A DNA stretch of 64,000 bases from Succiniclasticum ruminis DSM 9236 (GTDB lineage Bacteria; Bacillota; Negativicutes; Acidaminococcales; Acidaminococcaceae), in assembly GCF_900112895.1 (NCBI RefSeq), contig NZ_FONL01000009.1, positions 1 to 64,000 of the forward strand, read 5' to 3'. The notes beneath the pieces were generated by a model. The model worked only from the letters and a program-made list of their open reading frames with translations. It did no database searches and had not been told where the DNA came from. The first letter of the stretch is position 1. Every line of letters starts with the position of its first letter. The translations under genes were made by a program, and so were the position numbers. Shown here in pieces: positions 1-64,000 of this stretch.

Positions 1-76
1 ACACAGCAGTTAAGCTCTCACGCGTCGAAAGTACTTGGCTGGAAGCGGCCCGGGAGGATAGATTGTTGCCGGTTAG
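1..76 (+). rRNA. rrf: 5S ribosomal RNA, 3' part
   Basis: The window opens inside a sequence that matches the 3' two thirds of bacterial 5S rRNA: the loop containing ACAGCAGTTAAGCTC, the central helix with GTACTTGG, and the closing GGGAGGATAGATTGTTGCCGG. The 5' part lies outside the window. A strong terminator follows within ten bases, so this is the end of an rRNA operon. The exact 3' end is estimated. Confidence 0.9.
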
Positions 77-81
77 ACAGA

Positions 82-114
82 AGCCCCCGCACATTGCGTG
101 CGGGGGCTTTTTCT
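82..114 (+). terminator. rRNA operon terminator
   Basis: A perfect 11-bp GC-rich stem (82-92 with 98-108, loop ATTGC) is followed by a T run. It directly follows the 5S rRNA and is a classic Rho-independent terminator. Confidence 0.93.
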
Positions 115-196
115 TGTATATATGAAACCCTCGCCATAGTGGCGAGGGTTCGTGGAGCTTTAGCGGTGAGTATAGTATGAAATAATAAAAAAAGAT

Positions 197-250
197 CCTA
201 ACGTGTTAGTATGTCGATGATCTGCCAGTCATGACGAACACGTTAGGAGG
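197..250 (+). promoter_or_regulatory. Hairpin covering the transposase ribosome binding site
   Basis: An 11-bp perfect inverted repeat (CCTAACGTGTT at 197-207, AACACGTTAGG at 237-247) encloses a 29-base loop. Its 3' arm includes the first half of the AGGAGG Shine-Dalgarno (245-250) of tnpA, whose ATG is at 259. In IS200 a 5' stem-loop is known to hide the transposase ribosome binding site; this has the same arrangement. Confidence 0.7.
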
Positions 251-258
251 ACATTAAG

Positions 259-731
259 ATGTCGAAAGAACAAGATAAGGCCACACATAGTTTAGCACAT
301 ACGAAGTGGAATTGTAAGTACCATATTGTATTTGCGCCCAAATATCGGAGAAAAGTATTTTATCTTGAAAAACGTGAGACTATTCGAGAAATATTGCGCA
401 TGTTGTGTCAATGGAAAGGTGTAGAAATAATCGAAGAAGAAATTTGTCCGGATCATATCCATTTGTTGGTAAGTATCCCACCCAAAATGAACCTTTCGCG
501 TTTCATGGGATTTCTGAAAGAAAAGAGCAGCATGATAATATTCCTGAGATTTGGGAATATAAAGTTTGTGTACCGAAACCGCGAATTTTGGTGTAGGGGA
601 TACTATGTAAATACGGTAGGTAAAAATACGAAAACGATACAGCAGTACATAGCAAACAGTTAGAACGAGATAAGAAAGACGACCAATTAAGTTTGTTTGA
701 TCCTCGCGATCCGTTTACGGGGAGCAAGTAA
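259..731 (+). pseudogene. tnpA: IS200 transposase TnpA, frameshifted near the C-terminus
   Basis: This is a Y1 HUH single-strand transposase. The HUH motif is at H66-I-H68 and the catalytic tyrosine is Y130 in QQYIAN. The open frame stops at 663 after 134 residues, short of the usual 150 or so. The reading frame entered at 657 continues the family's C-terminal tail (QLERDKKDDQLSLFDPRDPF) to a stop at 729-731, so one base seems to have been lost at about 656-657. The HUH and Tyr residues remain, but the helix after the tyrosine is lost, and activity is doubtful. The start is fixed by AGGAGG eight bases upstream. Confidence 0.88.
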
Positions 732-843
732 TCCCGTGCATGGCTGACAGGCCAATTAATGATACACTTGTGTATTGCCGGTAGCATTAGGGCTATGCCA
801 GAAAAGGAAAAACTACCGGCTATGCCGGTGGATATTTATTATA

Positions 844-945
844 ATGATTGCAGTGATACAAATTGCAGTTTTGCTCAGCAAAGATGGGTATGAAAAAAAT
901 ATTTCTATCAGCGTCAACTTCGACGAACCTGTTTTGTATATATAA
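844..945 (+). other. Possible coding remnant, 33 codons
   Basis: An open frame abutting the right end of the IS element reads MIAVIQIAVLLSKDGYEK and ends in SVNFDEPVLYI. It has no Shine-Dalgarno and may be the 3' end of a gene removed or split by the insertion. No family is recognised. It could also be chance. Confidence 0.25.
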
Positions 946-990
946 ATAAAAGGAATTTAAATAAACTATGTTATTAAGGAGGATTCTGCC

Positions 991-1059
991 GTGCCGATTA
1001 ACAAAAAAGAACTCTCAAAAGAAATGATTGTAAAAGATATGCAGTGTGAAACTGCCTAA
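991..1059 (+). pseudogene. Truncated leader-peptide-like small ORF
   Basis: A GTG start lies ten bases after AAGGAGG and opens a 22-residue frame, VPINKKELSKEMIVKDMQCE then TA. The pattern (KKELxKEMI, then a Cys followed by E-T-A) resembles the N-terminus of Nif11-like precursor leaders of ribosomal natural products. That likeness is from memory of the family. The frame stops at once after the recognisable part, so it would be a degraded remnant with no core peptide. Confidence 0.35.
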
Positions 1060-1082
1060 AATCGGAGTTTAGCGGAGGGGAT

Positions 1083-1190
1083 ATGCTTAGTCAAAACGTA
1101 AATAATTATATAGATAAGCATTTTTTTGCTCGGAATATCTATTCAAAGACTGGGAATCGTTTTTGGAGATTCTCTATAAGGATATATTAG
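1083..1190 (+). other. Possible small ORF or truncated gene, 35 codons
   Basis: GGAGGGG at 1074-1080 stands before an ATG that opens a 35-codon frame beginning MLSQNVNNYIDKHFFARN. It starts 24 bases after the preceding small ORF, as in an operon. It looks like the N-terminal stub of a longer gene. No function is assigned. The bases from 1191 to the autotransporter start hold only its promoter and leader. Confidence 0.3.
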
Positions 1191-1197
1191 ATTAGAG

Positions 1198-1226
1198 TTG
1201 ACGAAAAGTTGAAAAAAAGTTATAAT
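1198..1226 (+). promoter_or_regulatory. Sigma-70 promoter of the autotransporter gene
   Basis: TTGACG (1198-1203) and a perfect TATAAT (1221-1226) are separated by 17 bases. Transcription would start near 1233, giving a leader of about 95 bases. Confidence 0.8.
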
Positions 1227-1326
1227 TATTTGTGTTAAAATTTGATAAGTGTTTGTATTTTTCATGTTCTGACTTTTTTGTTGTTTATTAAGTTTTAAAT
1301 TGTGGAGCGAAAGGAGAGTCGTCTAC

Positions 1327-4300
1327 ATGAATAAAATTTACAGAGTTATTTGGAGTAAAACTAAAAATTGCTATGTGGTTGCTTCGGAGCTTGCCAAACG
1401 CCATACGAAAGCGCCGCAGAGTGGGGTTGTCAATAAGATAGCAGCCCTGGCGCTTGTCGGTGCTATGAGCTTTGGGTTTGCGGGTAGTGCTTTGGCAGCA
1501 CAGGTTGATGATACATATATCAAAATTGGTATGACTGGCGAACTGCCTGACGGTATTACAGTAAATCCGGCCAGTATTACAGGGGGAAATTTTGCCATTG
1601 CTATAGGCGTAAATACAAATGTTAGCGGAGATGCAAATGATGTAGCTGATTTTTCGGTAGGTGTCGGTTTTGGGGCTACAGCTACAGGAATAAACGGCTT
1701 GGCTTTGGGTAAAGATGCAACCATGACCGCTAGCCATGCAATCGGAGTTGGTGCAGGTTCACGAGCAGAAGGCATGTATTCAACTGTGATGGGCGCTTAT
1801 TCGGATGTTTCGATAAATCCTGCTGTGAAATATCCCCTGGATCCAAATGTATCCGATAATGATAAAGATCTTTTGCAGGGTTTTGGAACAACGGTGCTTG
1901 GCTCGCTGAATTCATCGCGAACTACTATTGTTGACGAAACAGCGACGGACAAGAACAAAGATAAAGCGTTTATAAGTGTTGCCAGCAGTATTATCGGCAC
2001 GGTGAATACCGCTACGGATTCCAACGGAGCGTTGATTTTTGGTGCCGGAAACAGTATTACTGATTCCTATCAGAGTGTCATATTTGATGAAGCAGAGACG
2101 TCAATTGATGACTTGCGTACTCAATATAAGGCTGCCGTCAAAAACGGAGACCGTTCCGCTATGGCAGAAATAACCGCAAAACTTCAAAAAATGGTCAAAG
2201 TCAGTGGCGGGCAGGTTATGACTATGGGCGGTTCTAATACGGCAACCAATGCCTATAGATCACAGTTAGTTGGCGTGGGTAACGTTCTAGAAGGCGGCGA
2301 AGATGGACCAACTTCTATCACTGTTGCTGGCCAAACGTATTATGAATATAAAACACAGTATGATTTGCTTGACGGCTTTGAAAATAAAGTAACGGAAAGC
2401 GAACACGTCAGTATTATTGGTACGGGAAACACGGTTGAAAAGAGTAATGGCAATATAATTTTTGGTGATTATCATCAGTTAAAAGGTGGAGCTGAAGATG
2501 AGAATGGAAATAAAGTAGGCGGTAACAACGTAATTATTGGTTCTGCTGCTGGTAGTTTTAAATATGTAGATTCTGAAACAGGGAAAATGATATTATCATT
2601 CGAAGCTTCAGAAGAAACAAAACATGAAGAAAATATATCTAATACAGTCATGGTTGGTCATTTAGCCAATGCAAAAATCAGTGAAGGTGTTGCCTTGGGA
2701 TACAGTTCCCTTGCAAATACTGATAAAGGTGTTCAGGGGTTTGATCCTGCAACGGGAACGGCTTCTGAACTGACTTCTAAAACATGGAAAGCAACTGCTG
2801 CTGCTGTTTCTGTAGGTAATGATTTAAAGAAAACCTGGTATGGGTTTGATGAAAATACGATACAGGCTAATATCAATAAATACAAATCCCAGCTGGAAGC
2901 CTTAGGCGTAGACACAACACTTGCTCCCGCTGATTTGCTGGACAGTTTAAATGAGGAACAGATGCAACTTTTAGTTGATAATGTAGCTCATCAAACACAA
3001 GAGTCGGAAACTAAACCGGTACAAGCTGAAACCCTTTACGTTGCCAAACCTGGCAGCGGAATTACCCGCCAGATTACCAACGTGGCCGCAGGTTTTAATG
3101 ATACCGATGCAGTGAACGTTGCCCAGCTGAAAGCAAGTCAGACGCATTATTACAGCGTGAATGACAACGGGACGCCGATGGGCAACTATAATAATGAAGG
3201 GGCGAAAGGCAAGTTCAGCCTGGCTGCCGGACCGGATGCCAAAGCGGAAGGTCTGCTTTCTACGGTAGTGGGAGCGGGGAACTATTCTCAGGATACGATA
3301 GTTGATTACCTCGGTACAATCAAAGAAACAATAGTTCATGCTGAAGGCGCTGGTAGCGGTATCGGAAATCAGGTTTTTAGGACGATAGGGCCTTATATCG
3401 AAGATGTACCCAGTGTTATGGGGGTCGGATCAACCGTTATAGGAAGCATGAACTCTGTAAAAAACAGGGACGAGGTAGTTGCTTCTATCAATAATTTGCA
3501 TGATACATTATACGCATACTCTGCTGCCCGTTACACGTTACCTGCTTTAAAAGATTTTTTAAATAATGCTGATTTATTTGATGGCATTGCTAATACGGTT
3601 GTAGGAACTATGAATGAAACAGCGAAAGCAAATGCTGCAGTCATTTATGGAACGGGCAATACAGTTAAAAACGCTTATGAGGTTTTGGATCCGGCTTTTG
3701 ACGGAGAGTTATTAGCTTCGAAAGTCCAAAACTCATCTGCTAGCGTTGCTGACCTACAAGCACTACTTGAAGAATTAGACTTTAGTAATATTGATTCGTT
3801 AAAGGACGCCATTAAGACAGGAAATGTTGATCAAATTAAGTCCCTCCTTCAGGGTTATATAAATAATGATAAAGATAGTAATTATGAAGGCAAAGGTGGG
3901 CGGATTATAGCCATTGGTACGAGTAATGAGATTGAAAATGCCGTGCTGTCACAGCTTATCGGTACGAATAATCAACTACATGGACTCAGTGCCAGTTCCT
4001 TATTAAGTACAACGGTAAAGCCCGCTACTTACACGATACTAAATGGTTATGGCAATGAAGCTACTGGAGCTAGTTATTCTACACTCATTGGTACGAATAA
4101 CGAATTATACGGGTATAGTAGCAGTGGTCTTTTCAGTGCAACGGTAACGCCTGCAACGTACACTATTTTAAACGGTTATGGTAATAAGGCTTATAGAACC
4201 GATTATGCTGCTATTGTAGGCAATAGTAACACAATTGGTACAACAAGCAGAGCAACAAGCAAAGCCATCGTCCTCGGTGACAGTAACACGATTACGGCCG

Positions 4301-7300
4301 GCAGTAACAACGATATTGTAATTGGTACGGTGACTGATGCAGTTGGCGCATCAGGAGCAGGAAACATTGTATCTGTTGGCTACAATACAAAACTGACCGC
4401 AGCAAACAGTATAGGGATAGGCGCGGGTAATACAGTAACCGGTACGAACAGTATTGCGATTGGTAAAGGTCATACGGTATCCGGAAATAATTCCGGCGCG
4501 TTTGGCGATCCAAGTACCATTTTAGGTGACGGCTCTTACGCTATAGGTAATAATAATTCTATAGGGAAAGAGATTAAAGAAAATGATACCAGTACAATTG
4601 TGAAAGCAAATGATTCGTTTATCCTTGGCAGCAACGCGTCGATTACGTCAACAGACAATAAATCGGTAGTAGTAGGTGGTGTGGCACTGGGTAAAAATGC
4701 AATAATTGAGGACACTAGCGGAAGTGTAGCATTAGGGCAAAATTCCAAGGTTCTTAAAGTGGATGCGCCTACTGTCGGCGGTTATAATCCGCTTACAGGA
4801 GAAACTGCTTATACGGACGGAACCCAAACATGGACTGCAACTACAGGACCGGTATCAGTCGGAAGCAGTTCTGTAACACGCCAGATGAAATATGTAGCAG
4901 CAGGTTCTGCAGATACTGACGCTGTTAACGTAGCGCAGCTGAAAAGCGCTGAAACACATTATTATGGCGTAAACGACACTGGGATACCAAAAGAGAATTA
5001 TGACAACAGCGGGGCAACAGGGATTGACTCTGTAGCCGCAGGCATAGCAGTCGGAACGGCGGCGAATTTCTCGGCAGTAACGGGGTCTTATTCATCCATG
5101 GCAAATGCATCTGGTCTTCAGGGAACCGGCGCTTCTGCTTTTGGCATCTTCAATACTATTGACGCAAGCGAGGAAACAGACGCCCATGATGGAATTGGCA
5201 ACAGTCTTGTCGGTCTGGCTAATTCGACCAGCAATGCTAATGGTACTGTGATTATTGGCACCGGCAACGAAATTACCAATTCGGTCGGTAATCTGACAGG
5301 TTATGATGCCGTATCGGAAGCCTATGCCGCTTATTCAGCAGCACAGGCTATGTATAATGCGGATCCTTCGGATGAAAATCTGGAGGCTGTAAACGGCGCA
5401 TATTCTGATTTGCAGGATGCAATGAAGACCTTTGCAAAATCTGCTCCGGAAGACGGCGGTGATGTATTAGCGATTGGCGGCGCCAATACGGCAGACTATG
5501 CGTTAAAATCCTCAATGATTGGCGTCAAGAACAGTATTACCGGGAGCGAAGGAGCGGAAGCAGAATTTAACAGTACAATCGGTTATGGCAATACAATTGC
5601 AAACGGCAGTAACAACAGTATCATCGGAACGAACCGCACTATTTCCGATGTGGATGGAGTTATTGTGATTGGTTCTGCTGCCAGTGAACTGGCTACATCG
5701 GTGGATAACTCTGTTGTAATCGGTACAGAGGCAAATGTTACATTAGAGGACAAGGAATCCGTAGCTCTGGGCAGTTATTCCAAAGCAGATAAGCTGGGAG
5801 GTTATGAGACTACCGGCGACGATGATGTTGAGATTGGAACCCTGAAACTCAGTTCAAGTAAGTTTGCGGGAACGGGCGATAATGTGGTCGGAACGGTCAG
5901 TATCGGGTATGTTCCGGAACAGAAGCAGAAATCCCGCGCAGCAACTGATAATGCAGAAGAGAATGTTAAGACCCGTACGCTGACCTATGTAGGCGCCGGT
6001 GAAATCAGCGCCACATCAACAGATGCCATCAACGGCAGTCAGTTGTATTATGCACTTGATGCCATGCAGTTCGACATTGTGGCAGGGGACAATGTGGAGG
6101 TGATCAAAAATACCGATGATACTGGACACACGGTGTATACGATTCATTCGCTGAACGCGATGGTCCAGGCCGGCCCGAGCGGGAATGTTACAGTTACTGA
6201 CGAGGTTGGTGATGGAAAAACCAATGGCGTAACGACTGACCTGACTTCCGACGGTGCTGGTACAACCGCCGGCAACGGAGCGGGAGACGGAACAACCGGA
6301 GGCACTACAGCAACAATGCCGGAACCGACGCCGTCAGAAAAACCGATTGGTCCCCTGGCTCCGGGTGAGGATAAACCCAATGAACATACAACGGTTTATA
6401 CTGTGGATGCGAAAGATACATATGTAGAAAAGGGCGAAGTAACGCAAGCTGCTACGGACGATAGCGATAAGGTGGTAACAACATTTACCCATAATTACGG
6501 AACCACGTTCGATGTAGATAGCAACAACACGTATGTGTCCAAAGCAGAAGTAACCCAGGAAGCCACGGATGACAACGCCGACGTAAAGGTTAAATTGACA
6601 AGAAACGATGGGAAATCCTTTGATTTGGACTTGAAAGACAGATATGTGTCCAAAGCAGAAGTGACCCAGGAAGCCACGGATGACAACGCCGACGTAAAGG
6701 TTAAATTGACGAGAAATGACGGTGAATCCTTTAATCTGGACTTGAAAGACAGATATGTATCCAAGGCAGAGGTTACACAGAAGGCAACCGACGAAAGCGA
6801 TGAAGTTAAGGTTCAGTTGACGAGAAATGACGGGGAATCCTTTGATCTTGCAATGAACAACACCTACGTAGCCAAAGCGGAAGTGACCCAGGCTGCAACT
6901 GACGAAAGCGATAAAGTTAAAGTTCAGCTGACAAGAAATGACGGGAAGTCCTTTGACCTGGATTTAAACAACACCTACGTAGCCAAAGCAGAGGTAACCC
7001 AGCAGGCGACCGATACAAGCGATGATGTTACCATCGAGTTGTCCCGGAACGACGGCAAGAGTTTCGAGCTGGCAACAAAGAATACATATCTGGCAAACGC
7101 TGAAATGAAGGATCATACGCTGACCCTTGGTCGAAACGATGGAACAGAATTTGTTGTAAATGATCTTGCTACGTTGGACGACGGGATGACCTATGAAGGA
7201 GACACCGGCAGCGCAACTGTTAAATTAAACAATACAGTTAGTGTAACTGGCGGCGCAACGGAACTGACTGACGGAAACATCGGTGTTGCAGCATCGCGGG

Positions 7301-8382
7301 ATGGTGAGAATGCGAAGCTGGAAATCAAACTGGCCAAAGACATCAAGGATGTGGACAGCATAACGGTCAACAAGAACATTAAGGTGGGTGACAACACCAC
7401 CATTGAAGGCGATACGATTACTACAAAGACCGTTAACGCCGATACAGTTAAGGCCGGTGGCACGACCGTTGATGACAATGGACTGACTACTGACGACGGC
7501 AACGGGCCGTCCGTAACGAAAGACGGGATCGATGCCGGGAAGAAGAAAATTACGAACGTAGAGCGTGGTACGGCAGATACTGATGCAGTGAACTATAGTC
7601 AGTTGAAAGAAGCATCCGGTAATATTTACAATGAGCTGAATCGCTTGGACGACCGTACAAGGAAAGGTCTGGCCGGTGCAGCAGCCCTGGCGGCCCTGCA
7701 TCCGATGGACTTTAATCCGGACGACAAGATGCAGTTCTCTGCAGGTATCGGTCATTATCGCGGAGAGAACGCGGCGGCTATCGGCGCATTCTACCGGCCG
7801 GATGAAAGCGTGATGTTCAGCATCGGCGGCGTCATCGGCAACGGTGACAACATGATCAACGCCGGCATCACCTTCGGCCTGGACGGCACCCGGAACCGGA
7901 TTACCCGGAGCCGCACCGCCATGGCCCGCGAGATCCAGGACCTGCGCAGCCTGGTGACCCAGATGGCGGCCCGGATGGACCGTCTGGAAGGCGCCAATAT
8001 CGAAACGGCTATGTTCCCGGATGTGCCGGAAAACCATTGGGCGTATGAATATGTGGAAGACCTGCAGAAACGCGGAGCTCTGAAGGGATATCCGGACGGT
8101 CTGTTCAAGGGCGACCGCGCGATGACCCGTTATGAGTTCGCTGCGATGCTGGACCGTCTGGTCCGCAGCGGCGTAACGCTGGATTCCAGGGTTGCCAAGG
8201 AGTTCGAGCCGGAGCTGGGACGTATCTATGTAGAACGCATCTCCGGCCAGGACAACGACCGCAAGAAGGTTGAGCGGGTACGCGTGAACAATTCGGATTC
8301 GAAGTATCCGGAAGGGAAGACCCGGGACGTCTACGGCAGCAAGATCGTGACGGCGGTTCCGGAAAAGGCAGTTGCCAAGTAA
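1327..8382 (+). CDS. Trimeric autotransporter adhesin with C-terminal SLH domain
   Basis: A 2351-residue surface adhesin of the YadA/Hia type. ATG 1327 is chosen because it follows AAGGAGAG and starts a perfect extended signal peptide (ESPR, MNKIYRVIWSKTKN) with cleavage near residue 58. The passenger has YadA-like head repeats (many GxxN, IGxGN and VALG motifs) and neck motifs of the type DTDAVNVAQLK near nt 3110, 4915 and 7580 (YSQLK). A stalk of 37-residue repeats lies at nt 6421-7086. The YadA membrane anchor is at about residues 2109-2188, followed by a coiled coil. An SLH domain (about 2230-2279, FPDVPENHWAYEYVEDLQ) and a basic tail of about 70 residues follow the barrel. The C-terminus should face the periplasm, where SLH domains of Negativicutes bind peptidoglycan. 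The gene is monocistronic, with its own promoter and terminator, ahead of a methyltransferase gene. Confidence 0.93.
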   Translation: MNKIYRVIWSKTKNCYVVASELAKRHTKAPQSGVVNKIAALALVGAMSFGFAGSALAAQVDDTYIKIGMTGELPDGITVNPASITGGNFAIAIGVNTNVSGDANDVADFSVGVGFGATATGINGLALGKDATMTASHAIGVGAGSRAEGMYSTVMGAYSDVSINPAVKYPLDPNVSDNDKDLLQGFGTTVLGSLNSSRTTIVDETATDKNKDKAFISVASSIIGTVNTATDSNGALIFGAGNSITDSYQSVIFDEAETSIDDLRTQYKAAVKNGDRSAMAEITAKLQKMVKVSGGQVMTMGGSNTATNAYRSQLVGVGNVLEGGEDGPTSITVAGQTYYEYKTQYDLLDGFENKVTESEHVSIIGTGNTVEKSNGNIIFGDYHQLKGGAEDENGNKVGGNNVIIGSAAGSFKYVDSETGKMILSFEASEETKHEENISNTVMVGHLANAKISEGVALGYSSLANTDKGVQGFDPATGTASELTSKTWKATAAAVSVGNDLKKTWYGFDENTIQANINKYKSQLEALGVDTTLAPADLLDSLNEEQMQLLVDNVAHQTQESETKPVQAETLYVAKPGSGITRQITNVAAGFNDTDAVNVAQLKASQTHYYSVNDNGTPMGNYNNEGAKGKFSLAAGPDAKAEGLLSTVVGAGNYSQDTIVDYLGTIKETIVHAEGAGSGIGNQVFRTIGPYIEDVPSVMGVGSTVIGSMNSVKNRDEVVASINNLHDTLYAYSAARYTLPALKDFLNNADLFDGIANTVVGTMNETAKANAAVIYGTGNTVKNAYEVLDPAFDGELLASKVQNSSASVADLQALLEELDFSNIDSLKDAIKTGNVDQIKSLLQGYINNDKDSNYEGKGGRIIAIGTSNEIENAVLSQLIGTNNQLHGLSASSLLSTTVKPATYTILNGYGNEATGASYSTLIGTNNELYGYSSSGLFSATVTPATYTILNGYGNKAYRTDYAAIVGNSNTIGTTSRATSKAIVLGDSNTITAGSNNDIVIGTVTDAVGASGAGNIVSVGYNTKLTAANSIGIGAGNTVTGTNSIAIGKGHTVSGNNSGAFGDPSTILGDGSYAIGNNNSIGKEIKENDTSTIVKANDSFILGSNASITSTDNKSVVVGGVALGKNAIIEDTSGSVALGQNSKVLKVDAPTVGGYNPLTGETAYTDGTQTWTATTGPVSVGSSSVTRQMKYVAAGSADTDAVNVAQLKSAETHYYGVNDTGIPKENYDNSGATGIDSVAAGIAVGTAANFSAVTGSYSSMANASGLQGTGASAFGIFNTIDASEETDAHDGIGNSLVGLANSTSNANGTVIIGTGNEITNSVGNLTGYDAVSEAYAAYSAAQAMYNADPSDENLEAVNGAYSDLQDAMKTFAKSAPEDGGDVLAIGGANTADYALKSSMIGVKNSITGSEGAEAEFNSTIGYGNTIANGSNNSIIGTNRTISDVDGVIVIGSAASELATSVDNSVVIGTEANVTLEDKESVALGSYSKADKLGGYETTGDDDVEIGTLKLSSSKFAGTGDNVVGTVSIGYVPEQKQKSRAATDNAEENVKTRTLTYVGAGEISATSTDAINGSQLYYALDAMQFDIVAGDNVEVIKNTDDTGHTVYTIHSLNAMVQAGPSGNVTVTDEVGDGKTNGVTTDLTSDGAGTTAGNGAGDGTTGGTTATMPEPTPSEKPIGPLAPGEDKPNEHTTVYTVDAKDTYVEKGEVTQAATDDSDKVVTTFTHNYGTTFDVDSNNTYVSKAEVTQEATDDNADVKVKLTRNDGKSFDLDLKDRYVSKAEVTQEATDDNADVKVKLTRNDGESFNLDLKDRYVSKAEVTQKATDESDEVKVQLTRNDGESFDLAMNNTYVAKAEVTQAATDESDKVKVQLTRNDGKSFDLDLNNTYVAKAEVTQQATDTSDDVTIELSRNDGKSFELATKNTYLANAEMKDHTLTLGRNDGTEFVVNDLATLDDGMTYEGDTGSATVKLNNTVSVTGGATELTDGNIGVAASRDGENAKLEIKLAKDIKDVDSITVNKNIKVGDNTTIEGDTITTKTVNADTVKAGGTTVDDNGLTTDDGNGPSVTKDGIDAGKKKITNVERGTADTDAVNYSQLKEASGNIYNELNRLDDRTRKGLAGAAALAALHPMDFNPDDKMQFSAGIGHYRGENAAAIGAFYRPDESVMFSIGGVIGNGDNMINAGITFGLDGTRNRITRSRTAMAREIQDLRSLVTQMAARMDRLEGANIETAMFPDVPENHWAYEYVEDLQKRGALKGYPDGLFKGDRAMTRYEFAAMLDRLVRSGVTLDSRVAKEFEPELGRIYVERISGQDNDRKKVERVRVNNSDSKYPEGKTRDVYGSKIVTAVPEKAVAK
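6421..7086 (+). repeat. Six tandem 111-bp repeats in the adhesin stalk
   Basis: Units start at 6421, 6532, 6643, 6754, 6865 and 6976, each 37 codons, with the consensus YVxKAEVTQxATD, then VKVxLTRNDGxSFDLDL. A seventh, shorter and diverged copy starts at 7087. Units two and three are nearly identical at the DNA level, so the array can probably gain or lose copies by recombination. Confidence 0.92.
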
Positions 8383-8418
8383 AAACTGTATAAAATTAAG
8401 AGAAATGATTAAGAAAAG

Positions 8419-8453
8419 AGAGATTCCCTCATTAAACAGGGAATCTCTTCTTA
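8419..8453 (+). terminator. Terminator of the autotransporter gene
   Basis: An 11-bp perfect stem (AGAGATTCCCT at 8419-8429, AGGGAATCTCT at 8438-8448) has an 8-base loop and a short T-rich tail. The tail is weak, so some readthrough into the methyltransferase gene is possible. Confidence 0.7.
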
Positions 8454-8498
8454 CATCTTTGAAAAGGCCGAAGGCTGTTATTGAAAAGAGGTATAAAT

Positions 8499-10037
8499 AT
8501 GTGGAACGAAGGATATTTTACTGAAGGTACGTATACTTATGGCTATTACCGCGAACTGAGCCCTGCCTGGCAACGTTTCTGCCTGCTGGCCAACGGTTAT
8601 GAAATTTCGGAACCGGGACCGGACTCCGTACACTGCGAGTTGGGCTTCGGTCAGGGCGTATCCATCAACGTCCACGCCGCAGCAGTACCGGGAAGGTATA
8701 CAGGTACCGATTTCAATCCCTCCCACGCACGGCATGCAAACCTGCTGAATAATGCGTCAGGCGCAAAAGCAGACCTCAGAGACCTCAGCTTTGCGGAAAT
8801 GCTGGAAAGTAAGGATATGCCTCAATTTGACAGTATCGGTATGCACGGCGTCTGGACCTGGATCAGTCAGGATAATCAGAAGAAAATAGTGGAATTTGTA
8901 CGCCGCTATCTGAAACCGGGCGGCGTGTTCTACAACAGTTACAATTGCTTTCCGGGCTGGGCGCAGAATCATCCAATCAGGGAATTACTGACCATGCCGG
9001 ATATCTACGCCCGCAGCGGAAACAATGCTGCGGAACGAATCACCAACGCGCTGGCGTTTGCGGAAAAAGCCGTCAAAGCAAATTCCCAGTATGCGGAACA
9101 ACATAAACTGTTGATCAATAGTCTTCAGGAATTGAAAAAACAGAATCCCAGTTATCTGGCCCATGAATACCTGAACCGGGACTGGAATGTTATGTATTTT
9201 ACTGAAGTAGCGGAAATGTTGAAGGAAGCAAAACTGGAATACGCCTGCACCGCAAGGCTTTTAGATTCGCTGGACAATCTGGAAAGCATGAATATGCCGG
9301 AAGAGGCGCTGGCGTTTCTGGCCGGTATAAGCCATCCATTGCTGCGAGAGGAAATGCGCGACTATTACATCAACCGCCAGTTCCGCGAAGACTTGTATGT
9401 GAAAGGCGGAATAAAACTGACTCCTCAGCAGAGGATTGATTCCCTGTTGGAAACAAAATATGTTATTGTTGCATCGGACGCAGAAAAACTGCAATGCAGC
9501 GGCTATTACCGCACGGTTGATTTTAAGTCAGAACTGATCTCGCCCATTTTCAGCTGGCTGAAGGCAAGCCGTTCCAAACCAAGAAGCTTTACTGCCTTCA
9601 CCAGTGTTCATCCGGAGATTACCCCCATCGTTCTTTACAGTCTTTTGCTGGTCATGGCGGAACAGAATATTATTGCGCCCTGCCAACCCGAGGAAGCAGT
9701 TCTTGCGGTTGCTCCATACTGCCGCCGGCTGAACAGCTATTTATGCCGTCGGGCGCTTTATTCCGAAGATGTTTCAGTGCTGGCCTCTCCGTTGACCGGT
9801 TACGGTTTTAACATAGGACGGGTTCCACAGATGTTTCTGCATTTTTTGTGGGAAGGTAAAAAAGAAAGCACTTTGTACAAGGAGGTGTGGAACATACTGA
9901 AGTCCCAGAACCGGAGCCTTATCAGGGACGGGAAGAGGCTGGAAACGGATAAGGATAATCTGGCGGAACTTAAGGAACAGGGCAAAGTGTTTATAGAAAA
10001 GATGTTGCCGGTATTAAAAACTCTTGGGATCTATTAA
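8499..10037 (+). CDS. Class I SAM methyltransferase with regulatory-type C-terminal region
   Basis: A 512-residue S-adenosylmethionine-dependent methyltransferase. ATG 8499 follows AAGAGG at good spacing. Motif I is E47-LGFGQG, and an acidic residue at D71 (TGTDFNP) would bind the ribose. A product-side motif (LKPGGVFYNSYN then CFPGW) lies near residue 145. The long C-terminal half resembles the predicted methyltransferase regulatory domain (PF10119). Enzymes of this architecture include the Rickettsia protein-lysine methyltransferases that modify the surface autotransporter OmpB; that link is from the literature. Here the gene follows a lysine-rich surface autotransporter by 116 bases, so methylation of that adhesin is a reasonable but unproven guess. 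An alternative role is a small-molecule or other protein methyltransferase. Confidence 0.82.
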   Translation: MWNEGYFTEGTYTYGYYRELSPAWQRFCLLANGYEISEPGPDSVHCELGFGQGVSINVHAAAVPGRYTGTDFNPSHARHANLLNNASGAKADLRDLSFAEMLESKDMPQFDSIGMHGVWTWISQDNQKKIVEFVRRYLKPGGVFYNSYNCFPGWAQNHPIRELLTMPDIYARSGNNAAERITNALAFAEKAVKANSQYAEQHKLLINSLQELKKQNPSYLAHEYLNRDWNVMYFTEVAEMLKEAKLEYACTARLLDSLDNLESMNMPEEALAFLAGISHPLLREEMRDYYINRQFREDLYVKGGIKLTPQQRIDSLLETKYVIVASDAEKLQCSGYYRTVDFKSELISPIFSWLKASRSKPRSFTAFTSVHPEITPIVLYSLLLVMAEQNIIAPCQPEEAVLAVAPYCRRLNSYLCRRALYSEDVSVLASPLTGYGFNIGRVPQMFLHFLWEGKKESTLYKEVWNILKSQNRSLIRDGKRLETDKDNLAELKEQGKVFIEKMLPVLKTLGIY

Positions 10038-10152
10038 ACAACGGAAGAACCGATACTGATATAGGCAGAAAAAAGAAAACCGAATATGAGCGTTTGTTTT
10101 GGTATATGTTTGGAAAGAACAGGAATCGTTTAAAGCAGAAAGAAATACCATA

Positions 10153-10181
10153 TTGTTTTTTATTGCCGGTTGAGATATAAT
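10153..10181 (+). promoter_or_regulatory. Promoter of dapF
   Basis: TTGTTT (10153-10158) and TATAAT (10176-10181) are 17 bases apart in the AT-rich gap between the methyltransferase gene and dapF. Confidence 0.6.
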
Positions 10182-10256
10182 GATACAATAACTCACAAGT
10201 ATAGAATAATACGCAAATAGACGGAAACAAGGAAACAGGAGCAAGAGGAGAAAACA

Positions 10257-11162
10257 ATGAAATTCAAGTTTTCCAAAATGCACGGCTGCGGAAACGATTA
10301 TGTTTACGCAGACTGCACGCAGCAGGAAATGTCCAATCCTGAGGCGGTGGCTAAATATGTTAGCAGGTATCATTACGGTATCGGAAGCGACGGGCTGATT
10401 CTGATTTGTCCCTCTGAAACAGCGGATTTTAAAATGCGCATGTTCAATGCGGACGGCTCGGAAGGCAAGATGTGCGGTAACGGGATCCGCTGCGTGGCGA
10501 AATATGTGTACGACCATGGCCTGACAGATAAGAACCCGGTTTCCATTGAAACCCTGGCCGGCACTAAGGAAATTGAGCTGACGGTCGAAAACGGAAAGGT
10601 TACGGAGGCCCGGGTGGATATGGGTAAGCCGGAAACACGTCCCCGCATGATTCCCATGATCACCGACCATTATATCTTTGTGGACCAGTCTCTGGTCCTC
10701 AGGGAAACTTCAATAGTTGGCACGGACAATAAGACCTATAAGGAAAAGTTTTTCTTTAACGGCACGGCAGTTTCCATGGGCAACCCGCATTTTATCGTGT
10801 TTGTCCCGGATGTGGATGCGCTGGACCTGGAAGACCTGGGACCGCAGTTTGAGCATCATAAATTATTCCCGGAAGGCGTAAACACCGAGTTTGCCCAGGT
10901 GCTTGATGAGAATACCGTGAAGTTCAGGGTCTGGGAACGGGGTAGCGGCGAGACCCTGGCCTGCGGTACCGGCGCCTGCGCTGTAACTTATGCCTGCATG
11001 AAGCTGAAGAAGGCCGGCTCCATGAATAAACCGCTAAATGTTCATGCCCGGGGCGGTTTGCTGAAAGTTACCTACTGCAGTGAAAACGATCACATTTACC
11101 TGCAGGGGCCGGCGGTAGAAGTGTTTACGGGAGAAATTGAGATTCCGGATTGTGAATTGTGA
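10257..11162 (+). CDS. dapF: Diaminopimelate epimerase
   Basis: Converts LL- to meso-diaminopimelate for lysine and peptidoglycan synthesis in the cytoplasm. The 301-residue product has the MHGCGNDY start and both catalytic cysteines: C73 in MCGNGIRC and C236 in ETLACGTGACA. It is some 20 residues longer than most DapF proteins, partly through a stretch after MIPMI (about residues 138-163) before the conserved VSMGNPH. GAGGAG precedes the ATG. The gene has its own promoter and is probably transcribed alone. Confidence 0.96.
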   Translation: MKFKFSKMHGCGNDYVYADCTQQEMSNPEAVAKYVSRYHYGIGSDGLILICPSETADFKMRMFNADGSEGKMCGNGIRCVAKYVYDHGLTDKNPVSIETLAGTKEIELTVENGKVTEARVDMGKPETRPRMIPMITDHYIFVDQSLVLRETSIVGTDNKTYKEKFFFNGTAVSMGNPHFIVFVPDVDALDLEDLGPQFEHHKLFPEGVNTEFAQVLDENTVKFRVWERGSGETLACGTGACAVTYACMKLKKAGSMNKPLNVHARGGLLKVTYCSENDHIYLQGPAVEVFTGEIEIPDCEL

Positions 11163-11313
11163 TTTTTCCAAAATGTCGCAACTTTGTCACAAAAGCCTTG
11201 GATAAAAGGTGTATAATCTGGTTATGAATAAGGTACTGTTATGAAGTGTTTTAAGTAAGCGCCTTATTGAATAAAAAAATAATTTGGTTTTTAATTATTC
11301 AGGAGGGAAAAAG

Positions 11314-11745
11314 ATGAAAAAGAAATTTGTTATGTTTTTGATGACGGTTATGCTGAGCTTTTCCGCGGTATGTTTTGCCAGCTATGGCACGGACCTGGAC
11401 GCGGAAGCAAAGGCGGTAGACCAGTTCTTTGCCGGTACCGATTATAAAAAAGCGGCAGCGGTTATGGATGCGGATCTGGCCAAGAATCTTACGGCAGACA
11501 AATATAAGGAAATGTTTGCCTCCATGGAGAAAGATCTGGGAAAACTGGTGCAGAAAGATCTGCGTGTTTATCAGGTGTTCCCCGACGGACATATCCTCCG
11601 TTATGCGGCTAAATTCGAAAAAGCATCCCAGATGGAAATTGATGCCGTATTTAAAAATGTCGGCGGCAAACTGCTCATGATGGATTTCCGCGTTCTCGAC
11701 CCGAATGCCCAGGCTCCGGCAGCCAACCAGGCAGAAAAGAAATAA
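11314..11745 (+). CDS. Small secreted protein, DUF3887-like
   Basis: A 143-residue exported protein. The start at 11314 is fixed by AGGAGGG ten bases upstream and gives a clean signal peptide (MKKKFVMFLMTVMLSFSAVC then FA). The mature part is a short alpha+beta sequence (AVDQFFAGTDYKKAAAVM, later LRVYQVFPDGHILRYAAKF) that recalls DUF3887-type NTF2-like folds; this assignment is tentative. A strong terminator follows, so it is a single-gene unit. The biological role is unknown. Confidence 0.72.
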   Translation: MKKKFVMFLMTVMLSFSAVCFASYGTDLDAEAKAVDQFFAGTDYKKAAAVMDADLAKNLTADKYKEMFASMEKDLGKLVQKDLRVYQVFPDGHILRYAAKFEKASQMEIDAVFKNVGGKLLMMDFRVLDPNAQAPAANQAEKK

Positions 11746-11755
11746 CATAACACGT

Positions 11756-11786
11756 AACCGGACAGGGCAGCCTGTCCGGTTTTTTT
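11756..11786 (+). terminator. Rho-independent terminator
   Basis: The stem CCGGACAGG/CCTGTCCGG (11758-11766 with 11771-11779, loop GCAG) is followed by seven Ts. It ends the small secreted protein gene. Confidence 0.93.
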
Positions 11787-11815
11787 AGGAAACGCTGATA
11801 AAAGAGTTCGCGCGA

Positions 11816-11845
11816 TTGCCAACGGAAAGCGCACAGACGTAGTAT
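11816..11845 (+). promoter_or_regulatory. Possible promoter of the Septu operon
   Basis: TTGCCA (11816-11821) and TAGTAT (11840-11845) are 18 bases apart, between the upstream terminator and ptuA. Both boxes deviate from consensus. Confidence 0.35.
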
Positions 11846-11881
11846 TCAGCGGTTACTTGATAAAGGAGGCACCGGCATCCT

Positions 11882-13231
11882 ATGTACGTATCTAAGATCA
11901 GAATGCAGAACTTCCGCTGCTATACGGACTTCACCATGCACTTCAGTCCCGGGGTGACGGTAATCGTAGCGGAAAACGGAAAAGGTAAGACGGCAATCCT
12001 GGACGGTCTGGCAATCAACATGGCACCCTATCTGGCCGCTTTTCCGGGAATCAAGGGGCGCAATTTCCAGCCCAACGATGTCCGTATGGTAATGGATATC
12101 CCGTCAGGAAAGGAAGAGTTGAAAATCCAACGGATGAAATACCTGCTTCCTGTTGTATTGGAAACGGAAGTGAAGGCAGACGATGGGAAAGCGTATTCCT
12201 GGAAACGGGAATTAAAAACCGTAAAAGGGAAAACCTCTTCCGCTTCAGCCAAATTTGTTTCTGATTACGGGAAAAGGATCGCGGACGCCCTGAACCAGCC
12301 TGGAGACCAGGAGATTATCCTCCCGGTAATAGGGTATTACGGAACCAGCCGCATGTGGAATGACAGTTCTCTGCTGAAACGCAAGAACGTGGATCTGTCC
12401 CGCAGCAGCGGTTATACGGAATGCCTGGAACCCAGCGGTTCCTACAACACCTTTGCCCAATGGTTCCGTTATGCTACGGAAAGCGCACTGGAATATGACC
12501 GCATTATTGCGGAAAAGAATTTAAAAACCAAAAATCCTTATCAGCAACTTTTAAATGCCATCAAAAAGGCGATTGTCACCTGTATCAGCAGTATGGGCTG
12601 GACGGATCTGAAATACAGCTTTGCGGCACAGAATCTGCTGATCTGTCACCCCAAGATGGGGGAACTGCCTCTGGAAGCCATGAGCGACGGGGCCCGCAGT
12701 GTCATCAGCATGGCAGCGGATATTGCCTACCGTATGGCCCGTCTCAATCCGGACATGGGGGAAGACGTCACATTGAAAACGTCCGGCGTGATTCTGATCG
12801 ACGAGGTGGATATGCACCTGCATCCTTCCTGGCAGCAGACCGTGGTCAACGACATGGTCAGGGCCTTTCCGAAAGTACAGTTCATTATGACGACCCACAG
12901 CCCCCAGGTACTGACCAGTGTGCCTGCGGAAAGCATCCGTATCCTGCATTGGGATGACGACATGGTGGATATTGAAGAGCCGTCATTCTCCCTTGGCGCG
13001 GAAAGCAGCCAGCTGCTGCGGGATATCCAGCATGTGGAAACCCGTCCGGGATCTCTGCCGATTGTAAAGACGCTCCAGCGCTATCTGCAGCTGGTCAGCG
13101 AGGATAAGTGGGACAGCGAAGAAGCGCTGGAATTACGCAAGACGCTGGACGAGTGGTCCCAGGGGAGAGAACCTGCGCTCCTGCGGGCGGATATGGATAT
13201 CCGGGTGCGCAATTACCGCAGGAAGAAATGA
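11882..13231 (+). CDS. ptuA: Septu anti-phage system ATPase PtuA
   Basis: A 449-residue SMC/RecF-like ATPase without a long coiled coil. Walker A is AENGKGKT (residues 30-37), an ABC-type signature region lies around EAMSDGARSVISMAADIA, Walker B is VILIDE (D307, E308), and the H-loop is in MTTHSPQ. In Septu, PtuA multimers bind the nuclease PtuB and hold it until phage infection. The HNH partner follows with a 4-base ATGA overlap, which makes the assignment firm. No reverse transcriptase or msr/msd is nearby, so this is stand-alone Septu and not a retron. AAGGAGG lies 12 bases before the ATG. Confidence 0.9.
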   Translation: MYVSKIRMQNFRCYTDFTMHFSPGVTVIVAENGKGKTAILDGLAINMAPYLAAFPGIKGRNFQPNDVRMVMDIPSGKEELKIQRMKYLLPVVLETEVKADDGKAYSWKRELKTVKGKTSSASAKFVSDYGKRIADALNQPGDQEIILPVIGYYGTSRMWNDSSLLKRKNVDLSRSSGYTECLEPSGSYNTFAQWFRYATESALEYDRIIAEKNLKTKNPYQQLLNAIKKAIVTCISSMGWTDLKYSFAAQNLLICHPKMGELPLEAMSDGARSVISMAADIAYRMARLNPDMGEDVTLKTSGVILIDEVDMHLHPSWQQTVVNDMVRAFPKVQFIMTTHSPQVLTSVPAESIRILHWDDDMVDIEEPSFSLGAESSQLLRDIQHVETRPGSLPIVKTLQRYLQLVSEDKWDSEEALELRKTLDEWSQGREPALLRADMDIRVRNYRRKK

Positions 13232-14046
13232 GATTTTGTATTTTCAGGGAAAGGGCGGCGCAACGTATGAAACGGGTGCAAAAAAGTCCGGAAGAACCGG
13301 AATTACTGACTCGCTACAGGCAGCGTTATCCCCGCGACACCTGGGACAAATTCCACCACCGGAGCAGGGACGGTTACCGGCAGGTCAAACGGCAGATACT
13401 TCAAGATCAGCACGGACTGTGTGCCTATTGTGAGATCAATATCAAGCTGACTGACGAAGAGGAGCAGGTAGATGATTTCCGGGTGGAACACTTCCATCCC
13501 AAAGTGGGAACGGAAAACGAAGAACGCAATTACCATCTGGAATGGAAGAATATGCTGGGCGTCTGCCACGGAGGCAGCCAGCCCCGGGTAGCGGAAGCGG
13601 GGTACCGCTTTTCCAAAGCCAAGGAGGACCGGAGCTGCGATGTGCCCAAGGGCGGGAAATCCATTAATGCGGAAATCCTGAACCCGTTGCAGATACCTGC
13701 GAAGGAAATGCTGTTTTGCTTTGATTCTTTTTCCGGAGCCATGTCTGTAGACGAAGAGCGTTGTCCGGAGATGCTGCGTAAAAAGGCCTGCAATACGATT
13801 GTTGAACTGAACCTGAACGCGCCCCGCCTGAAACGGCTGCGAAAGGCAGTGATCGAAGTAATGCAGGAACAGGTGACGGAACTGACGGGGCAGGGCGTTC
13901 CTATTGAAGAGGCGATGGACCAGCTGGCCCGGGAGTTACTGATACCGAATTCAGATAATAATTATCTTGCTTTTTTTACTACCATGCGTTGGTTCCTGGG
14001 TGAAGCGGCGGAAAATCTGCTGCGGGAACGGGAGTATATAATTTGA
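13228..14046 (+). CDS. ptuB: Septu anti-phage system HNH nuclease PtuB
   Basis: An HNH endonuclease of the TIGR02646 family (retron-Ec78/Septu effector). Counted from ATG 13267, it has CAYCE (C52, C55), the catalytic stretch VEHFHPK (H75, H77), WKN (N95) and CHGG (C100). The ATG at 13228 overlaps the ptuA stop as ATGA and would couple translation. The ATG at 13267 (MKRVQKSPEEPELL) is where family members usually begin, so the true start is one of these two. Once released by PtuA the nuclease is thought to cut DNA in infected cells. It ends just before a strong terminator, closing a two-gene defence operon. Confidence 0.88.
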   Translation: MRFCIFRERAAQRMKRVQKSPEEPELLTRYRQRYPRDTWDKFHHRSRDGYRQVKRQILQDQHGLCAYCEINIKLTDEEEQVDDFRVEHFHPKVGTENEERNYHLEWKNMLGVCHGGSQPRVAEAGYRFSKAKEDRSCDVPKGGKSINAEILNPLQIPAKEMLFCFDSFSGAMSVDEERCPEMLRKKACNTIVELNLNAPRLKRLRKAVIEVMQEQVTELTGQGVPIEEAMDQLARELLIPNSDNNYLAFFTTMRWFLGEAAENLLREREYII

Positions 14047-14048
14047 TT

Positions 14049-14097
14049 AAAAGCTGTAACAAAAATGGGCGGGTTGCCATTTTGTTGCAGCTTTTTA
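14049..14097 (+). terminator. Terminator of the Septu operon
   Basis: A long imperfect stem (AAAAGCTGTAACAAAAATGG with CCATTTTGTTGCAGCTTTTT, loop of 8 bases) ends in a T run. Its symmetry could let it work in both directions. Confidence 0.85.
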
Positions 14098-14276
14098 ACT
14101 GTATACGAATTAACTGCGCCCCTGATTTTTTGCAGGAATTTTTTAATTTTAGTAGAATATATTATTTTAACGATGAGAAAGGAAAAAGTATGTGGTAAAA
14201 GGAAGCAGGCAAGCTGATGAGCGTTTAAGGATATGTTTGTACTGCTAACAGAAGAACAGTGGAACGAGGGAGCACA

Positions 14277-15641
14277 GTGATTAATACAAAGGCGTTCAAG
14301 GCATACGACATACGCGGAATCTACCCGAAGGAGGTCAACGAAGAACTGGCGTACCGGGTGGGAAAAGTCTTTTGCGCTTTATTCGGGGCAGAAACGGTGG
14401 TTGTGGGCTGTGATATCCGCCTGACCGGCCCGAAGCTGCTTCAGGCCCTGTGTGACGGGCTGCGTGATGGCGGTGCCAACGTAATCGATATCGGTCAGTG
14501 CGGCACAGAAATGATATATTTTGCCACCGCATACCTGAATGCGGACGGAGGCATCATGGTCACGGCCAGTCATAATCCGGCGGAGTATAACGGGTTGAAG
14601 CTGGTACGGCGGGACGCGAGACCGGTGGGCGTGGATTCGGGCCTGAAGGAGATCGAAGAGATGGTAAGGGGGGATGAATTCCCGCATCATCTCATGGCCG
14701 GCAAAGCCAGAGGCTTTCTGACCAGGCAGAATGTTCTGAAGCCTTATGTGGAGCATATTCTGAAATACATCGACAGATCGAAACTGAAACCGGTTAAAGT
14801 TGTAGTGAACCCCGGTAACGGCGGGGCCGGCACAGTGCTGGACGAACTGGAAAACTATCTGCCGTTCCGTTTCATAAAGATAAACTACGATCCGGACGGA
14901 ACCTTCCCCAATGGCGTGCCCAACCCCATGCTGGAGGAAAACCGTAAATACACGGTTGACGCGGTGCTGCAGCATCATGCGGACTTCGGCATTGCCTGGG
15001 ACGGCGACTTTGACCGTTGTTTCTTCTGCGATGAAAAAGGAAAGTTCGTGGAAGGCTATTATCTGGTAGGCCTGTTGGCGGAAAACTTCCTGCATAAGTA
15101 TCCGGGCTGCAAGATTATGTATGATGCGCGCCTGACCTGGAATACGGAAGCGATCATTAAAAACCACGGAGGCATACCGGTGCCGAGTAAGAGCGGGCAT
15201 GCTTTTATGAAGCAATGCATGCGGGAGAACGGCGTGATTTACGGCGGGGAAATGTCCAGTCATCACTACTTCCGGGATTTCGCGTATTGCGACAGCGGCA
15301 TGATCACGGCGCTGATCGTTTCCGAAATGTTGTGTACCTGCGGCAAAACGCTTTCGGAACTGATCGGGGGAATGGAAGAGGCGTTCCCCTGCAGCGGGGA
15401 AATCAACCGGAAAGTTACGGACAGCAAGGCCGTGCTGGCAAGACTAAAGAAGAAATATAAAGACGGAAAAGCGGATACATTGGATGGACTGAGCATCGAA
15501 TATCCGGACTGGCGCTTTAACCTGCGGGCGTCCAATACGGAACCGGTGATCCGGCTGAATGTGGAAACCAGAGGGGATAAACGATTATTACAAAACAAAG
15601 TGCAGGAATTATTGGAAGAAATTGGCGGTGAACCGGCATGA
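14277..15641 (+). CDS. Phosphomannomutase/phosphoglucomutase
   Basis: An alpha-D-phosphohexomutase of 454 residues that interconverts hexose 6- and 1-phosphates. GTG 14277 is chosen: it follows GAGGG at six bases and leads straight into the family N-terminus (FKAYDIRG). The phosphoserine loop is TASHNP (S98), the magnesium loop DGDFDR (D242, D244, D246), and the C-terminal phosphate loop [10 protein letters not shown]. The stop overlaps the start of galU, and galE follows, so the three genes form a pathway from sugar phosphate to UDP-glucose and UDP-galactose for envelope glycans. Whether glucose or mannose is preferred cannot be told. Confidence 0.93.
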
Positions 15642-16528
15642 GCGCACGTTTTAAAACTATTACAAGAGCAGTAATTCCGGCGGCGGGGTTAGGCACCCGT
15701 TTTCTGCCGGCGACCAAGGCGACACCTAAGGAGATGCTTCCCATCGTAGACAAACCTACGATCCAGTACATTGTGGAGGAAGCGCTGGCCAGCGGTATTG
15801 AAGATATCCTGATTATAACCGGACGCAGCAAACGGGCCATTGAAGACCATTTCGACCGGAGCATCGAACTGGAGTTGAACCTTGCGGAAAAAGGTAAGAA
15901 TGAATGGTTGGAAATGGTGCGGAGCATTTCTGATATCCGTATCCATTATATACGGCAGAAGGAACCCCGGGGACTGGGGCATGCGATTTTATGCGCCAAA
16001 CAGTTTATCGGAAACGAGCCTTTTGCGGTGCTGTTAGGCGACGATGTGGTTTATAACGATAAAAAGCCTGCCTTGCGGCAGCTCATCGACGTGTATGAAA
16101 AAACAGGGGCTTCCGTATTAGGCGTACAGGAAGTACCTCATGAAAAGGTTTCTTCATACGGCATTGTGGCGGCGAGGGGAACCAGCGATCCCCGGACTTT
16201 TGCGGTAGCGGACATGGTAGAGAAGCCGCCCGTGGACGAGGCTCCTTCCAACATGGCGGTGCTGGGACGCTATGTCATTACGCCTGAGATTTTTGAACTT
16301 CTCGAACATACCGACCCGGGCGCGGGCGGGGAGATCCAGCTTACGGACGGTCTGCGTTCCCTGCTGAAGATACAGCCCGTCTATGCCTATAATTTTGAGG
16401 GGCGCCGTTATGATGTGGGCGATAAACTGGGCTTTCTGGAAGCGACAGTTGAATATGCCCTGCGCCGTCCGGAACTCCATGACGGATTTTTGAAATATTT
16501 GATGGGAATCGTTAACGGAAGGAAATGA
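15638..16528 (+). CDS. galU: UTP-glucose-1-phosphate uridylyltransferase
   Basis: Makes UDP-glucose from UTP and glucose 1-phosphate. The 296-residue product has the nucleotide-binding start ([20 protein letters not shown]), [17 protein letters not shown] for metal binding, and [12 protein letters not shown] near the C-terminus, all typical of bacterial GalU. The ATG overlaps the upstream stop by four bases, which indicates translational coupling with the phosphohexomutase that supplies its substrate. Confidence 0.96.
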
Positions 16529-16538
16529 GGATTAAGGA

Positions 16539-17531
16539 ATGAATATTTTAGTTACAGGCGGAGCCGGTTACATCGGTTCCCACACCGTTCGGGCGCTGGC
16601 GGCGTCTAAAGATTTTACTCCGGTGGTATATGACAATCTGTCCACCGGCCATGAGGCTTCTGTACCGGATAATGTTCAGCTGATTACCGGTGACATCCAC
16701 GATGTGCCGTTCTTAAAACACATTCTGGCGGAGCACGAGATTGACGGAGTAATCCACTTCGCGGCGTCGTCCCTGGTAGGCGAATCCATGACGGATCCGG
16801 CAAAGTATTATTTTAATAACGTCGAGGGCACGCTCCATCTGCTGATTGCCATGCATGAAACGGGCGTGGATCATATTGTTTTCTCTTCCACTGCGGCTGT
16901 ATACGGCGAACCGCAAAAAACACCGATCGAGGAAGATTTCCCGACCGTTCCTACTAATGTGTATGGTCGGACCAAGCTGATGATTGAAAACATGATGAAG
17001 GATTTTACCATGGCATACGGCATGGACTACGTGGCACTGCGGTATTTTAATGCGGCCGGGGCCATACAGGACGGCTCCATAGGGGAAGATCATAACCCGG
17101 AAACCCACCTGATCCCGCTGATTTTAAAAACCGCCCAGGGAGTGCGGGACCATATTTCGATTTTTGGCACCGATTATCCGACACCGGACGGCACCTGCCT
17201 GCGGGACTACATTCATGTACTGGACCTGGCGGACGCCCATGTGCTGGCCATGCAGTATCTGGTGGACGGCGGGGAAAGCATCGTGTTCAATCTGGGCAGC
17301 GAAGCCGGTTTCAGTGTACGGGAGATTATTGAAAAAGCCAAAAAGATTACGGGAATTGATTTTAAGGTTGAGGAAGAAGCCCGGCGGGCAGGGGATCCGG
17401 CGGTGCTGATTGCTTCCAGCACCAAATGTAAAAAGGTACTGGGATGGAAACCGCAGCATAGCAATACGGAAGAAATCATCAAGACTGCCTGGAACTGGCA
17501 TAAAGAACACCCTTACGGATTTGGGATTTAA
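16539..17531 (+). CDS. galE: UDP-glucose 4-epimerase
   Basis: A 330-residue extended short-chain dehydrogenase that interconverts UDP-glucose and UDP-galactose. The NAD-binding GGAGYIG is at residues 7-13, the catalytic Y142xxxK146 in YGRTK, with a serine in FSSTAAVYG and the family motif LRYFNAAGA. It begins ten bases after galU and completes the sugar nucleotide operon. Confidence 0.96.
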   Translation: MNILVTGGAGYIGSHTVRALAASKDFTPVVYDNLSTGHEASVPDNVQLITGDIHDVPFLKHILAEHEIDGVIHFAASSLVGESMTDPAKYYFNNVEGTLHLLIAMHETGVDHIVFSSTAAVYGEPQKTPIEEDFPTVPTNVYGRTKLMIENMMKDFTMAYGMDYVALRYFNAAGAIQDGSIGEDHNPETHLIPLILKTAQGVRDHISIFGTDYPTPDGTCLRDYIHVLDLADAHVLAMQYLVDGGESIVFNLGSEAGFSVREIIEKAKKITGIDFKVEEEARRAGDPAVLIASSTKCKKVLGWKPQHSNTEEIIKTAWNWHKEHPYGFGI

Positions 17532-17587
17532 AGAAATTTTATACGTTGAATTACAGTCATTGCGTTAAAACATAATGGGAAACATCT

Positions 17588-19636
17588 ATGCAATTAACAG
17601 TCGATAAACTGGAAAAGTCTTTTGGCGTCCATGAAATATTCAAAGATGTCAGTTTTATGATCGCCAAAGGCGAGAAGATCGGCCTGGTCGGCGTTAACGG
17701 CAGCGGCAAGTCCACGCTGGTGAAATGTCTTTTGCAGCCGGAATACGCGGACCGGGGCACGGTCAGTTTTGAGCCGGGCATTAACGTTGGCTATGTGGAG
17801 CAGGGCTTTGGCAGTATCGGCAACGAATCCGTCTGGGATTTTATGCTGAAAGCCAATCCTGAAATCCTGTCTTTGCGGCGGAAACTGGCAGAACTGGAGC
17901 AGGCTTCCGCGTCCGGTGACCGGGAGGTACTGGACAGCTACGGCCGCGCCACCCAGCGCTATGAATTTCTGGACGGTTACAATTATGAAGCAAAATTAAA
18001 AATGGTTTTATTCGGGCTTGCATTTCCTGAATGGATGTGGGGGATGCAGGCAGCTTCTCTTTCCGGGGGACAGAAGACACGGCTTCTGCTGGCTGCGGCG
18101 CTGGTTTCCTCACCGGATTTTATGTTGTTGGACGAACCCACGAACCATCTGGACATCCGCATGATGGAGTGGCTGGAAGGGTACCTGCGTGATTTTAAAG
18201 GCGGCGTACTGGTAGTCAGCCACGACCGGGCCTTTCTGGACCATGTCGCCACCCGGATCCTGGAAATGGAGGGGGGACGGCTGCGTTCCTTTACGGGCAA
18301 TTATTCAAAGTATCTGGCTCAGAAGGACATCCTGACGCGAACGGAAAAAGCTGCCTACGAGGCCCAGCAGGATTATATTGCGGAACAGGAAGCCTATATA
18401 CGCCGTTTCAAAGCCGGGATCAAGAGCAAGATGGCCCGGGGGCGGCAGTCGCGGCTGGACAGGCTGGAACGCCTGGAGGCTCCTGTGGAAAATGAAACCT
18501 TTTCCCTTCGCCTGCCCAAAGCGCCGGAATCCGCGGAACGGGTGCTGATTCTGGAACATTTAAACGCCGGTTACGGTGACAATGTGCTGGTGCGGGATGC
18601 GGACCTGATCCTGCGCCGGGGCGAAAAGACGGGACTGATCGGGCCCAACGGCTGTGGCAAGACGACGCTGCTGCGCACGCTTTTGGGGGAAGTGCCGGCT
18701 CTGGGCGGCGAAGCGAAGATCGGCAATCGGGTTAAAATCGGTTATTTCTCCCAGAGTTATGAACGGCTGAATCCAAATCAAACTTTATTGGACAATTTCC
18801 TGACAGAGTATGGCATGACCGAAGAACAGACACGCTCCCTGCTGGGCGGCATGCTGTTCCACGGCGATGACGTGTTCAAGGAAATCGGTACCCTGTCAGG
18901 CGGGCAGAAAGCCCGGCTGGTTTTACTGAAACTGGTGCTGGACGGCGCCAATCTGTTAATACTGGACGAGCCGACCAACCATCTGGATATCCTGGCAAAA
19001 GAAACGGTGGAAGCGGCGCTGGAAGTCTTTGACGGAACCGTACTGGTGGTCAGTCATGACCGCTACCTAATCAATGAAGTATGTGACCGAATCTGGGAGA
19101 TTGAGGATCATACGGTTCTGGATTATAAAGGGAATTACGGGTTCTATCTGGAAGAAAAAGCTAAGAACAGTAAGATAAAAGAAGCTGTATCCGTATCCGG
19201 CGGTGGGAAGACGCAGAAGGCAGAAGAAAAGAACACATCGGAGAAACGGGAAGACGCTGCCGCGGCGGTTGAGCAACAGGCAGGAACAACCATTGCGGCG
19301 ACGGAAGAGGCCGGGGATGCTGCTGTAATCGTCCGTGATACTGGTAAACCCTGGGACGGAAAAGTTAAAAATAAGGAAAACAAAAAAGCCCGCAGGCACA
19401 GCCCCGCCCAGCTGGAGGAACTGATAGCCAAAGTGGAACTGCGGCTGCGGGAACAGGAAGCCATGTTAGGCTGGCTGGACAAACAGATCTCCATTCCGGA
19501 GAATCATCTGGATCTGGAGAAGAGCAAAGCCATGGCCGCCGAGCGGGAAGAATATGTAAAAACCATAGACGAACTGGTACAGAAATGGGAAGAACTGTTG
19601 GAAGAACAGGATATGCTGGAGCAGGAAGAGCAGTAA
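17588..19636 (+). CDS. ABC-F family ATP-binding protein
   Basis: A 682-residue soluble protein with two ABC ATPase domains and no membrane segment. The first has GVNGSGKST and LSGGQKTRLLLA followed by LLDEPTNHLD. The second has GPNGCGKTT and LSGGQKARLVLLKL with LILDEPTNHLD. Between them lies a basic linker (KAGIKSKMARGRQSRLDRLE). The C-terminus is a low-complexity stretch (about 520-600) and then a coiled-coil domain, as in YdiF/Uup-type translation factors. ABC-F proteins act on ribosomes; some give antibiotic resistance, but nothing here shows that. tadA follows after one base. Confidence 0.9.
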   Translation: MQLTVDKLEKSFGVHEIFKDVSFMIAKGEKIGLVGVNGSGKSTLVKCLLQPEYADRGTVSFEPGINVGYVEQGFGSIGNESVWDFMLKANPEILSLRRKLAELEQASASGDREVLDSYGRATQRYEFLDGYNYEAKLKMVLFGLAFPEWMWGMQAASLSGGQKTRLLLAAALVSSPDFMLLDEPTNHLDIRMMEWLEGYLRDFKGGVLVVSHDRAFLDHVATRILEMEGGRLRSFTGNYSKYLAQKDILTRTEKAAYEAQQDYIAEQEAYIRRFKAGIKSKMARGRQSRLDRLERLEAPVENETFSLRLPKAPESAERVLILEHLNAGYGDNVLVRDADLILRRGEKTGLIGPNGCGKTTLLRTLLGEVPALGGEAKIGNRVKIGYFSQSYERLNPNQTLLDNFLTEYGMTEEQTRSLLGGMLFHGDDVFKEIGTLSGGQKARLVLLKLVLDGANLLILDEPTNHLDILAKETVEAALEVFDGTVLVVSHDRYLINEVCDRIWEIEDHTVLDYKGNYGFYLEEKAKNSKIKEAVSVSGGGKTQKAEEKNTSEKREDAAAAVEQQAGTTIAATEEAGDAAVIVRDTGKPWDGKVKNKENKKARRHSPAQLEELIAKVELRLREQEAMLGWLDKQISIPENHLDLEKSKAMAAEREEYVKTIDELVQKWEELLEEQDMLEQEEQ

Positions 19637-19637
19637 C

Positions 19638-20102
19638 ATGGAAATGACACACGAGCAATATATGGAACTGGCCCTGAAGGAAGCGGAAAAAGCGGCAGGG
19701 CTGGGAGAGGTTCCCATCGGGGCTGTGATTGTAAAAGACGGTCAGGTAATAGCCAAAGCCCACAATATGCGGGAACAGTGGCTGGACGCCACGGCCCATG
19801 CGGAAGTCATAGCCATACGGGAAGCCTGCGAAAAGCTGCGGAACTGGCGGCTGTCCGGCTGCACCCTGTATGTTACGGTGGAACCCTGTCCCATGTGCGC
19901 CGGCGCCATTTATAACAGCCGCTTGGACACGGTGATCTTTGGCTGCAGGGATAACCGGGCGGGAGCCGTTGAATCGTTATTTAACGTGCTGTCCCATCCG
20001 TTGCTGAACCATCAGCCCCAGGTCATCGGCGGGATCCTGGAAGACAAATGCGCCGCTGTGGTGAAGAAGTTTTTTGCTTCCTGCAGGGCAGAAGAAAAAT
20101 AA
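19638..20102 (+). CDS. tadA: tRNA-specific adenosine deaminase
   Basis: Deaminates the wobble adenosine (A34) of tRNA-Arg(ACG) to inosine. The 154-residue product carries the zinc site H54-A-E56 and P83-C-PM-C87. Length and motifs fit TadA better than other cytidine deaminases. It starts one base after the ABC-F stop and shares its transcript. A tRNA-Ser gene lies 51 bases downstream. Confidence 0.95.
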   Translation: MEMTHEQYMELALKEAEKAAGLGEVPIGAVIVKDGQVIAKAHNMREQWLDATAHAEVIAIREACEKLRNWRLSGCTLYVTVEPCPMCAGAIYNSRLDTVIFGCRDNRAGAVESLFNVLSHPLLNHQPQVIGGILEDKCAAVVKKFFASCRAEEK

Positions 20103-20127
20103 AGTGCGTGCAAGATTTGCATTATTG

Positions 20128-20136
20128 TGGTAAAAT
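20128..20136 (+). promoter_or_regulatory. Extended -10 promoter of tRNA-Ser
   Basis: TGG then TAAAAT ends 17 bases before the tRNA, which fits a start near 20143. No good -35 is seen at the usual distance. Confidence 0.5.
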
Positions 20137-20153
20137 ATATAGCGAGCATTTTT

Positions 20154-20242
20154 GGAGCGGTATCGAAGTGGTCATAACGAGGCGGACTCGAAATCCGTTA
20201 GCCGTCCGCGGCACGTGGGTTCGAATCCCACCCGCTCCGCCA
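20154..20242 (+). tRNA. tRNA-Ser (anticodon CGA)
   Basis: The acceptor stem GGAGCGG/CCGCTCC pairs perfectly and CCA is encoded (20240-20242). The anticodon loop CTCGAAA gives CGA, which reads UCG. A long variable arm, typical of serine tRNA, precedes the T arm GTGGGTTCGAATCCCAC. A terminator follows. Confidence 0.96.
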
Positions 20243-20250
20243 GATAATTC

Positions 20251-20278
20251 GCGTCTCTCGCCCGGGGGACGCTTTTTT
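20251..20278 (+). terminator. Terminator of tRNA-Ser
   Basis: The stem GCGTCTC with GGGACGC (20251-20257, 20266-20272) is followed by six Ts. Confidence 0.85.
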
Positions 20279-20304
20279 AATATGTGTGAAGAGGAGGGGC
20301 TCTT

Positions 20305-21201
20305 ATGAAAACGGCAACACAAAAACGGAAAGATTTACGCGCAATGCTTTCAGCCGGCAACATACTCTGTGTACCGGGGGTGGGCGATGCGCTGACGGCT
20401 AAAATCGCCCAGATGGCGGGAATTCAGTGCCTGGCTATGGGTGGCTACAGCGTGACGGCCGTTCATCTGGCCCAGCCGGACGTAGGACTCCTTTCCATGT
20501 CGGAAATGGCAACCGCCTTAAAAGAAATCTGTGACGCGACGGATATCCCTGTCATTGCGGACGGTGATAACGGCTATGGCAATGCCCTGAACGTGATCCG
20601 CACGGAATCTGAATTTGAAAAAGCCGGGGCAGCCTGCATCTTTTTTGAAGACCAGGTCTGGCCGAAACGCTGCGGACACATGGACGGGAAACAGGTGATC
20701 ACGGCGGACGAGCATGTACAGAAGATCCGCGCCGCAGTGGAGGCCCGGGTAGATAAAGAGACTATGATTATGGCGCGTACGGACAGCCGGGCGGTGTATG
20801 GCATTGAGGATGCTATTGAACGCTGCAAACGGTATGCGGACGCCGGGGCGGAAATGCTGTTTGCCGACGGCCTCTGCACCAGGGAAGAAATCGAACGGTT
20901 TGCGAAAGAACTGAAAGGCTCAGGCGCGTATCTGGACGCCAATATGATCGAAGGGGGCAAAACGCCGATCATTCCGGCCAAAGAACTGGAGCAGATGGGC
21001 TATTCCGTTGTGTTCTGGGCTTGCAGCGCGGTGTATACGGTTTCCAAAGCGCTGTACGATTTGTTCAGCGGCCTGCAGCAAAATGGCACGACCGAAGCGG
21101 CAGCTGCCAATATGGTAGAGTTTGGCCGTTTCAATCACTTTGTAGGTCTGGACCATTACAAAGAACTGGAACGGAGATATAAAGTTGACAGAGACGACTG
21201 A
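20305..21201 (+). CDS. Isocitrate lyase/PEP mutase family carbon-carbon lyase
   Basis: A 298-residue member of the ICL/PEPM superfamily. The metal site is ADGDNGYGN (D86, D88), and the flexible-loop motif KRCGH carries the catalytic cysteine C123. The cysteine points to a lyase (methylisocitrate or dimethylmalate lyase type) and not a phosphonomutase. The exact substrate is not clear: no prpC or prpD lies nearby, which argues against a methylcitrate cycle role. GAGGAGGGG precedes the ATG. It is bounded by terminators on both sides, so it is transcribed alone. Confidence 0.82.
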   Translation: MKTATQKRKDLRAMLSAGNILCVPGVGDALTAKIAQMAGIQCLAMGGYSVTAVHLAQPDVGLLSMSEMATALKEICDATDIPVIADGDNGYGNALNVIRTESEFEKAGAACIFFEDQVWPKRCGHMDGKQVITADEHVQKIRAAVEARVDKETMIMARTDSRAVYGIEDAIERCKRYADAGAEMLFADGLCTREEIERFAKELKGSGAYLDANMIEGGKTPIIPAKELEQMGYSVVFWACSAVYTVSKALYDLFSGLQQNGTTEAAAANMVEFGRFNHFVGLDHYKELERRYKVDRDD

Positions 21202-21207
21202 AAACAG

Positions 21208-21252
21208 AACCTGCAGAAGGCAAAGGCAACTTTGACCGGCTGCAGGTTTTTT
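21208..21252 (+). terminator. Rho-independent terminator
   Basis: The stem AACCTGCAG/CTGCAGGTT has a loop of about 23 bases and a run of six Ts, just after the lyase gene. Confidence 0.8.
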
Positions 21253-21383
21253 ATTCTGAAACGATTCTGCGAGATAAAATCTTTTTCAAGTTTTTTTATG
21301 ATTCATTCTGCCATGTAAAAAACATATTTTTATTTTAGTATGCAGGCGGAAAAACAGAAATAATGCTAATTGTTTTTAAAATA

Positions 21384-21421
21384 TGATATAATAAGTACAG
21401 TTCATAATAAGTACAGTTCAT
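21384..21421 (+). promoter_or_regulatory. Extended -10 promoter and 16-bp tandem duplication
   Basis: TGA then TATAAT (21384-21392) is an extended -10. From 21390 the 16-mer AATAAGTACAGTTCAT occurs twice in tandem (21390-21405, 21406-21421), covering the likely transcription start. It may be an operator or a simple slippage product. Confidence 0.5.
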
Positions 21422-21442
21422 TTGACAGAAAGGAGGACGCCG

Positions 21443-22891
21443 ATGAAAAAGTTATTTGCGTTGATTCTTTCGTTCTGCCTGTTCTGCGGCATCGCCTTTG
21501 CCGAGGGAGAAACTCCTGCTGATAATACGAATACAGGTGAAAACAAGCAGGGTTCACTGAATCTGGGTTCTTTGCCGGAAAGGAAGACCATGAGTTCCCT
21601 GGAGGATGTACTGACACCCCAGGATGCTGACCGGATCCAGAAAGCGGTTTCCGATGCATTGGTGAGCTTTGCGGAAAAGGATGCGGCTCTGTCCGTGGAA
21701 GCATGGTCAGAAAAGGTTCTGCAGGAAAAAATGGAGAACGCTTCCAAGAGCCGTGTGACGGAAATTTCCCTGGAGATCCAGGACGCTATCCGGGAAACGG
21801 AAGAACAGAACCGTTCGCTGGCTGAGGCCGTGAAAAACGGTGAAAGCAAGAAGAGCTGGATGGACGGACAGTTGAAGAAATATATTACCAAAGCAGTTGA
21901 ACTGACCGGCGACGCGCCGAAAGTGACCAGTAACGGCCGCAACAACGGTTTTACCATTGCGGGCAAAAACTGGAAAGGCCAGGCGCTGAGCGACAGGGAA
22001 GCCCGCCTCATGCGCGACGATCTGGAACAGGACCGGGACAGCGGCATTAAAACCGCTGTGGCGGTGGGATTGGTGCTGGCTGCGGACAGCGGCCGGGTAT
22101 CCATCATGAACCAGGCGGCGCCCCGGCAGCTCACCATGATCGCCATCAATGCAGTGGAAGAAGCCAAGACGGTTTTAAAAGTGAAAAAGGGTATCATTAC
22201 CGGCAAGGAAGGCGTGGACAAGCTGACGGATACGGCCATGACCTCCCTGATCGGCATGCTGGCCGGTTTTGACTACAAACAGATCGGTTTCCTGGCCGGA
22301 ACGGCTGCAGGAACCGCGGCAGGCGGCGCACTGGAAGGCGCCACCGGTGGCATCAGCCTGGGATCTATCACCATCAACGGCGCTTTGCTGGGGGCCTATT
22401 TCGGTGAGAAGATCGGAAGCCGCATCGGCGAATCCATCAATGCCACCATGGACGAAAAACTGAAAGTCCGGATCATTACGGAATTTGAAAGCTTCCTGGG
22501 CGGAACGGTGGCTACCGTGCTGAACATCCATGATGTACAGAAAGCCCTGGACAGCATGGAAAAAGAAAGTGATATTAAACTGACGGAAGAAGCGGCCAAA
22601 GCCGTGACCAGGGCAAAAGACGGAGCTGTTTCCTTCGGGACCAGTGTCGGTGAGACCGTGAAAGACTGGGGCAACAGTGCCGGAAGCACCATGAAGTCCT
22701 GGGGCAGCAGTGCCAAAAGCTCTGTGAAAGACTGGGGCAGCAGCGCCGGCAGCACGATCAAATCCTGGGGCAGCAGCATTTCGGACTTCTTTGGCAATGC
22801 CGGACAAAGCATCGGCAGAGGCTGGAACGGTCTGGTTGACAAGGTGAAAAGCGCAGTGAGCGCGATACCGGGTTTGCTGTCTTTCGCATAA
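21443..22891 (+). CDS. Secreted protein with glycine zipper and 11-residue repeats
   Basis: A 482-residue exported protein with no recognised family. AGGAGG fixes the start at 21443, and the signal peptide is MKKLFALILSFCLFCGIAFA. Residues 20-200 are charged and probably helical. A glycine/alanine-rich zipper (AGTAAGTAAGGALEGATGG and onward, about 290-330) suggests membrane insertion or helix packing. Near the C-terminus there are at least four exact-length 11-residue repeats (KDWGNSAGSTM, KSWGSSAKSSV, KDWGSSAGSTI, KSWGSSISDFF). Such 11-mers often form amphipathic helices lying on lipid. A role at the inner or outer membrane surface is inferred. It is a single-gene unit. Confidence 0.7.
   Translation: MKKLFALILSFCLFCGIAFAEGETPADNTNTGENKQGSLNLGSLPERKTMSSLEDVLTPQDADRIQKAVSDALVSFAEKDAALSVEAWSEKVLQEKMENASKSRVTEISLEIQDAIRETEEQNRSLAEAVKNGESKKSWMDGQLKKYITKAVELTGDAPKVTSNGRNNGFTIAGKNWKGQALSDREARLMRDDLEQDRDSGIKTAVAVGLVLAADSGRVSIMNQAAPRQLTMIAINAVEEAKTVLKVKKGIITGKEGVDKLTDTAMTSLIGMLAGFDYKQIGFLAGTAAGTAAGGALEGATGGISLGSITINGALLGAYFGEKIGSRIGESINATMDEKLKVRIITEFESFLGGTVATVLNIHDVQKALDSMEKESDIKLTEEAAKAVTRAKDGAVSFGTSVGETVKDWGNSAGSTMKSWGSSAKSSVKDWGSSAGSTIKSWGSSISDFFGNAGQSIGRGWNGLVDKVKSAVSAIPGLLSFA
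22661..22792 (+). repeat. Four 33-bp in-frame tandem repeats
   Basis: Units at 22661, 22694, 22727 and 22760 encode K-(D/S)-WG-(N/S)-S-A-x-S-(T/S)-x. A degenerate fifth unit precedes them at 22628. Confidence 0.85.
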
Positions 22892-22910
22892 GTTGAATAA
22901 GGAATGTATG

Positions 22911-22939
22911 AGCAGCTTGCCAAACGGCAGGCTGCTTTT
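22911..22939 (+). terminator. Rho-independent terminator
   Basis: The stem AGCAGCTTGCC/GGCAGGCTGCT (one G-U pair) with loop AAAC is followed by TTTT. Confidence 0.85.
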
Positions 22940-23001
22940 ACTTAAGTACAATTTTTTGCTCAATCCCTGCATACCCCGGCATATTTTGAAAGGACAGAAA
23001 C

Positions 23002-23688
23002 ATGGCAGCAGAGTTATTCCCGGTAAAAATCATAGGACACATCCGCACGGATTTTACCAGCAAGTTCGGTGTGCCGCGGCAGAGCGGCATCGTGGACACG
23101 CTGGAAGCCTGCATTGAGTTTGAAAAGGAATTTGCCCAGCCGGAAGCGTTTCGCGGTCTGGAAGGGTTTTCCCATTTATGGATCATCTGGCAGTTCTCCG
23201 AGGCGGTGCGGAGCAACTGGTCTGCGACAGTACGGCCACCCCGGCTGGGAGGCAATAAGCGGGTGGGGGTGTTCGCGACCCGTTCCCCCTTCCGTCCCAA
23301 CGCCATAGGTCTTTCTTCTGTAAGAATAAAAAAGATTAAACTGGATACGCCGAAGGGTCCGGTGATTTATGTATCAGGCGCGGATCTGATGGACGGCACA
23401 CCGATTCTGGATATCAAACCCTATCTGGCCTTTGCGGATTCGCACCCGGATGCGGTGGACGGTTTTGCCGGCCAGGTAGTTTACCAAAAGGTTCAAGTGG
23501 TTTTTCCGAAAGAATTACTGGCGATGATTCCGGTGGAAAAAAGAGAAGCACTGCTGGGCGTGTTGGAAGAAAACCCGGCGCCGCATTATCAGAATGACCC
23601 GGAAAGGATATACGGTTTCGGTTTTGCGGGCAAGGAAATCAAATTCAGAATACAGGACGGCATATTGACAGTGGTGCGCATAGAATAA
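23002..23688 (+). CDS. trmO: tRNA (t6A37) N6-methyltransferase TrmO
   Basis: A TsaA/UPF0066 family protein of 228 residues with the single beta-barrel SAM-binding fold that methylates t6A37 to m6t6A in some threonine tRNAs. Typical motifs are IGHIRTDF, FGVPRQSG, GLEGFSHLWIIWQF, RPPRLGG and RVGVFATRSPFRPNAIGLS. The length fits E. coli TrmO (about 235). The other t6A-modifying enzyme, TcdA, is encoded at 35435. A weak purine-rich site lies upstream of the ATG. Confidence 0.9.
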   Translation: MAAELFPVKIIGHIRTDFTSKFGVPRQSGIVDTLEACIEFEKEFAQPEAFRGLEGFSHLWIIWQFSEAVRSNWSATVRPPRLGGNKRVGVFATRSPFRPNAIGLSSVRIKKIKLDTPKGPVIYVSGADLMDGTPILDIKPYLAFADSHPDAVDGFAGQVVYQKVQVVFPKELLAMIPVEKREALLGVLEENPAPHYQNDPERIYGFGFAGKEIKFRIQDGILTVVRIE

Positions 23689-23697
23689 CAGAATATG

Positions 23698-23726
23698 TGT
23701 ACAAACACAGGAATCTTTGATATAAT
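23698..23726 (+). promoter_or_regulatory. Extended -10 promoter of the thioesterase operon
   Basis: TGTACA (23698-23703), 17 bases, then TATAAT (23721-23726) with TGA directly before it. Confidence 0.55.
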
Positions 23727-23836
23727 ATTATGGTAATTTTGAAGAATAATAATGGTGATTTTTCAGGGAAGCACAACGTTAAGAAACACGGATTAAATGA
23801 GTTTGTGTGATTCCCTGACAGTTTCCGGAGGCTTTT

Positions 23837-24259
23837 ATGATTGCGATTCGTGACCGGGTCCGGTTTGGGGAAACGGACCTGATGGCGGTGGTTTACCACG
23901 CCAATTACCTTCCCTGGATGGAGATGGGAAGAGTGGCCTGGCTGCGTGCCTGCGGCGTGGACCTGAACCGGATGATGGATGACGGCATTGTGTTTCCCAT
24001 CCGGGAGCTCAATGTGAAGTACAAGCATTCTTCCCGCTTTGACGACGAATACGAAGTGCAGACGACCATGCTGGAATTTAACCGGGCCAAGATGGTGTTT
24101 GCTTATAAAGTGATTGACGCGAACAACGGCACGGTTTTTGTGGAAGGCACGACAACCAATGTCTTTACAGACAAAAAGGGGAAAATAGTCCGCCTGCCGG
24201 CAGAATGGTTTGACAGGATCAACGCGCTCTATCTGAAGGAAAAAGCCGGAGAAATCTGA
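23837..24259 (+). CDS. Acyl-CoA thioesterase, YbgC/4HBT family
   Basis: A 140-residue hotdog-fold thioesterase. The family's active-site stretch is seen early: RFGETDLMAVVYHANYLPWM, with the catalytic aspartate region (TD, VYHANY). It would hydrolyse short or medium acyl-CoA; the substrate cannot be read from sequence. The CofE-like gene follows after 34 bases. Unlike in proteobacteria there are no tol-pal genes nearby. Confidence 0.87.
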   Translation: MIAIRDRVRFGETDLMAVVYHANYLPWMEMGRVAWLRACGVDLNRMMDDGIVFPIRELNVKYKHSSRFDDEYEVQTTMLEFNRAKMVFAYKVIDANNGTVFVEGTTTNVFTDKKGKIVRLPAEWFDRINALYLKEKAGEI

Positions 24260-24293
24260 TAATAATCAATTAATGCAAGAGGTGTGTGTATTC

Positions 24294-24935
24294 ATGGAAT
24301 ATGAAATTATACCGGTGCCCACACGTATCCTGACTTCCAGGGATGATATCGTGGAAGCGGTGAAGGAATACGGCAAAGGCAAATACGGACCGGACGACGT
24401 AATCTGCGCGGCGGAAAGCGTGGTGGCGATCACCCAGGGGATGGCCATGCGCTGCGAGGAATTCAAACCGGGCTTTCTGGCCAAGACTCTGTGCCATTTC
24501 TTTCCATCTTACGGGAGCATCAGCGGCTGGTACTGTATGCAGGCGCTCATCGATACGGAAAGCAACGCAAAGGTGCTGTGGGCCTTTATTGTGGGTGCGG
24601 TAACCAAGCTGCTGGGAAAAAAAGGCGTGTTCTACCAGATGGCAGGCTATCAGGCACGGCTTATCGACGACGTGACGGGAACCATGCCGCCGTATGACAA
24701 GCATATCGTGTACGGTCCGAAGGAACCTTTCAAAGTTGTGAAGGAAATGAAAGAGGCCTGTGGTGTCTACGGCGCGGTCATCGCCGACGTGAACGATCTG
24801 AAGCGGGCGGCCATCATCGGCTGGACTGATGGGGTGAATCCGGACAAGGTATCCAAAATCCTGATTGACAATCCCTTTGGCAACGCCAGCCAGAAAACGC
24901 CGATCTGTATCATCAAAAATTACCGCAGGGCGTAA
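24294..24935 (+). CDS. CofE-like protein (F420-0:glutamate ligase superfamily)
   Basis: A 213-residue protein. ATG 24294 is preferred over 24273 because GAGG lies upstream at 24279-24282. The sequence (EIIPVPTRILTSRDDIVEAV, CAAESVVAITQG, near the end ILIDNPFGNASQKTPICII) recalls the F420-0:gamma-glutamyl ligase fold. Firmicutes of this type do not make F420 as far as known, so the ligase probably acts on another acceptor. It lies in a run of short-spaced genes from the thioesterase to the pyrophosphatase. Confidence 0.65.
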   Translation: MEYEIIPVPTRILTSRDDIVEAVKEYGKGKYGPDDVICAAESVVAITQGMAMRCEEFKPGFLAKTLCHFFPSYGSISGWYCMQALIDTESNAKVLWAFIVGAVTKLLGKKGVFYQMAGYQARLIDDVTGTMPPYDKHIVYGPKEPFKVVKEMKEACGVYGAVIADVNDLKRAAIIGWTDGVNPDKVSKILIDNPFGNASQKTPICIIKNYRRA

Positions 24936-24947
24936 GGGGGACAGAAC

Positions 24948-25478
24948 ATGATAGTAGTAGGCATTATTCTGGTACTGATCATACTGGTGATCCTGTTTAC
25001 GCTGCAGCTGATCTCCAAACATGCCGCGGCCGATAAACTGCTGGTGTTTTATAAAGAAAAACGCACGCAGGCAAAGCTGATTTCCAAAACAGAAGATAAA
25101 ATCGAATTCAGCATAGATGTACCGTATGATAACAAAAGCCGCGATGAAGGGATCTTTCTGGACGCATTTGTCCGCATCTATCTGCCTGACGAGCAATACA
25201 ACGGCGCCTTGATGCGGGGCAGGGTGAACCACCCGGCCGCGCCCCGTACCGACGATTACTTTGAAGCGCGCCTGGTGCCGCCGGGAGAAAAAGGCAATCT
25301 CACCGTGACCTTTGAGGTGACGCCGCGCAACAGCAAAAAGACTGCCGAAGAAGCGCTGCTGGGGATACCGGATGTGGAATTCGCCCTGTATGTAGAACGC
25401 CGAGGAAGGATGGAACTGTTCCATAACAAAGAGAATATCTTATTGACGAGAGAAGAATTACAGAAACTTCTGAAATAA
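24948..25478 (+). CDS. Membrane-anchored protein of unknown function
   Basis: A 176-residue protein with one N-terminal transmembrane helix (about residues 2-24, very rich in I, V and L) and a soluble beta-rich domain, probably on the outer face. GGGGG lies upstream of the ATG. The family is not recognised. It lies 12 bases after the CofE-like gene and 20 bases before the pyrophosphatase, so it belongs to that operon. Confidence 0.65.
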   Translation: MIVVGIILVLIILVILFTLQLISKHAAADKLLVFYKEKRTQAKLISKTEDKIEFSIDVPYDNKSRDEGIFLDAFVRIYLPDEQYNGALMRGRVNHPAAPRTDDYFEARLVPPGEKGNLTVTFEVTPRNSKKTAEEALLGIPDVEFALYVERRGRMELFHNKENILLTREELQKLLK

Positions 25479-25498
25479 CGCACATGCAGGAGGAACGC

Positions 25499-26272
25499 AT
25501 GGGAACACTGGTAATCGCCACTTCCAATCTGGGGAAGCTGGATGAATTTAAAGAAATGTTTAAAGAACTGCCTGTTGAACTGAAATGTCTGGCTGATTAT
25601 CCGCCGCTGCCGCCGCCTAACGAAAACGGCAGGACCTTTGCGGCAAATGCCAAAATCAAGGCTGCCTACTATGCGAAGAATTTAAAAGAATTCTGCCTGG
25701 CGGATGACAGCGGTCTGGAAGTGAAGGCCCTGGAAGGCGCCCCCGGTGTGCGCAGCGCGCGTTTTGCCGGCGACGACGCGACGGACAAGCAGAACAATGA
25801 CCTGCTTTTGCAGCAGATGAAATTCCAGATCACCCGTACCTGCCGGTTCCGTTGCGCGCTGGCAGTAGCTAATCCCACCGGCCGGATCGTGGCGGAGACG
25901 GATGGAAGCTGCGAAGGCATGTTGCTGCACGAACCGCTGGGAGAGAACGGTTTCGGTTACGATCCGCTCTTCTGGTCTACGGAACTGCATAAAGGTATGG
26001 GGGAAGCCACACCGGAAGAGAAAAACAAGATCAGCCACAGGGGCAAGGCTGTGAGTAAGCTGATTGCCATGTGGAAGAAGACGGCCAATAACAAGAACGG
26101 TGGCAAACGTCCGGACAGACAGGGACGGAAGGCACAGCAGGAGCAGCAGGCGAACGGCAAAGCTGAACAGCAAAACGGGAAGCCTAAACCGGAAACGAAA
26201 CAGCAGCCGGAACCAAAGTCTGAAGCGAAAGTACCGGTGGAACCAATGCCGGAAGCGAAAGCAAACCAGTAA
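25499..26272 (+). CDS. rdgB: XTP/dITP pyrophosphatase with K/Q/P-rich tail
   Basis: A Ham1/RdgB family house-cleaning enzyme that removes non-canonical purine triphosphates. ATG 25499 is set by AGGAGG at 25488-25493. Motifs are ATSNxGKLDEF at the start, LADDSGLEV, GAPGVRSARFAG, GENGFGYDPLF and SHRGKA near residue 183. The catalytic domain ends at about residue 195. The remaining 60 or so residues are a low-complexity tail rich in K, Q, E and P that ordinary RdgB (about 200 residues) lacks. Confidence 0.93.
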   Translation: MGTLVIATSNLGKLDEFKEMFKELPVELKCLADYPPLPPPNENGRTFAANAKIKAAYYAKNLKEFCLADDSGLEVKALEGAPGVRSARFAGDDATDKQNNDLLLQQMKFQITRTCRFRCALAVANPTGRIVAETDGSCEGMLLHEPLGENGFGYDPLFWSTELHKGMGEATPEEKNKISHRGKAVSKLIAMWKKTANNKNGGKRPDRQGRKAQQEQQANGKAEQQNGKPKPETKQQPEPKSEAKVPVEPMPEAKANQ

Positions 26273-26364
26273 CATGGAAACGCAAGCCTGTAAAAGAGGA
26301 TGCGTTTTGGAACGTAAATCAAGTAATAGACGACAGGATACGACAAAGGGTTTTATATAAAAAT

Positions 26365-26853
26365 ATGAAAATAGGAATCTTAAGCGATACTCATGGCAGC
26401 ATGGCATCCATACGGAAAGTGCTGGCCACAGCGCCGCCGGTGGAATGCTGGATCCATTGCGGCGATTATTCCATGGATGCCAACGCGCTGCACAATATGA
26501 TAAACCAGAAAGTATATGCGGTATCCGGGAACTGCGATGTGATGCGGGGTCCGGTAGAAGTGAACCCGGATTGCTTTCTGAATATGGAAGGATACAAAAT
26601 CTGGGTCACCCACGGCCATCTCTACATGGGGGAAACCAGGGAAATCAACGAACTGGCCTGGTGGGGACAGAACCTGGAACAGGACATCGTGATCTTCGGG
26701 CATACCCATGTTTCCGTATTTAAACAGGTGAACGGCATCTGGCTGCTGAATCCAGGCAGCCCGTCCCGTCCCAGAGGGAAGAACCGGGGAAGCTTTGCCG
26801 TCTTAACGGTAAACAGAGGGCAGATGCCCGCGGTAGAGTTTATAGAAGTGTAA
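26365..26853 (+). CDS. YfcE-type metallophosphoesterase
   Basis: A 162-residue calcineurin-like phosphodiesterase of the YfcE/MJ0936 class. Metal-binding motifs are in order: SDTHG (residues 7-11), HCGDY, SGNCD, THGH, FGHTH, and NPGSPSRPRG at the end. It would hydrolyse a phosphodiester; the natural substrate is unknown. It follows the pyrophosphatase gene by 92 bases. Confidence 0.9.
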   Translation: MKIGILSDTHGSMASIRKVLATAPPVECWIHCGDYSMDANALHNMINQKVYAVSGNCDVMRGPVEVNPDCFLNMEGYKIWVTHGHLYMGETREINELAWWGQNLEQDIVIFGHTHVSVFKQVNGIWLLNPGSPSRPRGKNRGSFAVLTVNRGQMPAVEFIEV

Positions 26854-26879
26854 TAATTGTATAAGGAGGGATCATCCAC

Positions 26880-27725
26880 ATGAGAGACATCGACGTGAAA
26901 GAAGTGACCCGGGCCGTAGCGGAATGCTGCATCGATTCCTGCAACAATCTGCCGGAAGGTGTGCTGAAAAAACTGGAAGCTGCCCGGAAAGAAGAGATTT
27001 CCCCGTTAGGCTGCCAGGTCCTTGACACCATCATCGAAAACGCGAAACTGGCTAACAAAAAACAAGTGCCCCTGTGCCAGGACACGGGTCTGACCGTTGT
27101 CTACATCGATATCGGGCAGGAAGTGCATTTTACCGGCGGCGACCTGTGGGAAGCCATTCATGCCGGCGTGGCCAAAGGCTACACCGAAGGCTATCTGCGT
27201 AAGTCTTCCGTAGACGATCCCGTTTTCCTGCGCAAAAACACGCAGGACAATACCCCTGCCATTATCCACTGCCGAATTGTGCCGGGAGATAAAGTGCATC
27301 TCATTATTTTGCCCAAAGGCTGCGGCAGCGAGAACATGTCCCAGCTGCGCATGCTGAAGCCTGCTGACGGACTGGAAGGCATCATCAACTTTGTGCTTGA
27401 AGCAGTCCGGACCGCAGGACCCAACCCCTGTCCGCCGGTAACGGTTGGCGTAGGTGTGGGCGGCAACGCGGAAAAAGCCACGGAACTGGCAAAATTCGCG
27501 CTGGCCCGCAAGATTGGCGAACATAACGCCAACCCCGAGTATGCGAAACTGGAAGACGACCTGCTGGCGCTGGTGAACAAGACCGGCGTAGGCCCTGCCG
27601 GCTTGGGCGGCAAGACTACGGCGCTGGCTGTGAACGTGGAATACGCTCCCACTCATATCGGAGGCATGCCCTGCGCAGTAATTTTTAACTGCCATGCGGC
27701 CCGCCGTTCCGAAGCGACCATTTGA
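26880..27725 (+). CDS. Class I fumarate hydratase, alpha subunit
   Basis: The 281-residue N-terminal-type subunit of the oxygen-sensitive iron-sulfur fumarase, which interconverts fumarate and malate. Cysteines for the [4Fe-4S] cluster are in VPLCQDTG, HCRIVPGD and LPKGCGSENM. The beta subunit follows 12 bases later. The split into two subunits is common in anaerobic Firmicutes. A tartrate dehydratase is the main alternative, because the two enzymes are paralogous. GGAGGG precedes the ATG. Confidence 0.92.
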   Translation: MRDIDVKEVTRAVAECCIDSCNNLPEGVLKKLEAARKEEISPLGCQVLDTIIENAKLANKKQVPLCQDTGLTVVYIDIGQEVHFTGGDLWEAIHAGVAKGYTEGYLRKSSVDDPVFLRKNTQDNTPAIIHCRIVPGDKVHLIILPKGCGSENMSQLRMLKPADGLEGIINFVLEAVRTAGPNPCPPVTVGVGVGGNAEKATELAKFALARKIGEHNANPEYAKLEDDLLALVNKTGVGPAGLGGKTTALAVNVEYAPTHIGGMPCAVIFNCHAARRSEATI

Positions 27726-27737
27726 GGAGGTACCATC

Positions 27738-28301
27738 ATGAGTGAAATCAAATACATTACCACGCCGTTGACGGAAGAAACCGTAAAGGATCTGCACGCC
27801 GGTGATTTTGTCCGGATCACAGGTCCTATCTATACCGCCCGGGACGCAGCCCACAAGCGTATGTACGAAGCGCTGGGCCGGGGCGAAGCGCTGCCTTTCG
27901 ATGTAAAAGGCAACGTGATTTATTATGTAGGCCCTTCGCCCACCAAACCGGGTGAAGTGGTGGGAAGCGCCGGCCCGACCACCAGCGGCCGCATGGACAA
28001 ATACACTCCTGCCATGATCGAGCAGGGCATGAAAGGCATGATCGGCAAAGGCTTCCGCAATGATGCGGTGGTAGAAGCCTGCAAAAAGCATCATGCAGTT
28101 TATTTTGTAGCCATCGGCGGAGCGGCGGCGGTCATTTCCCAGTCTATCCGCAGCGAAGAAATGGTTGCCTTTGAAGATCTGGGGCCGGAAGCTATCCGTC
28201 ATTACGAGGTGGTGGATTTCCCCGCCATCGTGGGTATCGACATTGAAGGCAACGACGTGTACAAGCTGGAAATTGCCAGGTACGCGGAATTGCTGAAATA
28301 A
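27738..28301 (+). CDS. Class I fumarate hydratase, beta subunit
   Basis: The 187-residue C-terminal-type subunit. It has YTARDAAHKR near residue 34 and the substrate-binding stretch GPTTSGRMDKYTP, typical of the beta half. GAGG lies ahead of the ATG, and the gene is co-transcribed with the alpha subunit. A terminator closes the operon. Confidence 0.92.
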   Translation: MSEIKYITTPLTEETVKDLHAGDFVRITGPIYTARDAAHKRMYEALGRGEALPFDVKGNVIYYVGPSPTKPGEVVGSAGPTTSGRMDKYTPAMIEQGMKGMIGKGFRNDAVVEACKKHHAVYFVAIGGAAAVISQSIRSEEMVAFEDLGPEAIRHYEVVDFPAIVGIDIEGNDVYKLEIARYAELLK

Positions 28302-28351
28302 AAGCCTGCGTATAGTATTCGTCTGAATATGAAAATCCAATAAAATCAATC

Positions 28352-28395
28352 TGCCTCTGTCCTGCGTTTTTCGCAATGACAGAGGCATTCTTTTA
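28352..28395 (+). terminator. Terminator of the fumarase operon
   Basis: The stem TGCCTCTGTC/GACAGAGGCA (28352-28361, 28378-28387) has a 16-base loop and a TTCTTTT tail. Its right arm contains the -35 of the next gene. Confidence 0.82.
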
Positions 28396-28404
28396 TGTTA
28401 CAAT
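28376..28404 (+). promoter_or_regulatory. Extended -10 promoter overlapping the terminator
   Basis: ATGACA (28376-28381), 17 bases, TACAAT (28399-28404) with TGT before it. It shares bases with the fumarase terminator. Confidence 0.6.
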
Positions 28405-28498
28405 AACTGTATAAATCAATGCAGGGACCGGAAAAAAGAACAGGCGCAGGCTGACTGCTTCTGAACGGTCCTTGACAGAACAGTTGGGGGTGTGCTGC

Positions 28499-29173
28499 TT
28501 GCATCAGGCGGAAAAGTATGTAAAGCGAATCGTAGAACAGATCGTACAGCCTTCCTATATGCAGGATTTTTTAAAGCAGGGTAAGGACAGACAGGCCATC
28601 AAAGACGTGGCGAAAATGCTGAAACAGTTTACGGAAAACATGTCGCTGCTGCAGCCCATCGCTATCAAAGGCTTCATGGTACCTTCCGGCTCCCTCATGC
28701 TGTACCAGTATCTGAAAGAAGAACTGGACGCCATGGAAGCCATGCTGAAGGAAGATATGGAGGACCGGAAAGGGGACGACCCCATGACCCCTGAACAGAA
28801 AGAAGAGATGCGGACGAGGGTCGGTATCGTTCAGCACAGGCAGCTGGAGATTACGGAAACGCTGCTGCCCCAGCACATTGCCGACCAGATCGAACAGCGT
28901 ACCGATGAAAATGCGGCCCGGGAAGCGTTTCAGCAGAACGGATATCTGCCGCTGTATGTGGATGAAAAGGTCATGGGCATCGTATATAACACGCTGACCG
29001 TGCAGTTGTTGCTGGACCGCTTCAACCTGATCTTTGAAGGCGTGTTTGAACCCATGGACCAGAGCACGGTCACATCTGTTATGTCAAACGTGCTGGCTCC
29101 ATACTGGAAGCAGCACGGCCAGAGTATTTTGTTCACGCTGGAAGAAACGGAGAAAGCCGCTGCCAAAGAATAA
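28499..29173 (+). CDS. Hypothetical cytoplasmic protein
   Basis: A soluble protein of about 224 residues with no recognised family, no signal peptide and no membrane segment. The start is uncertain: the frame is open from TTG 28472, but only TTG 28499 has a G-rich site (GGGGG, 28485-28489) at proper distance. The product is mostly helical by composition, with acidic stretches (EDMEDRKGDDPMTPEQKEEM). It has its own promoter. Confidence 0.6.
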   Translation: MHQAEKYVKRIVEQIVQPSYMQDFLKQGKDRQAIKDVAKMLKQFTENMSLLQPIAIKGFMVPSGSLMLYQYLKEELDAMEAMLKEDMEDRKGDDPMTPEQKEEMRTRVGIVQHRQLEITETLLPQHIADQIEQRTDENAAREAFQQNGYLPLYVDEKVMGIVYNTLTVQLLLDRFNLIFEGVFEPMDQSTVTSVMSNVLAPYWKQHGQSILFTLEETEKAAAKE

Positions 29174-29239
29174 TTTTTGCAAAAAGACACACTTTTATAA
29201 CAGATTTGTTTTATATATGTTTATAGATCATCGGAGAAG

Positions 29240-30451
29240 ATGATTATCAGGAAAGCAGGTGACACGTTGCTGAAAACCGTAATGACAATCATAGCTTCGT
29301 TCTGGCTTATGCTGGTCCCGGCTGTGGTTTCGGGAAATACAGTACAGGCACAGCAGGGGGCGGCAGCTGTGCAGTCAGACAGTAAAGCTGACGATACGCA
29401 GACTGCGGCTACTGTGCAGTCAGAGAATAAAACCGCCGATACGCAGGCTGAAGAAACCCAAACGGCGGAAGCAGAAAAGAAGTATCCCGTGACGGAACCT
29501 GTAGCAGGCAGGAATGACGTAGTGGCCTTTATCGATGCCGGCAACGGCTTCCGCGTGAATATCCCGGCAGAGCTGGAACTGTATCCTTTAGGGGTCAACC
29601 CGGTTGCAGTGCTGCGGGGGGAGAACAAGGAAAAAGGCCTGCGCCTGGCCATCGATGTTTCAGCCGTCGACAGCAAAGGCCCGCTGATGCCGTTCCAGGT
29701 AGAGGCGTTCCGGGAGGATTTCCTCCGCCTTGTAAAAAACAGTGTGAAAGACAGTGCTAACGGCAAAAAGATACTGAGCAGCGGGGAAGTGGAACTGGCA
29801 GGACAGAAAGCGGTCCATGTGGTATCCACGAATCTGACTACAGACGGAAAGCGCAGGCTGCTGCGTGACGAATATGTCTTTGTCACCCAGAACCGCATGT
29901 TCGTGGTGATGTACATAATGGACGAGAAACGCTATCCGGAATATCAGGAACGGATCCCGGAATGGATGGAGAGCGTGGAGATATCCCAGGTCTGGAAGAA
30001 GATCAATGTGGAAGGGACGTCCCTTGCAACGGAGGTGCCTGCCTCCTGTATCAGTCTGAAGGATCCTTCGGAAGTCAGCATGACCATGGAAGTTTACGGA
30101 AACGAAAGCATCATGGTGGGACTGGTGTCTTATCCCGCCGGGCAGTTTACGTTCATGCCACCGGCGCTTGGCAACCTGCAGCAGACTGAAAAAGCTGCGG
30201 TGCTGGAAGGACTGAAACAAAAACTCGCTGCCGACACGAAAGGCACGGCAGCGGGCTATAAGGGCGAGTTCGTTACGGTCAGCGGACACAGTTGTGTGAA
30301 AGCGACCTATGAAGTCAGCGGCAGTAACAATGAGAGTTACACCTTCGTCAAAGACGGAAGGGTATATGAACTGGGCTTTGTATTCAAACCGGAACAGGAA
30401 AAAGCCATCCGGCCGGTGATCACACATGTGCTGGAAAACCTGAAGATATAG
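29240..30451 (+). CDS. Secreted protein of unknown function
   Basis: A 403-residue exported protein with a hydrophobic signal (about residues 10-35, cleavage near VQAQQ). A low-complexity T/A/E/Q linker (about 35-85) contains a repeated SxxKxxDTQ pattern. Two similar domains of about 150 residues follow, each with a beta-rich start (NGFRVNIPAELELYP; GTSLATEVPASCISL). The second half may be a duplication of the first. ATG 29240 has GGAG rather close (three bases); TTG 29267 is another option. The next gene, the lipoprotein barnase, follows by 27 bases and may be co-expressed. Confidence 0.65.
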   Translation: MIIRKAGDTLLKTVMTIIASFWLMLVPAVVSGNTVQAQQGAAAVQSDSKADDTQTAATVQSENKTADTQAEETQTAEAEKKYPVTEPVAGRNDVVAFIDAGNGFRVNIPAELELYPLGVNPVAVLRGENKEKGLRLAIDVSAVDSKGPLMPFQVEAFREDFLRLVKNSVKDSANGKKILSSGEVELAGQKAVHVVSTNLTTDGKRRLLRDEYVFVTQNRMFVVMYIMDEKRYPEYQERIPEWMESVEISQVWKKINVEGTSLATEVPASCISLKDPSEVSMTMEVYGNESIMVGLVSYPAGQFTFMPPALGNLQQTEKAAVLEGLKQKLAADTKGTAAGYKGEFVTVSGHSCVKATYEVSGSNNESYTFVKDGRVYELGFVFKPEQEKAIRPVITHVLENLKI

Positions 30452-30478
30452 GCTAAAGCAAAGGAGGACTCTGTATCA

Positions 30479-31063
30479 ATGAAAAAAGTATTTGCGATTG
30501 CGTTAGCGGTTATCATGATGCTGAGCGTGGTCCTGGGCTGCGGCGGCAAAAAAGCGGCACAGCCTTCACCGTCCCAGACGAAGATCACGGAGAGCCAGAA
30601 CAAAGAGAAAAATTATGCTGCTTCGGAAAAAACAAAACAAAAAGACGACAAACAGCAGAAACAAACCTCTTCAAAAACAAATGACCCGGCTGACAGCGCA
30701 GCTGCATCCGGGGCCAAAGTAAAAGTTGAGGAGGGCAAAGCCTATACCGATAAGGACCATGTAGCCGCTTATATCCATGTTTACAAGACCCTGCCTCCCA
30801 ACTACATTACCAAAGGGCAGGCCGCCAAACTGGGCTGGAAGAACGAAGGCACGCTGGATAAAGTCGCTCCCGGCAAAAGCATCGGCGGAGACCGTTACAA
30901 CAACTATGAAAAGAAACTGCCGGATAAACAGGGACGGACCTGGAAAGAATGCGACATCGATTACGTAAAGGGGAACCGGAACGCGAAACGGATCTGCTTC
31001 TCCAACGACGGACTGATCTATTACTCAGCGTCCCATTACCGTGATTTCGTCAGATTGTACTGA
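30479..31063 (+). CDS. Lipoprotein-anchored barnase-type ribonuclease
   Basis: A 194-residue guanyl-specific ribonuclease of the barnase family. Residues 1-20 are a lipoprotein signal with lipobox VLGC (C21). A flexible K/Q/S-rich linker runs to about residue 85, and the barnase domain covers 88-194. Catalytic residues line up with barnase: E157 (E73), R167 (R83), R171 (R87) and H186 (H102), with the same spacing of 14 and 15 residues between E, R and H. Ordinary barnase is freely secreted; a lipid anchor is unusual. AAGGAGG precedes the ATG. The matching inhibitor follows directly. A contact-dependent or released toxin is the likely role, inferred from the architecture. Confidence 0.9.
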   Translation: MKKVFAIALAVIMMLSVVLGCGGKKAAQPSPSQTKITESQNKEKNYAASEKTKQKDDKQQKQTSSKTNDPADSAAASGAKVKVEEGKAYTDKDHVAAYIHVYKTLPPNYITKGQAAKLGWKNEGTLDKVAPGKSIGGDRYNNYEKKLPDKQGRTWKECDIDYVKGNRNAKRICFSNDGLIYYSASHYRDFVRLY

Positions 31064-31086
31064 TGTCAGCCAAGGAGGTTCAGCAT

Positions 31087-31368
31087 ATGGAAATCGTATT
31101 GGATGAAAAAAGATTTAAGGGCCGGTCAAGAGCCCATGCCTATTTAAAAGAAAAACTGAATTTACCGGACTATTACGGAAGAAACCTGGACGCTTTGTAC
31201 GATTGTCTGGGGGAAATCATGGAAGAAACGGTTATCGTGGTGCCTAAGATTATCCAAAACAAGGAATATCTGGGCGAATACGGGCAGACCATGCTGCGGG
31301 TCTTCCGGGACGCGGCAGAGGAAAACCCGGCGCTGACGGTGCAGTTTAAAGAGGCTGCCAAAAAGTAA
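31087..31368 (+). CDS. Barstar-type ribonuclease inhibitor
   Basis: A 93-residue cytoplasmic barstar that protects the cell from the barnase encoded just upstream. ATG 31087 is chosen because AAGGAGG lies eight bases before it. The key inhibitory helix is intact: YYGRNLDALYD has D35 and D39 at the same positions as in the Bacillus protein, with Y29 and N33 also kept. The stop touches the stop of the convergent permease gene with no base between. Confidence 0.93.
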   Translation: MEIVLDEKRFKGRSRAHAYLKEKLNLPDYYGRNLDALYDCLGEIMEETVIVVPKIIQNKEYLGEYGQTMLRVFRDAAEENPALTVQFKEAAKK

Positions 31369-32133
31369 TCAGTGCGTCAGCAGGAGGAGCCCGCCAATCA
31401 GAGGCATGGAAATCATCAGATAACGCAGAATATGCTTCGGTATCAGATGGGTGAACTTGGCGCCGATGAAAGAGCCAAGGGTCAGGCCCGCCAGGGTCTG
31501 GACAAAGACGCCTGTATCCATCATACCGCCGGCGAGATAACTCAGGCCGCCTGCCGCGGCGATGGGGACAATGATCATCATGGTCGTGCCGATGGCGTGA
31601 TACAGGGAGATGCCGAAAAACAGCATCAGGCAGATTTGGATGAACGCAGTGGCTCCTATACCGAAAGCGCCGGAAAGGAACCCGGTGAACAGTCCGATCG
31701 CGCAGCTGCGGATATAAAACACGCTGCCGGCAGCCGTGCGTTTGTTTCTGGCTACGTAGTCGGCGATCAGATGGGAACGGAAAAGCTGCAGATACAGTAA
31801 GACTGTCGTCAGTAAAAGCATGATGGCAGTAGCAGGAGACAGCCATTTGGCAGGGATCAGAAAAGCAAAACGGGTTCCGGCCAGCGCGCCTGCGATTCCG
31901 GCCGCGCCGGTTGCCGCTCCCAGTTTTAAAAGAACTTCTCCTTCGCGGTAATGGCTGATGGCTCCGGATAATACGGTAAAGGTCATGCAGGACAGGGAAA
32001 CAGCGATAGCGGTATGGATCGGTACCGCGAATCCGACGGTCAGCATTGTGATGGTAAGGCCTGCGCCGCCTGCTCCTACGCATCCCAGCAGCGCGCCGAG
32101 GATCAGCAGGGCAACAAATATCATAACAGACAC
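31369..32133 (-). CDS. TauE/SafE family permease
   Basis: A 254-residue membrane protein with about eight transmembrane helices, of the sulfite/organosulfur exporter (DUF81) family. The two family half-motifs are seen: GALLGCVGAGGAGLTITML near the N-terminus and TGFLSGAFGIGATAFIQICL in the middle. The substrate is not known. It reads against the barnase/barstar genes and ends exactly at the barstar stop, so no terminator fits between them. Confidence 0.87.
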   Translation of the reverse strand: MSVMIFVALLILGALLGCVGAGGAGLTITMLTVGFAVPIHTAIAVSLSCMTFTVLSGAISHYREGEVLLKLGAATGAAGIAGALAGTRFAFLIPAKWLSPATAIMLLLTTVLLYLQLFRSHLIADYVARNKRTAAGSVFYIRSCAIGLFTGFLSGAFGIGATAFIQICLMLFFGISLYHAIGTTMMIIVPIAAAGGLSYLAGGMMDTGVFVQTLAGLTLGSFIGAKFTHLIPKHILRYLMISMPLIGGLLLLTH

Positions 32134-32280
32134 CTGATTTCTCTAAGAATTTTGATCAGTATTTCCTTAATGATGAAAAACATTGACGAACCGGCTGCCG
32201 GAGCGCCGGACACGTACATATGTATCAGCCGGTGATTTCTTTTTACATAATATTATCACACGGATATGCAAAAATAAAGA

Positions 32281-32922
32281 ATGAATCCTGTAAGCAGGAT
32301 GGAAACAATTATGCGTAAAGAACTGGATTATTTCTGGGTAGGCAAAGAATACGGAGGAAGGCAGAGCCTGCTGCCGGATTTTATCATGCGATTTGCGGGG
32401 TGCGCCGCCGTTACGGCCTGCGACAGCCTGATCTATATGACGCTGTATAAAAACAAAAAAGATCTTTGCCCCTTTTCTACAGACGAGCTGCGGGGCAGGG
32501 ACTATGTGAACTTCTTCAAAACGGTAAAGCCCTACCTCCGTCCCCGTTTCGGAGGGGTAAACAGGCTGGAAATCTTTGTGGATGGGTTCAAAAGGTTCCT
32601 GAAGGAGCATGGACAGACGGCTCTGGAAGTGCTTCCCTGGTCCGGCAACAATACGGAGAAGAACACAGTCGACACCATCAAGCGGCAGATAGACCGGGGC
32701 TTCCTGATCCCATACCTGCTGCTGCATCACCAGAACCCCGCCTTTGAAAACTACGAATGGCACTGGTTCCTGCTTACCGGCTACGAGGAAAAACCGGATG
32801 GGCGTTTTATGGTGAAAGCCGTGACCTACGGTTCGTTTGAATGGCTGGATTTTGCCAAACTCTGGAACACGGGTTATAACCGTAAGGGGGGACTGGTACT
32901 GTTGCAGGACAGTGTTTCGTAA
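32281..32922 (+). CDS. Hypothetical protein, possible papain-like cysteine hydrolase
   Basis: A 213-residue soluble protein. A conserved-looking block near the N-terminus, RFAGCAAVTACDSLIYM, and a later YEWHWFLLTGYEE followed by MVKAVTYGSFEWLDFAKLW recall the Cys and His/Asn positions of C39-like cysteine peptidases. The match is by eye only. There is no signal peptide. Starts at 32281, 32299 and 32311 are possible; none has a strong Shine-Dalgarno. Confidence 0.55.
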   Translation: MNPVSRMETIMRKELDYFWVGKEYGGRQSLLPDFIMRFAGCAAVTACDSLIYMTLYKNKKDLCPFSTDELRGRDYVNFFKTVKPYLRPRFGGVNRLEIFVDGFKRFLKEHGQTALEVLPWSGNNTEKNTVDTIKRQIDRGFLIPYLLLHHQNPAFENYEWHWFLLTGYEEKPDGRFMVKAVTYGSFEWLDFAKLWNTGYNRKGGLVLLQDSVS

Positions 32923-33010
32923 AATCAGCATACATACGAATGAATCAGAATTATATTGACAGCGTAACATTATATACACAGTTTTTTTACGAAAGAATGG
33001 AGGTACAGCT

Positions 33011-33565
33011 ATGAAAAAAATGACAGTAATGGTTGCGGCGTTGGCGCTTGCATTGGGCGTTTCTGTGTGCAGCGCGCAGAATAACGGGCTGGCGGCAGAA
33101 AATTCCGGGATCAACTGCAAGGACGGCGTATGTGAATTTGTCCCCGGAGCTGCCGGCGGCGAAAGGACGGCGTTTGCAGCCATTAATCCTTACAACAACG
33201 CTGTGCCGGATATTGAAGGAGAGTGGGCCAGAGACGTAAAGCAGCTGGGACCCCATGATGTGTTTACGGCCGGGCAGACAGAACCCCTGGCGGGCATAGT
33301 ATTTTCTGTCAATAACCCCATTAAAAATTTCAAAGTGCTGTCCCTGCACTTAAAGGATTTCAGCGACGGCAAACCGGTCTTTCTGGTGAAAGAACTGTAC
33401 ACAAAAGACGTCTTTCGTCCAGACCGCCAGCTGCTGGTGAGATTCTCGTTCATCGGCAGCATTCCCAACAACGGCATCTCTTATACCGATGGCAACGGCA
33501 AAACCCGGTACTATTCCATCAGCGAAAGCGGTATGGATGGTTCCCTGGTGTTCAGTGAGTTCTGA
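33011..33565 (+). CDS. Small secreted protein of unknown function
   Basis: A 184-residue exported protein with signal peptide MKKMTVMVAALALALGVSVC then SAQ. GGAGG lies just ahead of the ATG. The mature part has an early pair of cysteines (NCKDGVCEF) and a beta-rich C-terminal domain (ISYTDGNGKTRYYSISESG). The family is not recognised. A TTGACA at 32956-32961 may belong to its promoter, but no matching -10 is seen. Confidence 0.65.
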   Translation: MKKMTVMVAALALALGVSVCSAQNNGLAAENSGINCKDGVCEFVPGAAGGERTAFAAINPYNNAVPDIEGEWARDVKQLGPHDVFTAGQTEPLAGIVFSVNNPIKNFKVLSLHLKDFSDGKPVFLVKELYTKDVFRPDRQLLVRFSFIGSIPNNGISYTDGNGKTRYYSISESGMDGSLVFSEF

Positions 33566-33925
33566 TAAAACAGGGTTCTGTTTGTGTTGATATATCATAA
33601 TTCGTTATTTTGAAAAACACTATCCTGTCAGTCAGGCATTGTCAACAGTGAAAATCCCCCTGCGAGAGACAGCGCAAAAGAAGACTGTATTTCACTGGGG
33701 GTATTCTTATGCCATAGTTTTGTCAAAGGTTTGACGCAAAAAAAACGTCTTTGCCTGCCATACTTTTCATAAACAGAAAATGAGAATGGGAAACCGGGAT
33801 GGAAAATAAAAATATGAATGGAAAATGTAACAGACATCGAAAGCAGGAATCTGGTTATTTCAAAAGCGGATCGTCATGACAGAATAAATGGACGTAATGA
33901 AAGCTAGGTAAACGGGAGGTGTGGT
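33566..33925. other. 360-base gap without a clear gene
   Basis: AT-rich, with no open frame worth calling. AATCCCCC near 33655 and GGGGGTATT near 33697 can pair across about 35 bases, and a second weak hairpin (GTCAAAGGTTTGAC, about 33722) follows. No T run makes either a sure terminator. GGGAGG before 33926 is the ribosome site of the next gene. Confidence 0.5.
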
Positions 33926-34522
33926 ATGAAAATAAAGAAATGGCTGACGGGGGCGGTTCTTTCTCTCTGCCTTCTGATGAATACACTGGCAATGCCCGCC
34001 GCATCGGCAGGAACACTGGGAGACATGGTGGCGGAAAGATTTCCTTCAATTTCTGCCCTGCAGGAAAAACTGGGAAACAAAGACTCCCTACGGGAAAGCC
34101 TGCAGTATCTGGAAAACTGGCAGGAATATGTAGACAGGGGTATCGAAAAACTGAATGAACTGAGCGACATGCTGAAGGAAAAGGGCATGACCCTGGCGTT
34201 GGACCATTTTTCCGGAAAGATAAATGACTATGTGAACGAAAACGCGCCTTTCAAAATCGAAGAGGGATACGAAACGAAAATCGTTCCCGTTGTTACCGTC
34301 GGCAGTAAAGGATATATCGGGGCAGCCCAGATCTGCGGCCCGAAAGAGCAGCTGGACAAATGCAAGGCAGCGCTGACGGTGGAAGGGCAGCTGGCATCCG
34401 GAACGGTTCGGGTTCAGTACTTGGTGCCGATTGATACGGCCAGACCCACCAGCTTGGAAAACGTGCACCGTGTTCAGGGTGTAGGCGTCAGCGCACGGCT
34501 GGATCTTGGCTTTCCGGGATAA
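33926..34522 (+). CDS. Secreted protein of unknown function
   Basis: A 198-residue exported protein with signal peptide MKIKKWLTGAVLSLCLLMNT through about residue 28 (ASA-G). The first half is a helical region (about 30-110). The second half is a small beta domain with ICGPKEQLDKCKAALTVEG, where two cysteines could form a disulfide. GGGAGG stands before the ATG, and a terminator follows. No family is recognised. Confidence 0.65.
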   Translation: MKIKKWLTGAVLSLCLLMNTLAMPAASAGTLGDMVAERFPSISALQEKLGNKDSLRESLQYLENWQEYVDRGIEKLNELSDMLKEKGMTLALDHFSGKINDYVNENAPFKIEEGYETKIVPVVTVGSKGYIGAAQICGPKEQLDKCKAALTVEGQLASGTVRVQYLVPIDTARPTSLENVHRVQGVGVSARLDLGFPG

Positions 34523-34565
34523 GGGAGCGACATGCCCGGACGTGAAAAAAGTTTGGATTTTCAGT

Positions 34566-34607
34566 AAAAAAACAGGGAGACGTTATTAAAACGTTTCCCT
34601 GTTTTTT
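34566..34607 (+). terminator. Rho-independent terminator
   Basis: The stem AACAGGGA/TCCCTGTT, extended by flanking A and T runs and an inner ACGT pairing, ends in six Ts. The A/T flanks would let it serve the convergent minus-strand gene too. Confidence 0.88.
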
Positions 34608-34657
34608 GTGAAAGGCTGATTAAAGATGTTTGTGCGTTTCCAAGGCATCCAGATAAA

Positions 34658-35236
34658 TTAAAAACTGTGGTTAAAGCCTAACGAGAACCCGAAAGAGTTG
34701 TGCCCCGGATTCTTTGTCTGCATACCGTTGGAACTGTGGCTGAACATATAGCCCAGGCTGATAGAATTACTTTTTGTGTATTTCCACGTAAACCGTGGCC
34801 CAATACGCCACAAAAATCCCCATGGACGCCCCTGGGCGGGAAAGGATTTGTTGTAAATCAGGAAAGAACCGGAAAATTCCAAATCGCCGTAAAGCTTACC
34901 GCTTATCGGGCGCTCCCAGCGTATCATGACGGCAGGTCCCAGTCCCACTGCATTACTTTTCCGCCGAATATCATCATCTGTCGTGTAGCCGTGGGCGCGG
35001 GTAAAGGTAAGGCCCCGGTGAAAGGTCAGACCTGCGTGTTCATGGGCTTTCTGGAAAACATGAACATTGTAGTCATCGATAAACCGCCGGCCAAATTGAT
35101 GATGTCTCAGGTATTCTGCCTGAATCTCCACATTACTTGCCTTTGCCAGGCAGACAGTATTGGGAAAGATCGTAATCATAAGGAAAGAGAATAAGGTTAT
35201 TGCAAAACAGATAATTTTAATGGACTGGTTTTTCAT
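34658..35236 (-). CDS. PagL-like lipid A deacylase (acyloxyacyl hydrolase)
   Basis: A 192-residue outer membrane protein on the minus strand. It has an N-terminal signal (to about residue 32), then alternating beta strands fitting an 8-stranded barrel, and it ends in an aromatic residue (NHSF) as barrel proteins do. The motif SHSSNGMQTKNPG near the C-terminus matches the His-Ser-Asn catalytic region of PagL, which removes the 3-position acyl chain of lipid A. GGAG lies nine bases before the start. It supports a lipopolysaccharide-bearing outer membrane. The family match is by motif only. Confidence 0.68.
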   Translation of the reverse strand: MKNQSIKIICFAITLFSFLMITIFPNTVCLAKASNVEIQAEYLRHHQFGRRFIDDYNVHVFQKAHEHAGLTFHRGLTFTRAHGYTTDDDIRRKSNAVGLGPAVMIRWERPISGKLYGDLEFSGSFLIYNKSFPAQGRPWGFLWRIGPRFTWKYTKSNSISLGYMFSHSSNGMQTKNPGHNSFGFSLGFNHSF

Positions 35237-35434
35237 AAAAGGTCTCCGGGTCTAAAAGATATGGCGCAATATGTATTTACGCGGAACAGGCTGAATAGTT
35301 GAATTGGATAATAAACTAATTATATCATAAATTTGTTTGTTGTGAAGGTTTTTGTTATAAAATCTATTGAAAAAGTCGGCTGCATTTTTTACAATTATCA
35401 TGAGTAAAACAAATTAAAAGAAGGCGGTTTTATT

Positions 35435-36148
35435 ATGAAAAACCAATTCTCCCGTACGGAACGGTTATTGGGAAAAGAGAATATGGAAAAACTGGCAGTT
35501 GCCCGCGTATGCATATTCGGTATCGGAGGCGTGGGGGGCTATGTTGCGGAAGCCCTGGCCCGCAGCGGCGTCGGGCATCTGGAACTGGTGGATGACGACG
35601 TGGTCTGCCTTTCAAACCTTAACCGGCAGATTATTGCCACCCACGAGACGCTGGGGCGGTATAAAGTGGACGTGATGAAGGAACGGATCCTGTCCATTAA
35701 TCCGGATGCGGAAGTGACCGTGCATAAGTGCTTCTACCTGCCTGAAACCCGGGCGCAGTTTGATTTCACATACTTTGATTATGTGGTGGATGCCATCGAT
35801 ACGGTTGCCGGGAAAATCGCGCTGGTGTTGCAGGCGGAGGAAAGCGGGACACCCGTCATCAGCAGCATGGGAGCGGGAAACAAACTGGATCCCACTGCCT
35901 TCCATGTGGCGGATATCTATCAGACAAGCGTCTGCCCCCTGGCGAAAGTGATGCGCAGGGAACTGAAGAAACGGGGCGTGAAAAAGCTAAAGGTCGTGTA
36001 TTCCAAAGAACAGCCGGTGGCGGTGCAGAACGGAGAAGAAAGCCTGCAGTCATCTCCGCGCCGCATCATTCCCGGCAGCATCGCCTTTGTTCCTTCTGTC
36101 GTGGGGCTGATTATTGCGGGTGAAGTAGTGAAAGATCTTGTAAATTAA
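35435..36148 (+). CDS. tcdA: tRNA threonylcarbamoyladenosine dehydratase TcdA
   Basis: A 237-residue ThiF/E1-like ATP-dependent enzyme that cyclises t6A37 of tRNA to ct6A. It starts with the family pattern FSRTERLLG and has the nucleotide-binding GIGGVGGYVAEALARSG, DDDVVCLSNLNRQ and VVDAIDTV. The C-terminal stretch RIIPGSIAFVPSVVGLIIAG fits TcdA/CsdL better than MoeB or ThiF. It is transcribed divergently from the PagL-like gene. Confidence 0.92.
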   Translation: MKNQFSRTERLLGKENMEKLAVARVCIFGIGGVGGYVAEALARSGVGHLELVDDDVVCLSNLNRQIIATHETLGRYKVDVMKERILSINPDAEVTVHKCFYLPETRAQFDFTYFDYVVDAIDTVAGKIALVLQAEESGTPVISSMGAGNKLDPTAFHVADIYQTSVCPLAKVMRRELKKRGVKKLKVVYSKEQPVAVQNGEESLQSSPRRIIPGSIAFVPSVVGLIIAGEVVKDLVN

Positions 36149-36179
36149 TCCACTATATATAGTGGATTATCTTTTTTTT
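36147..36179 (+). terminator. Terminator of tcdA
   Basis: The stem AATCCACTA/TAGTGGATT with loop TATA is followed by ATC and eight Ts. It begins on the tcdA stop codon. Confidence 0.92.
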
Positions 36180-36191
36180 CGTGCATATCTG

Positions 36192-36200
36192 TGCTATAAT
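36192..36200 (+). promoter_or_regulatory. Extended -10 promoter of the SH3 protein gene
   Basis: TGC then TATAAT, directly after the tcdA terminator. No clear -35 is seen. The leader would be about 130 bases. Confidence 0.5.
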
Positions 36201-36335
36201 AAACTGTAAAGTAATAATTGGAATACGCGTTGATCTGCCGTTTTGTACAGAAACGCGAAGTCCTGTTTCCATGGGACTTTATGACAGAAAACTGTCAGAT
36301 AAGAATAGCCCGTTTTGGAAGGAAGGAGACGTTTT

Positions 36336-36659
36336 ATGAAAAAGATACTGGTTATGCTGGCAATGCTGCTGTGCGTTGCTGCATCCTGCTTTGCCGCGGA
36401 AGAACGTTCAACGAAAGACATTTTTGCGGATCCGACGATTGCCGATGTTGTGATTACCGGTGACCAGTTGCGGGTGCGGACACATCCCGATTTGGATGGC
36501 TATATTATTAAAAAGCTTAATAAAGGCACTGTCTGCAAATTTATGAACAAAGTAGAAGATAAGAATGGAACGGATTCCTGGATTTACATCATCATGGAAG
36601 ACGGTTCGGTAGGCTGGGTGTTCGGCGCTTATGCCCGTATAGAAGGAACGGTTGAATGA
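36336..36659 (+). CDS. Secreted SH3-domain protein
   Basis: A 107-residue exported protein. AAGGAG sets the start at 36336. The signal peptide is MKKILVMLAMLLCVAASCFA. The mature part is one bacterial SH3 domain (VVITGDQLRVRTHPDLDGYI through DGSVGWVFGAYARI), a fold that often binds peptidoglycan or cell-wall peptides. It lies 68 bases before metQ and may share its transcript. Confidence 0.8.
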   Translation: MKKILVMLAMLLCVAASCFAAEERSTKDIFADPTIADVVITGDQLRVRTHPDLDGYIIKKLNKGTVCKFMNKVEDKNGTDSWIYIIMEDGSVGWVFGAYARIEGTVE

Positions 36660-36727
36660 TTCTTTCAGGAGTGTAACATTTGCAGGAACGGATAATCCTG
36701 CGGCAGAATTCGAAGGGAGCATTTGTT

Positions 36728-37567
36728 ATGAAACAGTTAAAAAAATTAGTCATCGCAGGCGCTTTAGGTGTACTGACATTGGCATTAGCCGGTTGCGGCG
36801 GCGGAGATAAAAAGGCAGAGAACGCGAAACCGGATACATCCAAGCCGGTCATCGTAGGTGTAAACCCGGGACCCCATGCTATCATCATGGAAAATGTAAA
36901 GAAAATCGCGGAAAAGAAAGGGCTGAAGATTGAAATCAAAGAGTTCAGTGATTTCGTGACCCCTAATGCGGCGCTGGCTGCCGGCGAGATTTGGGCTAAC
37001 AGCTATCAGCATGAACCTTTCCTGAAAGCCACCATGAAGAAAGAACCGAAATTCAAACTGGCGAAAGCTTTCAACACTGCGCTGTTCCCCATCAATATTT
37101 ACTCCAAAAAGCTGAAACCCGGCGACAAGATTCCCGACGGCGCCAAGATCGGCATCCCCAATGATCCTACTAACGGCGGTCGCAGCCTGCTGCTGCTGGC
37201 GGCCAACAACCTGATCAAGGTTAAGAATCCGAAGGATATCACTACGACGGTACAGGATATTACGGATAATCCTCATAAATTCCAGATTGTGGAACTGGAA
37301 GCGGCGGCAATCCCCCGCAGTCTGGATGACCTGACCTGCGCGGCTATTAATACGACCTACGCCCTGAATGCCGGCCTGAACCCGGCCAAGGATCCTATCG
37401 TAAAAGAAACGGCTGACTCCCTGTACGTTAACATCGTGGCAGTACAGGAGAAAGACCTGAAAGACCCGCGGCTGAAAGTATTCCAGGAAGCCTACCAGTC
37501 CAAAGAAAACGGTGACTTCATCAAAACAAAGTTCCCGGGATCCGTATATCTGGGATGGAAGGAATAA
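36728..37567 (+). CDS. MetQ/NlpA-type substrate-binding lipoprotein (copy 1)
   Basis: A 279-residue solute-binding lipoprotein of the methionine ABC transporter type. The lipobox is LALAGC (C23 or so) after MKQLKKLVIAGALGVL. Family motifs include GVNPGPHAIIMENV, IPNDPTNGGRSLLLL and LEAAAIPRSLDD. No metN or metI lies nearby, so it must work with a permease encoded elsewhere. A second copy is at 44629. The M20 amidohydrolase follows by 79 bases, which hints at uptake and processing of N-acylated amino acids (inferred). No SAM riboswitch is seen upstream. Confidence 0.88.
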   Translation: MKQLKKLVIAGALGVLTLALAGCGGGDKKAENAKPDTSKPVIVGVNPGPHAIIMENVKKIAEKKGLKIEIKEFSDFVTPNAALAAGEIWANSYQHEPFLKATMKKEPKFKLAKAFNTALFPINIYSKKLKPGDKIPDGAKIGIPNDPTNGGRSLLLLAANNLIKVKNPKDITTTVQDITDNPHKFQIVELEAAAIPRSLDDLTCAAINTTYALNAGLNPAKDPIVKETADSLYVNIVAVQEKDLKDPRLKVFQEAYQSKENGDFIKTKFPGSVYLGWKE

Positions 37568-37646
37568 AAATGCGGTTACTGTTTTTATCCCAGTGGCAAC
37601 AGGGTTTACAGTGAAGTGTCCGGTATTGAAAGGATAAACGAATACA

Positions 37647-38768
37647 ATGGATATCAGGAAACGAATTGATGTGTTCTGGTCGTACCTGCACGCAATTCCC
37701 GAACCTGCCTTCCGCGAAATCAAAACCTCCGCCTTTGTTGCGGAGGTTTTGCGTAAAGCAGGGTATGAGGTGCAGGAAAAGGTAGGAGGTACCACCGGAG
37801 TTGTGGGCCTGTTGGACAGCGGCAGGCCCGGACCGGTGGCGGCAGTGCGCAGCGATATGGACTGCCTGCTTTTCAAGCAGGAAGACGGAACGGAAAAGGC
37901 TGTGCACGCCTGTGGTCATGACGGGCATATGACAACGGTCCTCGCGGTGGCGGAATGGCTGGCGTTGGAAGACCTGCCCTGTGGTAAGGTGAAAATCATC
38001 TTCCAGCCAGCGGAAGAAATTGGCAAAGGCGCCCTGGCAATGATAGACGCCGGGGCCGTAGATGATGTGGATTACCTGTTCGGCCTCCATGTGATGCCGG
38101 ACGATATGGCCCGGAGCGGGGAGATCATTCCCCAGATCAGTTGGACTGCCTGCACTTTAATTGAAGCGGAAGTCCGGGGCAAAGCGGCCCACGGTTCCCA
38201 GCCTCATCTGGGCGTAAACGCCATTGATGCTGGTGCGGCCATCGTTAACGCAGTGAACGCGCTGCATTCCAACCCGCTGCTGGGCGGCAATGTAAAAACG
38301 ACTCGCTTCCAGGGAGGCAGCGGTTCGTTAAACGCCATATGTGACAAAGTGAACCTGGGCTTTGACCTGCGCAGTACCTCTAACACCGAGATGCTGGAAC
38401 TGCGGCAGAAGGTGAGGGACCTCATCGCCAACACCGCAAAGGTTTACGGTGCGGAAGCCGACAGCCATATCGTTGGTACCTGTCCCGCCGCGGAAGCAGA
38501 TGCAGCCCTTCTGCCCCTGACACAGGAAGTTATTGTCAGTGTTCTGGGGCATAAAGCTCTGCTGCCGGTGAAGTCCATCACGGTTGGGGAAGACTTCAAT
38601 TTCTTCAAACAGGAACGCCCCCACATGAAAACCGTGGACATGGGTGTAGGCTGCGGCTTAACCCCATGCCTGCATGATCCTGCCATGACCTATGACCGTT
38701 ACGCTCTGGAGGGTGCGGTGAAGGTCTTGCATGAGCTGGTGTTAAGAGTACTGGGGGAAAGGCCATAA
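37647..38768 (+). CDS. M20D family amidohydrolase
   Basis: A 373-residue zinc peptidase-like amidohydrolase of the hippurate/N-acyl-amino-acid hydrolase group. Metal and active-site motifs are ACGHDGHMT, QPAEEIGKGA, FGLHVMP, and near the C-terminus GEDFNFFKQERP. A dimerisation lid region lies around residues 170-290. Its partner may be the MetQ lipoprotein just upstream. Possible substrates include N-acetyl or other N-acyl amino acids; the sequence does not decide. Confidence 0.9.
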   Translation: MDIRKRIDVFWSYLHAIPEPAFREIKTSAFVAEVLRKAGYEVQEKVGGTTGVVGLLDSGRPGPVAAVRSDMDCLLFKQEDGTEKAVHACGHDGHMTTVLAVAEWLALEDLPCGKVKIIFQPAEEIGKGALAMIDAGAVDDVDYLFGLHVMPDDMARSGEIIPQISWTACTLIEAEVRGKAAHGSQPHLGVNAIDAGAAIVNAVNALHSNPLLGGNVKTTRFQGGSGSLNAICDKVNLGFDLRSTSNTEMLELRQKVRDLIANTAKVYGAEADSHIVGTCPAAEADAALLPLTQEVIVSVLGHKALLPVKSITVGEDFNFFKQERPHMKTVDMGVGCGLTPCLHDPAMTYDRYALEGAVKVLHELVLRVLGERP

Positions 38769-38815
38769 TCCCTGCATGAACTTCTGTCAAGCATTTCTGC
38801 TTTTGAACAAATATA

Positions 38816-38824
38816 TGTTATAAT
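38816..38824 (+). promoter_or_regulatory. Extended -10 promoter of the hydratase gene
   Basis: TGT then TATAAT (38819-38824). No good -35 at the expected place. Confidence 0.5.
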
Positions 38825-38872
38825 TAATCTGATGCAATTAACTCTCACAATTATATTACAGGAGGCATTGCC

Positions 38873-39670
38873 ATGGAATTTAAAATGTTGCGTTTTGTTG
38901 TGGAAGATGCGGTAGCGGTTATCACGCTGGATTATGCGCCGACCCTGAATGCACTGGACATGAACCTGGCGCTGGAACTGGAAGCTGCACTGAAACAGGC
39001 AGAAGAAGATGACGCTGTCAAAGTTGTGGTACTGACGGGTGCAGGCCGGGCGTTCTGCGGCGGCGGGGATATCCGCTTCATGAAAGCCCATTGCGAAGAG
39101 CCGGATTTCGCGGATACTTCCATGGGACCGCTGGCCGGCAAGCTGTCGGAGATCGTGTTGTACATCAAAAAGATGAAGAAACTGGTCATCTGTGCCGTAG
39201 CAGGTGCGGCTGCAGGCGGCGGCTGCAATCTGGCCCTGGGCTGTGATTTTGTATTTGCGGCGGACAATGCCAAGTTCCTGCAGGCTTTTGTAGGCATCGC
39301 CCTGATTCCGGATACCAGCGGCGGTTATATGTTACCGAGAGCGATCGGAACCCATCGCGCCATGGACATGTTTGTAACAGGCCGTCCGGTTTCCGCGCAG
39401 GAATGCTTCGAACTGGGCCTGGTAAAAGAAGTGACCACGGTGGAAGAACTGATGCCGAAAGCCATGGCTTTCGCTAAAAAACTGGCGGCCGAACCCACTT
39501 TGGCCTATGCCAATATGAAGAAGATGATGTTTGTCAGCATGTACCAGGGCTTTGAAGAATTTATCAAAGCGGAAGTAGCCCTGCAGAACGAATGCGCCAA
39601 CAGCGCCGATTTCCGTGAAGGCATTACTGCATTCCTGGAGAAACGCAAAGCGAAGTTTACAGGAAAATAA
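38873..39670 (+). CDS. Enoyl-CoA hydratase/isomerase family protein
   Basis: A 265-residue crotonase-fold enzyme. The oxyanion-hole motifs are seen: GAGRAFCGGGDIRFM and AVAGAAAGGGCNLALGCDFVFA, and then TSGGYMLPRAIG. One acidic residue typical of hydratases (E in the E/DxxSGG region) seems replaced by D (PDTSGG), which is more common in isomerases and other crotonase members. The reaction is therefore open. AGGAGG precedes the ATG. It is probably monocistronic. Confidence 0.88.
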   Translation: MEFKMLRFVVEDAVAVITLDYAPTLNALDMNLALELEAALKQAEEDDAVKVVVLTGAGRAFCGGGDIRFMKAHCEEPDFADTSMGPLAGKLSEIVLYIKKMKKLVICAVAGAAAGGGCNLALGCDFVFAADNAKFLQAFVGIALIPDTSGGYMLPRAIGTHRAMDMFVTGRPVSAQECFELGLVKEVTTVEELMPKAMAFAKKLAAEPTLAYANMKKMMFVSMYQGFEEFIKAEVALQNECANSADFREGITAFLEKRKAKFTGK

Positions 39671-39782
39671 AATTTATTCCGTAAAAGATTCAGGCGTGCA
39701 AGATTTCGCAAAACCGTACGTGTTGGGCTTAATCTTTGCGCGCCTTCGCTTTTCCGGTAAAGTTTATTTACAATGAACCAAA

Positions 39783-40880
39783 ATGAACATTTCTTATTAT
39801 TTACATAAAAAAGAATTGAACAGGGATGACCTTGTTTTCCTTCTCGGCCGTACAGAACCGGAGGAACTTGATCAGCTTTACTGCGCGGCCCGTGAAATGA
39901 AAAAGGAATGGGTCGGCAATGTCGATTACTACCGGGGCCTGCTGGAGTTTTCCAACCGCTGCATCAAGAATTGCTGCTATTGCGGTATCCGCAGAGGCAA
40001 CCGGCAGGTGGGACGGTTTGACACGCCGAAGGAAGATATCCTGGCCATGGCCCTTTGGTGCTATGAGCAGCAGTACGGTTCCATTACGCTGCAATCCGGG
40101 GAACGGCAGGACGAGGCCTTCATCGACTACGTAGAGGACCTGTTGCGGGAGATAAAATCGATTGGAAACGGAGCGCTGGGCATCACCCTTTGCGTGGGGG
40201 AACAGACCAAAGAAACCTATCAGCGCTGGTACGACGCAGGGGCACACCGTTACCTGCTGCGGATCGAAAGCAGCAATCCGAAACTGTACAAAACGCTGCA
40301 TCCGCAGGACGGCCATCACAAGTGGGAAGTACGGAAAGCCTGTCTGGACGCATTGGCGGCAATCGGTTACCAGGTAGGTACCGGCGTCATGATCGGTCTC
40401 CCCGGGCAGACGCTGGAAGATCTGGCGGACGATATTTTGTTCTATAGAAACCAGAATATTGCCATGATCGGCATGGGGCCTTATGTGGTGCATCACAACA
40501 CGCCGCTGGGGAAAAAAGTCAGCGAAGCCGGGCTGGACTCGCCGGAAGAAAGGGCGCGCCGTTTGCGCCTGAGCATTAACATGGTGGCGGTAACGCGCCT
40601 GTTCTTAAAGGATGTAAATATCGCGGCTACAACTGCGATGCAGACATTGCATCCCCTGGGAAGGGAGATGGCGCTGAAAGCCGGAGCCAATATTTTAATG
40701 CCTCTGGTGACACTGCCGCAATTCCGCAATCAGTACCAGCTGTACGATAACAAACCCTGTCTGGAAGACGGACAGGAGCAGTGCCGTAACTGCCTCAGCG
40801 CGAGGGTCGCTTCCGTAGGCGACACGGTAGGCTGGGGGCAGTGGGGCGATTCACCGCACTTTTTCAACAATCTGAAATAA
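39783..40880 (+). CDS. hydE: [FeFe] hydrogenase maturation radical SAM enzyme HydE
   Basis: A 365-residue radical SAM protein needed to build the H-cluster of [FeFe] hydrogenase. The SAM cluster motif is C60-xxx-C64-xx-C67 in CIKNCCYCGIR. Other HydE features are ITLQSGE, GITLCVGEQT, YLLRIESSNP and the C-terminal half with PLGREMALKAGAN. HydF, HydG and a hydrogenase are not in this window. BioB or PylB are ruled out by the overall pattern. The upstream gap (39671-39782) has an imperfect hairpin (about 39692-39744) that may be the hydratase terminator. Confidence 0.92.
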   Translation: MNISYYLHKKELNRDDLVFLLGRTEPEELDQLYCAAREMKKEWVGNVDYYRGLLEFSNRCIKNCCYCGIRRGNRQVGRFDTPKEDILAMALWCYEQQYGSITLQSGERQDEAFIDYVEDLLREIKSIGNGALGITLCVGEQTKETYQRWYDAGAHRYLLRIESSNPKLYKTLHPQDGHHKWEVRKACLDALAAIGYQVGTGVMIGLPGQTLEDLADDILFYRNQNIAMIGMGPYVVHHNTPLGKKVSEAGLDSPEERARRLRLSINMVAVTRLFLKDVNIAATTAMQTLHPLGREMALKAGANILMPLVTLPQFRNQYQLYDNKPCLEDGQEQCRNCLSARVASVGDTVGWGQWGDSPHFFNNLK

Positions 40881-40935
40881 AGAAAAATTGGAAGAAAACA
40901 GACAGCGCAAAACCGTGTTTTCTTCCAGTTTTTAT
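40881..40935. terminator. Bidirectional terminator between hydE and the symporter
   Basis: The stem AATTGGAAGAAAACA/TGTTTTCTTCCAGTT (40886-40900 with 40916-40930) has A-rich and T-rich flanks, so it can end both convergent genes. Confidence 0.85.
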
Positions 40936-40952
40936 TTCTTTTTAATCAATAA

Positions 40953-42323
40953 TCAATGCCCGAAAATCGCGATATAGCCCTGTACGAAAATGTACAATAC
41001 GATCAGGGGCAGCAGATAGGTCAGATAGAACCGCAGCCATTTGGGGAAGGCTACGCCTTTGCCGGTATCCGCTTCTTTGATGAAGTTGTCCCAGCCCCAG
41101 CCGTAGCGGCTGGTGCAAAAAGCGAGGTAAATCAGACTGCCCAGAGGCAGCAGGTTGTTGCTGACAATGAAATCTTCCAGATCCAGCACGCCGGTGCCTT
41201 TGCCCAGAGGCTGGAAGCTGCTCCAGATATTGAAACCGAAAATGCAGGGCAGGGACAATACGATGATGGCGACTGTTCCCAGCTTGATGACGCTCTTACG
41301 CTCCCAGCCGGTCAGGTCGCAAATGCAGGCTACCAGGTTTTCAAACACAGCGATGACAGTGGACATGGCGGCGAAAGTCATGAACAGGAAAAACAGGGTG
41401 CCCCAGAATTGCCCGCCCGCCATGTGGTTGAATACGTTGGGCAGGGTGATGAACAGCAGGTTAGGACCTGCACCCGGATCCACATTAAACGCGGAGCAGG
41501 CCGGGAAGATGATCAGGCCGCTCATGATGGCCACAAAAGTATCCAGCAGGATGACGTATATGGCTTCGCCGGTGAGGCGTTTTTCCTTGCCGATGTAGCT
41601 GCCGAAGATAGCCAGGGCGCCGATGCCCAGGCTCAGGGTAAAGAACGCCTGCCCCATAGCGGCGAAGATGACTTCGTTGGCGCCGTATTTGGCCAGGCGG
41701 CTGAAGTCAGGCTGCAGGAAGTAGGCAAGACCGCTTTTCCCACCGGGCAGCGTCACGGAATGGACTGCCAGGGCGATCATTAAGAAGAGCAGGCAGGTCA
41801 TCATGAATTTGGTAATCCGTTCCACGCCGGCTTCCACGCCCAGATAGCAGACGCCGAAACCGAGGACGACTGTCAGGATCATGTAACCGGTCATGGTAAC
41901 GGGATCTGTCACAAGACCGCCCAATACTCCGCCGATATCTTTGGCGGCCAGACCCGCGAAGCCTCCGGTGGCCATTTTATACAGATAATAGAACATCCAG
42001 CCGGTGATGGTGGTGTAGAACATCATCAGCATGGCGTTGCCAAGGATGCATCCGTACTTGTACAGATGCCATTTCGTGCCTTTGGGTTCCAGTATGTCAA
42101 AAGACAGCGAGGCGCTGCGCTTGCTGGCCCGGCCCACGGCGAACTCTGCCACCATGATGGGAAGGCCCAGGATCGCCAGGAAGAATAAGTATATCAGTAC
42201 GAAGGACGCGCCTCCGTATTTGCCGGTGATGAAAGGAAACCGCCAGACGTTGCCCAAACCGATGGCGCAGCCTGCCGATACAAGTATAAAACCAAGACGG
42301 GTTGAAAAAGTTCCGCGTTCCAT
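40953..42323 (-). CDS. Sodium:neurotransmitter symporter (NSS/SNF) family transporter
   Basis: A 456-residue LeuT-fold sodium-coupled transporter with about 11-12 helices. The family signature is in helix 1: GFILVSAGCAIGLGNVWRFP followed by ITGKYGGASF. Bacterial members import amino acids such as leucine, tryptophan or tyrosine. The substrate is not readable here. It is transcribed alone, convergent with hydE and divergent from mscL. Confidence 0.92.
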   Translation of the reverse strand: MERGTFSTRLGFILVSAGCAIGLGNVWRFPFITGKYGGASFVLIYLFFLAILGLPIMVAEFAVGRASKRSASLSFDILEPKGTKWHLYKYGCILGNAMLMMFYTTITGWMFYYLYKMATGGFAGLAAKDIGGVLGGLVTDPVTMTGYMILTVVLGFGVCYLGVEAGVERITKFMMTCLLFLMIALAVHSVTLPGGKSGLAYFLQPDFSRLAKYGANEVIFAAMGQAFFTLSLGIGALAIFGSYIGKEKRLTGEAIYVILLDTFVAIMSGLIIFPACSAFNVDPGAGPNLLFITLPNVFNHMAGGQFWGTLFFLFMTFAAMSTVIAVFENLVACICDLTGWERKSVIKLGTVAIIVLSLPCIFGFNIWSSFQPLGKGTGVLDLEDFIVSNNLLPLGSLIYLAFCTSRYGWGWDNFIKEADTGKGVAFPKWLRFYLTYLLPLIVLYIFVQGYIAIFGH

Positions 42324-42375
42324 GATGATACCTCCCGAGACTCCGTAACTGTGACGCTGTTACTGTGTTATCCGT

Positions 42376-42403
42376 ATTATACTATTTTTTATAATTATAG
42401 CAA
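42376..42403 (-). promoter_or_regulatory. Promoter of the symporter gene
   Basis: On the minus strand, TTGCTA and TATAAT are 16 bases apart, about 55 bases before the start codon. Confidence 0.55.
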
Positions 42404-42435
42404 GTTGCAGGGAAAAAAGTAAATACTATCTTGAA

Positions 42436-42464
42436 TTGACTAATGCACATTGTTGTGGTTTAAT
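42436..42464 (+). promoter_or_regulatory. Extended -10 promoter of mscL
   Basis: TTGACT (42436-42441), 17 bases, TTTAAT (42459-42464) with TGG before it. The leader to mscL would be about 105 bases. Confidence 0.65.
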
Positions 42465-42578
42465 TATCTATAGATAAATTTCTGCGTTTTTGTGATGATT
42501 TCTAGCTTCATGGGGACGGCAGAAGAAATAAACAGTGTTTTTTAAAACTGGTTATTTGTAATTCAAGGAGGAATTAAA

Positions 42579-43013
42579 ATGGGTTTTTGCAGTGAATTTA
42601 AGGAATTTGCGGTACGCGGTAATGTAGTGGATATGGCAGTTGGCGTTGTTATCGGCGGCGCCTTCGGCAAAATCGTTACTTCTTTTGTGAACGACATCGT
42701 GATGCCCCCGTTAGGCAAGCTGGTCGGTGATGTGGATTTCTCCAACCTGTACATCAACCTGACAGACAAACAGTTTGCGAACCTGGCAGAAGCCAAAAAG
42801 GCTGGCGCGGCTGTTATCGCCTACGGTTCCTTCATTAATACGGTCATCGATTTCCTGTTGGTTGCGCTGGCGGTTTTCATCGTCATCAAACAGATCAACC
42901 GGATGCGCAAACCGGCGGAAGAACCGGCTCCGGCCCGTACCTGCCCGTACTGCAAGAGCGAGATCGCGGACGACGCTACCCGCTGCCCGCACTGCACCAG
43001 CCAGCTGGACTGA
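42579..43013 (+). CDS. mscL: Large-conductance mechanosensitive channel with zinc-ribbon tail
   Basis: A 144-residue channel that opens under osmotic downshock. The N-terminal [20 protein letters not shown] and the second helix ([20 protein letters not shown]) are standard MscL. The last 25 residues hold two CPxC pairs ([18 protein letters not shown]), a small zinc ribbon replacing the usual charged bundle. AAGGAGG precedes the ATG. Confidence 0.96.
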
Positions 43014-43089
43014 TGCTGCCTGCATAAACTGTTTTTATATGGGAACAATTGCCTGACGGGCTGTTGCACGTTTTTGAAACATATAATTA

Positions 43090-44421
43090 ATGGGAAGTAT
43101 GAAGAACAGAATCGCAATGTATATGCTGCTGGCCCTGCTTGCTGCAGGGCTGGTTTTTTGTGGTACTGCCGTCGCGGCGAACCTGGTGCGGGCCACCAGT
43201 CCCAGGGTAAAGACCATGGGCCGCTGGATCCCGGCTGATAACGGATGCCTGCATGCAGGCAGGGGCGCGGTAATTGCTTCTGTGGAATTTGAAGGAACCG
43301 GCGTTCAGGCGCAGATGTTCAGCGATTCACGGGGTGATGTATGGTGGCTTAAGAAACTGGATGACGGGCCGCTGCTCCGTTTCAAATCCCAAATGGGCAT
43401 CAATGATCTGTACGCGGATCTTCCGTATGGGAAGCATACGCTGACCATCATCCGGGAAACGGAAGGCATGCGCGGCGTCACCATACTGCGCGGTTTTTAT
43501 TTTACGGATGAAAAAGAAACCGCGGACAGCGGTGAGGGGGCTGCCGGTGACCAGGCTGCCGTAACGGTTGATGCCGAAAAGACGAACGTTGAAAAGGACT
43601 GCGCGGAAATAAGCAACGCTGGTAAAAGTAACGTTGAAAAGGGCAGTAATGGAACAGGCAAAGCCGAAAAGAAGCAAATCAAAAAACGTAATTCTGAAAA
43701 TAAGAACGCGATCGTCAGCAAAAAAGTAAAAGACGGACCGGAAGATTCCCCGGTCCTGCAGGTTCCCCGCCGGAGGTGTATTGAAATCATCGGGGATTCC
43801 GTAGCGGCCGGAGCGTTCATCTATCCTGAAGGAGACTATTTCCAGAGGGAAAGCGGTTATATGGCCTTCGGTCCCCGCCTGGCGCGGATGCTGAACGCGG
43901 ACTGGAGCTGTGTGGCATCTTCCGGGGAAGGCGCCGTGCGCAATAACGAAGAGAAAGCCCCCTATAACGCAAAACACGCGGATGAGCAGATCGAACGGGC
44001 TTTCTACACACAGAAAGAACCGCGCTGGAACAGCGGGATGGACGATCCGGACCTTGTGATCCTGGCATATGGGGAAAATGATTTCAATGATACCGCGCAC
44101 CGCCCGTCTGACAGCTATTTCAAAGAGCAGTATAAAAAACTGATTCTGAAATTGCGGAAGTTCAGGCCTGATTCCGTCATCTTCTGTATGACACCTGCCA
44201 ACATTGTTACCAGTCGTCAGGCGGTTCCGGGGATGAGCGGCGCTGTGTCTGAACTGCGTGCTGAGGGAGACACAAAAGTGTATTTCATTGACCTGAACGA
44301 ACAGGGGCAGTTGCTGGACCAGTCAGACTTCCTGGACGGGGTGCATCCCCTGGGCAGCGGGCATGAAAAGATGGCCCGGTTTCTTCTGGAAAAGGTCCGT
44401 ACTATTCTGGACTGGAAATGA
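43090..44421 (+). CDS. Secreted SGNH/GDSL esterase, CE2-like
   Basis: A 443-residue exported protein. It has a signal segment (about residues 4-30, ending in AVAA), a beta-rich N-terminal domain (about 35-145), a low-complexity K/N/E linker (about 150-225), and a C-terminal SGNH hydrolase domain. Catalytic blocks are IGDSVAAG (Ser), YGENDFND, and DGVHPLGSGH (Asp, His). The two-domain order resembles carbohydrate esterase family 2, which deacetylates polysaccharides; the inserted linker is unusual. The start is ATG 43090 or 43099; neither has a strong ribosome site. Confidence 0.8.
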   Translation: MGSMKNRIAMYMLLALLAAGLVFCGTAVAANLVRATSPRVKTMGRWIPADNGCLHAGRGAVIASVEFEGTGVQAQMFSDSRGDVWWLKKLDDGPLLRFKSQMGINDLYADLPYGKHTLTIIRETEGMRGVTILRGFYFTDEKETADSGEGAAGDQAAVTVDAEKTNVEKDCAEISNAGKSNVEKGSNGTGKAEKKQIKKRNSENKNAIVSKKVKDGPEDSPVLQVPRRRCIEIIGDSVAAGAFIYPEGDYFQRESGYMAFGPRLARMLNADWSCVASSGEGAVRNNEEKAPYNAKHADEQIERAFYTQKEPRWNSGMDDPDLVILAYGENDFNDTAHRPSDSYFKEQYKKLILKLRKFRPDSVIFCMTPANIVTSRQAVPGMSGAVSELRAEGDTKVYFIDLNEQGQLLDQSDFLDGVHPLGSGHEKMARFLLEKVRTILDWK

Positions 44422-44482
44422 CGGCTGTATCGGTTCTGACCGGTCCAGATCCACCTGACCTTAGCATCGTCATCTCTCTAAC

Positions 44483-44511
44483 TTGACAAAAAATGAAAAG
44501 GATTTTAATAT
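44483..44511 (+). promoter_or_regulatory. Promoter of metQ copy 2
   Basis: A perfect TTGACA (44483-44488), 17 bases, TAATAT (44506-44511). The leader of about 110 bases shows no SAM or T-box riboswitch. Confidence 0.65.
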
Positions 44512-44628
44512 ATTCCTATCGGATGGGTATAATTTAGGAAAGTGCTGAAAAGCTTGTCCCGGTGACGTTTTTACAGGCGCTTCCCTGAACCACATACGAC
44601 AGATTTATTTTGTGAAGGAGTGGGAAAC

Positions 44629-45462
44629 ATGAAAAAATTTATTTACGGTATTCTGTCTGTAGCAATGGCATCCATGCTGATGCTGGGTTGCGGCGGTGAC
44701 GGCGGAAAAAAGGCTGCAACGGATGCTCCCAAAGACGGCGGCAAAAAAGTCGTTGTAAAAGTCGGGGCGACCCCGGTGCCCCATGCGGAACTGCTGAATT
44801 TCGTAAAACCGCAGCTGGCCAAGGAAGGGGTAGACCTGCAGGTCATCGAGTTTACGGATTATGTAAAACCCAACCTGTCCCTTTCGGATAAGGAACTGGA
44901 CGCCAACTTCTTCCAGCATGTTCCGTTCCTGGAGAAAACCTGCCAGGAACGCAACCTGAAACTGACGGTGCTGGATAAGGTCCATATCGAACCCATGGGC
45001 TGCTATTCCAAGAAGTTCAAAGACATCAAATCCCTGCCCAACGGTGCCAAAGTGGCAATCCCCAACGATCCGACCAACGGCGGCCGCAGCCTGATGCTTC
45101 TGGAAGCAGCAGGCCTGCTGAAACTGAAAGACGGAAAGGGCATTACCGCAACGCCTAACGATCTGGCAGCGAACCCCAAAAACCTGAAGATCATTGAAGT
45201 GGAAAGCGCTACGCTGCCCCGTGCCCTGGACGACACCGACCTGGCGGTCATCAACTCCAACTTTGCCATGGAAGCTAAGCTGAACCCGGTGAAAGATTCC
45301 CTGTTCATTGAAAAGGATTCCCCGTACGCGAACGTTATCGCGGTACGCACCGGCGACGAGAAACGCCCTGAACTGGTGAAACTGGCCAAGGCCCTGAAGA
45401 CCCCCGAAGTGAAGAAATTCATTGAAGACAAATACAAAGGCGCGGTCGTTCCTGCGTTCTGA
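44629..45462 (+). CDS. MetQ/NlpA-type substrate-binding lipoprotein (copy 2)
   Basis: A 277-residue lipoprotein. AAGGAG sets the start at 44629, and the lipobox is LMLGC. It shares IPNDPTNGGRSLMLLEAAGL, IEVESATLPRALDD and the overall layout with copy 1 at 36728, so the two are paralogs that may bind different amino acids or D/L forms. No ABC ATPase or permease gene is nearby. It is transcribed alone between its own promoter and terminator. Confidence 0.9.
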   Translation: MKKFIYGILSVAMASMLMLGCGGDGGKKAATDAPKDGGKKVVVKVGATPVPHAELLNFVKPQLAKEGVDLQVIEFTDYVKPNLSLSDKELDANFFQHVPFLEKTCQERNLKLTVLDKVHIEPMGCYSKKFKDIKSLPNGAKVAIPNDPTNGGRSLMLLEAAGLLKLKDGKGITATPNDLAANPKNLKIIEVESATLPRALDDTDLAVINSNFAMEAKLNPVKDSLFIEKDSPYANVIAVRTGDEKRPELVKLAKALKTPEVKKFIEDKYKGAVVPAF

Positions 45463-45474
45463 TAACAGACATTA

Positions 45475-45518
45475 AAAGGAAGTGCTGATCGTTCAGCACT
45501 TCCTTTACTTTTTTTTAT
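45475..45518 (+). terminator. Terminator of metQ copy 2
   Basis: A perfect 14-bp stem AAAGGAAGTGCTGA/TCAGCACTTCCTTT (45475-45488, 45493-45506), then AC and a long T run. Confidence 0.95.
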
Positions 45519-45532
45519 GAATATGATAAAAT
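45504..45532 (+). promoter_or_regulatory. Extended -10 promoter of rarA
   Basis: TTTACT (45504-45509), 17 bases, TAAAAT (45527-45532) with TGA before it. The -35 lies in the tail of the upstream terminator. Confidence 0.5.
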
Positions 45533-45582
45533 GAAATGCGAACAGTTGTTTTGATGATTTGTAAGATAATGAGGCGACGACT

Positions 45583-46908
45583 ATGGAACAGGCAGGCATT
45601 TTTGACGACCTTGTGAGCCAGCCCCTGGCCGCCCGTATGCGGCCGGAAACAATAGATGAATACGTTGGGCAGGAGCATCTGTTGGGCAGGGGCAGGGTGC
45701 TGCGCCGCATGATCGAGCAGGACCGGATCTCCTCCATGATTTTCTGGGGCCCGCCCGGTGTGGGGAAGACTACGCTGGCCCAGATCATCGCGCGGATGAC
45801 CCGGTCGGTGTTCATTAATTTTTCTGCCGTAACCAGCGGTATCAAAGAAATCCGTATCGTCATGGAAAAAGCGGAAAAGAACCGGCAGATTGGCCAGCGT
45901 ACCATCGTGTTTGTGGACGAGATCCACCGTTTCAATAAAGCCCAGCAGGACGCGTTTCTTCCCTTTGTGGAGAAAGGCAGTATTATCCTTATCGGCGCAA
46001 CTACCGAAAACCCGTCCTTTGAAGTCAACGGCGCGTTGCTGTCACGCTGCCGCGTGTTCGTGCTGCAGCCCCTGTCGGCGGATGATCTGCTGAAGATGCT
46101 GAAGCACGCCCTGCAAAGCCCCAAAGGCTTCGGTGGGCAGAAAATCGAAATTTCGGATGATCTGCTGAACTTAATCGCCAATTTTGCCAACGGTGACGCC
46201 CGGTCAGCCCTTTCCACCCTGGAGATGGTGATACTGAACGGGGACATGCAGGGTGATACAGTCGTTGTAACCAAAGAGATACTGGAGCAGTGCATTTCCA
46301 AAAAATCGCTGCTTTACGATAAAAACGGGGAAGAGCATTACAATTTGATCTCCGCGCTGCACAAAAGCATGCGCAACTCCGATCCGGACGCGGCGGTGTA
46401 CTGGCTGGCCCGGATGCTGGAAGCAGGGGAGGATCCCCTGTATGTGGCGCGCCGGGTGACACGGTTCGCCAGCGAGGACGTGGGCATGGCGGATCCCAAA
46501 GCTCTGGAAATCGCCGTGGCCGCCTATCAGGCCTGTCACTTTATCGGCATGCCGGAATGCACGGTGCACCTGACGGAAGCCGTGGTGTACATGTCCCTGG
46601 CGCCAAAGTCCAACGCCATGGAAGTGGCCTATAACACAGCGCGGGTGGACGCCCTGAACATGATTGCGGAGCCGGTGCCCCTGGTAATCCGCAACGCGCC
46701 GACAAAACTGATGAAGAACCTGAACTATGGCAAAGGCTATCAGTACGCCCACGATACAGAGGATAAACTGACCAATATGCAGTGCCTGCCGGACACCCTG
46801 CTGGGGAAGACCTACTATCAGCCCACGGAAGAAGGCTTCGAGGCCCGGTACAAAGAACGGCTGCGGCAGATCAAAGAGTGGAAACGGCAGCACGGGGCGA
46901 AAATTTGA
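45583..46908 (+). CDS. rarA: Replication-associated recombination protein A
   Basis: A 441-residue AAA+ ATPase of the RarA/MgsA/WRNIP1 family that acts at stalled forks. Walker A is GPPGVGKTT, Walker B is FVDEIHRF, and sensor 1 is IGATTENPSF. The C-terminal tetramerisation region is complete (PECTVHLTEAVVYMSLAPKS). RuvB is excluded by the N-terminal RPETIDEYVGQEHLLG pattern. The AsmA-like gene follows 22 bases later. Confidence 0.95.
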   Translation: MEQAGIFDDLVSQPLAARMRPETIDEYVGQEHLLGRGRVLRRMIEQDRISSMIFWGPPGVGKTTLAQIIARMTRSVFINFSAVTSGIKEIRIVMEKAEKNRQIGQRTIVFVDEIHRFNKAQQDAFLPFVEKGSIILIGATTENPSFEVNGALLSRCRVFVLQPLSADDLLKMLKHALQSPKGFGGQKIEISDDLLNLIANFANGDARSALSTLEMVILNGDMQGDTVVVTKEILEQCISKKSLLYDKNGEEHYNLISALHKSMRNSDPDAAVYWLARMLEAGEDPLYVARRVTRFASEDVGMADPKALEIAVAAYQACHFIGMPECTVHLTEAVVYMSLAPKSNAMEVAYNTARVDALNMIAEPVPLVIRNAPTKLMKNLNYGKGYQYAHDTEDKLTNMQCLPDTLLGKTYYQPTEEGFEARYKERLRQIKEWKRQHGAKI

Positions 46909-46930
46909 TCAGAGGGGAACATATAGTATT

Positions 46931-48511
46931 ATGGAATTTCCGGGGAAACGCTTCTTAAAACAGCACAAAATCAGTATTGCGGCGGCTGCCGCATTCGTCA
47001 TTGTCTGTCTTATTGTTATGCTGGGCCTGGTGCAGGTTGCCAGACGTGGGGCAGCTTTCATCTTTAACCGGGAAATGGAAAAGCAGACCATGCTGCGGGG
47101 AACTATAACTGTGGAATCCCTCTTGGCCCATATCACCGGGGATGTTAATTTTGAAAATTTAGTATGGAAAGAACCTGACGGTGACCTGATCCTGCAGATT
47201 CCCGAAGGCAGCTTTCAAGTGCGTCTCTGGGACGTTATCACCCGTAATTTTAAAGCAACCTCCATTCAGCAGCTGACATTGAAAAACGCCGTAATTTCCG
47301 TACGCTTTAACGAGAATATGCAGGTGGATTTTCTGGATCAGAAAGAACAGACTGTTGCGCAGTCCAAAGAAAAACCGGAAATAAAGCAGGATACGGAAAA
47401 GAAAACAAAACAAGATAAGGAAAAGAAGACAGAACAGAATACAAAACAGGATACAAAGCAGGATTCGGAACTGAATCCGGGACTGGAATGGATCGAGGAC
47501 CACGACTATGTTTATGATGAAGACGGCATCAATTTTGATTTGGGCAGCCGCAGGCTGCGGACAGTAATCGTGTTAGAGGACTGCCGGCTGGAAGCCCGTT
47601 ACCTGAAACGTCATTATGTATTGAATAATGTTAACATGAAACTGGGATTAGATACGACAGGGATGTCCCATATTGACCTGTCTACCGGCAAATTCGGCGG
47701 AACCATGCAGGGTGGCGGCATGTCCATCTACGGCATCATTAATTTTAAACCGGCGGATCCCGAACTGGATATCGATGTTTCGCTGCGGGATGTGGATCCT
47801 TCCTCCCTGGGCTTTGGCATGAATGTCCATGATAATATGACGGTAGTGGCCAGAATGGAAGGCCCTGTTACCGGACCAACGGGCCGGGGTACTGTCAAAA
47901 TGAAAGAGCTGCATATTCCGGCGCTGAATTTTACAGATGTAATCGGTGATGTGAACTATGCCAACGGTCTGTTCCGCTTTACCGACGTGAATGCGAAGGT
48001 CTTCGGCGGGAACCTGAAGGCCCGGGGAGATTATCATATCGATAGCCGCGTATACCATATATATGGCAAGGGAACGAAACTGCAGAGTATGCGCGCGTTA
48101 AACGATCTGAGCTTCTCCTGCCTGGTGGACCTGAACCTGATGCTGATGTGCAACGGGAATCCCAGAAATATACTGGCCTACGGTGACTTTAAATCCGGGA
48201 AAGGACATTACAGCCTCCTTCCTTTTAACAGCCTGGAGGGCCGTTTTACCAACCGCTTCAGAGAATTGCACATTTATAACGCAGTCATCGACACGCCCTT
48301 CGGCAGAGTCAGCACGGATGCGTTCAGTATCGTAAACAGTAAGCTGCATCTGGGGAAGATCATTTTGACGGATCAGGATACCGGTAAAAATGTTACGATC
48401 CGGGAAGAAGATAAGGTTAAACCGCAAGATCAGCATTATAATCCGGAAGAGAAGCGGGATAAACCAAAAAAGGCAAAGGGCAAACCGAAAGCCAGGAGAG
48501 CCTCGAGCTAA
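46931..48511 (+). CDS. AsmA-like envelope protein (copy 1)
   Basis: A 526-residue protein with one N-terminal membrane helix (about residues 15-37) and a long beta-rich domain in the periplasm. The start of that domain, GTITVESLL then GDVNFENLVWKEPDGD, parallels the protein at 56266. AsmA/TamB-like proteins form grooves that carry phospholipid between membranes. A K/Q/D/T low-complexity insert lies at about 145-185 and the C-terminus is basic (KPKKAKGKPKARR). Function is inferred from the fold likeness. It sits between rarA and addB, possibly in one long operon. Confidence 0.68.
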   Translation: MEFPGKRFLKQHKISIAAAAAFVIVCLIVMLGLVQVARRGAAFIFNREMEKQTMLRGTITVESLLAHITGDVNFENLVWKEPDGDLILQIPEGSFQVRLWDVITRNFKATSIQQLTLKNAVISVRFNENMQVDFLDQKEQTVAQSKEKPEIKQDTEKKTKQDKEKKTEQNTKQDTKQDSELNPGLEWIEDHDYVYDEDGINFDLGSRRLRTVIVLEDCRLEARYLKRHYVLNNVNMKLGLDTTGMSHIDLSTGKFGGTMQGGGMSIYGIINFKPADPELDIDVSLRDVDPSSLGFGMNVHDNMTVVARMEGPVTGPTGRGTVKMKELHIPALNFTDVIGDVNYANGLFRFTDVNAKVFGGNLKARGDYHIDSRVYHIYGKGTKLQSMRALNDLSFSCLVDLNLMLMCNGNPRNILAYGDFKSGKGHYSLLPFNSLEGRFTNRFRELHIYNAVIDTPFGRVSTDAFSIVNSKLHLGKIILTDQDTGKNVTIREEDKVKPQDQHYNPEEKRDKPKKAKGKPKARRASS

Positions 48512-48607
48512 GCAAACCGAAAGGTAAGAAAACAGCAAGCTGAGAAAACCGACAGCTAAAGAAGCAGATAGTTGAAAAGGAAAACCTGAGTTACTGGCAG
48601 GTGGAAT

Positions 48608-51600
48608 ATGTTACATTTACTCTGTGTGCCTTCAGGCTGCACCGTTACAGATGTTTTTTATCAGAAGGCGCTGCAGCAGAAATTTGAAGAAACGGTGCTG
48701 GTTGCCTCCTCGGAAGCGCTGGTAGGGAAAACCCGTATGCAGGGCATCCGGGCAGTAACATTCGACGCCCTGGCCAACGCGGTTGCGGAGCAGTGCAGCG
48801 CGCAGTTGCGCGACAGGCTCGTCGTACGGAGAATCAGCCGCAAAGCACAGGAACTGATCCTGCAGGATATACTGGACCGGTTGCTGGAGAAAGGCCGGCT
48901 TCCGTATTTTGGCAGGCTGGCCGGCAAAAAGGGCTTCGTCCAGTCGGTGGCCTCTATGATGGAACAAATCGGCAGCTGCGGCGCAACGGCGGAAGAAATC
49001 GACACCGCCTTCGCCCACTGGGACGGTCGCTCCCCGGCGTACCGGCAGAAAGACCGGGAAATCGCAGAGATTTACAGGGAATATCTTGCTTACCTCATTC
49101 AGAACAATATCTATGACATGGCGGGACTTTACCGGGTGGCAGCGGAAGAACTGGCCGCACTGCGGAAAGCCGGCGGCGCCGTAACATGGAAAACCCTTTA
49201 CTTTACAGGCTTTTACCGGTTTGACGCGTTGCAGCTGACGATCATCCGCCTGCTCAGCCAGACCTGCGACGTATGGATCGCGCTGCCCTATGAATCCGGT
49301 CGGCCGGAACTGTACGGGGCGGTGGAGTTCACCTACGGCGACCTGATGCAGTATGCCAAACAGGAACGGCTGCCTGCTGTTCCGGTATCCGGCCGGGCTG
49401 CTTCACTGCGTCATATCGTACGGAACCTGCGGAACCCGGGGATGAAGCCGGCTCCTGCGGATCCGGGCATCGAAATCTGGCAGCTGCCCGATGAAAACGA
49501 AGAAATGCGGGCGGTGCTGCGGGAGATCAAGCAGCAGCTTCGCGGCCAAACAATAAAACCTTCCGAAATTGCTGTGGTAGTGCGCCGCATGGAAGAATAC
49601 AGCGGAATACGGGACTTATGTGATGAATACGGGATCCCGATACAGGCAGAAGACAGTGCAGCCCTGGCGGCGAGCCCTGTTTTTCGTTTTGTTGCGGCCA
49701 TATTGGAAACCGCCTCCCTGTACGGAAGGGAAAAAGCCGAAAGCTGGATTGGTTTTCTGACCCAGCCCCTGCAAAAAATCGTTCTGGAACTGTCTACGGA
49801 AACAGTGATACAGCTTGCCGAAACTAACTATTATACAGATTACAGAAAATTCCTGGCAGATGTACTAGAGAAAACAGGCCGCGAAGGACTGCGGCAGCTG
49901 TGGCAGGAAATCGAGGCCATCCCGGCGGAAACCACCATACAGGATTACTGCGACATCACCGGCCGTCTCCTGTCCCTGACAGAAATACCGGAAAAAGCGG
50001 GACGCCTGTACCGGGAAGGGCAGATAACGCTGGCCGGCTTTAAAAACATGGTCTGCGCCTGCAGGGAGATCTTTTCCCTTCTGCAGAAAATGCCACAGGA
50101 TTACCGGTTCTGCCGGTCCGCCAGGCAAACGACAGACTGTGCGGGCTTTGCTGAAGCGCTGGCGGATGCGGCCGGCAAGATGTCCTTTTCGCTGCAGCCG
50201 GAAAACAGGGAAGGCATCGCCTTCCTGTCCGCGGTCAATCTGGAGGACGCGGTCTTTAAACAGATATATGTCCTGGGACTCCGGGAAAATGAATTTCCTT
50301 TTTATAAAGATGAAAACTGGATTTACGATGACAGGGAACGCACTGACCTTGCGGTACTGGGAATTACGCTGCCTTCTTCGGCGGATGGATACGGCGAGGA
50401 CATCCATTTCTTTATGAACGCCTGCGCCGCAGCCACAGAACGGCTGGTTCTGACCTTTTACGCGGATGAAGAGCATAACGCGTCGCCTTATATCGCGGAG
50501 ATACTGTCTCTTTTTACCGACCTTAAAGTGCAGGTGAAAACAACGGAAACTGCGGCGGCGGACAGCCTGTCCCGGGAGGAACTGGAACTAGCGCTGGCCA
50601 GGGATGGACAGACAGAGGCCCTTAAGAAGCTGGAACCGGGACTGGCAGAGAGTGCCGGCAGTGACCGGAAACGCCTGCAAAAGGCAGCGGGCTGGAACGG
50701 CAACCCGGACGACGCAACGCTTTTGCAGCGGATAAGCCGTCAGATTGGCGACCGCTTCAGCGCATCCAAACTGGAAACCTACCGCAGCTGTCCCTTCCAA
50801 TTTCTGGTTACCTATGTCTGGCAGCAGAAAGCAGCGGAGGCAGCGGGAGAAGATATGGATCCCATGCAGCGGGGCAGTCTGCTGCACAGGGTATTGGAAA
50901 AATTTATCGGACGGCATCTGGGAGAAAAACTGCTGCAGGCACAGCATGCGGAACTGCAACAGGAACTGGATGAAATTTTTGATACAGTCTGTCAGGAATA
51001 CGCGGATAAAGGCTGGCTCTATCCGGGCGATTTCTGGCAGCATGATAAGGAACAGCAGCGGATTCTGCTGCAGCGGTGGCTGCGCAGCGAAATTGCCTAC
51101 AGTGAGCAGGGGGAATGGCGCCCGGTCTCCACGGAACAGTCCTTCGGCAAAAAGGGTAAGGAAGAGTTCACGCTGGATATTAACGGCCGCCGCATTTATC
51201 TGAACGGGAAGATCGACCGCATCGACAGGGCCGGGGACGCTTATTTCATTACGGACTACAAGAGCGGCGACACGCCGAACAAAAAAGCGTTTGCGGATAC
51301 GGACCTGCAGCTGCCCCTGTATCTCCTTGCAGCAGCAATGCAAAACGGAGGCAACGTTGCCGGCGGCGGCTATTACAGCCTGAAAGACGCGGAACGCAAA
51401 GAAAGCTTTATGTTTCCGGCAGCGGCGGATACGGTTCCCTGGAAAACCTTTTCGGAAGCAAAAGACGAAAACGGCACTGCAACAGCCGTTACGGATATGG
51501 AAGACCTGCAGGCAACACTGCAGCGCGTACTGGGAGACATGCTGGACCACATGAGGGAAGGCGATTTCAGTCCGACCCCGTCGAAAGACTGCGAGAGAAA

Positions 51601-51673
51601 CTGCCCTGCGGCGGAGATTTGCCGATTTCGTGTACTGACACGGAACCGGGAAGAGGAGGACCCCAATGGCTGA
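48608..51673 (+). CDS. addB: AddB-type nuclease/helicase subunit
   Basis: The 1021-residue partner of AddA in DNA double-strand-break processing. The C-terminal PD-(D/E)xK nuclease (YFITDYKSGD) is framed by four cysteines: one in YRSCPFQF and three in DCERNCPAAEIC, the iron-sulfur staple of AddB. The N-terminus, where AddB usually has an ATP-binding GxxGSGK, reads LCVPSGCTVTD, so the Walker A lysine is missing. This recalls RexB-like variants. The stop overlaps the addA start by eight bases. Confidence 0.88.
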   Translation: MLHLLCVPSGCTVTDVFYQKALQQKFEETVLVASSEALVGKTRMQGIRAVTFDALANAVAEQCSAQLRDRLVVRRISRKAQELILQDILDRLLEKGRLPYFGRLAGKKGFVQSVASMMEQIGSCGATAEEIDTAFAHWDGRSPAYRQKDREIAEIYREYLAYLIQNNIYDMAGLYRVAAEELAALRKAGGAVTWKTLYFTGFYRFDALQLTIIRLLSQTCDVWIALPYESGRPELYGAVEFTYGDLMQYAKQERLPAVPVSGRAASLRHIVRNLRNPGMKPAPADPGIEIWQLPDENEEMRAVLREIKQQLRGQTIKPSEIAVVVRRMEEYSGIRDLCDEYGIPIQAEDSAALAASPVFRFVAAILETASLYGREKAESWIGFLTQPLQKIVLELSTETVIQLAETNYYTDYRKFLADVLEKTGREGLRQLWQEIEAIPAETTIQDYCDITGRLLSLTEIPEKAGRLYREGQITLAGFKNMVCACREIFSLLQKMPQDYRFCRSARQTTDCAGFAEALADAAGKMSFSLQPENREGIAFLSAVNLEDAVFKQIYVLGLRENEFPFYKDENWIYDDRERTDLAVLGITLPSSADGYGEDIHFFMNACAAATERLVLTFYADEEHNASPYIAEILSLFTDLKVQVKTTETAAADSLSREELELALARDGQTEALKKLEPGLAESAGSDRKRLQKAAGWNGNPDDATLLQRISRQIGDRFSASKLETYRSCPFQFLVTYVWQQKAAEAAGEDMDPMQRGSLLHRVLEKFIGRHLGEKLLQAQHAELQQELDEIFDTVCQEYADKGWLYPGDFWQHDKEQQRILLQRWLRSEIAYSEQGEWRPVSTEQSFGKKGKEEFTLDINGRRIYLNGKIDRIDRAGDAYFITDYKSGDTPNKKAFADTDLQLPLYLLAAAMQNGGNVAGGGYYSLKDAERKESFMFPAAADTVPWKTFSEAKDENGTATAVTDMEDLQATLQRVLGDMLDHMREGDFSPTPSKDCERNCPAAEICRFRVLTRNREEEDPNG

Positions 51674-54600
51674 GTTTTCATTAACACCGTCTCAGGACAG
51701 GGCGATTCACTGCATCGATACCAATGTGGCGGTGTCGGCAGGCGCCGGCAGCGGTAAAACAAGGGTGCTGGTGCAGCGCTTTCTCTACATCCTCGGTCTG
51801 GGGCTCCGGCCGCCGGCAGACACGGTGCTGCCCCGGGAGATCCTGGCCGTAACCTTTACCCGGAAGGCTGCCGCTGAAATGCGCGACAGGATACGTGACG
51901 AAATAGAAATAATCTGCAAAGATTGTCAGGAGGAGACGCAACGGATCTACTGGAAGCGACAGCTGAAAGACCTGACCCATGCCCAGATTGGCACGATACA
52001 CGGCCTGTGCAGCAGTCTCCTGCGGGCCAACCCGGTGGAAAGCGACCTGGATCCTGCATTTACGGTGCTGGAAGAACGGGATCATAACGATTTTCTGGTA
52101 ACGGAAGTCAGAAACCATCTTCGTCGTCTGCTGCATGAACAGAATCAGGCGGCGGCGCTTCTCTGTGACGAATACGGAAGCCGCAGCCTGCAGGAACAGA
52201 CCCTCAGTCTTTTGCAGAAAGGATTCTTCTTTGCCAGAGGCGGACTGACTGCAAAATACGACGAGGAACTGGCAAAGATAGTGCAGGAAGCCGGCCGTCT
52301 CCGTCATGTTGTAACTCCGGAGTTTCTGACAGCATGTACACCGGGTAACCGGAAAATACTGGAAAATAATGTAGATAATCTGCAGCATGCATTAGAGAAT
52401 CTTACAAAACAGGAAAACCTGGATTTTCTGCAGTCGTTATGCCAGGGACTAAGCAAAAGAGGCACGAATAAAGAGGAAATTGCCGCCTTAAAAACCGCTC
52501 TGGAACGTATCATCGCGTATCCTCTCTGCGTAAGATCCCGGTCACTGGCGCCGTCCTGGGAAGAATATCTCCTGGAGATGCGGGGATATCTGGACAAGAA
52601 ACTCCGGGAAGCCGGCCTGCTTTCGTTTGACGATCTGGAAGAGAAGGCCCTGGAACTTCTTGAACACCATCCTGATGTGCTGGCGAAGTGCAGAAGGCAG
52701 TTCCGGTACATCATGGTGGATGAATTCCAGGATACCAATGAGCGGCAGCGCCAGCTGGTTTACCTTTTGTGTGGCGGGAACAAAGATGAGCTGAAAGACC
52801 GCCGCCTCTTTGTAGTGGGGGACGCCAAACAGTCCATCTATCGGTTTCGCGGAGCCGACGTGGGCGTCTTTGCCAGAGTGCGCAACGAAATCGTGAAGAA
52901 TGGCGGGGAACTGATCCGCCTAAACGATAATTTCCGCACCGTGGAGCCGGTCCTTCAACTTTGCAACGACCTGTTCCCCGGCCTCATGGGCATCGATGAA
53001 GAAAAGGACGTATATTACGAGGCGTTAAAAGCTGTCCGTCACAGTGACTGCATACCGGAACTGTTTGTGCAGCATTATAAAGAGGACAATTCTGCGCCGA
53101 AAGCCGGCTTGGCGGAAGCCCGGCAGTCGGAAACCGCCTGGCTGGCAAACCGGCTGGCCGAACTGCACCGGGACGGGATCGCCTACGCCGACATGGCCGT
53201 CCTGTTACAGAACATGACCCATATTGCCGCTGTTACCGAAGCGCTGCAGAAACGGGCGGTTCCCTATGCCGTGACAGACGGCAGGGGCTTCTTTGAAAGG
53301 ACGGAGATCCGGGATCTGCTGAACCTGTTCCGTTTTGCCGTCAACCCCCATGACGACCTGAACCTGTCCGCTGTGCTCCGGTCTGTTTACATGGGCATTA
53401 GCGATACGCTGCTGACCCGTTTGCACATCGCTCTGGCGGAACTTAATATAGATAAGGCCGCGAAAAACGTGGCGGCCGTATCTCTGTGGGATTTCCTGCT
53501 ACAGGAACAAGGCAGGAACGGGGAAGATACAACGCTGGCCAGAGCGGTGGCGCTGCTGCGCCCCCTGCCTGCGTCTGCCGCTGTCATGAACCTGCCCGGT
53601 TTCTGCCGGGAGATTCGCGGGTTGCTGCATCCGGAAGCGATACTGGCCTTACAGGATAACGGGGAAGAGCAGCTGGCGAACCTGCGCAAGTTTTACCGGA
53701 TGGCACACGATTTTGCGGCGCAGAAACAGGGTACCGTGCAGGATTTTGCCGCGCGGCTTCAGCAACTGGCGGAAGCAAAGGACCGGGAGGCAGCCGCTAC
53801 GGTAGTGTCAGAGGGCGCAATCCAGCTGATGACCGTACATAAATCCAAAGGCCTGGAGTTCCCGGTGGTGGCCGTGCCGTTTCTGGACATTTCATCCCGG
53901 GCAGATAAGTCGCGTGCGGTCTGGCATCCGGCTCTGGGACTGGGCATTTCCGTGCGGAATCCGGAAGGATCCGTCACAGCGGGACCCCTGCTGAACAAGA
54001 TTAAAGACGCGAACGCAGAGAATAATCTGGAAGAGAAAAAACGTCTGCTGTACGTGGCCATGACCCGGGCCAAAGACCGGCTGATCCTGACGGGAAGTCT
54101 TAAAGAAATCAAGAAGGAGAAATCAGACGCAAAGAACTGGCTGAACTGGCTGAACCTGGGCCTGCCGAAAGATTATACCGGACTGAATCGCACTGATAAT
54201 AAGGTGAGTGCCACGGTTTCTGTGGAACAACAGGCGGCATCTGCCCCGCCGGAACGCATTTCGGACGGGGAGCTGTCAGGACTGTTGGAAAAGGCGGCAG
54301 CCCTGGACTCATTCGGCGGCAAAACCATGACAGAGTTTTCCGCTACTTCCCTGAGAGAATACGATCTCTGTCCCCGCCGTTACTATTACGGAGTCATCGA
54401 AAATATACCGCCTTCGGAAGAGCAGGTTCCGGACGCTTTGCCGGAACGAATAACCGATGAAAGACTTGCGGGGGAAAAACAGACTCCGGCAGAACTGCCG
54501 TCAACAAACCGCCAACAGGCGGGGAAAGTGTTACCGGCGGATGTGCTGGGAACCCTGGTCCACAAAGTATTGGAAAAATACGCAAGATGGCGAATGCAAA

Positions 54601-55271
54601 ATCAGTACGCTGACGACGGACAGGTATGGCATGATCTGTACGAAAACGCAGTCCGGGAAATCGCCGGCGGCCGTTTTGATCTGGCAGCGGAGGCAGAAGC
54701 CATGCTGGAGGCTTATCTGCATTCCGGGTTATATCAGTCCTTTGCCCGGCAGCAGCGGTTTGCGGAATACAGATTCCGGCTGCCCCTGCTGCAGGATGAC
54801 AGGTATACCTATACGGTCACCGGGATTATCGACGCCGTAGCGGAGCGGGAAAACGGAAACCTGGAAATCATCGATTACAAGTCGGGGAAACCGCCTCAGA
54901 AAACTGCTGAGGGAGAGATTGTCTCCCGGGGATACGCCTGGCAGCTGGCGCTGTACAAAATGGCGCTGGAACACACGCTGCGGATCAGGGAGAAGGCAGA
55001 CTCCGTAACCGGTGAGGAATCTTCGTCCGAAATCATTCACAAACCTTCTTCTAACGTTACGAAAGCCTCGCTGCATCTTAACGTTACGAAAGCCTCGCTG
55101 CACTATTTGCGGGACCGGAGCGAATGGACGCTGCCCGGTAAAGACTACCGGCAGGAGATTCTGAAGGTCTGCAGGGATATCGCGGAGAAGAAAACGGAAA
55201 AAGATTTCGCCATTAAGACGGAGAACTGTTTCCTGTGCCCCTTTGCCTACATGTGTAAAAAGGACGTCTGA
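51666..55271 (+). CDS. addA: AddA-type UvrD-like helicase/nuclease
   Basis: The 1201-residue helicase-nuclease subunit. Walker A is AGAGSGKTRVLVQRF, helicase motif II is MVDEFQDTN, with further motifs DAKQSIYRFRGAD and AMTRAKDRL. The C-terminal nuclease has IIDYKSGKPP. Unlike the classical Bacillus AddA, the nuclease also carries a cysteine set: one in YDLCPRRYYYG and C-xx-C-xxxxx-C in ENCFLCPFAYMC. A 27-bp tandem duplication lies near the end. Its start lies within the end of addB, so the two are translationally coupled. Confidence 0.92.
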   Translation: MAEFSLTPSQDRAIHCIDTNVAVSAGAGSGKTRVLVQRFLYILGLGLRPPADTVLPREILAVTFTRKAAAEMRDRIRDEIEIICKDCQEETQRIYWKRQLKDLTHAQIGTIHGLCSSLLRANPVESDLDPAFTVLEERDHNDFLVTEVRNHLRRLLHEQNQAAALLCDEYGSRSLQEQTLSLLQKGFFFARGGLTAKYDEELAKIVQEAGRLRHVVTPEFLTACTPGNRKILENNVDNLQHALENLTKQENLDFLQSLCQGLSKRGTNKEEIAALKTALERIIAYPLCVRSRSLAPSWEEYLLEMRGYLDKKLREAGLLSFDDLEEKALELLEHHPDVLAKCRRQFRYIMVDEFQDTNERQRQLVYLLCGGNKDELKDRRLFVVGDAKQSIYRFRGADVGVFARVRNEIVKNGGELIRLNDNFRTVEPVLQLCNDLFPGLMGIDEEKDVYYEALKAVRHSDCIPELFVQHYKEDNSAPKAGLAEARQSETAWLANRLAELHRDGIAYADMAVLLQNMTHIAAVTEALQKRAVPYAVTDGRGFFERTEIRDLLNLFRFAVNPHDDLNLSAVLRSVYMGISDTLLTRLHIALAELNIDKAAKNVAAVSLWDFLLQEQGRNGEDTTLARAVALLRPLPASAAVMNLPGFCREIRGLLHPEAILALQDNGEEQLANLRKFYRMAHDFAAQKQGTVQDFAARLQQLAEAKDREAAATVVSEGAIQLMTVHKSKGLEFPVVAVPFLDISSRADKSRAVWHPALGLGISVRNPEGSVTAGPLLNKIKDANAENNLEEKKRLLYVAMTRAKDRLILTGSLKEIKKEKSDAKNWLNWLNLGLPKDYTGLNRTDNKVSATVSVEQQAASAPPERISDGELSGLLEKAAALDSFGGKTMTEFSATSLREYDLCPRRYYYGVIENIPPSEEQVPDALPERITDERLAGEKQTPAELPSTNRQQAGKVLPADVLGTLVHKVLEKYARWRMQNQYADDGQVWHDLYENAVREIAGGRFDLAAEAEAMLEAYLHSGLYQSFARQQRFAEYRFRLPLLQDDRYTYTVTGIIDAVAERENGNLEIIDYKSGKPPQKTAEGEIVSRGYAWQLALYKMALEHTLRIREKADSVTGEESSSEIIHKPSSNVTKASLHLNVTKASLHYLRDRSEWTLPGKDYRQEILKVCRDIAEKKTEKDFAIKTENCFLCPFAYMCKKDV
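55052..55105 (+). repeat. 27-bp in-frame tandem duplication inside addA
   Basis: Two units (55052-55078 and 55079-55105) that start TAACGTTACGAAAGCCTCGC repeat the peptide NVTKASLH(L/Y). Only the last few bases differ, so the duplication is recent. Confidence 0.88.
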
Positions 55272-55394
55272 ACCGTTTACGAACAAGTTTAGCTGAAAAC
55301 GGACCTGGCGGACACTGATAAGGGAACCGTTTTTATACAGTTTGGAAATTTTTTGTTAAAACTTTAAGAAAAACGCCTTATACCATATAAAATG

Positions 55395-55403
55395 TGGTAC
55401 AAT
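55395..55403 (+). promoter_or_regulatory. Extended -10 promoter of the ireB operon
   Basis: TGG then TACAAT in an AT-rich gap. An imperfect palindrome (TACCATA at 55381, TGTGGTA at 55393) overlaps it. Confidence 0.45.
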
Positions 55404-55479
55404 ATATATGTGTAAGACTATATATATGGTTGGATACCATATCAAAGGCAAAAACAAAGCGGACACAACTCGTGCAATC

Positions 55480-55521
55480 ACGATAAGTGAAAGCACGAAA
55501 ATACAAATACGATAAGTGAAA
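55480..55521 (+). repeat. Direct repeat upstream of ireB
   Basis: ACGATAAGTGAAA occurs at 55480-55492 and 55509-55521, in the leader between the promoter and ireB. The repeat start-to-start distance is 29 bases, close to three helix turns, which would suit a regulator binding site. Confidence 0.45.
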
Positions 55522-55538
55522 AGACAGGAGTGATCAAT

Positions 55539-55796
55539 ATGGCTAACGTATCTCAGGAAACCATGATGTTTAAGAGAAACCGTGAAAAGGCACCGGTTGA
55601 ACAGACAATCCGTGAAGTCTGCGTGGCGCTGGAAGAAAAAGGCTACAACCCGAAAGACCAGCTGGTAGGCTATCTGCTGTCCGGCGATCCCACGTACATT
55701 ACAAGCCATAAAGATGCCCGCAACAAGCTGCGCCAGTATGAAAGATATGAACTGGTAGAAGCCTTGCTGGAAAGTTATCTGGCTTCCATTCGATAA
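55539..55796 (+). CDS. ireB: IreB family regulatory protein
   Basis: An 85-residue member of the IreB/UPF0297 (DUF965) family. In Enterococcus IreB is phosphorylated by the kinase IreK and affects cephalosporin tolerance. ATG 55539 is set by AGGAG eight bases upstream. The family pattern is complete: VEQTIREVCVALEEKGYNP and GYLLSGDPTYITSHKDARN. The order ireB, ruvX, DUF1292, mltG, U32 is conserved across Firmicutes; here an AsmA-like gene is inserted after ruvX. Confidence 0.93.
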   Translation: MANVSQETMMFKRNREKAPVEQTIREVCVALEEKGYNPKDQLVGYLLSGDPTYITSHKDARNKLRQYERYELVEALLESYLASIR

Positions 55797-55811
55797 CAGG
55801 CCGGTGAATAG

Positions 55812-56249
55812 ATGAGAAGTATGTCTCTGGATCTGGGCAGCCGTACCATCGGCGTGGCAGTCAGCGACCTGACCGGCCTGATTGCCAACGGGGTGGAAAC
55901 CATACGCAGGACATCTCCGGAACGGGATTTTTCCAGGATCGGTGAGCTTATCGCCGAATGGGAAGTCGGGGAAATCGTGCTGGGCTACCCGAAAAACATG
56001 AACGGGACTATCGGCGAACGGGCGAAGCTCTCTGAAGCCTTTGCGGAAGAGCTGCGCAGCCACTTTGCCGGTGTTGCTGTTGTATTATGGGATGAACGGC
56101 TTTCTACGGTAGCGGCGGAACGCGTACTCATCGATGCGGACCTGCAGCGGAAAAAACGGCGCAAAGTCATCGATATGATGGCCGCGGTGGTCATCCTCCA
56201 GAACTATCTGGACGGCAAAAACCTGCGCAGCCAAAAGTTCTCTCAATAA
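55812..56249 (+). CDS. ruvX: Putative pre-16S rRNA nuclease / Holliday junction resolvase YqgF
   Basis: A 145-residue RNase H-fold protein of the YqgF/RuvX family, involved in 16S rRNA 5' maturation and perhaps junction cleavage. Motifs are [15 protein letters not shown] near the start, [15 protein letters not shown], and [14 protein letters not shown]. It lies 15 bases after ireB. Confidence 0.93.
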
Positions 56250-56265
56250 AACAAGGTGAAGAAAC

Positions 56266-57885
56266 GTGGAAAGAATTTCTTCAAAGAAAAGAATTATCAT
56301 GATGGGGGCTCTGGCAGTACTAATTGCCATTGCCCTTGTTATTAAATCAGGCGGCGGTGCGGCTTCACGCATGGCCGAGCAGATGTTGGCCCGGCAGAAC
56401 GTAGTAGCGGGTACGCTGACCTATGAAAAAATCAATGCCGGTTTTGCCGGCGATGTGGAAATCCGGAACCTTGTTTGGAAAGCGCCTAACGGTGACGTGA
56501 AGATGGAGATGCCATTGGCCACGGCTTCCGTTAATTTTTTTGATGCGCTGCGCAAGGGCGCCGGCGTTGGCGCCGTGACCAACATCGTCTTTAACAGGCC
56601 GAAGTTTTACGGGGTCTATGAAGAAGGCCAGGGGCTGGATCTGTTAAACCTGCTGAAGCTTGCGGGCCAGGAAAATGCACAGGAAGTGGGGAAAAAACCG
56701 GAACAACCGGATAACCCCACCGGTTTCCGGGGCCTGATCGAAGTAAAAGACGGCGAGCTGGATCTGGTATCCAACGGTAAGAAAGTCCGCCTGGACAAGA
56801 TCAATTCCCAGATGGCCTTTAAACAGTATCCGCTGCTGCGGGCCAGTGCCACGGGCAACAAAGAAAAATGCGACCTGGTCCTGAACATGGATTATGAAAA
56901 CGGTTCCGCCCGGGTGACCGGGGAAGCTAAAAACGCGCCGGTACCGGATGTGCTGGCCATGTATCCGGACATGAAACATATCAAGGTCACTGACGGTGTC
57001 GTTCCTACGGTAAAAATCGCGGCTTCCAAAGACCGGGGCGGGTGGCATATCCGTCTTGACGGGAAACCCCGCAACATGGCCGGCGAGTTCTTCGGTCTGC
57101 CTTTTACCGATGGGGAAGGAACCTTTACCGCCGACAGGGACATGGCTGAACTGCAGACGGTCCAGGCTAATGTAAAAGGCATGCCTGTGACCCTGCAGGG
57201 CACCATCAAAAGCGGCAGGGGAACGCCGCTTCCCCCTGTGTTCGACCTTTCTTTCTCGGCAAACAATTTCAAAACACAAGCGTTAAGCAAAGGATTGTAC
57301 CTGGACGATGCAAGCGTCGTATTCTCCGGTAAGGTGACCGGCACCGCCGTGGAACCGAAAATTGAAGGAACCTTCAGCTGCAATTATCTGTACGCGGCTC
57401 CGCTGCAAATGAACAGTCTCCACGGGAATTATGTCTGGAATGCCGGCAAACTGGTGCTGCATAAAGCCGAGGCCATGAGCGCCGGGGCAAAAGTTACCCT
57501 GGATGGTTTTCTAATTCCTGCAGCAGGGGACTATCAGTTCTCTCTGGTGGGAAACAATCTGGACGCGGCCCAGATGACAGATAACCGGATCACCGGGGTG
57601 TTGCGGATGAAGGCCAGGGTTGCCGGCACCGACAGGGCGGATTCCGCTGCAGGCAACGGAGCGTTCGCGTTGGAAAACGGACGGTATTACCACACGGAAG
57701 GCAACTTGCGGAGCGAAGAAGTGCGTTACATGGAAGGCAATATCGTCATCCTGAACGGGCAGTTTGGCACAAAAGACGCGGTGATGAAACTGGGGCGCAA
57801 CAAATACAGCATTGCGGTGGCCGCGGGAGATAAAGACGCAGCGGAGATCCGGATTGGGAAAAAACTGTCTTCTTCTTTGTTTTAA
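56266..57885 (+). CDS. AsmA-like envelope protein (copy 2)
   Basis: A 539-residue protein starting at GTG 56266 with AAGGTG seven bases ahead. It has one N-terminal membrane helix (about 11-28) and a long repetitive beta domain. Its opening, GTLTYEKINAGFAGDVEIRN then LVWKAPNGD, matches the paralog at 46931. AsmA-like proteins move lipid between the two membranes of diderm bacteria. A proline-rich gap lies around residues 140-150. It is inserted in an otherwise conserved Firmicute cell-wall operon. Confidence 0.68.
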   Translation: MERISSKKRIIMMGALAVLIAIALVIKSGGGAASRMAEQMLARQNVVAGTLTYEKINAGFAGDVEIRNLVWKAPNGDVKMEMPLATASVNFFDALRKGAGVGAVTNIVFNRPKFYGVYEEGQGLDLLNLLKLAGQENAQEVGKKPEQPDNPTGFRGLIEVKDGELDLVSNGKKVRLDKINSQMAFKQYPLLRASATGNKEKCDLVLNMDYENGSARVTGEAKNAPVPDVLAMYPDMKHIKVTDGVVPTVKIAASKDRGGWHIRLDGKPRNMAGEFFGLPFTDGEGTFTADRDMAELQTVQANVKGMPVTLQGTIKSGRGTPLPPVFDLSFSANNFKTQALSKGLYLDDASVVFSGKVTGTAVEPKIEGTFSCNYLYAAPLQMNSLHGNYVWNAGKLVLHKAEAMSAGAKVTLDGFLIPAAGDYQFSLVGNNLDAAQMTDNRITGVLRMKARVAGTDRADSAAGNGAFALENGRYYHTEGNLRSEEVRYMEGNIVILNGQFGTKDAVMKLGRNKYSIAVAAGDKDAAEIRIGKKLSSSLF

Positions 57886-57958
57886 GGCGGGTTAATTCCG
57901 CATGAATCATAAATCCATAATTTAGTATTAAGAAGTGTGAAAGATAAGGAGTACGATC

Positions 57959-58348
57959 ATGACAGAAAAAGATGTAGCGGAAGTAATGGAAGAAGAAACC
58001 ATTGAAACCTACGAATTTACGGATGATGACGGGCAGGATCATTGCTTTGTGGTAGAAAGCAAGTTCAAAGTCGGCAAGGACGACTTTGTCGCCCTGCTGG
58101 AAGTGGATCCGGCCATTTTCTCCGAAGAGGAAGAAGAGTGCGGCTGCGGTCATGACCATGCCCATGCACACGTCCATGACGAAGAGTGCGGCTGCGGACA
58201 CGACCATGAAGAAGAGGACGAGGACGAAGAACCCAACATCATCCTGGCGAAAATCGTGACAGATGCAAACGGGGATGTGGATATCCAGGTTCCCACCGAT
58301 GAAGAGTTTGAAAAAGCAAGGATTGCCTACGAAGCTTTAGACGCCTGA
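57959..58348 (+). CDS. DUF1292 protein with His/Cys-rich insert
   Basis: A 129-residue acidic protein of the DUF1292 (YrzB) family. The flanks are standard: YEFTDDDGQDHCFVVESKF and ending in DEEFEKARIAYEAL. In the middle (residues 61-83) lies a motif CGCGHDH, repeated at 77-83, with alternating His-Ala and an acidic run (EEEDEDEE) after it. Such a patch could bind several Zn, Ni or Cu ions. The insert is absent from ordinary YrzB as far as remembered. AAGGAG precedes the ATG. Function is unknown. Confidence 0.85.
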   Translation: MTEKDVAEVMEEETIETYEFTDDDGQDHCFVVESKFKVGKDDFVALLEVDPAIFSEEEEECGCGHDHAHAHVHDEECGCGHDHEEEDEDEEPNIILAKIVTDANGDVDIQVPTDEEFEKARIAYEALDA

Positions 58349-58371
58349 TTTAGTGTTGACGCCATATGTTG

Positions 58372-58413
58372 CGGAGCAGGAGATGCCTGAGGCAGGCATC
58401 ACGTTATGCTCCG
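58372..58413 (+). other. Two-tier hairpin upstream of mltG
   Basis: CGGAGCA (58372-58378) pairs with TGCTCCG (58407-58413), enclosing a second stem GATGCCTG/CAGGCATC. There is no T run, so it is more likely an mRNA processing or folding element than a terminator. Confidence 0.45.
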
Positions 58414-58449
58414 AAGGCATAGATAACAATTGAAACACCAACGGAGGTA

Positions 58450-59475
58450 ATGGATTTGTTTAAACGACTGATTCCATTATTGCTCGCCTTTACCTTAATG
58501 CTGGGACTGGGAGCCTACTGGCTGCTGTATTATACCGGCAACAACACGGAGTTCGCCAGGGGGCACCGCTACCTGGTTACCATTAAACCCGGAATGACCA
58601 CCGCGGATATTGCCGACCTGCTGCACAAGAAACATCTGGTGAAGACGCCGGAAGCCTTTCGCATGGAAGCGCGGCTGCGTGGTCTGGCCGGAAAGCTGGA
58701 AGCCGGCCGGTATGAAATTATCGGCGGTATGTCCAACAGCGAGATCGTAGATATCCTCTCCAAAGGACAGACCTACAGCGTCAAATTTTCGGTGCCGGAA
58801 GGGTTCAATGTAGTGAAGACCGGGCGCAAGCTGGAAGCGGAAGGCCTGGGAGACGCCAAGAAGTTTGAGGAAGCGGCCCGGAATTATACGCCCTATCCTT
58901 ACATGGAGACGAATAACCCGGACGTGATCTTCAAGGCAGAAGGTTTTATTTACCCCACAACCTACCACTTAGATCCGGACATGTCGGAAAAGGACATCCT
59001 GGCCCTCATGGTGAGGACCTTTAACGCGGAAATGAACAAAGAAAACATTCCCGCCCAGGCCCGGGAAAAGAACATGGGGCTGCGTGACCTAGTGAATCTG
59101 GCGGCCATGGTGGAACTGGAAGCGGTATTTCCGGAGGAGCAGTCCCGCATCGCCGGTGTGTTCCTGAAGCGTCTGCACATCTACATGCCCATACAGTCGG
59201 ACACGACAATCCAGTATCTGCTGGGCTCTCAGAAAGAAGAAGTAACCATAGCGGATACCAAAATCAAAAGTCCCTACAATACCTACCAGAATCCCGGACT
59301 GCCCCCGGGGCCCATCGCCTCGCCGGGCATGAGCGCCATTAAGGCCTGCCTGAATCCGGAAGCAACGGACTATCTGTATTTTGTGGCGGAGAAAGACGGC
59401 CATCACCGTTTCACCAAAACCTACGGGGAACACCTGAAGGCCATCGAAGACATACACAAAGACGACAATAAGTAA
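58450..59475 (+). CDS. mltG: Endolytic murein transglycosylase MltG
   Basis: A membrane-anchored lytic transglycosylase that cuts nascent glycan strands. One N-terminal helix (about 8-28) is followed by a LysM-like region (IKPGMTTADIADLLHKKHLV) and the YceG catalytic domain with EGFIYPTTY, LAAMVELEA holding the catalytic glutamate region, and GLPPGPIASPGMSAIKA. The length of 341 residues is normal. GGAGG is only two bases from ATG 58450 but eight bases from TTG 58456, so the TTG may be the real start. Confidence 0.94.
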   Translation: MDLFKRLIPLLLAFTLMLGLGAYWLLYYTGNNTEFARGHRYLVTIKPGMTTADIADLLHKKHLVKTPEAFRMEARLRGLAGKLEAGRYEIIGGMSNSEIVDILSKGQTYSVKFSVPEGFNVVKTGRKLEAEGLGDAKKFEEAARNYTPYPYMETNNPDVIFKAEGFIYPTTYHLDPDMSEKDILALMVRTFNAEMNKENIPAQAREKNMGLRDLVNLAAMVELEAVFPEEQSRIAGVFLKRLHIYMPIQSDTTIQYLLGSQKEEVTIADTKIKSPYNTYQNPGLPPGPIASPGMSAIKACLNPEATDYLYFVAEKDGHHRFTKTYGEHLKAIEDIHKDDNK

Positions 59476-59486
59476 GAAGGAACGAC

Positions 59487-60710
59487 ATGAGAAAGTTTCA
59501 GAAGCCGGAGCTGTTAGCTCCGGCAGGAAACATGGAAAAACTCCGCATGGCCCTGTTATATGGGGCTGACGCGGTGTATCTGGGGGGCAAACTTTTCGGG
59601 CTCCGTGCTTTTGCCAGCAACTTTTCGGCGGAAGAGATGAAGGAAGCCATCCGTTTTGCCCACAGTTTACAGAAAAAAGTTTATGTTACCGTAAATATTT
59701 TTGCCCATAACGAAGATATCAACGCGCTGCCGGATTACCTGCGCAGCCTGCAGGATACGGGGGCGGATGCCCTCTTGATATCGGATCTGGGGGTCTGGTC
59801 CGTGGCCCGGGAAGTTCTACCCGGCATGCCGCTGCACGTGAGCACCCAGGCGAACACCAGCAACTGGGCGGCCGTGAAAGCCTGGGAAAATCTGGGCGCC
59901 AGCCGTGTGGTGCTGGCCAGGGAGCTTTCTCTTGCGGAAATGAAAGAGATTGGCAGCAAAACAGACGTGGAACTGGAAGCCTTCGTGCACGGAGCCATGT
60001 GCATCTCCTATTCGGGGCGGTGCTGGCTCAGCAGTTACCTGACCGGCAGGGACGGGAACCGGGGCGCCTGCGCTCAGGTCTGCCGCTGGGAGTTTGGCCT
60101 GAGGGAGAAGAACCGGCCCGGAGAAGTCTACGACGTGGCCGGGGACGAACGGGGTACCTACATCATGAACTCCAAAGATTTATGCCTGCTGGCCTATCTG
60201 CCGGAACTGATGCAGGCGGGCATCGGCAGCTTTAAGATCGAAGGGCGGATGAAAAGCGCCCACTACGCCGCCAGCGTGGTCAGCGTATACCGGAGGGCCG
60301 TGGACGCCTGTTGGTCTGATCCGGAACATTACACTGTGAAACAGGAATGGCTGGACGAATTGGAAAAAGTTTCCCACCGGCCTTACACCACCGGTTTCGC
60401 CCTGGGCAAACCGGATGAAACCGCCCAGAATTATACCACATCCGCCTACCTGCAGAGCCACGAATTCACGGGGCTGGTACGCAGCTGGCAGCAGGGCAGG
60501 CTCACCGTAGAACAACGCAACAACATGAAAGCCGGGGAGACGCTGGAAGTGTTCCGCCCGGACGGCAGCCTGGGCACGCTGGTGCTGGAGGAAATGCGAA
60601 ACGAAGAAGGGGATGCCATTACGGTGGTGCCGCACCCGCAGATGGTCTTCACCTGCAAAGCGGAAGAAGAAATTCCGGTCAATGCGATACTGCGCCGAAG
60701 GATGTACTGA
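59487..60710 (+). CDS. U32 family peptidase
   Basis: A 407-residue protein of the U32 collagenase-like family. Motifs are ELLAPAGNMEKLRMALLYGA at the start, and the cysteine-bearing EAFVHGAMCISYSGRCWLSS and GACAQVCRW region, which in relatives such as RlhA/TrhP supports an iron-sulfur cluster and RNA hydroxylation. Actual peptidase activity is doubtful for this branch; tRNA or rRNA hydroxylation is an equal option. It lies 11 bases after mltG, as in many Firmicutes. Confidence 0.9.
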   Translation: MRKFQKPELLAPAGNMEKLRMALLYGADAVYLGGKLFGLRAFASNFSAEEMKEAIRFAHSLQKKVYVTVNIFAHNEDINALPDYLRSLQDTGADALLISDLGVWSVAREVLPGMPLHVSTQANTSNWAAVKAWENLGASRVVLARELSLAEMKEIGSKTDVELEAFVHGAMCISYSGRCWLSSYLTGRDGNRGACAQVCRWEFGLREKNRPGEVYDVAGDERGTYIMNSKDLCLLAYLPELMQAGIGSFKIEGRMKSAHYAASVVSVYRRAVDACWSDPEHYTVKQEWLDELEKVSHRPYTTGFALGKPDETAQNYTTSAYLQSHEFTGLVRSWQQGRLTVEQRNNMKAGETLEVFRPDGSLGTLVLEEMRNEEGDAITVVPHPQMVFTCKAEEEIPVNAILRRRMY

Positions 60711-60811
60711 CGGAATTACGGGATGCCGAGCCATAGGATTACCGCATTGCAAGTCAGGCTTTTTCCACCGCCGAATGCCCTAAATTTAGGGTGGCGCAAA
60801 TGCCGATAATA

Positions 60812-60820
60812 TGGTAAAAT
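60812..60820 (+). promoter_or_regulatory. Extended -10 promoter of the M24 peptidase gene
   Basis: TGG then TAAAAT, about 50 bases before the start codon. No clear -35. Confidence 0.5.
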
Positions 60821-60870
60821 TATCTATCATTAACGTAAAAGCTATATCGTAAAAGAAGGTATGAAAGGTT

Positions 60871-61941
60871 ATGGAACGAATCGGCAGGATTTTCAAATTC
60901 ATGAAAGAAAACGCCCTTGAATGCATCGTCATCAAGGACGTCTATACAATTCGTTACCTTACCGGTTTTACGGGTGATTCCAGCTTACTCTACGCGGATG
61001 ACCGGATTGCTGTGCTAATCACGGACGGCCGCTATACCGAGCAGGCCCGCTCGGAACTCAAATACTGCCGGGTGTTGGAATACAAAGCGGACCATAATAA
61101 CAGTATCTGGGAAGCAGTGGCCGGATTGGCAAGCTCTCATCTGAAGATGGGCTTTGACGGGAATGTGTTTTCGTATGAAGATGCCAGAGTCTTGCGGGAA
61201 CAGCTGCCGCAAACCGTGGAAATGATCAGTGTGAATCTGCGGGGTCTGCGTCTGGTGAAAGACGAGCGGGAACTGGAAAGTCTCTGGCAGGCTCACAAGA
61301 TTGCGGACGCCGCTTTTGAACGGCTGTTAAAAGAGATCAAATCGGGCATGACGGAAAAGGAACTGGCAGCCCGCCTGGAATACTACATGCGCAGCCTGGG
61401 TTCGGAAGGTGTTTCCTTCGACACCATCGTGGCTTCGGGCCATCGCAGCGCGCTGCCCCACGGGGCGCCCACGGACAAGTCCATTGAAGTAGGGGACTTT
61501 GTCACCTTCGATTTCGGAGCCATGTACAACGGTTACCATTCGGACACCACCCGCACCATCGTGATGGGGATGGCCAATTCCTGGCACCGGGAAATCTACA
61601 CGGTGGTACAGGAAGCCCAGTACCGGGGCATGAAAGCTGCCAGGCCGGGAATCACCGGCAAAGAACTGGACGCAGAGATTCGCGAATATATCGAATCACG
61701 GGGCTACGGCCGGTACTTTACCCACGGGCTGGGACACGGCGTAGGCCTTGAGATCCATGAGCTGCCCAACATCAACAAGCGGGGCGACATCAAGCTGCAG
61801 GAAGGCATGGTGTTCAGCATCGAGCCCGGCATTTACATCCAGGGCCGGGGCGGCGTGCGCATCGAAGACACCGTGGTGCTGACCCGGGAAGGAGCCCGCA
61901 GTCTCACAGCCCTCAAGAAAACCTTGACGGAAATTGTGTAA
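60871..61941 (+). CDS. Xaa-Pro peptidase (M24B family)
   Basis: A 356-residue metallopeptidase that removes residues next to proline. It has a creatinase-like N-terminal domain (to about 125) and a pita-bread catalytic domain. Metal ligands lie in TFDFGAMYNGYHSD (two Asp), HGLGHGVGLEIHE (His), SIEPGIY (Glu) and RIED (Glu). The position just ahead of efp is widely conserved in Firmicutes. Confidence 0.93.
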   Translation: MERIGRIFKFMKENALECIVIKDVYTIRYLTGFTGDSSLLYADDRIAVLITDGRYTEQARSELKYCRVLEYKADHNNSIWEAVAGLASSHLKMGFDGNVFSYEDARVLREQLPQTVEMISVNLRGLRLVKDERELESLWQAHKIADAAFERLLKEIKSGMTEKELAARLEYYMRSLGSEGVSFDTIVASGHRSALPHGAPTDKSIEVGDFVTFDFGAMYNGYHSDTTRTIVMGMANSWHREIYTVVQEAQYRGMKAARPGITGKELDAEIREYIESRGYGRYFTHGLGHGVGLEIHELPNINKRGDIKLQEGMVFSIEPGIYIQGRGGVRIEDTVVLTREGARSLTALKKTLTEIV

Positions 61942-62022
61942 AAAGTTAAGATAGTACATGATTAATTTTTAAATAATTATTTTGATAAACTGATTTTATC
62001 AGAGACACAGGAGGATGTATTT

Positions 62023-62580
62023 ATGGTATCTACCAACGAATTCAAAACCGGTCTGACTGTCACCATCGACAATGACCCCTGGCAGGTAGTGGAATTCCAG
62101 CATGTTAAACCCGGCAAAGGCGCCGCCTTCGTACGGGCCAAAATGCGCAACCTGTCCACCGGCGCTGTAGTAGAGCGCACCTTCAATGCAGGTGAACGCC
62201 TGCCCAAAGCCAACATTGAACGCCGCATTATGCAGTACCTGTACGAAAGCGACGGCAGCTTCGTGTTCATGGACAACGACACCTACGAACAGACCGAGCT
62301 TACCAAAGAACAGATCGGCAACGGCATCAACTTCCTGAAAGAGAACATGGATGTCAAAGTTATTTCCTACCAGAACCGCATCCTGGGCGTGGAACTGCCC
62401 AACACCGTAGAGCTGGTAGTTGTTAAGACCGAACCGGGCATCCGCGGCGATACCGCTACCGGCGGAAGCAAACCCGCTACCATGGATACCGGCTACATCG
62501 TAAAAGTGCCTCTGTTCATCAACGAAGGGGATCATCTGCTGATCGATACCCGCAGCGGCGACTACATCCAGAGAGCATAA
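62023..62580 (+). CDS. efp: Elongation factor P
   Basis: A 185-residue three-domain translation factor that rescues ribosomes stalled at polyproline. The tip loop carries K32 in PGKGAAF, the residue modified in many species; no modification enzyme is in this window. The C-terminus is standard ([12 protein letters not shown]). AGGAGG precedes the ATG. Confidence 0.97.
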
Positions 62581-62698
62581 AGGTTAGATGAAGGGTAAGA
62601 CCCGTCTCACCTGGGGGCAAGACCTGTCTTACCGCAGCGCACTGCCGCGCGTTACGGCGCAGCCGGCCGTGCCTGTATCACGCCACAAACGAATACAG

Positions 62699-62731
62699 AA
62701 AAGGACTTCTGTCACGGAAGTCCTTTTCTTA
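62699..62731 (+). terminator. Terminator of efp
   Basis: A perfect 10-bp stem AAAGGACTTC/GAAGTCCTTT (62700-62709, 62717-62726) is followed by TCTT. The 120 bases between the efp stop and this stem hold nothing recognised. Confidence 0.88.
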
Positions 62732-62772
62732 TTGGGATTTTACGCTGTTTTCTTTAATTTTTATGCAAGGTA

Positions 62773-62781
62773 TGGTATAAT
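62773..62781 (+). promoter_or_regulatory. Extended -10 promoter of the asp23 operon
   Basis: TGG then a perfect TATAAT, about 60 bases before the start codon, with only a weak -35. Confidence 0.6.
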
Positions 62782-62841
62782 AATACATAATCTGAAAATG
62801 GGAATTTGTTTGTATTTTCGCGGCTTCGCGGGGAGGTACAG

Positions 62842-63306
62842 ATGGCGGAACAAGACATAAAAAAATATCCTAACCAGCCAGAAAACGATCCTTCCGCTGC
62901 TGAAGAAGAAGAAGATCTGGGCTATGTGGAACTGGCGGACGAAGTAATCGCTATCGTAGCCAGTCTGGCCGCACTGGACGTTCCGGGCGTGGTCAGCATG
63001 AGCACGGGCTTCCGGGAAGGGATCAGTAACTTCCTGGGGAAAAAAAGCCTGGCCAAAGGCGTCCGCGTGAAAGTTACAGGACGCAGCTGCCGCATCGCCG
63101 TCTACGTCACGGTAGAATACGGCTGCGTCATACCGGAAGTGGCCATGAAGCTCCAGAAAAAAGTAAAAAGCGCGGTAGATGAAATGACGGAATATACGGC
63201 TGAGTTTGTGGATGTACACATCGAAGGTGTGAAACGCAGAGAAAAAAGCGAGCTGGAAATCAGCTTCAATAACCCGGATGAAAACCGGGCGGGAACAATT
63301 TTCTAG
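62842..63306 (+). CDS. Asp23/Gls24 family envelope stress protein
   Basis: A 154-residue cytoplasmic protein of the alkaline-shock family that gathers at the membrane through AmaP. GGGAGG sets the start at 62842. The family core is VELADEVIAIVASLAALDVPG, RGVRVKVTGRSCRIAVYVTV-like text and VAMKLQKKVKSAVDEMT. The N-terminal 30 residues are acidic. The gene after it encodes an AmaP-like anchor. Confidence 0.9.
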   Translation: MAEQDIKKYPNQPENDPSAAEEEEDLGYVELADEVIAIVASLAALDVPGVVSMSTGFREGISNFLGKKSLAKGVRVKVTGRSCRIAVYVTVEYGCVIPEVAMKLQKKVKSAVDEMTEYTAEFVDVHIEGVKRREKSELEISFNNPDENRAGTIF

Positions 63307-63414
63307 ACACGTCCCGGTAAAGGATGGGCAAAGCAGACGTCCGGATTCCCAGGGCAGCTGCGGCTGGGACTGGTGGATCCGCCAAGGCATATCATGTTAT
63401 AAGGAGTGGAACAT

Positions 63415-63951
63415 ATGGGCATAACAGACCGAGTTATACTAACTTTATACACAATCGTCATGGCGGCCATTGCCGTCGTCCTGATTCTGATCACGTTAGG
63501 GATCCTTCCCGTGGACTATTTTATTTCGGAGATTGCCGCGCTGCCGGGAAACTGGGAGTATGCCGCAGGCGGCGCAGTCATTTTGCTGATCAGCGTACGG
63601 CTGCTGATGGCGGGCATCGGCCTGCTGGGCGACGACAGCACCCTGACCCTGGCCGATGCGGATACGGGGAAGACCGTCGTTTCCAAACGGGCGCTTGAAG
63701 ATTATATCGCCGATATTGCCCAGGAAGTTTACGGAATTTACGGCGTGAAAGTGGCGGTGACCATGGAAGACAAGGATACCATCGACGCCCGTATCAAAGC
63801 CTCCCTGGAACCCGGCGTCAACGTGTTTGAAATCACGGAAGAAGTTAAAGACAACGTGAAAGAGACCATCAAAAAAGTGGTGGGTCTGGAAGTGAAAAAC
63901 ATTGAAATGAAGTTTAAGAAGATCAAGAGCAACGGCAAGGAAAAAGTCTGA
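63415..63951 (+). CDS. amaP: AmaP-like alkaline shock membrane anchor
   Basis: A 178-residue protein with two N-terminal membrane helices (about 5-30 and 45-70) and a C-terminal Asp23-like domain (about 85-178). AmaP holds Asp23 at the membrane. AAGGAG eight bases upstream sets ATG 63415; the 5' GTG in the same frame lies inside that site. The partner gene lies directly upstream. Confidence 0.88.
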   Translation: MGITDRVILTLYTIVMAAIAVVLILITLGILPVDYFISEIAALPGNWEYAAGGAVILLISVRLLMAGIGLLGDDSTLTLADADTGKTVVSKRALEDYIADIAQEVYGIYGVKVAVTMEDKDTIDARIKASLEPGVNVFEITEEVKDNVKETIKKVVGLEVKNIEMKFKKIKSNGKEKV

Positions 63952-63966
63952 TAAGGGGGGACAGCG

Positions 63967-64000
63967 ATGTTTAAAGACATATTCACAGACATCTGGCTTA
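63967..64000 (+). CDS. Start of a further gene in the asp23 operon (cut by window end)
   Basis: GGGGGG stands six bases before an ATG that opens MFKDIFTDIWL and runs off the window. In related operons a small DUF2273 membrane protein follows amaP, so that is the best guess; eleven residues cannot prove it. Confidence 0.5.
   Translation, partial: MFKDIFTDIWL

What the first reader, a model, noticed from the sequence alone, without database searches (positions are those of the whole stretch)
30479..31368. Barnase as a lipoprotein, with barstar next door
The catalytic residues and inhibitor contacts are intact, but the nuclease has a lipobox and a 60-residue flexible linker. A surface-tethered RNase would be a contact toxin, or could be passed between outer membranes as lipoproteins are in some bacteria. 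This differs from freely secreted Bacillus barnase and from polymorphic-toxin fusions.
Basis: partly seen in the sequence, partly recalled or inferred. Interest (0 to 1): 0.7.

Follow-up and report, generated by a model that had tools for sequence, protein, structure and literature searches.

The report
Membrane-tethered barnase with barstar guard
A bacterium related to rumen species encodes a classic RNA-cutting enzyme (barnase) as a predicted fat-anchored envelope protein with its inhibitor next door; the arrangement is real and shared by many relatives, and it looks more like an RNA-digesting enzyme than a contact weapon.

Summary
Window 30479-31063 encodes a 194-aa barnase with a lipobox (VVLGC, Cys21) and about 67 residues of stalk, mostly predicted disordered, before a confidently modelled nuclease domain. 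Barstar follows; its likely start is 31087, not 31063. All 32 Negativicutes loci read keep lipobox and catalytic residues; 31 have barstar beside it, the other lies at a contig edge. The layout is not special to Negativicutes: 58 of 80 named relatives pass the lipobox rule.

The contact-toxin / outer-membrane-exchange reading is not supported. The genome has Lgt and LspA but no detectable LolA, and published work reports no LolA/LolB in Negativicutes, so the protein most likely stays on the inner membrane; a proteome paper leaves that open. The gene is in 13 of 14 genus genomes and its domain is under purifying selection. In three ruminant-gut Bacteroidales MAGs, probably two lineages, a barnase of this kind is fused to a GH10 xylanase. 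I favour an envelope RNase for RNA scavenging, with barstar as self-protection. Localisation, activity and benefit are inferred. New variant of a known kind.

The parts
30461..30467 (+). ribosome-binding site AAGGAGG of the barnase gene
   Evidence: sequence read
30479..31063 (+). lipoprotein barnase, 194 aa, PF00545
30479..30541 (+). lipoprotein signal peptide with lipobox VVLGC, Cys21 (lipidation predicted)
   Evidence: Lgt and LspA present in genome
30542..30742 (+). low-complexity, lysine-rich linker, mostly predicted disordered (residues 22-88)
30743..31060 (+). RNase domain (residues 89-194)
31072..31078 (+). ribosome-binding site AAGGAGG of barstar, in the 23-nt gap
   Evidence: sequence read
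31087..31368 (+). barstar, 93 aa, PF01337, no signal peptide seen
29240..30451 (+). upstream exported-looking protein without Pfam or NCBIfam match, 27 nt before barnase, possibly co-transcribed; recurs upstream of barnase in part of the genus, not part of the conserved pair elsewhere

Best explanation
A two-gene module: an exported, lipid-anchored barnase-type endoribonuclease on a flexible stalk, and its cytoplasmic inhibitor. The pre-protein is made with barstar present to silence any copy that folds in the cytoplasm, passes through Sec, is lipidated by Lgt and cut by LspA, and stays (in this Negativicute) on the outer face of the inner membrane, the stalk letting the nuclease sweep the periplasm and cell-wall mesh. 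There it cuts RNA that enters from lysed cells and food, and other envelope enzymes and importers take the pieces further. It works like a tethered counterpart of a periplasmic scavenging RNase such as E. coli RNase I, whose family is not found in the genome. Shown: sequence, lipobox conservation, predicted fold, pairing, selection, presence of Lgt/LspA, no detectable LolA or RNase T2. Inferred: export, lipidation, membrane, activity, substrate, benefit.
For: Lipobox 32 of 32, catalytic residues identical. Present in 13 of 14 genus genomes and 10 of 10 that are at least 90% complete (counted). NG86 dN/dS over ten chosen, partly overlapping pairs: nuclease domain 0.02-0.11, linker 0.14-0.46 (7 of 10 computable), barstar 0.04-0.23 (9 of 10 computable), several with saturated dS: a conserved enzyme on a free stalk, not a diversifying weapon. 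Barstar over cut-off in 30 of 31 barnase genomes against 3 of 28 without, Fisher p 2.6e-12, relatedness not corrected. Where barnase has no adjacent barstar, 9 of 10 genomes have a barstar elsewhere (no background rate measured), and none of the ten fetched barstar loci shows a barnase within about 1.5 kb, as expected of producer protection. LolA not found, ringing in 6 of 14 controls; Lgt and LspA present. RNase T2 family not found. A 5'-nucleotidase-family protein with a signal-peptide-like start is present. Most direct: in three ruminant-gut Bacteroidales MAGs a barnase domain is the C-terminal part of a GH10 xylanase, with a lipobox in the two that have an N-terminus, beside aldolase-, reductase- and sugar-kinase-like genes and, downstream, large exported-looking proteins that I read by eye as GH9-like (L065) and GH115-like (L090).
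Against: No localisation, activity or growth data. PMC5491611 found 17 of 78 Veillonella outer-membrane-fraction proteins with a lipoprotein signal (passages), so retention in the inner membrane is not settled. The LolCE search does not discriminate (it rings in 13 of 14 controls). The GH10 fusion is in another phylum, and the L090 and L100 copies are nearly identical in the domain, so it is two lineages at best. NCBIfam hits of the 5'-nucleotidase are all below cut-off; no nucleoside importer was searched for. The gene is not found in 28 of 59 family genomes (at least one of these, G021, has its end at a contig edge), so it is dispensable. A nuclease-inhibitor pair fits antagonism too, and solo barstars exist. 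Relatives with a peptidoglycan-binding domain show that wall display matters in some lineages.
Confidence: 0.55

Rival explanations
1. Contact or short-range antibacterial toxin: the tethered nuclease is handed to neighbouring cells, with barstar as immunity.
For: Toxin-then-inhibitor gene order in 31 of 32 Negativicutes loci; barstars without barnase in two genomes of two genera (G010, G043) and a second copy in G022, at a locus type where G021 still has the end of a barnase; a barnase split over two frames beside an intact barstar in G027. Barnase is a C-terminal tip of hemagglutinin-repeat proteins in the same class.
Against: No other domain found besides the nuclease and a mostly disordered stalk. 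LolA not detected (PMC5007114, PMC5491611 passages). Core in the genus, purifying selection. Entry into the target cytoplasm is unexplained.
Confidence: 0.17
2. Passed between outer membranes of kin as lipoproteins are in myxobacteria (TraA/TraB exchange, recalled).
For: Lipobox and an inhibitor gene that could protect kin.
Against: LolA, the known carrier to the outer membrane, not detected. I did not search for TraA. No evidence of exchange.
Confidence: 0.03
3. Envelope RNase with another job: degrading RNA of lysing siblings or phages, or RNA turnover in vesicles or biofilm.
For: Same anatomy; basic linkers in Negativicutes (median net charge +5, n = 22) against acidic ones elsewhere (median -10.5, n = 34) could hold RNA.
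Against: No positive evidence; no defence library was searched. No third gene recurs with the pair across genera.
Confidence: 0.15
4. Intracellular toxin-antitoxin pair whose signal peptide is decorative.
For: Adjacent inhibitor under its own ribosome-binding site.
Against: Lipobox kept in 32 of 32 Negativicutes loci and other export signals in relatives; decorative signals would not be conserved.
Confidence: 0.04

Closest known systems
Bacillus barnase/binase with barstar (PF00545 / PF01337)
   Same: Model 49-54% identical to the 50 listed Foldseek matches, target-normalised TM-score 0.91-0.96 apart from two fusions; catalytic residues; barstar Y29/D35/D39.
   Different: Lipobox and a 67-residue stalk; the R59 position is Tyr and barstar W38/W44/E76 are Y/I/D in the window.
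Simple barnase-barstar gene pairs noted by Zhang et al. 2012 (PMC3482391, 12 passages read)
   Same: Stand-alone pair, toxin-like gene then inhibitor, 'without notable polymorphism'.
   Different: The passages shown do not describe lipid or membrane tethering of these pairs; the rest of the paper was not read.
Polymorphic toxins with a C-terminal barnase (CdiA/hemagglutinin type)
   Same: Same nuclease family; the next gene in L155 is a barstar match, L156 has a similar frame that I did not score.
   Different: No hemagglutinin repeats in the window protein. Two genomes of another family carry the large form (frames of 671 and 1349 aa); the longest frame among the 31 own-family hits is 237 aa.
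E. coli periplasmic RNase I (RNase T2 family)
   Same: Proposed role only: envelope RNase for scavenging.
   Different: Unrelated family, PF00445 not found in the genome; RNase I is soluble (recalled).

Membership tests
Barnase / microbial RNase family PF00545 | Profile match above the curated cut-off and barnase fold | tested here: met
   60.9 bits vs 24; predicted model matches barnase and binase structures
Barnase / microbial RNase family PF00545 | Catalytic residues (K27, E73, R83, R87, H102; recalled numbering) | tested here: met
   identical in 32 of 32 rows
Barnase / microbial RNase family PF00545 | Guanyl-specific RNase activity | not testable with these tools
   needs an assay
Barstar PF01337 | Profile match and D35/D39 core | tested here: met
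   70 bits vs 23.4; identical in 28 of 28 rows aligned, out of 31 barstars at hand
Bacterial lipoprotein | Basic n-region, hydrophobic h-region, lipobox Cys | tested here: met
   32 of 32; shuffle control
Bacterial lipoprotein | Lgt and LspA in the genome | tested here: met
Bacterial lipoprotein | Lipid attached, protein in membrane | not testable with these tools
   needs labelling and fractionation
Outer-membrane / surface lipoprotein | Canonical Lol route (LolA) in the genome | tested here: not met
   LolA none; LolCE hits below cut-off and unspecific; Lnt hits below cut-off. An unknown route is not excluded
Polymorphic toxin system | Delivery or pretoxin domains with a C-terminal toxin tip | tested here: not met
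   PF00545 is the only Pfam match at E 0.001; stalk mostly disordered
Polymorphic toxin system | Adjacent dedicated immunity protein | tested here: met
   31 of 32 loci
TraA/TraB outer-membrane exchange cargo | TraA/TraB in the genome | not tested
   no search made

The most novel reading that the evidence does not exclude
Envelope-tethered barnases are a widespread, overlooked class of digestive RNases of gut and rumen bacteria: the same nuclease is hung on the envelope by a lipid, a membrane helix or a wall-binding domain, tuned in stalk length and charge to each kind of envelope, and even welded to a xylanase, with barstar kept as a general licence to produce it. Gut bacteria would thus eat RNA as they eat fibre.
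Probability: 0.35. Interest if true: 0.65.

Novelty: new variant of a known kind. Interest (0 to 1): 0.42.

Why it matters
Barnase is a textbook secreted enzyme whose natural role is poorly defined (recalled). A large set of tethered relatives, including a fusion to a hemicellulase, makes a nutritional role testable in culturable gut bacteria, and gives a natural probe of where lipoproteins sit in diderm Firmicutes without LolA, a question that passages of PMC5007114 and PMC5491611 leave open.

Tried and rejected
Third conserved gene: clustering of neighbours first suggested a gene shared by 23 loci; inspection showed reverse-strand frames over barnase and barstar, linked in the genus to a reverse-strand frame over the gene at 32281, an artefact. 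Other recurring neighbours are lineage-bound; the module is two genes.

Sorting by the residue after the lipidated Cys: Gly in 17 of 22, Ser in 4, Lys in 1, but the MetQ/NlpA-family lipoprotein in the same window (36680-37567) has the same Cys-Gly-Gly start, so it does not tell inner from outer membrane.

NCBIfam match to the acid-shock protein Asr: 21.8 bits against a cut-off of 50, over residues 1-121, mostly the linker; rejected.

Mobility: no match in the phage collection; 4 plasmid records match, 3 of them over 2.6 Mb, so perhaps not ordinary plasmids. The pair sits in different neighbourhoods in different genera, so it may have moved, but no vehicle was seen. On the tree the Negativicutes rows need 2 changes (23 rows, and L003 with L031), although starred branches alone force only 1; lipobox state needs 9 changes by a slightly looser rule (106 columns, many unresolved forks).

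Limits of the counts. The lipobox rule is a recalled PROSITE-like pattern plus a hydrophobicity count. L077 and L104 look like lipoproteins by eye but fail it; L079 and L100 begin at a contig end. 22 of the 80 named loci are Negativicutes from genomes that largely repeat L001-L030; one of them, L052, is titled Acholeplasmataceae but its contig is that of G020 in the window's family. Barstar was within the fetched locus in 69 of 80, two of them 1.5-2.5 kb away. The linker comparison left out L065 and L090 (xylanase fusions) and all rows without a rule-based lipobox; its rows are related, so its p-values are only a guide. R59 in named loci: R 14, Y 49, F 5, A 1, 11 of 80 unparsed. Four further barstar hits in the family are under the cut-off and were not counted. 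A1 uses 16 of 32 barnases, A3 28 of 31 barstars.

Literature: searches for barnase + lipoprotein + barstar, ribonuclease + lipoprotein + Negativicutes, barnase + extracellular + Lachnospiraceae, RNase + lipoprotein + barstar + contact-dependent, barnase + rumen, ribonuclease + GH10 + bifunctional + Bacteroidales (no paper) and rumen RNA degradation (10 of 83 listed) showed no title or abstract start on a tethered barnase; the library is open-licence PMC only.

Full report
What is there. At 30479-31063 the window encodes a 194-residue protein with a basic start, a hydrophobic stretch and the lipobox VVLGC, then a lysine-, serine- and glutamine-rich stretch of 67 residues, then a complete barnase domain. 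AlphaFold gives most of the domain pLDDT 95 or more and most of the stalk below 50. The 50 Foldseek matches listed are barnase, binase or engineered forms as far as titles tell, 49-54% identical. Barstar follows. Two separately initiated genes then lie 23 nt apart.

Is it conserved? Across the class, 35 of 380 genomes carry PF00545: 31 in the window's own family, 4 elsewhere. I read 32 loci of the small type: all have a lipobox by rule and 31 have barstar beside it; the exception (L027) ends at a contig edge. Of the 35 genomes, three are not in that set: G027, whose barnase is split over two frames, and the two large hemagglutinin-type forms. Catalytic residues are identical in 32 of 32. In the own genus 13 of 14 genomes have the gene, the one without being a 75% complete assembly. 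Over ten partly overlapping pairs the domain has dN/dS 0.02-0.11, while the linker drifts in sequence and length (0.14-0.46 in the 7 computable pairs). This is how a working enzyme on a free stalk looks.

Is it peculiar to Negativicutes? No. Of 80 named relatives (the best of 582 confirmed), 58 pass the lipobox rule and 69 have a barstar in the fetched locus; without the 22 Negativicutes, 36 of 58 pass. The records are labelled Bacillota, Bacteroidota, Actinomycetota and Synergistota, with one Mycoplasmatota label that conflicts with the genome grouping. The rest include N-terminal membrane helices with long stalks (e.g. L059, L092, L094), a peptidoglycan-binding domain (PF01471 in L060 and L107), plain signal peptides (L061, L086) and a tandem double barnase (L088, L089) (by eye). 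By rule-based lipobox, linkers are shorter and basic in Negativicutes (median 52 residues, charge +5, n = 22) and longer and acidic elsewhere (84, -10.5, n = 34; Mann-Whitney p 0.001 and 4e-10, rows not independent).

Where does it sit? The window has a PagL-like lipid A deacylase gene (34658-35236), a sign of an LPS outer membrane. Lgt and LspA are present. LolA is not found, though the same search rings in 6 of 14 control genomes, E. coli included. LolCE and Lnt hits stay under the cut-offs, but the LolCE search is unspecific. Antunes et al. 2016 (PMC5007114, passages) found no LolA or LolB in Negativicutes and suggested that lipoproteins may not go to the outer membrane or use an unknown system. 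Poppleton et al. 2017 (PMC5491611, passages) found 17 of 78 Veillonella outer-membrane proteins with a lipoprotein signal but no acyl modification, and called this not conclusive. The most economical place is the inner membrane, facing the periplasm. That undercuts 'surface-tethered', though it does not exclude an unknown export route.

What is barstar for? Within the family, barstar above cut-off is in 30 of 31 barnase genomes and 3 of 28 others (p 2.6e-12). Of the three, G021 has the end of a barnase at the contig edge; G010 and G043 have barstar without barnase. In ten named genomes whose barnase has no adjacent barstar, nine have one elsewhere, and none of the ten barstar loci fetched shows a barnase within about 1.5 kb; I did not measure how often barstar occurs in comparable genomes. 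Linkage thus looks dispensable, possession less so: this fits protection of the producer's own cytoplasm, as in Bacillus (recalled). It would also fit immunity, so it does not decide between the main reading and its rival.

What does it do? Against a weapon: no other domain found, no detected route to the surface, core presence, purifying selection. The weapon form exists in the same class: L155 and L156 (another family) are hemagglutinin-repeat proteins with a divergent C-terminal barnase, and L155's next gene is a barstar match. For digestion: the RNase T2 family is not found, and a 5'-nucleotidase-family protein with a signal-peptide-like start is present (NCBIfam hits below cut-off). Three Bacteroidales MAGs (goat abomasum, sheep rumen and the Tb.RUG series) carry GH10 xylanase and barnase in one chain, two with a visible lipobox, the third cut at a contig end. 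The L090 and L100 domains are nearly identical, so this is two lineages at best. The neighbourhoods of L065 and L090 hold genes that I read by eye as sugar-acid metabolism and GH9- and GH115-like proteins. Fusing a nuclease to a fibre-degrading enzyme makes sense for feeding and little for warfare.

Verdict. A real, conserved, tethered form of a known enzyme-inhibitor pair; new variant of a known kind. The mechanism I commit to is envelope RNA scavenging with a cytoplasmic safety inhibitor (0.55). The contact-toxin reading keeps 0.17, outer-membrane exchange 0.03.

Noticed in passing
L065:2750-4321, L090:2777-4321, L100:32-1261: GH10 xylanase and barnase in one polypeptide in three ruminant-gut Bacteroidales MAGs (L090 and L100 nearly identical in the barnase), lipobox in the two with an N-terminus, barstar adjacent.
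   Followed up: partly
L088:3878-4741, L089: Two barnase domains in tandem in one exported-looking protein of uncultured Clostridia; in L088 the second copy lacks the HY motif of the first.
   Followed up: no
L145, L146, L147, L149: Barstars without a complete barnase beside MFS- and ABC-F-like genes (L145-L147, by eye) and a metallo-beta-lactamase-fold lipoprotein (L145, L147, L149; Pfam run on L149 only); L149 keeps the end of a barnase at the contig edge.
   Followed up: partly
L148:2500-3400: Barnase split over two frames beside an intact barstar (a MAG, so it could be an assembly error).
   Followed up: no
window 29240-30451: Exported-looking 403-aa protein with no Pfam or NCBIfam match, directly upstream of barnase here and in 7 other genus loci, L033-L039 (L157 repeats L036).
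   Followed up: no
window 34658-35236: PagL-like lipid A 3-O-deacylase gene (33.3 bits, cut-off 23), a sign of an LPS outer membrane.
   Followed up: no
L155:2575-5019, L156:1534-5940: Hemagglutinin-repeat proteins with a divergent C-terminal barnase in another Negativicutes family; the next gene is a barstar match in L155 and a similar unscored frame in L156.
   Followed up: partly
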